DNA of 31,214 bases from a virus: IMG/VR virus record IMGVR_UViG_3300043772_000468, positions 1-31,214 of that record; one strand, written 5' to 3'. Made by a program: the position numbers and the translations under genes. Shown one piece after another: positions 1-31,214 of this stretch. Position 1 is the first letter of the stretch, and the number at the start of each line of letters is the position of its first letter. The notes beneath the pieces are model-generated. The model worked only from the letters and a program-made list of their open reading frames with translations. It was not told the origin of the DNA and did not search any database.

Positions 1-1453
1 ATTGACGGGCAATGTGCCGAACGCCACGGGCTAAGTTGTCACCATAATGATACGTGCCAACATCGCCTTCACGCTGACGCGCAAGAATGGCTTTGCCTGA
101 ACGCTCATTGGAACCCATGCCTAATGAGGCGTTGTACTGGCCTGTAGTTGACTTGATGTCTTCAGCAGCGCCCGCCTTGGCCTGTAGAAGGCCGCTGGAG
201 GCCATTGGCGGTTGAGCACGCTGTGGTAGTGGCAGCGTAGCGCCTTGCCCGTCTGTAACGTCTGGATTGACCTCCAGATAAGGCCAGTTTTGAGTGTTGG
301 CGGTCTTCCACTTGTCTTCGTAGCCTTCAAACTGACCACCGTAGCCAATAAATGGCGCTTTAGGGGCCAAGGCAAGCATTTCTGCCTCTTGGGACACCCA
401 ATAGTTATACATCCGTTGGGCATCTTTGGCATTTCGCACCAAGCCCGAAACATACAAGCGCCCATCTACCTCAAATTCATTGCCGACAATACGAACTACG
501 GGGATGTACTTGCCCACCCACTCGCGCTGCTCCAAGATTTCATAGCCATTGATCTTGCAGTACCGCACTTTTTGGCGGTCAGACTCACGCGACTTGATAG
601 GTTTGCCAAAATATGCTTTCAGCGCCTTGTCTTCAGCCGTGCCAGCAAACGCTGTCTGGTTGCCGGGGTACAAATTCAGCGTAGCCGGGTCATAGTCAAT
701 GTAATAGTAATCCGCAATACGGATGGTGTCTTCATTGAGCCAGTTGGAGATAGATTGATCGCCAACACCCAACGATTGCAGCGTTGTAATGGGCGATGCG
801 TCCGGGTACATCCGGGTAAATTCTTCTTTGGTCAAGTCTTCCGTGACAAAACAATACTTGGCATCTGCGCCAGTAGGGTCTTGCATAGTTGGGTCCATGT
901 ACACCGAGAATGAGTTACGAATTCGGCCAATTTTGATGTCTTGGTCAAATGTGTTGTCGTCGCAATACTCTGTCAGCAAACGGACATAGCCTTCACCATA
1001 GGCGACTTGGTTTTCACAGGCGGTGTCATAAGCAACATCAGCATCAGAGATATATTCAATGTGCCGAATCATGCCATTGAAGATTTCCGCAATCTCAATG
1101 TCAGCATTGTCGTCAACCGGGATGACCTTCGCACCTGGGCGGTTCTGTCGCTGGTCGTTAGTAACTTGGCGAACGTGCTGCGGCAGCTTATTGATTGTCA
1201 GCGTAGGCCGTGCATTGATCGTCTGACCTTGCACCGCACCGCGAGTAGCCAACACGTCAGCAGGCCATTGCCAATGATTGTCTGGTGAACCAGCATAGAA
1301 CTTCAGGTCGTCGTTCTCGTCTTCCCGCGACTCCGACAGCGCCAACATAGCCATGTCAAGCCTAGACCGCGCCGTGGCAAGAATGCTGGCATCGCTTTTG
1401 TCTTTGGATGACCCACCAACCGCAACTGCGGCAGCAGCAGAAATGTCACTCAT
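1..1453 (-). CDS. Portal protein, P22-type (partial, C-terminus outside window)
   Basis: An uninterrupted minus-strand frame begins at ATG 1453 (MSDISAAAAV...) and is still open at base 2, giving 484 codons. The translation reads like P22-family portals: an N-terminal region with SRLDMAMLALSESRE, then DDLKFYAG, QHVRQVTNDQRQNRP, the RQVTNDQ signature being typical, then DTACENQVAYGEGYVR and YYYIDYD, and a later segment with GNEFEVDGRLYVSGLVRNA. Portals form the dodecameric ring at the capsid vertex through which terminase packs DNA and to which the neck attaches. P22 portal is about 725 residues, so roughly the last third is missing here. The start overlaps the stop of the preceding 49-residue gene (ATGA), so translation is probably coupled. 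Family assignment is by recognition of sequence pattern and by gene order (terminase just upstream). Confidence 0.9.
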   Translation of the reverse strand, partial: MSDISAAAAVAVGGSSKDKSDASILATARSRLDMAMLALSESREDENDDLKFYAGSPDNHWQWPADVLATRGAVQGQTINARPTLTINKLPQHVRQVTNDQRQNRPGAKVIPVDDNADIEIAEIFNGMIRHIEYISDADVAYDTACENQVAYGEGYVRLLTEYCDDNTFDQDIKIGRIRNSFSVYMDPTMQDPTGADAKYCFVTEDLTKEEFTRMYPDASPITTLQSLGVGDQSISNWLNEDTIRIADYYYIDYDPATLNLYPGNQTAFAGTAEDKALKAYFGKPIKSRESDRQKVRYCKINGYEILEQREWVGKYIPVVRIVGNEFEVDGRLYVSGLVRNAKDAQRMYNYWVSQEAEMLALAPKAPFIGYGGQFEGYEDKWKTANTQNWPYLEVNPDVTDGQGATLPLPQRAQPPMASSGLLQAKAGAAEDIKSTTGQYNASLGMGSNERSGKAILARQREGDVGTYHYGDNLARGVRHIARQ

Positions 1454-1599
1454 TTTTTACCTTTAGGTGCTGGTTTGGCAGCTTCACGTTTAACTGCGTA
1501 TGCAATTGCGACACTTTGAGCCACAGGCTTGCCGCTTTTAACCTCTGCCTTGACGTTAGCACGGAAGGCTTCGGGCGACTTGGATTTGATGAGTGGCAT
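1450..1599 (-). CDS. Small basic conserved phage protein (49 aa)
   Basis: A 49-codon frame starting MPLIKSKSPEAFRANVKAE and ending in a lysine-rich tail (KPAPKGKK). The pattern MPL-K-S-S-AF-N-K-E followed by GKPVAQSVAIAYAVKR is common to very small proteins next to structural or packaging genes in many phages of Proteobacteria; function is unknown to me. It lies between a 144-residue hypothetical gene and the portal, and its TGA overlaps the portal ATG by four bases. AGGACATCC just upstream supplies an AGGA ribosome site. Positively charged and too short for a catalytic domain; a nucleic-acid or virion-assembly role would be a guess. Confidence 0.8.
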   Translation of the reverse strand: MPLIKSKSPEAFRANVKAEVKSGKPVAQSVAIAYAVKREAAKPAPKGKK

Positions 1600-1608
1600 T
1601 GGATGTCC

Positions 1609-2043
1609 TTATGCTGACTGAATGTGCAGTATAGAGAAATTGATCTTGAGTGTATCTGTATAAGCATTGCTTGATACATTGTCTAGATTGATTGTAAATG
1701 CACCATCAGTGACCGTGACCACCGCAATCAGATACGCAAAGGTCGCCGTAGCGCCAGATGCAATATTCACAATTACCGTGTCCAGAGCAGACACTTGGCT
1801 GTTGTTAACCACAAACGCCACTTTAGCGCCCGGAGCCATTTGCGCGTTAGCCGTGGTAATCGTACCCGCCGTTTTGTTTAGGGTAACGGCAGTAGCCTTG
1901 TTGTTACTTTGCGTGACCGTGCCATACGCATTATTGGTATAGCCAAGTTGCGAAGTGGCATACACCACCGTTGCACTGACCGTATCCGCACCAATAATGT
2001 CTTGGTCAAGGTAGGCAACACCAATAGGTTTATTGAAGCTCAT
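1609..2043 (-). CDS. Hypothetical virion-associated protein with KPIGVAY N-terminus (144 aa)
   Basis: I chose ATG 2043 (MSFNKPIGVAYLDQD) rather than the upstream TTG because GGAAG sits eight bases before it. The protein is rich in Thr, Val, Ala and Asn with alternating hydrophobic residues, suggesting an all-beta fold, and has no obvious catalytic motif, signal peptide or membrane segment. Its first residues, KPIGVAYLDQDIIGAD, closely resemble those of the protein at 28631-29266 (KPVGVAYEDPYLDGA), which lies two genes after the coat gene. I infer a structural or decoration role from composition, this shared N-terminus, and position between terminase and portal. It follows the 83-residue gene with two bases between stop and start. 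Confidence 0.75.
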   Translation of the reverse strand: MSFNKPIGVAYLDQDIIGADTVSATVVYATSQLGYTNNAYGTVTQSNNKATAVTLNKTAGTITTANAQMAPGAKVAFVVNNSQVSALDTVIVNIASGATATFAYLIAVVTVTDGAFTINLDNVSSNAYTDTLKINFSILHIQSA

Positions 2044-2045
2044 GA

Positions 2046-2297
2046 TTAACACTTCCAACGTTTAAGAGCAGCCTTGGCGCGTTCGCCATCTTTGGCATTA
2101 GCTGCGACAGAACCCATACGGGCACAAAATGAATCCTTGCGACCTTGATCGGCCTTGGTCTTGGGGTTAGGGGCTGGAGCTTTAAGATTAGAGCCAGTGG
2201 CAGCGTTGTACTTCTCGCGCCCCTTTGCAGTCAGCCCCGCGCCTTTGGAGGTAGGCAGTTTCTCGCCGCGCCCAACACTGAGAGATACTTTTTTCAT
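2046..2297 (-). CDS. DUF6321-like small basic protein (83 aa)
   Basis: The sequence carries the recognisable block KGAGLTAKGREKYNAATGSNLKAP split from RKDSFCARMGSV and the ending ALKRWKC, typical of a family I know as DUF6321-like, found in phages next to terminase or structural genes. It is strongly basic, with two cysteines (one C-terminal). Function is not established. The ATG follows directly after the TerL stop codon (TAAATG), and GGGAAG overlapping the end of terL acts as ribosome site, so it is probably co-translated with TerL. Family name is from memory of the motif and could be off; the gene itself is secure. Confidence 0.8.
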   Translation of the reverse strand: MKKVSLSVGRGEKLPTSKGAGLTAKGREKYNAATGSNLKAPAPNPKTKADQGRKDSFCARMGSVAANAKDGERAKAALKRWKC

Positions 2298-3824
2298 TTA
2301 ACTTCCCATCCAGCCAGTTGAAACCGCACCACGATCACTTACCCGTAGTGTACGAGCCTTTTCAGTGTACTCCCTATGCGCCACCGGGAACGCAAACGTC
2401 ACGCATATCGCATCCGCCGCATCAGGTGAAGCCAAACCCCGTGACTTCATATCCTTCTTGGACTCCAGAAAGATAGTCCCCCTAGAATCCGGCTTCATCA
2501 TAGGCGAAATCAAATCAGTTTTCAAGAAACGATCACTTGGAATGCTTGCTGACTTAAGCCAGTCCCGCATATCCCCCCACATCTGCGCCCTCATATTGCC
2601 ATACATTATAGGGTTCTTGGCCTTATTGCCAAAGTTGACCCCCTTAATCTTATAGCGCTGCTCCTTGAGCCTGTCCACAATCCCCGCGCCCAATCCCCCC
2701 TCATCAATCACCACCAGCGTAGGCTTGAACTCCTCTATCGCCTCAATCACATGACCCACCACCGTCATCGTATCGTCCCCCCGATGCCGCATGATCTTAA
2801 TAATATCCCGACCTTGCCTCACCGCAATCACCGTCGCATCCGCGCCAAACCGCGCCGGGTCAACCCCAATCACAATCGGTGCAGACTGATCTTTGTACTT
2901 GGGCCGCTTCATCGCATCATCCACCACCGAACTAGAAATGAACTGGTCATCCCCCGCATTGGGAAACATTCCATACACCTCCACATGAGCCTGCGCACTG
3001 TCCGGCCCATACTCATTAATAATCCGTTCATACACCTGCTTGTCCGTCCCCTCCACCGTCCGAGCGTCCACCACTCGAGATTTCCAAAACTCCCGCTTGG
3101 AATTAAACGCCTCATAGAAATACCCCGTGTTGCGCCGTGGATTTGAGAACGCCATCCAAAAACGATTCGGCGTGTTCTCCGTAAAGAATCCAGATGTGAC
3201 CGCCCAGATGCTGTCGTCAATACCACTGGCCTCATCGAAGATCACCAGCACACCGTCAAAGTTGTGTACACCAGCATAAGCATCAGGATTCTCAGCCGAC
3301 CAAAGCCTACCTTCCACTCCCCAATAGCGCGTGCCTTTCTTTAGATCCCGCTCCACCAGTTCAGTTAGCCACTTGGCTGGCATCACTCGGGTCGCCGAAA
3401 CTTCAAACCAGTGCGAGTTCAATGACATCGCCAGCCACTTGGTAATCTCGGCCCATGTAATGCTGCGTAGCTGAGACTCACTATTGGCCGAAATGATCGT
3501 TGTTGAGCCAATGCGCGTCGATAACATCCAGATTGTCAGCCATGACACTAACGCCGACTTGCCAATACCACGGCCAGACGAAATAGCTTCTTGCAACACC
3601 TCAAAGTCCAACAGACCTTTGTTCCGCTTGATGTGGTCAGCCAAGTCGTTCAGCACTTCCCGTTGCCATTTGCGAGGCCCACTGAAAGTTTCCAGTGGCG
3701 TACCCTTAACGCCCCACGGGAATACCAGCATCACAAACGCCAGTGGGTTGTCTTTGATCTGTGGCGACCACAGCCGCGCCATCAGTTCCTGTTCGTCTTC
3801 AGCGCTGTATTTGGTCGATTGCAT
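2298..3824 (-). CDS. terL: Terminase large subunit (TerL)
   Basis: The packaging motor ATPase and nuclease, 508 residues, a normal length. The ATPase domain shows a Walker A-like SSGRGIGKS (about 82-90) and Walker B VLVIFDEA (about 192-199) with the following acidic residue. The RuvC/RNase H-like nuclease domain shows IGVDPARFGADATVIA (about 319-334, first acidic residue D322), VVIDEGGLGAG (about 371-381) and a late PDAADAICV (about 467-475). It would translocate DNA through the portal and cut concatemers. Start ATG 3824 has GAGG six bases upstream and lies inside the end of the small-subunit candidate (26-base overlap). Downstream come small proteins and the portal, the standard order. Confidence 0.96.
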   Translation of the reverse strand: MQSTKYSAEDEQELMARLWSPQIKDNPLAFVMLVFPWGVKGTPLETFSGPRKWQREVLNDLADHIKRNKGLLDFEVLQEAISSGRGIGKSALVSWLTIWMLSTRIGSTTIISANSESQLRSITWAEITKWLAMSLNSHWFEVSATRVMPAKWLTELVERDLKKGTRYWGVEGRLWSAENPDAYAGVHNFDGVLVIFDEASGIDDSIWAVTSGFFTENTPNRFWMAFSNPRRNTGYFYEAFNSKREFWKSRVVDARTVEGTDKQVYERIINEYGPDSAQAHVEVYGMFPNAGDDQFISSSVVDDAMKRPKYKDQSAPIVIGVDPARFGADATVIAVRQGRDIIKIMRHRGDDTMTVVGHVIEAIEEFKPTLVVIDEGGLGAGIVDRLKEQRYKIKGVNFGNKAKNPIMYGNMRAQMWGDMRDWLKSASIPSDRFLKTDLISPMMKPDSRGTIFLESKKDMKSRGLASPDAADAICVTFAFPVAHREYTEKARTLRVSDRGAVSTGWMGS

Positions 3825-4209
3825 CTATTACCTCTATGACTCGTAGTTCAGCGTCAGCCAACGCCTGCGTGATTGATATGCGTTGGTCGATGTCAACCGA
3901 GATGGACTGCTTGGCTACCCAGCCGTGTTGATGCTTGAGAATTTCGAGCGCGGCCTTGGCATCGCCGCCTCTGGCCGCTTCATGGAGAAGATGCGCCATC
4001 TCCCTCTCTCCGTCTGCTTTGCCTTTAAGCGCCGCCATTTCCGCTACGGGGTCAAGTATGCAGAGTTGCCGATACTCAGTAGGCAGCATTCCAGATGCAA
4101 GCGCGAGTGTGTCGCCTTTGAGTCCCATCTTGGCGGCATCGTAAATGGACTGTAAGCGAGTCTCTGTCGCTTTGACCTCACGAATAGTGAGCGGGAATGA
4201 CTTGAACAT
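3799..4209 (-). CDS. Candidate terminase small subunit (136 aa)
   Basis: ATG 4209 (MFKSFPLTIREVK) is preferred over the upstream TTG because GGAG precedes it by five bases. The protein is acidic to neutral and mostly helical: an N-terminal part with TRLQSIYDAAKMGLKGDTLALASGM resembling the helix-turn-helix region by which small terminases recognise packaging sites, then a helical middle with AEMAALKGKADGEREMA and ILKHQHGW, the latter frequent in phage small terminases. Evidence for the assignment is the motif pattern plus position directly upstream of, and overlapping, terL. It is the first gene of the leftward packaging operon, next to the repeat-rich control region. No membrane segments. 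Confidence 0.72.
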   Translation of the reverse strand: MFKSFPLTIREVKATETRLQSIYDAAKMGLKGDTLALASGMLPTEYRQLCILDPVAEMAALKGKADGEREMAHLLHEAARGGDAKAALEILKHQHGWVAKQSISVDIDQRISITQALADAELRVIEVIDAIDQIQR

Positions 4210-4330
4210 TTGTTCTCCATGCGTAGGCAAGTGGCTGGAATTTTATATTAAAAAAAATTTGTTCGTGAAGGCTCCGTAGCCGCTGGCCCTTTCGCCGGGG
4301 CCTCCCCCCCCTGGTCGCGGCCAAAATGCA
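4210..4330. other. Non-coding GC-rich segment upstream of small terminase; possible packaging site
   Basis: Between the small terminase start and the repeat array there is an A/T stretch (about 4240-4262) and then a strikingly GC-rich block, including an eight-C run at 4304-4311 and a possible stem GGCCC (4285-4289) with GGGCC (4298-4302). A smaller GGCT/AGCC hairpin precedes it. No coding frame is credible here. Position just before terS is where cos or pac sites often lie, so a packaging role is a reasonable but unproven inference. It would also be part of the 5' leader of any terminase transcript started further right. Confidence 0.35.
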
Positions 4331-4664
4331 TGTGGGCTATGTGGGCTATGCCTACGCGAGTCGAATCACGCTATTAGATGTAGGCAGTGTGGGCTATGCG
4401 TTGTCAAGTGCAAGTGTGGGTCATGTGGGCTATGCCAACACAACCCTGATGCCTGCTACAGGGGAAACCATGCGCCGGTCATTTGTGGGTCATGTGGGCT
4501 ATGTTTCGGGGGAATTTCAGTCGCACTGTCTCTTTAACTATATAAGCTATTACTTATATATATCTAAAATCCAAAGTAAGATAAATAGATAGCCCACATA
4601 GCCTACCCATTGGGGAACAGGCCATTTCCGGGATGCCCACAGACTACCCACATAGGCACCCACA
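4331..4664. repeat. Iteron-like TGTGGGCTATG repeat array flanking an AT-rich core
   Basis: Exact TGTGGGCTATG copies occur at 4331-4341, 4340-4350, 4388-4398, 4424-4434 and 4493-4503, and the variant TGTGGGTCATG at 4415-4425 and 4484-4494; pairs overlap by two bases. After an AT-rich core the motif is inverted: ATAGCCCACATA at 4589-4600, TACCCACATAG at 4645-4655, and CACCCACA at 4657-4664. A further direct copy (TATGTGGGCTAT, 4767-4778) lies inside the next gene. The arrangement, two converging clusters around a low-GC core between divergent operons, resembles iteron origins or multi-site operators. No coding frame here is credible; the plus-strand frame through it only spells VGY repeats caused by the DNA repeat. 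Confidence 0.8.
4531..4590. promoter_or_regulatory. AT-rich core (18% GC) between divergent operons
   Basis: Sixty bases with 11 G/C, containing TATATAAG, TTATATATATC and a TTATATAGT-like sequence on the minus strand. It separates direct from inverted copies of the TGTGGGCTATG motif. I could not find a convincing paired -35/-10 with correct spacing on either strand, so promoters here are suspected only from the divergent gene layout. A DNA unwinding element of a replication origin is the main alternative. Confidence 0.4.
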
Positions 4665-4747
4665 ACGTGCCTACTGTCGCGCATGTGACACATGTTGCAA
4701 GTAAAATCCTTACACTATCGTTCTCACTAATTAATTGGAGTACTCAA

Positions 4748-4834
4748 ATGCTAGTTCGTTTACTGTTATGTGGGCTATTTGTGGGTAGCACATTGGCACT
4801 CATGTTGTCTTATTTTGATTGCCTTACAAAATGA
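4748..4834 (+). CDS. Single-span membrane microprotein (28 aa)
   Basis: ATG 4748 follows GGAG with seven bases between, a good ribosome site. The 28 residues (MLVRLLLCGLFVGSTLALML then SYFDCLTK) are one hydrophobic helix with two cysteines and a short polar tail; it could equally be a leader-type peptide. Its TGA overlaps the ATG of the next gene (ATGA), so translation of the 240-residue cysteine-rich protein is probably coupled to it. A copy of the upstream repeat lies within the coding sequence and encodes part of the helix. First gene of the rightward small-gene operon. Function unknown. Confidence 0.6.
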   Translation: MLVRLLLCGLFVGSTLALMLSYFDCLTK

Positions 4835-5553
4835 TATTCAAATTAAACCCCATCGTCGCTGCTCAGTCATACCATTTAACGCTGGTATCTAAAAACGTTA
4901 AAACAGGGGCTATCCCTGTTTCAACGTCGACTCGCGCATCATGTAGCCCATCATGCGAATTTTTCAACAACGGCTGTTATGCTGAAACGGGGCCGTTGCG
5001 TCTGCATTGGAATGCGGTAACAGCCGATATGCGCGGTGTATCGTTTACCGTATTTTGCGCCACTATCGCGGTTCTGCCCGACGATACTTTTTGGCGCCAC
5101 AATCAAGCGGGTGATTTACCCCATATCGGGGGTTTGATCGATAGCGGGGCTATGCATATGCTAATCGAAGCAAACATGGGCAAACGTGGATTCACTTACA
5201 CGCACCACGATATAAATTTAGGCGACAACCTAGAGTTGATTGAACTAGCTAACGTGAGCGGGTTTACCGTTAACCTATCGGCTAACAATTTGGATCACGC
5301 TGATGCGCTGATTCGAACAGGCTTACCCGTGTGCGTTGTTCTGCCTGTACTGACTGATGCCAATTTGATCACCCCTAACGGCCATAAAGTCGTTATCTGC
5401 CCTGCTCAAATTCGCGAAGATGTCTCATGCGCCACATGCCAACTATGCGGACGTGCGGATCGTACCGTGATCATTGGGTTTATCTCGCATGGTACGGGGG
5501 TTAAAAAAGCAGATGCTGTTTCACGTAAGGTTATCAATATCGCGTCGGTTTAA
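4831..5553 (+). CDS. Cysteine-motif phage protein, possible Fe-S/zinc enzyme (240 aa)
   Basis: ATG 4831 overlaps the preceding stop and is preferred over the upstream TTG. The N-terminal SKNVKTGAIPVSTSTRASC runs into C38-x3-C42-x6-C49 ending in GCYAE, and the C-terminal quarter has C190 and C200-x2-C203-x2-C206 (SCATCQLCGR). Proteins with this pattern are known in phages as uncharacterised families; the CYAE element also occurs in the phage Gp37/Gp68 (DUF5131) family, which I recall as resembling radical-SAM TIM barrels. Alternating beta/alpha segments such as GFTYTHHDIN, GFTVNLSANN and GLPVCVVLPV fit a barrel. I infer metal or Fe-S binding; the substrate is unknown. No membrane or signal segment. 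Confidence 0.8.
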   Translation: MIFKLNPIVAAQSYHLTLVSKNVKTGAIPVSTSTRASCSPSCEFFNNGCYAETGPLRLHWNAVTADMRGVSFTVFCATIAVLPDDTFWRHNQAGDLPHIGGLIDSGAMHMLIEANMGKRGFTYTHHDINLGDNLELIELANVSGFTVNLSANNLDHADALIRTGLPVCVVLPVLTDANLITPNGHKVVICPAQIREDVSCATCQLCGRADRTVIIGFISHGTGVKKADAVSRKVINIASV

Positions 5554-5563
5554 GATTTCCACT

Positions 5564-5587
5564 GTATGCCCTTGCATGAGGGTATAC
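5564..5587 (+). other. Intergenic hairpin, 9-bp stem
   Basis: GTATGCCCT (5564-5572) pairs with AGGGTATAC (5579-5587), one G-T wobble, around a six-base TGCATG loop, 11 bases after the preceding stop. There is no following T run, so it is not a typical terminator; it could protect or attenuate the mRNA, or be an operator-like inverted repeat. Confidence 0.45.
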
Positions 5588-5619
5588 GGGGTCAATCTTG
5601 ACCTACAAGAGAATAAACC

Positions 5620-5901
5620 ATGAGAATCACTCAATCATTTTTACGTCAGCAAGTTAAGAATTTGAATACCCTAGTTGGACTGGAAGACGTGCCAATCTAT
5701 CGCACTGGTGACGACGGAAAGATTATTGGCGGTAATCCCGGTGTCTACTGCCTATCGTGCGCATATGGGGGCTATGCACTGCACCGCATGAGCGCATCGG
5801 GCGGTACAGGGATAAACGACATATTTGGCGGTCATGGGCCTGCACGTGAGTTGTCAGACAAAATCAGCGCTTTGATGTACGGTATCGGGTTGTCCAAATG
5901 A
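5620..5901 (+). CDS. Conserved small phage protein (93 aa)
   Basis: Starts MRITQSFLRQQVKNLNTLVG, and contains YCLSCAYGGYALHRM and the ending GGHGPARELSDKISALMYGI. This AYGGY...GG...PARELxxKI layout is familiar from small phage and plasmid proteins of unknown function. No catalytic motif recognised; two cysteines four residues apart (CLSC) might bind metal but there is no second pair. A weak AGAG ribosome site precedes the ATG. It follows the intergenic hairpin and is coupled to the next gene by an ATGA overlap. Confidence 0.75.
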   Translation: MRITQSFLRQQVKNLNTLVGLEDVPIYRTGDDGKIIGGNPGVYCLSCAYGGYALHRMSASGGTGINDIFGGHGPARELSDKISALMYGIGLSK

Positions 5902-6077
5902 ATAGCAAAGCAACCCCTCAACTATTAGTATCACTTCGCGCCATTCGAAGTGAGCACGACCTTCTAGCCTGCCTAATCGCCTTGGCTAATTGGTTTCCTC
6001 AAAATGAAACGGTAGGGGATGCTCTACTGGATTGCATTCTGATACTTGACGACCGTTTAAACAATGTAAGGGGTTAA
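5898..6077 (+). CDS. Hypothetical small protein (59 aa)
   Basis: ATG 5898 lies in an ATGA overlap with the preceding stop. The translation (MNSKATPQLLVSLRAIRSEH ... LDDRLNNVRG) is leucine-rich and predicted helical with an amphipathic middle (LLACLIALANWF), but too polar overall to call a membrane protein. Supported by the unbroken overlapping chain of small genes on both sides. Function unknown. Confidence 0.6.
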   Translation: MNSKATPQLLVSLRAIRSEHDLLACLIALANWFPQNETVGDALLDCILILDDRLNNVRG

Positions 6078-6079
6078 CT

Positions 6080-6250
6080 ATGTTCAAAGTAATCGAAAAG
6101 CGGAATCCTTTAGCGGTGCACGCAGTATGTGACACCCTAGAGCGTGCAGAACACTGGATAACAGTTAAAGCGCCTGAATACTGTTCTAAGGGCTATTTCA
6201 TGGATAGGACTCTTACACCCGATAGCTTCACAATTAAGGAGTCGAAATGA
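6080..6250 (+). CDS. Hypothetical small protein (56 aa)
   Basis: ATG 6080 follows the previous stop by two bases and has AAGGGG eight bases upstream. The product begins MFKVIEKRNPLAVHAVCDTL and ends TPDSFTIKESK; it has a VCDTLERAEHWI helix and a short beta-like C-terminus. Its TGA overlaps the next ATG (ATGA). No family recognised. Confidence 0.65.
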   Translation: MFKVIEKRNPLAVHAVCDTLERAEHWITVKAPEYCSKGYFMDRTLTPDSFTIKESK

Positions 6251-6471
6251 AACCATCATTTGAGATAAGTAAACAAAAGAACGGGTTTTGGTTATATGAT
6301 CACACTCGAAAAATGAATTTGAGTGTGGGCGCGCAGACTGAACAACTCGCATTTATTGAAGCTATTCACTACTACCAAAAAAGACTAGCTAAGGTTGAAA
6401 GTGAACTATCAACCTTGCAAATGAAAGTTGATGATTTCGTAAGTCAATTTCAGGAGAATGATAATGATTAA
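6247..6471 (+). CDS. Hypothetical protein with coiled-coil C-terminus (74 aa)
   Basis: ATG 6247 has GGAG five bases upstream. The first 35 residues (KPSFEISKQKNGFWLYDHTR) look like a small beta domain; the rest (AIHYYQKRLAKVESELSTLQ and MKVDDFVSQFQ) is a heptad-like helix, suggesting oligomerisation. Ends in the very acidic ENDND, whose codons contain the next start. Function unknown. Confidence 0.65.
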   Translation: MKPSFEISKQKNGFWLYDHTRKMNLSVGAQTEQLAFIEAIHYYQKRLAKVESELSTLQMKVDDFVSQFQENDND

Positions 6472-6655
6472 AAATGATCCATACATCACGGCCCACAATC
6501 AAGTCAGCGCCATGCTCAAACGGGGTGAAATAGTGGCTTATCACTGCGAATATATATCGGGTGAGGGTCGAACCATATCCATTGAAACGGATCAGGGTTA
6601 TAACCCAGAACCGTTTTATTCTGACATTGAACAATTAAAGGAAACGATATGTTAG
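6464..6655 (+). CDS. Hypothetical small protein (63 aa)
   Basis: Two in-frame starts are close together; ATG 6464 (MIKNDPYITAHNQVSAML) is preferred to 6458 because AGGAG lies seven bases before it but almost touches the earlier one. The product is soluble, with a short helix and a beta-rich end (EIVAYHCEYISGEGRTISIE). It overlaps the previous gene by eight bases and the next by seven. No family recognised. Confidence 0.6.
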   Translation: MIKNDPYITAHNQVSAMLKRGEIVAYHCEYISGEGRTISIETDQGYNPEPFYSDIEQLKETIC

Positions 6656-6816
6656 AACGCACAGCCTATATAACAGGCGACACAATGACGGCTAACCTAT
6701 TAGACCGTATCGACCAACTAACCGAAGCGCTGGAAAAGTCAGTGACCGAACATGAGCAATTAATCACCCTTTACAACGACTTGCAAAAAGAGCTATGGTT
6801 ATTGCAGCCGCACTAA
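6649..6816 (+). CDS. Hypothetical helical small protein (55 aa)
   Basis: ATG 6649 with AGGA about seven bases upstream, overlapping the previous stop. The translation, MLERTAYITGDTMTANLLDR followed by a leucine/glutamate-rich helix (LTEALEKSVTEHEQLITLY), looks like a coiled coil. The 3' end overlaps the start of an 18-codon hydrophobic frame. Function unknown. Confidence 0.6.
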   Translation: MLERTAYITGDTMTANLLDRIDQLTEALEKSVTEHEQLITLYNDLQKELWLLQPH

Positions 6817-6851
6817 TCGCAGCGCTGATAGCGTTACTCTTAAACCTTTAA
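6795..6851 (+). CDS. Possible 18-residue membrane peptide
   Basis: A very short frame, ATG 6795 to TAA 6849-6851, encodes MVIAAALIAALIALLLNL, a nearly pure hydrophobic helix. AAAAGAG precedes the ATG. It overlaps the previous gene in another frame and ends exactly at the terminator stem. Chance cannot be excluded at this length, but composition, ribosome site and position just before the terminator make a membrane microprotein plausible. Confidence 0.35.
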   Translation: MVIAAALIAALIALLLNL

Positions 6852-6873
6852 AGCCCCGTAAGGGGCTTTTTTT
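6851..6873 (+). terminator. Rho-independent terminator, plus-strand operon
   Basis: AAGCCCC (6851-6857), GTAA loop, GGGGCTT (6862-6868), then an uninterrupted T run to 6873. Strong for the rightward operon. Read leftwards it forms the same stem but is followed only by TTTAAAGG, so it would be a weaker terminator for the convergent primase gene, whose stop codon lies within the A/T run. Confidence 0.9.
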
Positions 6874-9127
6874 ATGCTTCAACTAATTTACGTAATTCTG
6901 ACTTCGACGCATGGGCCATGTCGGGCGAACAAAAGACGTGTTTTTTGGTGATCAACTCGCGAGAGGCAATGCGGCCACAGTCGATCCATCCGGCCTCTTT
7001 AAGGGCGTGCAGGAGGGCGGCGGGGACAATCCGCACATTAGGGGGCGCATATAGCTGCAAGTCTTCGCATACCGCGTGGAAAGGCGCCCCAATGACGCCA
7101 TTCACGAATACCCGGCCACGGGTTGTAATTAAGTTGATCAACCAGGATTCGGCGGCGCTGTGGCCGTGCTCAACCATAATCAATTTGGCCTCGGTCATCG
7201 GGGGGACAGCCGATGGGTTGAACGCTGACACATCACGGGTGTGCAGATACTCGGCCACGGCGGCGAAGCCGTTACGGGACTTGTACCATGTCCAGAGGGC
7301 CACGGCATCCGATTCGGGCAGCTTGAGCGCATCCGACCACAAGACGAACCAGCGGCGATCCTCTGAGGGCAATGAGATAGCGACACGCTCATTTGAGAAC
7401 GCCACCACGAAAACCCGGTTAAGCGCTTGGTAAGGGTGCAGTCCCTTGCGGTTAATGGGCAGCAACTCAGGCGGGGCGGCAATGATAGGCTTGAGGGTGT
7501 TCTCCAATGCGCGGCGGTCTTTGGCCTCGGCTTGGCGCAACTCGGCAATCTCCATGACTTCGCACTCAAGGGCATAGCCCCATTGGGACGTTAACTCTTC
7601 ATTTTTGACTAGCGAACAATTGTGCTTGGCAGCACCACCAATAGCCCAAAAGAACGGCGCAAACAGGGTGTCTTTGCCTGAACCATGATTGCCGCCCAGC
7701 AACACGGCGTGATTGATCTTATGGCCGGGAAACTGCACCTTGTGGGCGAAAACGTTCAAGAGGTGCTCGCGCTCGAAATCGACCGGGATCATGCGCTCAA
7801 GGTGGCGCATCCATAGCGAGATGTCGCCCTTAATAGGTGTCGGTCGGGCATCTTTCCAGCGGTTGCCGTACACCAAGCCGTCACGCGATACGAGCACCGA
7901 CTCGCCAGCGGCGTAAGTGATGCCGACCAATGACCGAGCGCCCTTGGCTTGGCGGTTCTCGTCGAACGATATGCTCGCCTCGACTTTGCGCTGGGTGTGG
8001 ATCGACAAGCATTTTATGTGCCTGAACACCGCATTGAATGACTTACGCATTATTTCGCGGCGGTCTTGCATATCAAAATAACCGTCATCATCTTGGAGGT
8101 ACGCAAAACGCTCATACCAAGATGCCTTTTCAATGCGGCCGAGTTCACGCTGCTCGACTTGAGCAATCACGGCGGCGGCTTCATCGGGGTAGTCCGGCGT
8201 AGGGGCCAGCTTGGACAATGCGCCGTCCATGACAGCGGCCAGCAACTCGTCACGCAGACCGTGCGAATGCTTAGGGCCACCTTGGGAATCAACCCACGTC
8301 AGATAGGCGGCGCTGTCCCACTCGGCGCAATGCTCATGCAAGCAACAGTAGGCGCGATTCAAAGGGTTATAGCGGCCCATCGGGTTACCGTCTGAGTGAG
8401 CCTCATGGTTTGGACAGACCACGCCCCACCATCCGCTCGAATTGCCTTTTTCCAACAAGTCGCCTTGGGTTGCAACCCACGCCAGCACATCGTCACCGCC
8501 GTCATCGGTCAGGCGAATGGATCGGTGGGTAGATGTGTCGGCAGGCAATGGCTTGACACCAAGGGCGGCGCATATCTCAGGCAGGGAAAACTCACGGTCT
8601 GGGTGGAAATCTGCCAAATTGGAAGCAAAATTGTTTTTGCCGGGCTTGAGGTTGATTGAACCGGGCAATCTAAAGTTACGCACCGCATTGATCGCGCCAC
8701 CATCGGTATAGCCTGCCTCGGCAATGGCGACAATGGCCGCGCTAAAGTCGCCCTTGGTCGGTTGGTCGTCAAGCGCAAAGGTGTAACCGTACTGGTAATT
8801 ATTGGGTGATGTCTCCATAATCCAAGTCGGGGCGATGGGTGGGACTTTGGCCTTAGTGCCAACGTCATCCAGCACCAGAAAAGCGACACGCTCACAATTG
8901 TCAGCACGGGCAGACGGGCGGTTGGCCTCAAACCGATCCAGAATGAAACAACCCGTGTTGGCGTACCAAGCCTGACCAGGCTTCCACTTTTCAGGCAGAT
9001 AAGCAGGCCAACTACACTTGAGAGCGCCATCGGCGTGGAACGCCTCGGGAACCGCAGGCTTCTGCCGCACAATCAGAACTGTCTCGCCATCGGGGGCGAT
9101 ACTTGATAAGTAATCCAGAAAATTCAT
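6872..9127 (-). CDS. Primase-helicase (RepB-like/AEP primase, zinc motif, DUF5906-type helicase)
   Basis: A 751-residue replication protein. The N-terminal third has FLVLDDVG (83-90) and FRLPGSINL (152-160), as in RepB-like archaeo-eukaryotic primases. A middle cysteine/histidine region, C238-PNH ... C261/C262 LHEHC267, suits a zinc-binding site. The C-terminal part has Walker A GGNHGSGKD (478-486), a Walker B-like VMEIAEL (524-530), and later VVAFSNERVAISLPSEDRR, typical of the virus-type SF3-like helicases annotated DUF5906. It would prime and unwind phage DNA. Its ATG overlaps the polymerase stop (ATGA) and has TGGAAA before it. Last gene of the leftward replication operon, ending at the bidirectional hairpin. 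Confidence 0.88.
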   Translation of the reverse strand: MNFLDYLSSIAPDGETVLIVRQKPAVPEAFHADGALKCSWPAYLPEKWKPGQAWYANTGCFILDRFEANRPSARADNCERVAFLVLDDVGTKAKVPPIAPTWIMETSPNNYQYGYTFALDDQPTKGDFSAAIVAIAEAGYTDGGAINAVRNFRLPGSINLKPGKNNFASNLADFHPDREFSLPEICAALGVKPLPADTSTHRSIRLTDDGGDDVLAWVATQGDLLEKGNSSGWWGVVCPNHEAHSDGNPMGRYNPLNRAYCCLHEHCAEWDSAAYLTWVDSQGGPKHSHGLRDELLAAVMDGALSKLAPTPDYPDEAAAVIAQVEQRELGRIEKASWYERFAYLQDDDGYFDMQDRREIMRKSFNAVFRHIKCLSIHTQRKVEASISFDENRQAKGARSLVGITYAAGESVLVSRDGLVYGNRWKDARPTPIKGDISLWMRHLERMIPVDFEREHLLNVFAHKVQFPGHKINHAVLLGGNHGSGKDTLFAPFFWAIGGAAKHNCSLVKNEELTSQWGYALECEVMEIAELRQAEAKDRRALENTLKPIIAAPPELLPINRKGLHPYQALNRVFVVAFSNERVAISLPSEDRRWFVLWSDALKLPESDAVALWTWYKSRNGFAAVAEYLHTRDVSAFNPSAVPPMTEAKLIMVEHGHSAAESWLINLITTRGRVFVNGVIGAPFHAVCEDLQLYAPPNVRIVPAALLHALKEAGWIDCGRIASRELITKKHVFCSPDMAHASKSELRKLVEA

Positions 9128-11007
9128 TTTCCATACCTTTCCATTATTGAGACTTCAGCGTCTAGGGGTAAACCCGCAGCCCAAATGGGTGGGGTACACA
9201 TGGTCGAACGCAATGCGTCAGCATCTGGCGCATTTGTTTCGATCACAATTTCGTCGTGAACGTGCAGCACTACATCGTCCAGTTGGCGCAGCGCAGCGCG
9301 TAAAAGATCATTGGCGACAGCCTGAGTGATATTCTCGCAGGCCAGACCCTTCCACAGACGGGCGCGGGGCCATTCTTTGGCGTCAGCGGCAGGCTTCCAA
9401 GCGGACTTGGCGTAAGTAATACCATCGGTTTCCAGACGAGCGTAGGGGTAACAAAGAACCCGGCCAGAGGGTAAGGCATACCAAAGGTGCTGGCCGTCAA
9501 ATAGATAGACGACTCGACCAATGGCTATCTCTTTACCTTTATTACGCATGGCGCGGGTGTAAGCAGATTCTAGGTCTTGCCAGTACCGAACTGCCCAAGG
9601 GTTTGCCCTACGCCATCCGTCAACCATGCGCTTGGCGTCTGACTCAGGCAGTGAAATACCGTAGGCGCGGCCCATCGCAGCGAAAGCGCCGATGCCACCA
9701 GCAAACCCGCAGGCCAACTCTTGAACCTTGCCAATTTGGCGCTGGTCTTTGTTGACCATATCGACAGGGACGTGAAAGGTCGCACTGGCGTTGACTTTAT
9801 AAACGTCCTCGCCAGACGCGAATAGCTTCAGCTTTTCCTCGCCTGCCTTGCAGTTAGACAACCAAGGGTTTACCCTAGCTTCAATAGCAGCCCAATCAGC
9901 AACGACCAGAACCTTGCCGGGGGCTGGCATCAGCGCAGGGCGCAGCATCCCCTTGAGAACATCAGTGACGCGCTTTCCAAACTGAGGAACAATCGAATGA
10001 CCGCGAACCATCGCCTGGCGCACATCATCAGGCTGGGCAGCGCACTTGCGGGTGAAGTTGTGGACTTGAGCGCCGTAGCTGCTGGCCCGGCCTGTGGCAC
10101 TGCCACCAGCAAAGACAAACGCACCGCGCACTCTGGCATCTTCTTCGTCGGCCAGTTGGGCCAGACGATTGAACTTGGCTACGCTGGATGCCCACAGGTC
10201 GTCGGCGCACTGGATGACTTCCTGCACATCTGGCGGCACACCATCGCAATTCAACAGATTAGCCCGAACGGTCTTGTCAATGCTAATCTTGCCATCCTTC
10301 TGCATCAGCTTACGAGCATCTTCATCCACACGCTCGAAAACCCAATCGCGCATCTTGGGGGAGCGAACGCTGGTGATTGCACCGCATGTCACCTCGGCGA
10401 CAATAGCCTGTATCTCAAGCAATTCAGCGGCGGCGTACTTGACTGCTGCTTTACACAGCGCCACATCCACCAGCACGCCACGGTCATTGATGCGCTCGTT
10501 GACATGGTAGTCGCCTAGTTCTTCAGCCGACAGGGGGCGCATGGACTTGCTGATGGCACGCATGGCCCGAACGTCCTGCTCACAGTAGGCAATCATTTCG
10601 GCGGTCAACTCGGCCGACTCTTCGAAAGGGGGGACGGACATCTTGCGGATGAGCGCAGCGCCCCGGTGGTCTTTCTTCATGGATGCGCCAGCAAAGCGGC
10701 CAACGTCTTCCAGCGAACCAGGCGCACAGTTGGCACGGGATTGGGCGGCGGTGCAATAAAACTGCTCCAGCGCGTAATCTTGCTGTAAGACGTACCAAAA
10801 GATCAGCCGCTCAAATGCGGCGTTGTGGGCGTAGATTATCTGGCCTGTAAAGTCAGGCAATGGGCCTGATGTCCAAGTCTGCACCTCGCCATCATCTATG
10901 GCGTAAGACATACACAGCACTTCAGTAGTGCCATGCTGGGCGTAGTTATAAACGCCTGCGGCCTTGAGGTCGCAGTGTGAACGGGTTTCAAAGTCGATGT
11001 AGATCAT
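9124..11007 (-). CDS. DNA polymerase, family A with 3'-5' exonuclease
   Basis: The replicative polymerase. I prefer ATG 11007 (MIYIDFETRS): it has TTGGAAA upstream, the same context as the next gene, and puts the exonuclease motif at the N-terminus as usual; ATG 11037 would add ten residues without a ribosome site. Numbering from 11007: exonuclease DFET (5-8), AHNAAFE (60-66), YCEQDVRAM (141-149). Polymerase motif A VVADWAAIEARV (368-379), motif B R423-x3-K427-x3-L431 with F435-A436, motif C HVHDEIVIE (582-590). Position 431 corresponds to E. coli Pol I Phe762 and is leucine here. There is no 5'-3' exonuclease domain. Length 627 fits phage enzymes of this group. Confidence 0.93.
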   Translation of the reverse strand: MIYIDFETRSHCDLKAAGVYNYAQHGTTEVLCMSYAIDDGEVQTWTSGPLPDFTGQIIYAHNAAFERLIFWYVLQQDYALEQFYCTAAQSRANCAPGSLEDVGRFAGASMKKDHRGAALIRKMSVPPFEESAELTAEMIAYCEQDVRAMRAISKSMRPLSAEELGDYHVNERINDRGVLVDVALCKAAVKYAAAELLEIQAIVAEVTCGAITSVRSPKMRDWVFERVDEDARKLMQKDGKISIDKTVRANLLNCDGVPPDVQEVIQCADDLWASSVAKFNRLAQLADEEDARVRGAFVFAGGSATGRASSYGAQVHNFTRKCAAQPDDVRQAMVRGHSIVPQFGKRVTDVLKGMLRPALMPAPGKVLVVADWAAIEARVNPWLSNCKAGEEKLKLFASGEDVYKVNASATFHVPVDMVNKDQRQIGKVQELACGFAGGIGAFAAMGRAYGISLPESDAKRMVDGWRRANPWAVRYWQDLESAYTRAMRNKGKEIAIGRVVYLFDGQHLWYALPSGRVLCYPYARLETDGITYAKSAWKPAADAKEWPRARLWKGLACENITQAVANDLLRAALRQLDDVVLHVHDEIVIETNAPDADALRSTMCTPPIWAAGLPLDAEVSIMERYGK

Positions 11008-11048
11008 TTTCCAATGCCCACTCTTGCGAATGGGCATCAGGAAATGGA

Positions 11049-11681
11049 CTAAGCGGCTACGCGACGGCGACGACCAGCAGGCGCAGCAGCCGGGGCTTCT
11101 GCTTCTGTTGTTTCACCGTCCATAGACGCAAAACTTACCACTTCAAATACAGGAGTGTATATACGTCCGTAAGACTTGTGTGCGTAGTGTTCTTTTTTCA
11201 ACTGAACAACAGGCACTGGCTTAGTCTGGTCGGAATCGACCTGAGTGGCGATGGCAACAGCCAAGGCTTGAACGCCTTTCTTACCGCCCACTGATGTGGA
11301 GGTGTAACGCGCTTCCATGCCCTTATCTTCACCAGACAAGCACTTGAGAGACATACCAACCTGAGTTTCCCAGCCCTTCTTCGCGCCAGCAGGGGCAGCG
11401 TCAAGTTCAGGCAATGGCTGAGTGACCGACACCATCTTCTCGCCCAACACCTCGCCGTCACCCCAAGCGATAAAACCGTGAACAAAGGAGAAAGGATTGA
11501 CGGCCCAAGTGCTGCCATCCTCAACTTCAGTTTGGTCAGCACCAAACACCCAATGGCCCGTCTTATCCATCTTCAGGATGACAACACCGCTTGGGCCGAC
11601 ATCTTGGTCGAGAGTACGAAGGGCGCTTGCCATAGCGGCAACGGTGGGCAAACCAGCTTGAGAGAAAGTAGTTAACTGCAT
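11049..11681 (-). CDS. Replication-module protein, possible ssDNA-binding protein (210 aa)
   Basis: Starts MQLTTFSQAGLPTVAAMASA with AGGA eight bases upstream. The centre (WAVNPFSFVHGFIAWGDGEV, LGEKMVSVTQPLPEL) is a pattern I know from phage replication clusters lying between a DUF2800 nuclease and a polymerase. The C-terminal part is a mixed Ala/Pro/Glu linker and a strongly basic RRRRVAA end, not the acidic tip of bacterial SSB. Many beta-strand segments and its position suggest nucleic acid binding, but I see no conclusive OB-fold signature. Function is therefore inferred from context only. Confidence 0.7.
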   Translation of the reverse strand: MQLTTFSQAGLPTVAAMASALRTLDQDVGPSGVVILKMDKTGHWVFGADQTEVEDGSTWAVNPFSFVHGFIAWGDGEVLGEKMVSVTQPLPELDAAPAGAKKGWETQVGMSLKCLSGEDKGMEARYTSTSVGGKKGVQALAVAIATQVDSDQTKPVPVVQLKKEHYAHKSYGRIYTPVFEVVSFASMDGETTEAEAPAAAPAGRRRRVAA

Positions 11682-11690
11682 GATAATTTC

Positions 11691-12818
11691 CTATTGGAGT
11701 TTAGAGAGAGCAGCAGAGAGTTGCTGCCCGATTAAAAGCACACTAGGGCGCGGATCATTTGCGCTTGCCAGTGTGTTACCCGAACTGATGGCGACAACGC
11801 AATCGGCTGGCAAAGCGAGTTTCTTCTTTTTAAGAATCTTCTCGGCTTTAGCTGGACTGATTACGGATGTCTCCAACACTTCGGATTCGGTAAGGCCAAA
11901 TGCAAACAGGGCGACTTTAGCCTTGTCTTCATCTGACCATGAGCGGATGGCACGCTTGGCGACCAATTTGTATTCTGGTAATTGAGCGCCCGACTCAAGC
12001 ATCTGCAACGCCAATGAACGCAGATCAGTAATCCAAGCCTCTAGCATATCGGCATTTTTTAAATAGGTGCTAATGGTCGGAGCGTCCAAGTTATCAAGCT
12101 GCGTTTTCAAAGCGCGGTCAACTGCGCCTGTCATCTTGGGGCAGATAGGCTTGGCAGTACAGAAGCGGCAATGGTCGCCAGTTGCAAAAGGCGCATCCTG
12201 ACGCTCGGACTGTTTAACTGCATAAACCAAATCCCTTTCAAATTGTTGTATGCGCTCTGGCGTTGTGACCCAGCGGCGAATCATGGGCGGCTGCACGATA
12301 ACGCACTCAACTTCTGTCGCGCCGTCAAACGCCCACTTAGATTCTTTAGTACGCATTGACGCAGCGGCGTAGAACATCAGTTGTTCGTTTTCCTCCGCGC
12401 TGACAATTACGCCATCGCCGAATTTCCAGTCTAGCACTATCGCACGGTTTCCGATACGACCTATCAAGTCAGTTGAACCAAACACACCGGGCAACAAGTC
12501 GCCAAAGCTAACGCGCTGTTCAGTGTTGTAGTTCATGTCTTGGCTAGGATCAATTTCGTCAAGCAGCGCCAGCGCAGACTTCAGCTTCTCAATGTGATCT
12601 TCGCTTAACGCCACACCATTAAAACTTTTGTCAAGCAAGCTGTATGGGCTGGCGTCACCGTCGTTTACCAACAAGTCAATGGCGGTGTGCAGGGCAGTAC
12701 CCTCTGCCATGTACTTGCTAGTCGCTTGTGGTGGCATCTGAGCCACCAAGGCCACACTGCCGGGGCAGTTGATGACGCGCTTGGCGGTCGAGCCGCCGAC
12801 GACTTTACTGTGTTGCAT
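11691..12818 (-). CDS. DUF2800-type PD-(D/E)XK nuclease, Cas4/RecB-like
   Basis: From ATG 12818 (MQHSKVVGGSTAKRVINCPG) the product has 375 residues; a TTG six codons earlier is a less likely start. Features in order: GSTAKRVINCPGS (C18), AEGTALH (38-44), FGSTDLIG with D117, VLDWKFGDG with D130 and K132, then ENEQLMFY with Q146, and a C-terminal C217-x2-C220-x5-C226. This is the layout of RecB-family nucleases with an Fe-S cluster formed by one N-terminal and three C-terminal cysteines, as in Cas4 and AddB. In phages such DUF2800 proteins sit in replication or recombination modules, as here beside a polymerase and a putative ssDNA-binding protein. No recombinase partner was seen. Confidence 0.87.
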   Translation of the reverse strand: MQHSKVVGGSTAKRVINCPGSVALVAQMPPQATSKYMAEGTALHTAIDLLVNDGDASPYSLLDKSFNGVALSEDHIEKLKSALALLDEIDPSQDMNYNTEQRVSFGDLLPGVFGSTDLIGRIGNRAIVLDWKFGDGVIVSAEENEQLMFYAAASMRTKESKWAFDGATEVECVIVQPPMIRRWVTTPERIQQFERDLVYAVKQSERQDAPFATGDHCRFCTAKPICPKMTGAVDRALKTQLDNLDAPTISTYLKNADMLEAWITDLRSLALQMLESGAQLPEYKLVAKRAIRSWSDEDKAKVALFAFGLTESEVLETSVISPAKAEKILKKKKLALPADCVVAISSGNTLASANDPRPSVLLIGQQLSAALSKLQ

Positions 12819-12963
12819 CTTCTTCTTTCTTTTCAACTGTCACAGTTGACGGAATGAAACTGTAGCCACTATAAATATTGTTGAATTCAGCGGCGGGGAT
12901 CAGACTGTTGGCATGATCCAAGATGATGCGCTCAATTTCGGCGCGGGAAAATTCTATTTTCAT
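12805..12963 (-). CDS. Small protein at head of replication operon (52 aa)
   Basis: ATG 12963 to TAA 12805-12807. The product is MKIEFSRAEIERIILDHANS followed by LIPAAEFNNIYSGYSFIPST and an acidic tail (VEKKEEDATQ). Its first half suggests a short helix, such as a small DNA-binding or regulatory element, but no family is recognised. The 3' end overlaps the start of the DUF2800 gene by 14 bases. It is the promoter-proximal frame of the leftward replication operon; ribosome site weak (GAAAG). Confidence 0.6.
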   Translation of the reverse strand: MKIEFSRAEIERIILDHANSLIPAAEFNNIYSGYSFIPSTVTVEKKEEDATQ

Positions 12964-13040
12964 ACTGTACTTTCGTGTTTACCCGGATTGGGTGAACGAA
13001 TAATAGCACAGATAAATAATAGTGTGATAAACTTTTGTAC
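12964..13040. promoter_or_regulatory. Divergent intergenic region between replication and recombination operons
   Basis: Seventy-seven bases separate the leftward replication operon from the rightward nuclease-helicase operon, so promoters for both are expected here. The right half is A/T-rich (AATAATAGCACAGATAAATAATAG). A possible rightward pair is TTGGGT (12988-12993) with GATAAA (13011-13016), spacing 17 but poor consensus. No clear ribosome site precedes the ATG at 13041. I treat this as a probable promoter region without resolved boxes. Confidence 0.4.
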
Positions 13041-13325
13041 ATGAAAGAAAAAGAAGTTGAAAAACATTTTGTTTGGACGATTGAACGTCTGGGTGGCAAA
13101 ACATGGAAGTTCACCTCACCTGGGCGCAGGGGCGTAGCTGACAGGATAGCTTGTTTGCCTGATGGCAGCACTTGGTTTGTTGAACTTAAGACCAAGGGTG
13201 GTAGGTTATCAGAGTTGCAAAAGTTGTTTGCTGCTGATATGGCTGCGCTCAATCAGAACTATGCGTGTTTATGGACAAAGGAACAAGTAGATGAATTTAA
13301 GACCTTATCAAGAGCAGGCGGCTGA
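13041..13325 (+). CDS. VRR-NUC domain nuclease
   Basis: ATG 13041 is chosen over the TTG two codons upstream. The 94-residue protein is a stand-alone VRR-NUC domain: EKHFVWTIERLGGKTWKF, then GRRGVADRI with D34, then TWFVELKTKGG with E48 and K50, then LSELQ with Q60, the standard D...E-x-K...Q order of this PD-(D/E)XK branch. VRR-NUC proteins of phages cut branched or flap DNA. It overlaps the following SNF2-type helicase by 35 bases; this nuclease-helicase pair recurs in phages and probably acts together on replication or recombination intermediates. Confidence 0.93.
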   Translation: MKEKEVEKHFVWTIERLGGKTWKFTSPGRRGVADRIACLPDGSTWFVELKTKGGRLSELQKLFAADMAALNQNYACLWTKEQVDEFKTLSRAGG

Positions 13326-14592
13326 CTTCCTGTTCGAGCGCGACAGGGCGATGATTCTCGCTCCTGTGGGCGCAGGCAAGACGGCCATTACCTTGGTCGC
13401 CATGCGCGATGCGTTACACCACGGGATCGTCAACAGATTTTTGGTGTTGGCCCCCAAACGGGTGGCTGAATCAGTTTGGGCGGCAGAAGCGGCAAAGTGG
13501 TCACCAACACTCAAGATAGCAGTAGCCGTGGGGACGCCTAAACAGCGCTTGGCTGCGTTTAATTCAGTGGCTGATGTGGTAGTGACCAACTACGACAATT
13601 TGCAGTCCTTGCCCCATCTGAATTTTGATGGGATTGTGTTTGATGAACTGACGCGCCTGAAGAACCCGAGCGGAGCCAGATTCAAGGCGCTGCACAAGTT
13701 GATCGACTGTAAGGTGCGTTGGGGCTTGACGGGCAGTTTTACCAGCAACGGCTTGGAAGATGTGTTCGGCCAGTGCAAGATCATCGACCAGACCCTGCTG
13801 GGCCGCAGCAAGGGCGCGTTCCAGCAGCAGTATTTTGTACTGGTTAACAAAGACTTTGGTGAGTGGGCGCCGCGCCCAGGCAGTCTTGAGAAAGTCATGG
13901 CAGTTATCAAGCCTGCCACGTTCGTACTGACCGGGCAGAGCAGCGAGACACAACTGCACACCGTCGAGGTGCGTTGCGATATGGACATGGCAAACTACAA
14001 GACCATGAAAGAAGAATTCGTGCTGGAAGGCATCGCGGCGGTCAACGCTGCCGTGGTGGTGGGGAAATTACAACAGTTGGCGTCTGGCTTCATTTACGAC
14101 ACCAAAGTCGTAGCGGCTGACACACCGGGGCGCTTCACCACAACCCAGACGCCAGTTTGGTACAGCAGCCACAAGTTTGACCGTCTGGATGAGTTGCTGC
14201 AAGAGAACCAACACGCTAACACCATCATTGCGTACACGTACAAAGAAGAACTGGCTGAACTGAAGCGCCGTTACCCCAAGGCGCAGACGCTGGACGATGC
14301 TGGCGTGATTGAACGCTGGAACGCTGGTAAGGTCGAATTGCTTTTGGTACACCCCAAGTCAGCAGGCCACGGTCTGAATCTACAGTACGGTGGCAGCAAG
14401 ATCGTTTTTTTGTCCTTGCCTTGGTCGTTGGAACTGTACGAACAAACAATAGGCCGACTGCACCGCAGCGGCCAGACACAAGACGTATGGTGCTACGTCA
14501 TGTTGACCAATAAAACGGTTGATGAACGCATCTGGGCGGCGCTGCATGACAAGCGTACCGTATCTGACATCGCTATGGGGGAACTATGTTAA
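13291..14592 (+). CDS. SNF2-type DEAD/DEAH helicase
   Basis: A 433-residue superfamily 2 helicase or translocase. ATG 13291 has AGGA eight bases upstream. Motifs: LRPYQEQAADFL near the N-terminus (Q-like), Walker A APVGAGKT (24-31), DEAH-box equivalent VFDELTRLK (116-124), motif III WGLTGSF (144-150), and motif V/VI LPWSLELYEQTIGRLHRSGQ (376-395). The SNF2 type is shown by the Q-x-x-GRxHRxGQ ending. It would translocate on DNA, probably with the VRR-NUC nuclease encoded just upstream. It overlaps the next small gene by seven bases (ATG inside the last codons). Confidence 0.95.
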   Translation: MNLRPYQEQAADFLFERDRAMILAPVGAGKTAITLVAMRDALHHGIVNRFLVLAPKRVAESVWAAEAAKWSPTLKIAVAVGTPKQRLAAFNSVADVVVTNYDNLQSLPHLNFDGIVFDELTRLKNPSGARFKALHKLIDCKVRWGLTGSFTSNGLEDVFGQCKIIDQTLLGRSKGAFQQQYFVLVNKDFGEWAPRPGSLEKVMAVIKPATFVLTGQSSETQLHTVEVRCDMDMANYKTMKEEFVLEGIAAVNAAVVVGKLQQLASGFIYDTKVVAADTPGRFTTTQTPVWYSSHKFDRLDELLQENQHANTIIAYTYKEELAELKRRYPKAQTLDDAGVIERWNAGKVELLLVHPKSAGHGLNLQYGGSKIVFLSLPWSLELYEQTIGRLHRSGQTQDVWCYVMLTNKTVDERIWAALHDKRTVSDIAMGELC

Positions 14593-14747
14593 GAATTAAT
14601 TTATGGAAAGCCAAACTCAAGACGGCGAAAGCCGAACTGAAAATTCGCACACGCGACAACAATGCGGCAGCACGGGCGTACAGCAAATGCGTCAAGACTA
14701 TCGCTCAACTAGAGGACAAAATTAATGCTTACTTGGCGCGTTCTTAA
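14586..14747 (+). CDS. Small basic protein (53 aa)
   Basis: ATG 14586 lies within the end of the helicase gene. The product, MLRINLWKAKLKTAKAELKI then RTRDNNAAARAYSKCVKTIA, is lysine-rich and helical, likely one long amphipathic helix or coiled coil. It overlaps the next gene by 23 bases. No family recognised; its place in the tightly overlapping operon supports it as a gene. Confidence 0.6.
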   Translation: MLRINLWKAKLKTAKAELKIRTRDNNAAARAYSKCVKTIAQLEDKINAYLARS

Positions 14748-14913
14748 TCATAAACTTTCCGCTTTGACAGAGGAAGAAGTGTTGAGGCTGCTTAACGAAG
14801 AAAAAACCATTCACAGGCGTGTGGTCGTATTGGAACGCTTGCATCAACGGTACAGCACCTTGCGTACCAACCGTGAACGTATTGAACTTTTAAAAATAGG
14901 AAGAAAACCATGA
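14725..14913 (+). CDS. Conserved small phage protein (62 aa)
   Basis: Starts MLTWRVLNHKLSALTEEEVL and contains VVVLERLHQRYSTLRTNRER. I recognise this as a recurrent small protein in phages with similar SNF2/VRR-NUC neighbours: charged, helical, with no enzymatic motif. AGAGGA lies about eight bases upstream. Ends in an ATGA overlap with the next gene. A regulatory or nucleic-acid-related role is only a guess. Confidence 0.75.
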   Translation: MLTWRVLNHKLSALTEEEVLRLLNEEKTIHRRVVVLERLHQRYSTLRTNRERIELLKIGRKP

Positions 14914-15095
14914 TTGAACAATTAAAAGAACTGTTTCGCACACCAAGCGCGACGACGCTGGCGGTGTGTGAACTTGAACAAGCGCAGCGCGGCCTGTTAG
15001 AGGCCCAAACAAGCCAAGAATACGCGCACCGTATGTCTGAGTACCACAACGACCGCATTAAGCGTCTGACGACCTATTTAGGGTATGCCAAATGA
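14910..15095 (+). CDS. Conserved small phage protein (61 aa)
   Basis: MIEQLKELFRTPSATTLAVC followed by ELEQAQRGLLEAQTSQEYAH and EYHNDRIKRLTTYL, a helical hairpin or coiled coil. It is a frequent companion of the preceding 62-residue protein in related phages, as I remember the pattern (RTP...LA..ELE.A...LL.AQ...EYA). AGGAAG lies upstream; the stop overlaps the next ATG. Function unknown. Confidence 0.75.
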   Translation: MIEQLKELFRTPSATTLAVCELEQAQRGLLEAQTSQEYAHRMSEYHNDRIKRLTTYLGYAK

Positions 15096-15415
15096 ATAGC
15101 CAACTGACCGGGCTATCACGCAAAAGTGGCGAAGCACAGATTACACGCAGCATCGAAGAACGCACTCGGAAAGTCTTGCGTGAGAATCGGCACAACCCGG
15201 CCCATGCACTTGCGCCATTGACCGATAAGAACCCTCCGCGCTATGTGCGTGGTGGTGCTGTCCTGATGCCTAAGTTAAAGGGCGCTGCTACGTCTGCCAA
15301 TGAAAGCATTTGGAACCGCGATACATATCGAACCGGTGACGGTGAAGTATTCCAGCAAATGCGACCCGGTGCTGAAGATGCTTTGAAATGCCAAAGCCGA
15401 GGGTTTGCCACATGA
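15092..15415 (+). CDS. Hypothetical protein (107 aa)
   Basis: Starts MNSQLTGLSRKSGEAQITRS at an ATGA overlap. Polar and basic, with many short low-complexity stretches (IEERTRKVLRENRHNPAHAL) and a motif-like middle (PPRYVRGGAVLMPKLKGAAT). No membrane segment, zinc motif or known domain. Its TGA overlaps the next start. Probably a DNA-associated early protein by context only. Confidence 0.65.
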   Translation: MNSQLTGLSRKSGEAQITRSIEERTRKVLRENRHNPAHALAPLTDKNPPRYVRGGAVLMPKLKGAATSANESIWNRDTYRTGDGEVFQQMRPGAEDALKCQSRGFAT

Positions 15416-15510
15416 TTATCTTATTTTGTGTGCTCTTGATTGCCTTGGCCTTGTGTCTTGGCGCGGGTTATGTGATGTATTTAGTTTTTAAGGATGACTG
15501 CAATGACTAA
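15412..15510 (+). CDS. Single-span membrane microprotein (32 aa)
   Basis: ATG 15412 overlaps the previous stop. The 32 residues are one transmembrane helix (MIILFCVLLIALALCLGAGY then VMYLVF) with a short acidic C-terminus (KDDCND) and three cysteines. It resembles the other tiny hydrophobic genes in this genome (4748, 6795) in being short and chained. Its 3' end overlaps the following proline-rich gene by eight bases. Role unknown; membrane association is the only supported statement. Confidence 0.6.
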   Translation: MIILFCVLLIALALCLGAGYVMYLVFKDDCND

Positions 15511-15601
15511 CTGGCCCTTCCCCCTGACGCTGCCCGTGAAGCAGCCAAACGCACCGCTGCCTAAGTTCAACCCAAATAACTTTGAGGACGCACCGCTATG
15601 A
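15503..15601 (+). CDS. Proline-rich microprotein (32 aa)
   Basis: A 32-codon frame, MTNWPFPLTLPVKQPNAPLP then KFNPNNFEDAPL, with nine prolines in the middle. It overlaps the preceding microprotein and ends in an ATGA overlap with the next gene, which supports real translation. A flexible proline-rich linker-type peptide; no function is apparent. Confidence 0.55.
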   Translation: MTNWPFPLTLPVKQPNAPLPKFNPNNFEDAPL

Positions 15602-15966
15602 CTAAAGATGAAGCACTGAAGTTGGCGCGTGAAGCGATATATAGCCTAGGTGGTGTAGGCAATGTAATTGCATGGGAAAAACAATGGGAATTTTGCCACG
15701 AAGCCCTCACTGCAATCGAAAGGGTCTTAAAGCAACCAGAGCAGGAGCCTGTAGGTCATCTTTACACCATCGCAGGCGTACAGCACTGCACGATTGAGCG
15801 AGTGCTTCCCGATGGGCCACTCTACACATCACCACCAGCACGCAAGTGGGTGGGGCTGACGGATGAACAGTACATCCAAATAGCAGATACAACTTTCCAT
15901 GCTGGCCTTGGGATAGTTGCATTTTCCAAAGCCATTGAAGCCAAACTGAAGGAGAAGAACACATGA
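15598..15966 (+). CDS. Modular phage protein, full-length version (122 aa)
   Basis: Carries all three modules seen shuffled in its neighbours: N-terminal MTKDEALKLAREAIYSL, a central ERVLKQPEQEPVGHLY with PLYTSPPARKWVGLTD, and C-terminal IEAKLKEKNT. Proteins of the type N-helix, QPEQEPV, PPxREWVGLTDEE, IEAKLKEK are common in phages of Betaproteobacteria; their function is unknown to me. ATG 15598 is in an ATGA overlap with the proline-rich gene and its own stop overlaps the next start. The repeated DNA at both ends of the gene probably allows recombination with adjacent copies. Confidence 0.75.
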   Translation: MTKDEALKLAREAIYSLGGVGNVIAWEKQWEFCHEALTAIERVLKQPEQEPVGHLYTIAGVQHCTIERVLPDGPLYTSPPARKWVGLTDEQYIQIADTTFHAGLGIVAFSKAIEAKLKEKNT

Positions 15967-16205
15967 GCAAGCCGTGTGAATACTGTGGATGTGATTTGCC
16001 AGTAGGTGTTGACAAGAAAACTAGGCAAGTCAGGTCACATCATTTTGATATTTGTACCGCTAGACCGAAGAAAGATGGCTATGAAGCTGGCAAGCGCGAG
16101 TGGGTGGGGCTGACTGATGATGAGCGTCGAGTATGTACGCAGTCGCCGTTCACAGCGGAAAACTATCGAGACATTGAAGCCAAATTGAAGGAGAAGAACA
16201 CATGA
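15963..16205 (+). CDS. Zinc-finger-like protein fused to WVGLTD/IEAKLKEK module (80 aa)
   Basis: The start (MSKPCEYCGCDLPVGVDKKT) has C-x2-C-x-C and later HH and C (SHHFDIC), giving a plausible small zinc site with histidines, as in zinc-ribbon-like modules of phage proteins. The second half (KREWVGLTDDERR ... RDIEAKLKEKNT) is the shared C-terminal module. The gene looks like a recombinant of an unrelated N-terminus with the repeated end. ATG 15963 overlaps the previous stop (ATGA), and its own stop overlaps the next ATG. Confidence 0.7.
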   Translation: MSKPCEYCGCDLPVGVDKKTRQVRSHHFDICTARPKKDGYEAGKREWVGLTDDERRVCTQSPFTAENYRDIEAKLKEKNT

Positions 16206-16414
16206 CTAAAGATGAAGCACTGAAGCTGGCGCTTGAGGTATTCTCGCAATATGCTCGATCAGACCAGACTTACGCGGCCATCACCGCAATCAAAGCCGCC
16301 CTATCGCAACCAGAGCAGGAGCCTGTTAATGACTGTGCGCCGAATCATTTTTGCAACGGAACATTCGTGCATAAGCCGACTAATGAACTTTGCAATAAAT
16401 GCGGAAAGGAGTAA
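16202..16414 (+). CDS. Modular phage protein, N-terminal version with C-terminal Cys pairs (70 aa)
   Basis: Starts MTKDEALKLALEVFSQYARS and continues TAIKAALSQPEQEPV like the 122-residue neighbour, then diverges into NDCAPNHFCNGTFVHK and ELCNKCGKE. The WVGLTD and IEAKLKEK modules are absent, so it is either a truncated paralogue or a distinct protein with a possible zinc-binding end. The stop is followed by a three-base gap and an AGGAGTAAGGA ribosome site for the next gene. Confidence 0.7.
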   Translation: MTKDEALKLALEVFSQYARSDQTYAAITAIKAALSQPEQEPVNDCAPNHFCNGTFVHKPTNELCNKCGKE

Positions 16415-16417
16415 GGA

Positions 16418-16738
16418 ATGAAAACAGTACGCGAAGCAGCGCACGCACTATGTGACCGCTGGGACACGATGGAGTGGAAAGATGCAGAGCACACATCGGT
16501 GTTTGTGCATGAATTGAGAACTGCCCTAGCGCAACCAGAGCCATTTACCCCGGATTGGGCATCGTACAGGCAAGGAAAAGAAGATGGACAGCGCGAGTGG
16601 GTGGGGTTGACTGATGATGATATTTTTAAGGCCATTCTCCCTTTGTGTGATACGCCAAAACTCGCTCAGTCGGTGATTGACATGAGCATGGATGAGTACC
16701 GAGCCATTGAAGCCAAACTGAAGGAGAAAAACACATGA
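16418..16738 (+). CDS. Modular phage protein with new N-terminus (106 aa)
   Basis: The N-terminus (MKTVREAAHALCDRWDTMEW) is unrelated to MTKDEAL, but the middle has HELRTALAQPEPFTPDW and REWVGLTDDDIF and the end is the shared IEAKLKEKNT. Again a mosaic. AGGAGTAAGGA precedes ATG 16418. The 3' end is a copy of the ATTGAAGCC repeat and overlaps the next start. Helical and soluble by inspection; function unknown. Confidence 0.72.
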   Translation: MKTVREAAHALCDRWDTMEWKDAEHTSVFVHELRTALAQPEPFTPDWASYRQGKEDGQREWVGLTDDDIFKAILPLCDTPKLAQSVIDMSMDEYRAIEAKLKEKNT

Positions 16739-16983
16739 CTAAAGACGAAGCGTGGTTGAAGCACGCAAGTGAAGCGGGAATTTACGGGTCGCTTCACAAA
16801 GAAGCATTTGACGCAGGCTATGACGCTGCAAGCGTTGGGTTATCGCTATCTTATTTAGCTGAGCGCAACTTCTGCCCACGTTGCGGTAAGCGGCTTATGA
16901 GTGCGCTTGGCCCGGTAAGTCTTCACACTTGCTGCCCACCACAAGGACGGACATTCGACGACTACGGGAACAAACTGCCATGA
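16735..16983 (+). CDS. Zinc-ribbon-like small protein (82 aa)
   Basis: Begins MTKDEAWLKHASEAGIYGSL, sharing only the first residues with the MTKDEAL paralogues, then EAFDAGYDAASVGLSLSYLA and a metal-binding-looking CPRCGKRL ... HTCCPP. The C-x2-C plus HxxCC arrangement fits one zinc site. The stop overlaps the next ATG. The role, possibly nucleic-acid or protein binding, is inferred from the zinc motif only. Confidence 0.68.
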   Translation: MTKDEAWLKHASEAGIYGSLHKEAFDAGYDAASVGLSLSYLAERNFCPRCGKRLMSALGPVSLHTCCPPQGRTFDDYGNKLP

Positions 16984-17213
16984 CTTGCCCACCATGCAAT
17001 CACAAGTGTGACCAGGGTAAAACTTGCACACACACAATCAATACTGACCAAACCGTAGCAGTAAGCACAGATGTGTATTGGTTACCGATCAGTGTCAACA
17101 CGCCCCGAAACGTCAAGCTGCAACTGCTTAGTGCTGGTGGTGTTGCCACTTACAGCATCTATCAAGGTGAACAGTTTTGGACGCATTGGCAGTCATTGCC
17201 CAAGAAACGATGA
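16980..17213 (+). CDS. Cysteine-rich N-terminus small protein (77 aa)
   Basis: ATG 16980 (ATGA overlap with the previous stop) gives MTCPPCNHKCDQGKTCTHTI; an earlier non-ATG start in the same frame would run through the neighbouring gene and is not favoured. The four cysteines and two histidines in 20 residues suggest a compact zinc site; the rest (VYWLPISVNTPRNVKLQLLS, GEQFWTHWQSLPKKR) looks beta-rich. In related phages short proteins ending in LPKK(R) or similar follow a similar NTPRGVKLQLL... pattern, to my recollection. Function unknown; ends in an ATGA overlap. Confidence 0.7.
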   Translation: MTCPPCNHKCDQGKTCTHTINTDQTVAVSTDVYWLPISVNTPRNVKLQLLSAGGVATYSIYQGEQFWTHWQSLPKKR

Positions 17214-17680
17214 AAACACAAACTTACTCGATGTGGGATGCCATGCTTGCCAGCCCCACAGAGCCGATGACTGAGAAGCAACGCAGACACCAGCTTACGC
17301 GAATGTGGAGTGGCCTGGCTGCACTTGAGACAGCCGCAGAGCCAACTCGTGATGATTGGGCGGTCTGTAGCGATGCGGTCAACCTGATGGAAACCTTGAT
17401 TGAACATGGTCACATTGAGGACAGCGACAACTTGGTATTTGATGCGTTGAAGGCGCTTGCAGAGGCCGGAGAGCGTAGCTTTGCGGGTAAACCAATCCGT
17501 TTAGACGGTGCAGGCATTCAGGCAGTCAGGGCCATTTTGGAAGACTATGCAATGGTGCTGGAAGCCTTGCCACATAGAACCATGATTCACTGTCACCGAC
17601 TGACCGAGAAACGTTTACACGCAATACTGGCGGGAAAGCCAAGACCCCACGATATTCAATTAACTAAGGCGACGACATGA
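17210..17680 (+). CDS. Conserved phage protein (156 aa)
   Basis: ATG 17210 (MKTQTYSMWDAMLASPTEPM) in an ATGA overlap is preferred to an in-frame upstream ATG 17177 inside the neighbour. Mostly helical: RMWSGLAALETAAEPTRDDW, SDAVNLMETLIEHGHIED, RLDGAGIQAVRAILEDYAMV and a late HCHRLTEKRLHAILAG. This layout is familiar from uncharacterised phage proteins of about this length. No catalytic motif recognised. It overlaps the DUF3310 gene by four bases. Confidence 0.78.
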   Translation: MKTQTYSMWDAMLASPTEPMTEKQRRHQLTRMWSGLAALETAAEPTRDDWAVCSDAVNLMETLIEHGHIEDSDNLVFDALKALAEAGERSFAGKPIRLDGAGIQAVRAILEDYAMVLEALPHRTMIHCHRLTEKRLHAILAGKPRPHDIQLTKATT

Positions 17681-17919
17681 GTGCAAATGAGATACAGGTC
17701 GGTGGCGACCATTACACCAGTAAGAAAGTGCAACCTTGGGAGGCAATGGAAGCATGGATGAGTCCAGAACAGTTTGAGGGCTTCTTGCGCGGCAACGTCA
17801 TCAAGTACATTGCCCGGTACAAGGACAAGGACGGACTGAAAGATGTGCAGAAAGCCCGGCACTATCTGGAGAAGCTGCTGGAGTGCTTGGAAGCCCGGTC
17901 AGGTCTTCGCAACGAGTAA
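17677..17919 (+). CDS. DUF3310 family protein
   Basis: The 80-residue sequence is the DUF3310 (PF11753) domain: IQVGGDHYTSKKVQPWEAME, EGFLRGNVIKYIARYKDKDG, then KARHYLEKLLECLEA. The GGDHY, GFxxGNxxKYxxRY, KAxxYL signatures are all present at normal length. The family is widespread in phages and often labelled nucleotide kinase, but this activity is not firmly established. ATG 17677 overlaps the previous stop (ATGA). It is the last gene of the rightward operon, and its 3' end overlaps the convergent holin-like gene by 21 bases with no obvious terminator. Confidence 0.93.
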   Translation: MSANEIQVGGDHYTSKKVQPWEAMEAWMSPEQFEGFLRGNVIKYIARYKDKDGLKDVQKARHYLEKLLECLEARSGLRNE

Positions 17920-18414
17920 TTCAGTCTTCATAGCCGATCCGTTTGTCGTGCCGTACCAGTAACTCAGTACAAGCATGGCAACGGCATCCATCAACCCCAG
18001 TACACGCCCAACGACCAACGGGTCTGTACCTTCAGGGTAGCCCTTAAATAGCACCATGCACTCGGTTCCGAGGGTGATTGATAGTAGGAGAAGGCTGAGC
18101 CAGAATAAAGGCTTCTGAGTGCCTCCTGACACGTTGGCGGTGCGTGCTGAGTCACGGTCTTTGAAGCTGAGTTCAGCGTACTTGAAGCCACGCTCTTTCT
18201 CGTTGTTCTGGTACTCCAGTTCAAGTTCACGCAGCTTGCCAATTTGATCTGGTGTCATCTGTCCAGTTAAGATAATATCGCTTATCTTATCTTTGGTGGC
18301 CTCGGACACACCCAACAATTCCCCGACTGAGGCTATGGCAACTGCACCCAACGGGCCAAAAAGTGCCGCCGCTACGGTTGGGGCCACTGATTTGAGGGTA
18401 GCCAACCAATCCAT
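17899..18414 (-). CDS. Holin-like membrane protein (GTA_holin_3TM type)
   Basis: A 171-residue protein with three hydrophobic segments: about 10-30 (VAPTVAAALFGPLGAVAIAS), 103-123 (LFWLSLLLLSITLGTECMVL) and 133-153 (LVVGRVLGLMDAVAMLVLSY), plus a charged helix between (KLRELELEYQNNEKERGFKY) and the typical YAELSFKDRDSARTANVSGG. This matches the 3TM holin family named for gene-transfer-agent release (PF11351), usually found near phage endolysins. It is the last gene of the late operon and its start overlaps the lysozyme stop (TAATG). A lysis or membrane role is likely; direct holin function has not been shown for all members. Confidence 0.78.
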   Translation of the reverse strand: MDWLATLKSVAPTVAAALFGPLGAVAIASVGELLGVSEATKDKISDIILTGQMTPDQIGKLRELELEYQNNEKERGFKYAELSFKDRDSARTANVSGGTQKPLFWLSLLLLSITLGTECMVLFKGYPEGTDPLVVGRVLGLMDAVAMLVLSYWYGTTNGSAMKTELLVAKT

Positions 18415-18839
18415 TATTGCCAGACCCCGGTTCGCATTTGTTTTGCCAAGCGCTCACACCGTTCTGGTGTCTGACTGTGCCACTTGCTCAGAATCATGTT
18501 CTCTGCGGCCTTGTCGTAGTTTCCACCCTGCACTAAGGCCAGTGTGTTTTTAAAGGCCAGTAAGCCTTCCACGCCCAATTGAAACGCCATGTTGATGAGG
18601 ACGTTGAGCCTGATCTGATCTAGGTCTTTCACCCAAGGCAGAGCCTTAAAGACTTCGGCGGTCTTGCGCTGGATGTCGTTGTTCAGGAGATAAGCCGATT
18701 CTTCTGGTGTAATGCCACCGTTACGCCGTTTGTCAATGAGCCTGCCCACACCGATAGTGAGATAGCCAAGGCTGTCAGGGTAAGCCGATAAGACTTCACC
18801 CTCATCACGCCTGAGTTGTTCGTTAAGGCTTGTAACCAT
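18414..18839 (-). CDS. Endolysin, T4-lysozyme-like (GH24)
   Basis: From ATG 18839 (MVTSLNEQLRRDEGEVLSAY) the 141-residue protein shows the GH24 catalytic pattern in register: E13 in RDEGEV, D22 in YPDSLGY and T28 in LTIGVGRL, equal to T4 Glu11, Asp20, Thr26. Later NVLINMAFQLGVEGLLAF and ending KQMRTGVWQ are typical phage lysozyme. It would hydrolyse peptidoglycan at the end of infection. An upstream TTG start would lie inside the preceding gene and is not favoured. No N-terminal signal-anchor, so export needs a holin. It overlaps the upstream membrane protein by 17 bases and the downstream one by one base. Confidence 0.95.
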   Translation of the reverse strand: MVTSLNEQLRRDEGEVLSAYPDSLGYLTIGVGRLIDKRRNGGITPEESAYLLNNDIQRKTAEVFKALPWVKDLDQIRLNVLINMAFQLGVEGLLAFKNTLALVQGGNYDKAAENMILSKWHSQTPERCERLAKQMRTGVWQ

Positions 18840-19071
18840 GATTCGTAGCCCATCCCAACACGATGTAACCAAGACCTACCATACCAGCCCAGATCAAACT
18901 AAGTAGGGTCTTCTCAATTACTTTCTTACGGAACTCAATCCGCTGCGCTTCCGCTTGAATTGCCAACTTGACCCATCGCTGTTCTTCCTCTGACAACCCT
19001 GCATCGGTACTTCTGATTCGAATAGCAGCCGCTATTTCAGCAGCCAATTCAGCACGTTCTTCTGGGGTCAT
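18823..19071 (-). CDS. Small membrane protein, holin candidate (82 aa)
   Basis: A charged helical N-terminal region (MTPEERAELAAEIAAAIRIR ... LSEEEQRWVKLAIQAEAQ) precedes a single membrane helix (about 56-74, LSLIWAGMVGLGYIVLGWA) and short tail NHGYKP. Proteins of this shape lie directly before lysozyme genes in many phages. It could be the holin, or an antiholin or accessory protein beside the three-span protein further downstream. It overlaps the lysozyme start by 17 bases. No strong ribosome site precedes ATG 19071. Confidence 0.7.
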   Translation of the reverse strand: MTPEERAELAAEIAAAIRIRSTDAGLSEEEQRWVKLAIQAEAQRIEFRKKVIEKTLLSLIWAGMVGLGYIVLGWATNHGYKP

Positions 19072-19109
19072 GATATGGGTTAGTTAGTGATTTTTTACAT
19101 TTTAGACTA

Positions 19110-21308
19110 TTACGGGGCAAGGGCGTTCTGGCTTTGTACTGGTTCTGCTCGACGGGACATTTCAGCGCCAAGTGCTCGCGTTGCACCTAGTCCAAGAGCC
19201 GTTCCAGCGCCGGGCTTGGCAAGACTGCGTGAGGCTTGTAATTTCATTGCAGCTTCAATTTGATTGGCTGCTACGGCTGGATTTGTTAATTCACGCGCCA
19301 GTTCTAACGCAATTTTATCGTCCATACGCAAAGCTAATTTTTTCACTACGTTGTTAAATAACGTTATCGGTACAGACAGAAAACTTGGGAGAGGTACGCC
19401 AATTTCTTGTCCAGCTTTGGTGGCAAGATTACTCATATCCGCACCTTTACTTGCGCCAAATTTTACCAATCTATCGTACTCACCTTCACGCAATAAATCC
19501 TGACGCACCGCATTGACATGAGACAACTGCTCCGGAGTCATGCTCTGAGTTAATTCACCAATCCGTTTTTCAATTGCAAGCGCATTAGTTCCTGCTGGCA
19601 ACGGCGCACCCAATTTATTCCCGCTTGCTTTAGCCAATTCATCAATTTTGGCAAGACGTGCTGCGTCTTTTGCAACCACGCCAACACGATTTGTCAGATT
19701 CATGCCTGCATCGTCAAGAATTTTTAACGGTTCAGCGTATTTTTTCATAAACGCAGCGTGTGCTTCTGGCGTTACTTTACCCACGCTATCCGTGACTTCA
19801 CGGCGGTATAAGTCTTCAATACCTGTTCGTGCAATCTTCATTGCATCTGGATTTTTATCAAACAAACGCAAAAAGTCTTTGGCTTCACTTTCACCTTTAG
19901 GCTGAAAATATTTGCTGACTACATCTTCTGGTTTAATTTTGGTTTCTTGCAAACTGGTTTGCTTAAATAAGTTGGCGTTTATGCCTTCTTTAAACCTAGG
20001 CGCATATTGTGTGCGGTATGCGTCCAACGCGCCTTTGTACAAGGTTTTAGCGTCTTCAGGCAGTACCGTACTGGATTTAACTGCGTCATCAATTGCAGCG
20101 TGCAATTGCTTTAAGTTTCTTAAAGTGGTCGCTGCCATGGGTGCGTTGCTAGTTGAAGCTGCGGCAATGTCTGCATTGATAGCTTTACGCACATCATCCA
20201 ACTGTTGCAGCGTAGCTTCTGGCGTTGCTAACTCAGGCGTAGAGGTTTTTGCAGTTTTAAAACCTTGTTTTCCAATAGATACTGTTTGCGCTTCAGGGAT
20301 GGAGGGGACAAAACCTCGCAATTTACGCACAGTATCCGGGGCAGTTTCAGTGGCAAAACTGGACAATTTACGCTCAAGAATACGTTCTGCTTCATTAACA
20401 ACTTTGGACACGTCAATTTTTGCGTTGCCTGCGGCTTCAAAAGCGGCGTCATAAGCAGGTTGCACAACGTTAGTTTTGACGGCTCTTTGTTCGGCCTTCG
20501 CTGCGTCAATTAAAGTGCTGCCCACTTCACCTGGAGTGACGTTGACTAAACCACGATCAATTTTGTCTTGAATGCGTTGTTTGGAAGCATCAAATTTAGC
20601 GGTTGCACGCACCTCTTGCGCTTGACGCGCTGCAACATTTTGCGCTTCTTTTGACCCGTATATGTCAGCCGTTCCCGGCACTTGACGCGCTCGAGATTGC
20701 AACACCGACAGACCCACACTACCAACAGGTGCGGCTGCTTCACCAGCGGTGGGGGATGTGCCTGGCACAATCTGAACACGACCACGCAAGGCGTTAACAA
20801 TATCATCACCCTTATCCCCAACGGCTTTAAGGTATTGGTCTAATTTAATATTTTTAATCTTGCTTGCATACTCAGCACCTTTGGCTATAACGGGGCCTAT
20901 TACCCGCTGACCCACAGCCTCCATAGTTGCGCCTTCTAATACGTCTTTAGCGCCACCAGTCAATGCTTGACCAAAACTTTCAGGGGGTTTCCGATAACCC
21001 ATTGCTTGTTCAACTACATCCAGACCACCTTTAGCCAAACCATACCCAAGCCCTGCACCGCCGACCGTACCTAATGGGCCTAGTGCCGTGCCAAGGACAG
21101 CGCCACCCGCACCACCTAATGCCTCAACTGTGGGGCGTATGCCTTCAATAATTCTTCGACCAACGGGCACGCCGCTAGATGGTGCTGCGGGGGCTGCGCC
21201 AAAGGTTTGAGCTGCAAACGATTCTATTTGAGTAGGCGTTGCATCATCAGGCCCTTCAAAAACATGAACTGCACCATCAGGGCCTTGAACACGGTATTTG
21301 GTAGCCAT
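19110..21308 (-). CDS. Large internal/ejection-type virion protein (732 aa)
   Basis: Begins with a short domain MATKYRVQGPDGAVHVFEGP followed by DDATPTQIESFAAQTFG, a start common on large internal virion proteins of podovirus-like phages, then a glycine/alanine-rich hydrophobic stretch (about 62-95, GGAGGAVLGTALGPLGTVGG), and a long mostly helical body with LRKL, QQLDDVRKAINADIAAA and similar. Size, hydrophobic glycine-zipper and position as third of three consecutive ejection-like genes suggest the P22 gp16-type role (DNA ejection, membrane channel). No lytic transglycosylase motif was recognised. GAGGG seven bases before ATG 21308. Function is inferred by composition and order. Confidence 0.72.
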   Translation of the reverse strand: MATKYRVQGPDGAVHVFEGPDDATPTQIESFAAQTFGAAPAAPSSGVPVGRRIIEGIRPTVEALGGAGGAVLGTALGPLGTVGGAGLGYGLAKGGLDVVEQAMGYRKPPESFGQALTGGAKDVLEGATMEAVGQRVIGPVIAKGAEYASKIKNIKLDQYLKAVGDKGDDIVNALRGRVQIVPGTSPTAGEAAAPVGSVGLSVLQSRARQVPGTADIYGSKEAQNVAARQAQEVRATAKFDASKQRIQDKIDRGLVNVTPGEVGSTLIDAAKAEQRAVKTNVVQPAYDAAFEAAGNAKIDVSKVVNEAERILERKLSSFATETAPDTVRKLRGFVPSIPEAQTVSIGKQGFKTAKTSTPELATPEATLQQLDDVRKAINADIAAASTSNAPMAATTLRNLKQLHAAIDDAVKSSTVLPEDAKTLYKGALDAYRTQYAPRFKEGINANLFKQTSLQETKIKPEDVVSKYFQPKGESEAKDFLRLFDKNPDAMKIARTGIEDLYRREVTDSVGKVTPEAHAAFMKKYAEPLKILDDAGMNLTNRVGVVAKDAARLAKIDELAKASGNKLGAPLPAGTNALAIEKRIGELTQSMTPEQLSHVNAVRQDLLREGEYDRLVKFGASKGADMSNLATKAGQEIGVPLPSFLSVPITLFNNVVKKLALRMDDKIALELARELTNPAVAANQIEAAMKLQASRSLAKPGAGTALGLGATRALGAEMSRRAEPVQSQNALAP

Positions 21309-22690
21309 TATTGTCCCTCTTTACCAAGGTATTTAAATCCGCTAGTGCCTGTTGGCGCGGCGGGTGTTCCACCTAATTTTTTGGATGCTGGCAAATCACG
21401 GAATTGAGGAAATCGTTCAAAATCTTCTGATCTGGTTTTTTCATATCCGTCACGAATACGATCAATTGCACCTTTAGCTTGAGACTCCACTAAACCAATT
21501 TGATCTAACAAAGGGCCAACACCCTTAACTTCGTCCAAAACTGCCACTTGATCGGCCAGAATTTTCCATTCTTGATTGGCAATAGAGCCAATTGAGCCGG
21601 ACATCGCTGCGGTTGCTTTTCCAAGAGCAGTAACTTTACCGCGCAAATTCGCCAGTCTGGATTCTGCTTGAGCAGATGCGCCTTCAGGAAACGATGGAAG
21701 TTTTCCCAGGTATCCCGTTGCTCCTGCTAAACCAGGTGCGGTTTTAACTTTGTCAATTGATTCAAGCAAATCATCCATTTTGGACAAAGTATCTGTTGCC
21801 ACTTTGTAATCTTTAGCCACATCAGTACGCAATTTGTATATTTGCAAGTCTGTCATTGGTTTGCTTGCAGCAGGCCCACCGGGAATTGCTTCCAAATTCC
21901 CGTTTGCAGTCACTCTATAACCAGCAGGGGCTTTGGCAACACCCGTGCCATCACCAGCAACCCTTGTTGGCTTAGGAATTAAATCTGCGTAATTGCCACT
22001 TGCATTAAATTTTTGCATTGAAGCTGGCGTAAAGTCACCGGGATTGACATTTCCAATGTTCTTAACGGCTGTTGCAGGTGCTTGGGTAAAGGTTCCTGTT
22101 TGTGGGTTGTACACAGAGCTACCAGCAGTTACAGACATTGGCTTCATGCTCTCTAATATCTGAGCTACGCTTTGCATTGACCCCATACGCAGTTCGTTAA
22201 ACTTTCCAGTTTGTACTGCATTTTGCAAAGTTGCCATGCCTTTTTCTGGTGTTGCGCCTACGCTTTTCAGGTACGGCCCAAGCACGGGGTCAGCGTGTAT
22301 AGATTTATGCAACGCTAGATATGCCTCTGGCGTATCGGCCATACGGTAAGCATCGGGAAGAAGTGCCAACTTATCAGCAATCAATTTTGTATCTTTGATC
22401 TGCCCTTCAGTTCCTGCGGTCTTAGATTCTTGTCTCATCTTACCCATGGCAAACCCCTTCTCAGGGTTAATACGGGTAATGTCAGCCAAGTACGATGGAG
22501 AATTGGGGTCAAGACGACGCATGGCATTGGTTTCTTCCATGCCACGTTGATACTCCTGCATCTTCATTTGATTCAGTTGATTGGCTTGTTCACCTTGTTG
22601 CAACTGTTGCATTTGAGCATATTGGACAAACGGATTGACAGGCGCTTGAAACTGAGTGCCTTGGGCAATAAGGGCGTTTAAATCAGCCAT
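21308..22690 (-). CDS. Internal/ejection-type virion protein (460 aa)
   Basis: Starts MADLNALIAQGTQFQAPVNP followed by a glutamine/methionine-rich helix (YAQMQQLQQGEQANQLNQMK), features common in phage DNA-ejection and internal virion proteins. The rest is helical with Ala/Thr/Gly linkers. By position between a gp7-like and a gp16-like gene it matches P22 gp20. GGAGG nine bases before ATG 22690 is the best ribosome site in the late block, which fits a highly made virion protein. The stop overlaps the next start by one base (TAATG). Homology to gp20 is not visible by eye. Confidence 0.7.
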   Translation of the reverse strand: MADLNALIAQGTQFQAPVNPFVQYAQMQQLQQGEQANQLNQMKMQEYQRGMEETNAMRRLDPNSPSYLADITRINPEKGFAMGKMRQESKTAGTEGQIKDTKLIADKLALLPDAYRMADTPEAYLALHKSIHADPVLGPYLKSVGATPEKGMATLQNAVQTGKFNELRMGSMQSVAQILESMKPMSVTAGSSVYNPQTGTFTQAPATAVKNIGNVNPGDFTPASMQKFNASGNYADLIPKPTRVAGDGTGVAKAPAGYRVTANGNLEAIPGGPAASKPMTDLQIYKLRTDVAKDYKVATDTLSKMDDLLESIDKVKTAPGLAGATGYLGKLPSFPEGASAQAESRLANLRGKVTALGKATAAMSGSIGSIANQEWKILADQVAVLDEVKGVGPLLDQIGLVESQAKGAIDRIRDGYEKTRSEDFERFPQFRDLPASKKLGGTPAAPTGTSGFKYLGKEGQ

Positions 22691-22692
22691 GA

Positions 22693-23760
22693 TTAATAAC
22701 CTCCACCAGGTTGCATAGGTACTGTCGTATCAAAATTAGAAGGCATATAGCCATACGACGGTTGCCGAGAAGCCAAATACTCGTTAAAGTTTTGTTGATT
22801 CTGATATGCGCTTGCGCCTGTATTCAACGCATTACTAATTGTCTTGCCAAACCCTAACTGACCAGCCGCAGTTGCTTGACCAGCACTTGTGATGCCGCCT
22901 GCCATTGCTTGACCAGCACCCGTCATTAAATTAGCACCAGACGAACCGTATGCGCCAGCAGCAGCGCCTTGGTTGCTTGCAGCGTTCTGACCTGATGCCA
23001 TCAAGTTACCAAGTGGCTGAAGCATATTGGTGCGATTGGTTTGAAAACGGTTAAAAGCATTCCCATACTCTTGACCTTGCGTAGCGCGGCCTGCCTGAAA
23101 ACGATTGAAGGCGTTTTGATATTCTTGTGATGCAGAGTCGCCAGCATAATTAATTGCGCCCTTCATGGTAGCGCCCGAAACTGCACCGCCTCTTGCTCTA
23201 GCATTGCTTTGCAACGTTTTCAGACCTTCGGACAGTCTAAAAGCGTAGCCTGGGTCGGCTTGGTAGTCAGCCGCCGTAAAGTTTTTCATCAATGAGTTGG
23301 GGTCAAATCCAGCCATTGAGAATTCTTTATTTGCCAAGCCGTAATCTGGAGAAGTCATATCTCCACCAACAAAGGGAGTGTTAGAAGCACCAGCTAATTC
23401 ACTTAATGATTTCCCCCCTCGCAGAAGCATATCTGGAGTCATACTACCCAAAAACCCACCGATTGGTATCTTTCCAGCTTTGTCAGCGTCTAACCTTGCT
23501 TGAGCTTGAGGATCGCCCCCAAGACCCAGTAATGTCATTAGGCGATTCTGAGCAGTCAGACCAGCAGCACGATACGGTTCTTGCAAAGCCTTTTGCTCAT
23601 CATACATTTGCCTTTGTAAAGCAAGGGCTTCTTTGTTTGACTGTGCTTGTACATCAGCAGAACGATTGGCGGCATCTGCTTGTGTCGATGCAGCGGATCG
23701 TTGACCCGAAGATGAAATTAAACCGCCTACAACTGCGGCCCCTGCAACCCAAAAAGTCAT
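22693..23760 (-). CDS. DNA transfer/ejection protein, P22 gp7-type (355 aa)
   Basis: The N-terminus has a short glycine-zipper helix (WVAGAAVVGGLISSSGQRSA) followed by AASTQADAANRSADVQAQSN and ALALQRQMYDEQKALQEPYR, a pattern I recognise from podovirus DNA transfer proteins. The middle has YAFRLSEGLKTLQSNARARG and repeated AFNRFQ segments; the C-terminal half is Gly/Ala/Gln-rich low complexity. Such proteins are packaged in the virion and enter the cell envelope with the DNA. ATG 23760 overlaps the cupin stop (ATGA), with GGAG upstream. First of three consecutive ejection-like genes. Confidence 0.82.
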   Translation of the reverse strand: MTFWVAGAAVVGGLISSSGQRSAASTQADAANRSADVQAQSNKEALALQRQMYDEQKALQEPYRAAGLTAQNRLMTLLGLGGDPQAQARLDADKAGKIPIGGFLGSMTPDMLLRGGKSLSELAGASNTPFVGGDMTSPDYGLANKEFSMAGFDPNSLMKNFTAADYQADPGYAFRLSEGLKTLQSNARARGGAVSGATMKGAINYAGDSASQEYQNAFNRFQAGRATQGQEYGNAFNRFQTNRTNMLQPLGNLMASGQNAASNQGAAAGAYGSSGANLMTGAGQAMAGGITSAGQATAAGQLGFGKTISNALNTGASAYQNQQNFNEYLASRQPSYGYMPSNFDTTVPMQPGGGY

Positions 23761-24221
23761 GGCGATACTCCTATTGATTCATGTTTGATTTGATTGCCTA
23801 ATCCATACATTGAATTAGGCTCATCTTCAACCAATTCAGACTCAGCATCTTCAATATTGGTTGATTCTACTCTGTGGAACGTCATGCACAACGCATCTGT
23901 TTCTGCATAGACCGCACGTTTTGTCCCCGGCTTACTGCATAACATTTGTGGGCCAGTAATACGTTGCACCCCGTCATCCGTGGTAATTGCGACTGTTCCC
24001 GACACAATAAGATAAAAATGTTCTTGTTTGTGTACTTTACCCACAACCAGCACACCAGCATCACGGAATACTTCCCTGCAATACATCCCACCATGAAACG
24101 TATGCTTAGTGATTGGCTCATACTGAACCATTTTAGAGACTTCTGCTTGCAGCGCCAGTACCCGTGAACGCATATCCACAGGTGCAGCTACTGTAAATTC
24201 AGGCCCATAAGTTACTTGCAT
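23757..24221 (-). CDS. Cupin-fold protein in virion gene cluster (154 aa)
   Basis: ATG 24221 (MQVTYGPEFTVAAPVDMRSR) is preferred to an upstream in-frame start inside the fibre-like gene. The centre has cupin features: KHTFHGGMYCREV, then motif-1-like VHKQEHFYLIVSG with H64, E67 and H68, and motif-2-like PGTKRAVYAETDALCMTFH. Single-domain cupins of this sort recur in late regions of phages. Metal binding by the histidines is plausible; whether it is an enzyme, a sugar-binding protein or purely structural is unknown. The tail is acidic (EDAESELVEDEP). Between a fibre-like gene and the ejection genes, so virion-linked by position. Confidence 0.8.
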   Translation of the reverse strand: MQVTYGPEFTVAAPVDMRSRVLALQAEVSKMVQYEPITKHTFHGGMYCREVFRDAGVLVVGKVHKQEHFYLIVSGTVAITTDDGVQRITGPQMLCSKPGTKRAVYAETDALCMTFHRVESTNIEDAESELVEDEPNSMYGLGNQIKHESIGVSP

Positions 24222-24222
24222 A

Positions 24223-25008
24223 TCAACCCACAATCCAAGCTGCACCGTTATCAAACACCGGGATAACCACCGCACCACCACCCACGACTACCGCACCAAA
24301 CGCCGGGGCCAAAGCATTAGTCACGTAAGACCTACGCCCTGCCGTGCCTGCCGCTGGTAATCCGGCAACCAAATAACCTGCGCCAGTGCCTGTGCCGCCA
24401 TTGGCTACGGGCAAAATGCCTGTTACGTTGGTGGCGAGGTCAACAAACGTGGTTGAGGTGGTTCCAGTGCCACCGTTGGAAATAGGTAACGTCCCACTGA
24501 CTTGCGTAGTCAAACTCACGCCGCTGAGAGTACCGCCAAGCGTTAGATTTCCAGCCGTGGTTACTGTACCAGTTAGCGTAATGCCGTTGACCGTACCCGT
24601 ACCGCCCACGCTAGTGACCGTACCGTCAAATTGGTCATTGGAAGTAATGGTGAAGCTAGGGTAAGTACCAGTAACGACTGTTGTTCCCGCACCTGTCAGC
24701 ACGACGGTTAAGTCAGGCAAAGTGTTGGTGACTAGAATCGTACCCGCGCCATTGGTCACTGAAATGCCAGTACCAGCACCCAAAGTGTTGAGCGAATAGC
24801 CCGTACCGTTGCCAATCAGTAACTTACCGTTGGTCGGAATAGTGCTCAAGCCAGTGCCGCCATTGACGACAGTAACAATGCCAGTCCCTGTGCCTGCAAT
24901 TGAATAGATATTGTTGAACCACATAAACCACTCACGCGAAACCGTGTTGGTCTGCAAGTCCACTAAAGGAACTCGCGGGGCTGGTATCTGTGTAATGTTG
25001 GTAGCCAT
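24223..25008 (-). CDS. Tail fibre/needle-like protein with GGTGT repeats (261 aa)
   Basis: The N-terminus ITQIPAPRVPLVDLQTNTVS followed by REWFMWFNNIY is typical of short phage virion-anchored fibre proteins. The middle repeats VVNGGTGLST, ISNGGTGTTST, VANGGTGTGAG, a low-complexity beta-repeat seen in many phage fibres. The end (FGAVVVGGGAVVIPVFDNGA then AWIVG) matches a common C-terminal cap. It may be the tail needle or a receptor-contacting fibre. The stop is two bases before the cupin start; the start overlaps the upstream stop (TAATG). Confidence 0.8.
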   Translation of the reverse strand: MATNITQIPAPRVPLVDLQTNTVSREWFMWFNNIYSIAGTGTGIVTVVNGGTGLSTIPTNGKLLIGNGTGYSLNTLGAGTGISVTNGAGTILVTNTLPDLTVVLTGAGTTVVTGTYPSFTITSNDQFDGTVTSVGGTGTVNGITLTGTVTTAGNLTLGGTLSGVSLTTQVSGTLPISNGGTGTTSTTFVDLATNVTGILPVANGGTGTGAGYLVAGLPAAGTAGRRSYVTNALAPAFGAVVVGGGAVVIPVFDNGAAWIVG

Positions 25009-26675
25009 TAGCTTGCAGTCGGTGAGATAAGCAACTCAGCGCCCATAATGGCGATCTTCACCGGGTCTGTGCCTGACACCTCATACACCCGGTCACGTAA
25101 TTTCTGCGTCATGCCAAGCCTACGCCAAATGGTACGGTAGCCAAACTGACCAATAGCGCCCATCTGCCGCCAATGTTCGTTTGAGAACGTGTGACCACCA
25201 TCATCAGACCAGCGCAGCATTACTTCAGGCAAATAGCCTGGTGCGGCTGGATAGGCCGTAGTCACTATTTCATACCCGTTTGTGTCTAGCTCAGGCACAT
25301 CAAATTGACCCAATGGCTCAAACCCATCGCCTGCTTCAGTTGTTAAGGTATCGCCTGATTGCGTAGTCAAAAACCGTTGCAAATATTCTGCAATAAGATT
25401 GAGTCCAGACTCAGTATCAATATTTTCACTGTCATAAGCAGGATACAAATTCAACCCTACACCTGTTTCAGCGTCAAGCTGCAAACTGTGCTGCGCGGTG
25501 CGCTTGAGATTGTTTTGACCCATTGGCAGCGCCCTCCAAGAGCGCAACCACTTCTGAATGCCGCCATTGTCAGCGTAAACGTCCAGATTCAAACGGTAGA
25601 GATTGCCGTTTGCAAAGTCGCCAACAAGGGTGTTACCGCCAAAGTTGCACTGACAATTGCTACGATGCCGGGTGAACTCGCCATCCACAAAGCCAGCACG
25701 TTCATGCCATGCTTGGGTGGACACATCGTAGACCCAAGTTGCATTTGCGCTTGGGAAGGTCAGCACATAGAAAGCATGGCCTTCTTGCTGATAAGTGTAG
25801 GCCAGCGCGTCTGACAAATTGCCATACTGAGCAATGGCATATTCAATGGCATGAGTAGAAACCCTAACACCAGCGTAGCCGTTTGCTTTATAAACAATAC
25901 CCTGACCCCGAGCGTCTGTGCCTAGCCAGAACAGCGTGTTGTCCAGCTTGGCTACGCTGAATGCAGCTACGCATCCAATCTCGTTAAAAGCGCCTTGAAT
26001 GGGGCTTAACGGGAAGGCAGAGCCGCCAACGTCATACCAAACCTCAGTCGAGTCTGTACCGAACACCCACATTTGCCTATGGTCAACATTAATAGCGACT
26101 ACGCCATCTGGTGAACCATCCACACTCGCAAAGGTCAATGGATCAAAGACCAAAGGATAAATAAAATCCCCGGTAATAGCATCTTGGCTAACCACAGACC
26201 ATACCCGTTGACTATTGGGTTCGTTGAACACAAACAGCGTGTCAATATACGCAACCGTGACTGCACCGGGAAAGTTAACGTCTGTAATCTGGTTGAACTC
26301 ATTGGTCGGTTCGTACCAGGTATAGCTTGGCCCATTACAAGCGAAGAACAATACGCCACCGTTGTCAGCAATGGACACCGGGCCTGTACCAGACACATCA
26401 CCAATCTTGACAGGGGTTCCCGTCATGCTGGTCAATTTATACACTTCTATACCCGAAACCACGTAGAAATCGCTTCCGCTGGTCTGGTGTGCCCACAATG
26501 CACGAATCGGGCCAGTGCCAACCGTTTGCAAAAACTCCAGACCAGGTGCGCGGTTTAAGAACCCTGCTGTCTTGCCGCCTTCTAGAATGGCTTCTGGAAA
26601 GAGGTTGACGCACCTGTTATCCGCAGCGTTGATGCTACGGGCAACATACGAAGCACCAAGGATAGGCGTTTGCAT
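25008..26675 (-). CDS. Packaged DNA stabilisation/tail hub protein, P22 gp10-like
   Basis: A 555-residue protein matching the phage stabilisation family (PF11134): the typical start SYVARSINAADNRCVNLFPE and GFLNRAPGLEFLQTVGTGPI, then beta-propeller-like repeats such as DFYVVSGIEVYKL, RQMWVFGTDSTEVWYD and LDNTLFWLGTDARGQGIVY. In P22, gp10 forms the hexameric hub below gp4, closing the portal after packaging and carrying the needle. Start ATG 26675 has TAGG upstream, just past the stop of the preceding fibre-like gene. Confidence 0.93.
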   Translation of the reverse strand: MQTPILGASYVARSINAADNRCVNLFPEAILEGGKTAGFLNRAPGLEFLQTVGTGPIRALWAHQTSGSDFYVVSGIEVYKLTSMTGTPVKIGDVSGTGPVSIADNGGVLFFACNGPSYTWYEPTNEFNQITDVNFPGAVTVAYIDTLFVFNEPNSQRVWSVVSQDAITGDFIYPLVFDPLTFASVDGSPDGVVAINVDHRQMWVFGTDSTEVWYDVGGSAFPLSPIQGAFNEIGCVAAFSVAKLDNTLFWLGTDARGQGIVYKANGYAGVRVSTHAIEYAIAQYGNLSDALAYTYQQEGHAFYVLTFPSANATWVYDVSTQAWHERAGFVDGEFTRHRSNCQCNFGGNTLVGDFANGNLYRLNLDVYADNGGIQKWLRSWRALPMGQNNLKRTAQHSLQLDAETGVGLNLYPAYDSENIDTESGLNLIAEYLQRFLTTQSGDTLTTEAGDGFEPLGQFDVPELDTNGYEIVTTAYPAAPGYLPEVMLRWSDDGGHTFSNEHWRQMGAIGQFGYRTIWRRLGMTQKLRDRVYEVSGTDPVKIAIMGAELLISPTAS

Positions 26676-26687
26676 ATTAAACCTAGA

Positions 26688-27569
26688 TTAAACGTAGCTT
26701 GGATACCACTTGGTAGTCGTCGTATCGTAAGTCATGGTCAATGCCCGATTTACCACTGCCGTGCCAGCGACAGCAATGTTTCCAGCCGTTGTCCAAGTAA
26801 ACGCGCCAGTGGGCAATAATGTGATTGTGCCGCCGCCTAATGAAATGGGCGTAGCGGCAGTTACAGTGTCAATAGCTGCTGTGCCTGAAATAAACACAAT
26901 GGGCGTGGTTGGCGCAATGGTTGCTGCACTGGCAATGGTGGGGGCAGCAGCAGTAACCGCACTAAAGCTACTTAAGCGAATGCTTGTGCCTGTCGCTGCA
27001 CCAAGGACGGGTGTTACCAGTGTGGGCGTGTTTGCAAATACCGCAGCACCAGTGCCTGTTTCATCTGTTAATGCAGCAAGCAAGTTTGCAGATGTAAAAG
27101 AACCAAGTGATGCTGCATTGCCTACAGAGGTTACCATGCCTGTTAAGTTGGCATTGGTGGTTACATCACTGGCAGTAAAGCTGGTTGCTGTGCCTGTGAT
27201 GTTTGTACCAACTAATGCTGAAGGTGTTCCCAATGCTGGCGTTACAAGCGTTGGAGAAGTTGCAAAGACCGCAGAGCCAGTGCCTGTTTCATCGGTCAAG
27301 GCTGTACGCAAATTAGCACTGCTAGGTGTTGCCAAGAAAGTAGCTATACCCGTACCAAGACCACTGATACCTGTACCAACAGGCAAACCTGTGCAGTTGG
27401 TCAACACGCCACTTGCGGGTGTACCCAATGCAGGGGTGACTAAGGTTGAATTAGTAAACAACAGGGCATTGGTTACTTGCTTTGTTGTGCCACCTTGCAC
27501 AATAGGCAAAACATCGGTTGTAGCAGCAGCCGTTGCAACGGGTAAGCTAGAGATTGCGATAGTAGCCAT
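26688..27569 (-). CDS. Fibre-like low-complexity virion protein (293 aa)
   Basis: ATG 27569 (MATIAISSLPVATAAATTDV) has AGGAAA eight bases upstream; a start further up would lie inside the neighbour. After ISSLPVA...DVLPIVQGGTTKQ, a common N-terminal element of phage tail proteins, come repeats: TLVTPALGTPASGVLTN, AVFATSPTLVTPALGTPSAL, AVFANTPTLVTPVLGA and LTDETGTGSAVFA/LTDETGTGAAVFA. The C-terminus (RALTMTYDTTTTKWYPSYV) is typical of fibre caps. A structural fibre or spacer role between gp4-like and gp10-like genes is inferred; the receptor-binding part cannot be identified. Confidence 0.78.
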   Translation of the reverse strand: MATIAISSLPVATAAATTDVLPIVQGGTTKQVTNALLFTNSTLVTPALGTPASGVLTNCTGLPVGTGISGLGTGIATFLATPSSANLRTALTDETGTGSAVFATSPTLVTPALGTPSALVGTNITGTATSFTASDVTTNANLTGMVTSVGNAASLGSFTSANLLAALTDETGTGAAVFANTPTLVTPVLGAATGTSIRLSSFSAVTAAAPTIASAATIAPTTPIVFISGTAAIDTVTAATPISLGGGTITLLPTGAFTWTTAGNIAVAGTAVVNRALTMTYDTTTTKWYPSYV

Positions 27570-27570
27570 T

Positions 27571-28287
27571 TTAGTAATTTCCTGCAAAAATGTTAAACCG
27601 TTGACGGTTGGCAACCAAACTGTAAGGCATCGACATGATGTCGTCAGGGTTGTTAATGCGCTTCAAGTCACGCTTAGAAGTCATGGCAATACGTTGCACT
27701 TGTGGGCTTGGCTCAACGCCAAACTCAGGAGCGAACTCCATTGCCAAGTTGTAAGTAAATGCCCTCATGTACCCCGGTGGAAAGTACAAATTGGTCGATA
27801 AGGTTGCAGGCTGGTCAAGTACCTCGACCGATACAAAGTGCCATTCCAACGCCCTTGTGGGCTTGGGATATATGTACATCCTAATGTCTGGAAACTCCAT
27901 GTTTGTCCACATAACTTGTGGATAAGTAGAAGTTACCGTCTTGACCGCGATGCCGTTGTACTGTTGCTGATTAATGAACTTTATGCCGTAGCTTACGTTT
28001 GTGCCGGGGTCACGAAAGTAGGTTGCTTCGTCCAGCAGCACAGGACGTATACCAATAAAGTCACCAGTTGGGCCAAGCGTCCGACTAATTTCACCAACAG
28101 GCCAGGTAAAAATTTGATCGATGGTGGAGTACGCCATCAAACGCTCAATTGACCAACTGTCAATCATCTGATTGAGAGCAATCAAAGCATCTTGAGAAGT
28201 AGCGGCAGACGGTGTTTCACCTTCAGCCAAGATTCCGAGCAAACGAAGCGCCCGATTAATTTGGTCGCCAGCCGTGTAGGTTGTCAT
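27571..28287 (-). CDS. Neck/tail accessory protein, P22 gp4-like
   Basis: The 238-residue protein begins YTAGDQINRALRLLGILAEG followed by ETPSAATSQDALIALNQMID and SWSIERLMAYSTI, the signature of P22 gp4-type head-completion proteins (PF11650). In P22 gp4 binds below the portal, may cut peptidoglycan, and starts tail assembly. I see no clear separate hydrolase motif. GAGGAAA precedes ATG 28287. Downstream fibre-like gene and gp10-like gene complete the neck block. Confidence 0.93.
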   Translation of the reverse strand: MTTYTAGDQINRALRLLGILAEGETPSAATSQDALIALNQMIDSWSIERLMAYSTIDQIFTWPVGEISRTLGPTGDFIGIRPVLLDEATYFRDPGTNVSYGIKFINQQQYNGIAVKTVTSTYPQVMWTNMEFPDIRMYIYPKPTRALEWHFVSVEVLDQPATLSTNLYFPPGYMRAFTYNLAMEFAPEFGVEPSPQVQRIAMTSKRDLKRINNPDDIMSMPYSLVANRQRFNIFAGNY

Positions 28288-28288
28288 A

Positions 28289-28483
28289 TCAGATTTCCTC
28301 GGTTACAGCCTTGCGCGTGTATTTGCGTTTGATGCTCAACGCATTCGTCTCAAATTCAGAGGCTAGGTCAGGCATATCGGGATTGTACCGCGTCCAGCCA
28401 TTACCTTCATCATATACGGCTTCAAGTTCCATAGTGGCAACTTTATTGCCGTGAACTGGATGTTTCAGGTAAATCGTTGACAT
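28289..28483 (-). CDS. Conserved small phage protein (64 aa)
   Basis: ATG 28483 (MSTIYLKHPVHGNKVATMEL) is chosen over the adjacent TTG. Contains VYDEGNGWTRYNP, a pattern that recurs in small proteins near the coat or neck genes of phages (short YLKHP..G.KVA..E.EA..D...GW.RY.P), and a basic end (IKRKYTRKAVTEEI). It overlaps the previous gene by 41 bases. Likely virion-assembly-related by position; function not known. Confidence 0.8.
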   Translation of the reverse strand: MSTIYLKHPVHGNKVATMELEAVYDEGNGWTRYNPDMPDLASEFETNALSIKRKYTRKAVTEEI

Positions 28484-28628
28484 CAATACTTTCTTGCTGT
28501 TTCAATTGTTCAAGCCAATAACCGCAATCTTGCAACGCACCGAGCGTTGCGTCCAAATCTGAACGCAAACGTTCGGCTTGTTTTTGCAGCCCTTGAACCC
28601 GTTCCATTATTACGTCACGGGTTATCAT
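28443..28628 (-). CDS. Coiled-coil small protein (61 aa)
   Basis: MITRDVIMERVQGLQKQAER then LRSDLDATLGALQDCGYWLE and QLKQQESIDV, a heptad-type helix of about 45 residues. Small coiled-coil proteins of this form are common in phage genomes between the coat and neck genes; function unknown. It overlaps the next gene by 41 bases, which is unusually long in this block. Starts two bases after the upstream stop. Confidence 0.75.
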   Translation of the reverse strand: MITRDVIMERVQGLQKQAERLRSDLDATLGALQDCGYWLEQLKQQESIDVNDLPETSSSRQ

Positions 28629-28630
28629 TT

Positions 28631-29266
28631 TTAGGCAGCAATAACGGCAGTAGAGTACAACGGCAAATAACGAATGCCATCAGGTGTAACCACTTTGATT
28701 ACAGATGTTGGACGCGCTGTTGATCCAGACGTTGTGTCTTGTAGGAACTTACCCGAACCCTTAGTCACACCAGCCAAATTAAACAAAGTACCGCTTGTGT
28801 CGAACGTTGCCTTGTCAGCGCCATAAGAACTCAAGTAGAAGAACGATGTGTTTGTACCTGTCACAGCGCCCGTAGGCAGACCGATTTCAGCTTCAATTGC
28901 AGCGTAGGTTCCTTGTGTGCAACCAGCAGACAAGACCACTTCGCCAACAGTACCTGAAGCCAAGCCAGTTACCCGTCCACTTGCGCCAAACGCCAAGTAG
29001 CCATACAGACCGTTTGCGTAAGCGCCTAATGCAACATTTGCTTCCAAGTCTGATTTGCTTGCCCAACCAACACCACCAGCACCTGTCATGGTAAGTGTGG
29101 TTGTAGATGCAGCAGCATCGCTACTTCCGGTGGTGGCATTTGTCACCGCAATGTTAGACACCGCAGTAGATGATACCGTACCAGTAATAGTTGAGTTGTT
29201 GATGACAGCGCCGTCCAAGTACGGGTCTTCGTATGCAACACCAACAGGTTTTGTATTTGTAGCCAT
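28631..29266 (-). CDS. Hypothetical virion protein with KPVGVAY N-terminus (211 aa)
   Basis: MATNTKPVGVAYEDPYLDGA followed by VINNSTITGTVSSTAVSNIA, rich in Thr/Ser/Val/Gly with beta character. The N-terminus matches that of the 144-residue protein at 1609-2043. The middle (LGAYANGLYGYLAFGASGRV) and C-terminal VIKVVTPDGIRYLPLYSTA occur in phage decoration-type or head proteins as I remember them. Place: two genes after coat. It is preceded by AAAGGAAACAACT and by a terminator-like hairpin, so its expression relative to coat may be lower. Confidence 0.72.
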   Translation of the reverse strand: MATNTKPVGVAYEDPYLDGAVINNSTITGTVSSTAVSNIAVTNATTGSSDAAASTTTLTMTGAGGVGWASKSDLEANVALGAYANGLYGYLAFGASGRVTGLASGTVGEVVLSAGCTQGTYAAIEAEIGLPTGAVTGTNTSFFYLSSYGADKATFDTSGTLFNLAGVTKGSGKFLQDTTSGSTARPTSVIKVVTPDGIRYLPLYSTAVIAA

Positions 29267-29273
29267 AGTTGTT

Positions 29274-29301
29274 TCCTTTAAAAACAGGGGCCGAAGCCCC
29301 C
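29274..29301 (-). terminator. UUCG-loop hairpin with T-rich tail after decoration-like gene
   Basis: On the minus strand, GGGGC-TTCG-GCCCC (29300-29287) follows the stop of the 29309-29716 gene by eight bases and is followed by TGTTTTT. The UUCG tetraloop closed by C-G is exceptionally stable. This fits a partial intrinsic terminator or 3' stabiliser within the late operon. The preceding TAAATTGAATG is the same as after the coat gene. Confidence 0.65.
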
Positions 29302-29308
29302 ATTCAAT

Positions 29309-29716
29309 TTACTTCAGGAAGGCAGAGTAAGCAGCGTCACCAGTCTTTACGAAACGGTACGTGTGAGCGCCGAAACGTGCGATAGTGACAGAGCCAAACA
29401 CCGTGATACCAGTACCTGTAGTCACAGGCACGGTAGACGATGCGCCAGCATTGCCGTTGTTGCAAATAGTCAATTCAAAAGATGAACCAACTTTTGCACT
29501 TGGGATACCAGCATCAAGCAACGCTGCGGTAGGCAGAGTTACAGTCAATGTAGCGTCCGTTGCTTTTGTACAAACAACCAAACCAACTGCCACTTGAGCA
29601 GCAGTCAACGTAGTGTCTGCGGTCAAAGTGGTAGGGATAGTTTGAACGCCAAGTTGGGCTTCAAGCAGATTGCCGTCACCGAGTTGGTAACCACCAGCGC
29701 CATTAGGGAGTGCCAT
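29309..29716 (-). CDS. Probable decoration/head-associated protein (135 aa)
   Basis: ATG 29716 (MALPNGAGGYQLGDGNLLEA) has AAGGAAA about eight bases upstream; the longer frame would start inside the coat 3' region. The rest (TIPTTLTADTTLTAAQVAVG, SFELTICNNGNAGASSTVPV, ARFGAHTYRFVKTGDAAYSA) is all-beta in character and similar in style to capsid decoration or cement proteins encoded after coat genes. No family definitely recognised. Hairpins flank it on both sides (29749-29762 and 29287-29300), suggesting its transcript level is set separately from coat. Confidence 0.72.
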   Translation of the reverse strand: MALPNGAGGYQLGDGNLLEAQLGVQTIPTTLTADTTLTAAQVAVGLVVCTKATDATLTVTLPTAALLDAGIPSAKVGSSFELTICNNGNAGASSTVPVTTGTGITVFGSVTIARFGAHTYRFVKTGDAAYSAFLK

Positions 29717-29748
29717 GATAATTTCCTTTAAATATGTTACGAAATGAA

Positions 29749-29762
29749 GCCCCCGAAGGGGC
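29749..29762 (-). other. UUCG-loop hairpin after coat gene
   Basis: On the minus strand, GCCCC-TTCG-GGGGC begins eight bases after the coat stop codon, in the context TAAATTGAATG. It is not followed by a clear T run (TTCATTTCG), so mRNA stabilisation or partial attenuation is more likely than full termination. It is the stem-inverted counterpart of the hairpin at 29287-29300. Confidence 0.65.
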
Positions 29763-29769
29763 ATTCAAT

Positions 29770-30978
29770 TTAGCCCCAGATGCGGCAAGCCATCTGTGGA
29801 CGAATGGTGCTAAAGCCATACAGAACGTCAATACGGCAAGGCAGACGGTCGTTGTTGATGTCATATTGACGAACAACACGCAAGCTGATACCGTTGTGGT
29901 TTGCACGAGCAGCCATGTCAACGCCTTGAGGCAGCAACAAGTCAGCAGTTGCGAAGGTGATCGCATCTTTGTGGTAAACCAAGTTCTGTGGGTATGCAGT
30001 CGATGCAGAACCAAGGAAAGTCACGGCAGCGTTGTTAGCAGGGAAGCTATCAACAGTAGCCAATGCGCTTGCGCTGGTAAAGATTGCAGGGCTGATAGTC
30101 ATGTTGACCATATCAGCGCCAGACGCTGCTTGGGCAGTAGTCACCACGAATTGCTGAAGCGAACCAGTTGACTCACGAGTCTGTGGGTTAACTGCATACA
30201 CATTAGCAATGGTAAACACATCACCAACAGTCACGGTAGTACCGCTGCTAAAGCCGTCCAAAGTGATAGTGGCTTGGCCTTGGGCAGAAATGCTTTCGTT
30301 AACCAAGATCGTACCAGCGCGTGAGCCAGTGGTGTGAACCTTGATTGACTGAGACATATTGACTTCATCAAAGCCCAAAACACCAGTACCCATCATGCCG
30401 TTTTTAAACTGGCGTGACACGGTGTCAGTAGGATTGAACAAGCCCTTCATGCCTTCAACCAGACCAGCGTTGGCTGCGGGGTTAACCGTAGCGTAACGTG
30501 GCGACATAACAGCAGCGTTCTCATTCAGTTTTTGTTGCGCTTGCAACAGAACCAAAGAGGTCGCTGGAGTAGTGCCGGGTGTGCCAACAGAAGCGTAGAT
30601 AGCCTTGTAAGCGTTAGCAACGTCAGCATCAATGCTGGAAGCCAACTGGCTGATACGAGGCTTGAGCACACGTTCTGCAAAGTCATCCAATTGCATAGTC
30701 AGTTCAGCAGATGTGAAGTTGACACCAATATGCTTTTGGTTGGCGACAGTCAAAGTGGTGAACTGCTCGTTGTCGTCCTGAACTTGCAGGGCGGCTCCGT
30801 CAGTAACCAAAGCGCGGTCAGGCAGGCGAATACGCAGTGTAGAACCGATCTTTGCACCTTCAACAGCGAAGCTGTCGTCGTACTGACGGTTTACGTTACG
30901 GGTGATTACGAGGTTGTTCTCGAGGATTTCGAGAGCCTTCCGGGTAATCATGTCAATCGTTAGAATCGAATTACTCAT
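29770..30978 (-). CDS. Major capsid (coat) protein, P22 gp5-like
   Basis: A 402-residue protein of the P22 coat family (PF11651): start SILTIDMITRKALEILENNL followed by VITRNVNRQYDDSFA and KIGSTLRIRLPDR, the family's start, then LTVANQKHIGVNFTSAELTM and QLDDFAERVLKPRISQLASS. Ends SLRVVRQYDINNDRLPCRID then VLYGFSTIRPQMACRIWG, the usual C-terminus. HK97-fold with an inserted domain, self-assembling with scaffold into the procapsid. ATG 30978 has AAGGA eight bases upstream, the best context for heavy translation. Directly preceded by the scaffold gene. Confidence 0.96.
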   Translation of the reverse strand: MSNSILTIDMITRKALEILENNLVITRNVNRQYDDSFAVEGAKIGSTLRIRLPDRALVTDGAALQVQDDNEQFTTLTVANQKHIGVNFTSAELTMQLDDFAERVLKPRISQLASSIDADVANAYKAIYASVGTPGTTPATSLVLLQAQQKLNENAAVMSPRYATVNPAANAGLVEGMKGLFNPTDTVSRQFKNGMMGTGVLGFDEVNMSQSIKVHTTGSRAGTILVNESISAQGQATITLDGFSSGTTVTVGDVFTIANVYAVNPQTRESTGSLQQFVVTTAQAASGADMVNMTISPAIFTSASALATVDSFPANNAAVTFLGSASTAYPQNLVYHKDAITFATADLLLPQGVDMAARANHNGISLRVVRQYDINNDRLPCRIDVLYGFSTIRPQMACRIWG

Positions 30979-31002
30979 GATGAGTTCCTTATAAAGTCAA
31001 AA

Positions 31003-31214
31003 TTAGCGGATACGCTGTGCTTCCCACTTCTTCATCTGTCGCACACGGTCTGCTTCAATCCACTGTGAGGCCGACATCGTTTTAATAGAACGAGGGTCGG
31101 TAGTGTCCATTGCTGGCGAACCAGAAGACCGCGCATTAACAGGTGAAATCGGCGCTGGCGCAGACGTCGTTTTTCTCATGGGAGGGTCGGTGGCTAATTT
31201 AGCCTCAATCTTCC
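31003..31214 (-). CDS. Scaffolding protein, C-terminal part (partial)
   Basis: An open frame enters from the right edge and ends at TAA 31003-31005. The visible 69 residues include proline/alanine-rich SAPAPISPVNARS and TTDPRSIKTMSASQWIEADR followed by VRQMKKWEAQRIR. A charged helix-turn-helix-like end with WIEADRxRQ...KWEAQR is typical of P22-type scaffold C-termini, which bind coat. The gene directly precedes coat, as expected. Its N-terminal part lies outside the window. Confidence 0.8.
   Translation of the reverse strand, partial: KIEAKLATDPPMRKTTSAPAPISPVNARSSGSPAMDTTDPRSIKTMSASQWIEADRVRQMKKWEAQRIR

Follow-up and report, generated by a model that had tools for sequence, protein, structure and literature searches.

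The stretch of DNA analyzed here (the window, a 31,214-base IMG/VR virus record, IMGVR_UViG_3300043772_000468, positions 1-31,214) carries two arrays of short repeats that face each other across an AT-rich core, and the question raised by this locus is whether it is a site where replication starts or one where the neighboring genes are controlled. A first-pass annotation had offered an initiator-bound origin and a cooperative operator side by side; the single site, the GC minimum, the polarity of the arrays and their linkage to the replication module favor the former and the latter is weakened. Judged from these features, positions 4331-4664 probably form a replication origin of the iteron type, served by a primase-helicase that loads itself, which is the best-supported reading and is ranked above its main rival, an operator or enhancer.

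Gene neighborhood of the repeat region

The window phage, a lake phage, is of the P22-like podovirus type, with the portal, terminase and P22-type coat genes all pointing leftward. The portal and scaffold genes are truncated at both ends of the window (1-1453 and 31003-31214), suggesting that the record is a permuted genome lacking a short stretch. The repeat region is flanked by the leftward genes for the small and large terminase subunits (start 4230) and by rightward small early genes. The divergent operons described earlier are found for the terminase and the small early genes, but beyond these the primase/polymerase operon is leftward again (12836-6872), the replication genes lying between about 6.9 and 14.6 kb. 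The genes referred to below are:

2298-3824, minus strand: terminase large subunit gene (phrog_2)
3799-4230, minus strand: terminase small subunit (TerS) gene, assigned from position and linkage to TerL, with no family match
4750-4834, plus strand: small ORF of 27 aa with GGAG upstream, containing forward units at 4769 and 4780
6872-9127, minus strand: primase-helicase gene, proposed initiator (DUF5906; predicted D5/NrS-1/PriRep1-type SF3 fold, ending in a winged helix that spans about residues 658-750)
9124-11037, minus strand: family A DNA polymerase gene, in the replication module shared with the primase-helicase

Repeat arrays and AT-rich core

The first-pass annotation had reported five exact repeat copies and two variants within 4331-4503, inverted copies facing them across a 60-base core with 11 G/C, and a further copy inside the first rightward gene, and each of these could be located. 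The exact copies of TGTGGGCTATG start at 4331, 4340, 4388, 4424 and 4493 and the two copies of TGTGGGTCATG at 4415 and 4484. The repeat unit is 9 bp long and is arranged in tandem pairs, in which TGTGGGCTA or TGTGGGTCA is followed by the next TG:

4331-4350, plus strand: forward iteron pair TGTGGGCTA-TGTGGGCTATG
4379-4398, plus strand: forward iteron pair TGTAGGCAG (first unit)-TGTGGGCTATG
4415-4434, plus strand: forward iteron pair TGTGGGTCA-TGTGGGCTATG
4484-4503, plus strand: forward iteron pair TGTGGGTCA-TGTGGGCTATG, adjoining the AT-rich core
4531-4590, no strand: AT-rich core, candidate DNA unwinding element (11 G/C of 60)
4588-4607, minus strand: reverse iteron pair, TGTGGGCTATC and GGTAGGCTATG
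4636-4664, minus strand: three single reverse units (CCCACA at 4636, 4647 and 4659)

The reverse pair comprises copies at 4588-4598 (one mismatch) and 4597-4607 (two mismatches), with an additional CCCACA at 4593, and the core at 4531-4590 is the lowest-GC 60-mer in the whole window record. The enrichment is far above chance: TGTGGG occurs on the two strands 13 times in 4323-4790 versus 24 times in the remaining window, with 0.37 expected for 4323-4790 (Poisson p ~2e-16), while the maximum in any 468 bases of 300 shuffles was 4. Allowing up to two mismatches the 11-mer occurs 24 times, versus 9.9 +/- 3.1 in shuffles. The convergence of the arrays is imperfect, since a forward copy (4769-4779) lies within the first small rightward ORF, and stray single matches of the tandem pattern TGTNGGNNNTGTNGG are found elsewhere in the window (e.g. 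at 1333 and 20713). Pairing of the forward with the reverse array within one strand was considered and rejected, given a DNA fold z-score of -1.65 and arrays that are mismatched in two relatives (L043, L039). The region has no match in Rfam.

Conservation in related phages

Among the best 80 of 592 loci encoding a TerS relative, nearly all carry TGTNGG arrays of the same layout upstream of terS, with the letter N (G or A, T, or C) depending on lineage. The tandem pattern is present in 25 of 28 records, at essentially one place per genome apart from a few single strays. The consensus architecture consists of 9-bp units (TGT-NNN-Y-N-A) around an AT-rich core, those toward the terminase genes in forward and those toward the early genes in reverse orientation; over 85 de-duplicated loci, in a few of which the core is misplaced, 429 forward and 139 reverse units lie to the left of the core and 107 forward and 320 reverse units to its right. 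Across 787 sites, all beginning with the TGT that the search required, pyrimidines account for 95% of position 7, A for 60% of position 9 and T for 76% of position 10. Of 23 records compared, several of them partial contigs, 17 have no stretch lower in GC than the core.

The array region is usually found 1.3-3.4 kb downstream of the primase-helicase gene with small genes between them. In 600 bp downstream of the primase the dominant TGTNNN unit reaches up to 19 copies, versus a maximum of 3-5 in shuffles, and its center is TGG, GGG, CGG, AGG, GTG, AGT, GGA or AAG (133 loci, not de-duplicated, a minority of which have a top count of only 4-5, in or near the shuffled range). The first-pass annotation had named repeats absent or scrambled in close relatives with intact flanking genes as the outcome that would speak against a functional site, and this is not what the relatives present: number, spacing and letters of the repeats vary while the architecture is kept. 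It knew of no P22-type phage with the motif; among named phages, so far as these were looked at, this is borne out, but many uncultivated relatives carry it.

Other repeat arrangements were observed in the same set. Five loci (L021, L033, L044, L048 and L058) have a second direct-repeat family, approximately AAAATGGCAAGC with a 21-24 bp period, to the left of the forward array on the terminase side. Upstream of terS in L069 and L206 the same layout is built from GTCAAATT repeats with a period of 8 bp, not 9 bp. Finally, an unrelated contig (L003, IMGVR_UViG_3300045534_000130, positions 2640-2880) has TGTGGGNNA arrays that converge, immediately downstream of a gene for a Zn-ribbon/DUF3987 primase-helicase; a search for relatives of this replicon found none.

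Linkage to the replication module

In the window and its closest relatives the array adjoins terS, as would a pac site bound by TerS, the gene of which starts 100 bp away. A pac site would be conserved with, and bound by, its cognate TerS, and the relatives depart from this pattern in two ways. Firstly, the region is also present beside unrelated terminase and portal genes. In four loci found by primase search (L180-L183), the array-core-array region, primase and polymerase of the window type are kept while the region adjoins genes for an unrelated terminase (Terminase_6N) and an SU10-type portal, and two motif-only scans of the viral collection added further contigs with unrelated terminase and portal genes (L242-L244, L256, L269, L286 and L290). 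Secondly, TerS is identical over 143 of 143 residues between L026, with TGTGGG units, and L031, with TGTTGG units. The unrelated neighboring terminases and the identical TerS with different units rule against a pac site, which we regard as extremely improbable.

The motif-only scans yielded 50 records not used before, 33 with the primase and 39 with a window-type terminase; those records without the primase that were checked are mostly short or end near the array, and one (L267) had no match to anything compared. Since the region is kept beside unrelated terminases together with a constant primase and polymerase, it follows the replication module, and the array-core layout accompanies the DNA-copying genes in >100 related phages. 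The distribution of unit classes over the protein trees does not discriminate between the modules (21 changes for the primase versus 24 for the terminase, about 38 when shuffled) and was dropped as a measure; that congruence with the primase is no better counts against the origin reading. In phages with the other terminase, a 68-aa ORF lacking any family match lies within the left part of the origin-like region (L180, 11365-11571).

A candidate initiator and a proposed mechanism

The gene at 6872-9127 encodes a 751-aa protein with DUF5906, relatives of which have a weak RepB_primase match. A profile of 66 relatives searched against the PDB matched the C-terminal region of NrS-1 (E 3e-23), and an AlphaFold model built from the same alignment (pLDDT 85) gave this region as the top Foldseek match (E 4.5e-16), followed by poxvirus D5/E5, ASFV PrimPol and PriRep1 with dsDNA (7pds). 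Over the last 95 residues of the model the elements run helix-helix-helix-strand-strand, and the label of winged helix is read off this secondary-structure order. The prediction is thus an SF3 helicase of the D5/NrS-1/PriRep1 type that ends in a winged helix, the composition of SaPI/PriRep-type initiators. In the Rep helicases of SaPIs and in SCCmec Cch2, origin iterons are recognized via C-terminal domains (PMC7581432), and we infer that the primase-helicase is the binder of the arrays.

The locus has the hallmarks of an iteron origin, namely multiple short direct repeats at one place, an adjoining AT-rich region at the GC minimum, and genetic linkage to the proposed replication initiator that persists across unrelated packaging modules. 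Inward-facing repeats at the most easily melted spot, traveling with the genes that copy DNA, most likely mark a replication start within 4331-4664. The primase-helicase, or a complex containing it, would assemble on both arrays of 9-bp units, which converge on the AT-rich core at 4531-4590, and would melt this core. One helicase ring would then be loaded on each strand so that forks depart in both directions, and synthesis would be started by the primase fused to the helicase together with the phage's family A polymerase. The circular detrended cumulative GC skew, which the first-pass annotation had proposed as a check, reaches its minimum at the site for the window and one relative (G004) but at about 0.2-0.26 of the genome for most others; with an extremum this inconsistent among relatives, it speaks neither for nor against an origin.

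If the origin reading is correct, it provides a predicted origin and initiator for uncultivated podovirus-like phages of fresh water, which form a large group, and the array layout would serve as a marker of the replication module in metagenomic contigs.

The variable center of the repeat unit

The middle trinucleotide of the unit (GGG, TGG, CGG, AGT, GTG or GGA) is mostly uniform within a genome, although 12 of 71 loci are mixed and in some the arrays differ across the core (L043, L039). Within one primase clade, loci with TGTTGG (L145, L151) and TGTGGG (L139, L149) encode primase-helicases that are 97-98% identical overall and have winged-helix domains identical over 97 of 97 residues. Identical domains paired with different units count against the origin reading: the domain does not specify bases 4-6, which rules out the primase winged helix as their reader and leaves the initiator at most a contact with the conserved frame. 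Across the protein families, none of the real core families tracks the unit class (scores near 0.6-0.7 for nearest neighbors sharing it), high scores being confined to small families of overlapping-frame ORFs or trivial families. The unit letters change without a counterpart change in the conserved phage proteins examined, none of which stands out as the expected reader of the repeats.

Most simply, what is read would be the conserved frame (TGT...YNA) together with the 9-bp period, while the middle is tolerated and homogenized. On this view the center is unread and recombination homogenizes its copies; otherwise the repeats would be read by a host protein or by a small phage protein that is exchanged fast. 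That the trinucleotide acts as a specificity barcode, read by such a small phage protein or host factor outside the conserved replication proteins, seems to us quite unlikely; were it so, close relatives would keep private origins, for example avoiding cross-replication or satellites. Fast-changing repeats next to near-constant initiators supply natural phage pairs in which little else differs in the replication module, and which bear on what the initiator reads.

The lack of any conserved phage protein examined that follows the unit class would also suit repeats that belong to an origin or control site but are recognized by a host protein, with the trinucleotide following the host and not a phage gene. 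The unit is loosely similar to a DnaA box (TGTGGATAA), and L165 contains two TTATCCACA boxes. However, the window array has no DnaA box, units of the TGTTGG, TGTAGT and TGTGTG classes are far from any such box, and the boxes (TTWTNCACA) that would characterize a DnaA-dependent origin are missing from the region, making a host reader very improbable. A phage-encoded DnaA-like binder was likewise rejected: a Bac_DnaA_C gene is found neither in the window nor in the 32 relatives searched, and is present only in MW202483.1. In that record, which is the nearest relative in GenBank, positions 31423-31719 of the early region encode a 98-aa protein with DnaA domain IV (Bac_DnaA_C).

Early promoter and the operator alternative

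The main rival to an origin is that the arrays form a multi-site operator or enhancer at which a cooperative regulator toggles between two operons, the late (packaging) one running leftward and the early one running rightward, with no replication start. In almost every locus examined the genes on the two sides of the region diverge, the window repeats reach into the first small ORF, and an operator, too, should be conserved together with the early region. The position of the early promoter bears on this alternative. Relatives have TTGACA-N16-TACAAT at the corresponding place, outside the repeats, and the window has a degenerate counterpart:

4685-4718, plus strand: putative rightward early promoter (TACACT as -10)

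Relatives also have a conserved element, AGGGTAAACACCTA, on the stretch that separates the reverse array from this promoter. It occurs near the array in 34 of 96 loci (L021, L026, L180, L198 and 30 others), was not found in the rest of the 6 kb searched, and is absent from the window. Where element and promoter are both present (15 loci), 24-25 bp separate the start of the element from the -35, and it looks like an operator or UP-type element. A recognizable early promoter that excludes the units and has its own upstream element weakens a pure operator reading. In addition, a search for a repressor-type gene conserved across the family found none, and a genome-minimum AT core between convergent arrays is typical of origins, not operators. 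We therefore consider an operator unlikely and retain the replication origin as the preferred reading.

Comparison with known systems

The kind of origin proposed here is known, while the phage family and the drifting repeat center are undescribed as far as the searched papers show. Satellite phage P4 provides a likeness in its alpha protein, in which primase and helicase are fused and for which multiple short repeats are the binding sites. By description, the P4 origin differs in consisting of two separated sites (ori and crr) with an unrelated repeat.

The closest named genomes are GenBank MW202483.1 (Podoviridae ctNMl277) and OR003940.1 (DSL-LC05, proposed Luchaoviridae), neither record having an origin annotation. 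MW202483.1 has TGTTGGTAG units, an AT core and reverse units at the corresponding place, together with a primase that is 49% identical, and DSL-LC05 has GTGGGTCA-type repeats, the matched gene not being its primase.

In SCCmec, the D5/Primase_C-type helicase Cch2 binds direct repeats of the putative origin through its C-terminal domain (PMC7581432), but these are only three 5-nt iterons, located downstream of cch2, and the helicase is without a fused primase. The origins of SaPIs with self-loading Rep helicases, including SaPI5 PriRep1 (PMC7581432), contain short iterons as does the window, and PriRep1 is an element-encoded primase-helicase of the same fold class by Foldseek, with a C-terminal winged-helix-like domain. 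The SaPI origin lies directly downstream of rep, whereas in the phages 1.3-3.4 kb usually separate the helicase gene from the site, which is flanked by early and packaging genes; this difference counts against the proposed origin. The phage arrays differ further in their 9-bp unit with a lineage-variable center, and their carriers are autonomous podovirus-like phages and not satellites.
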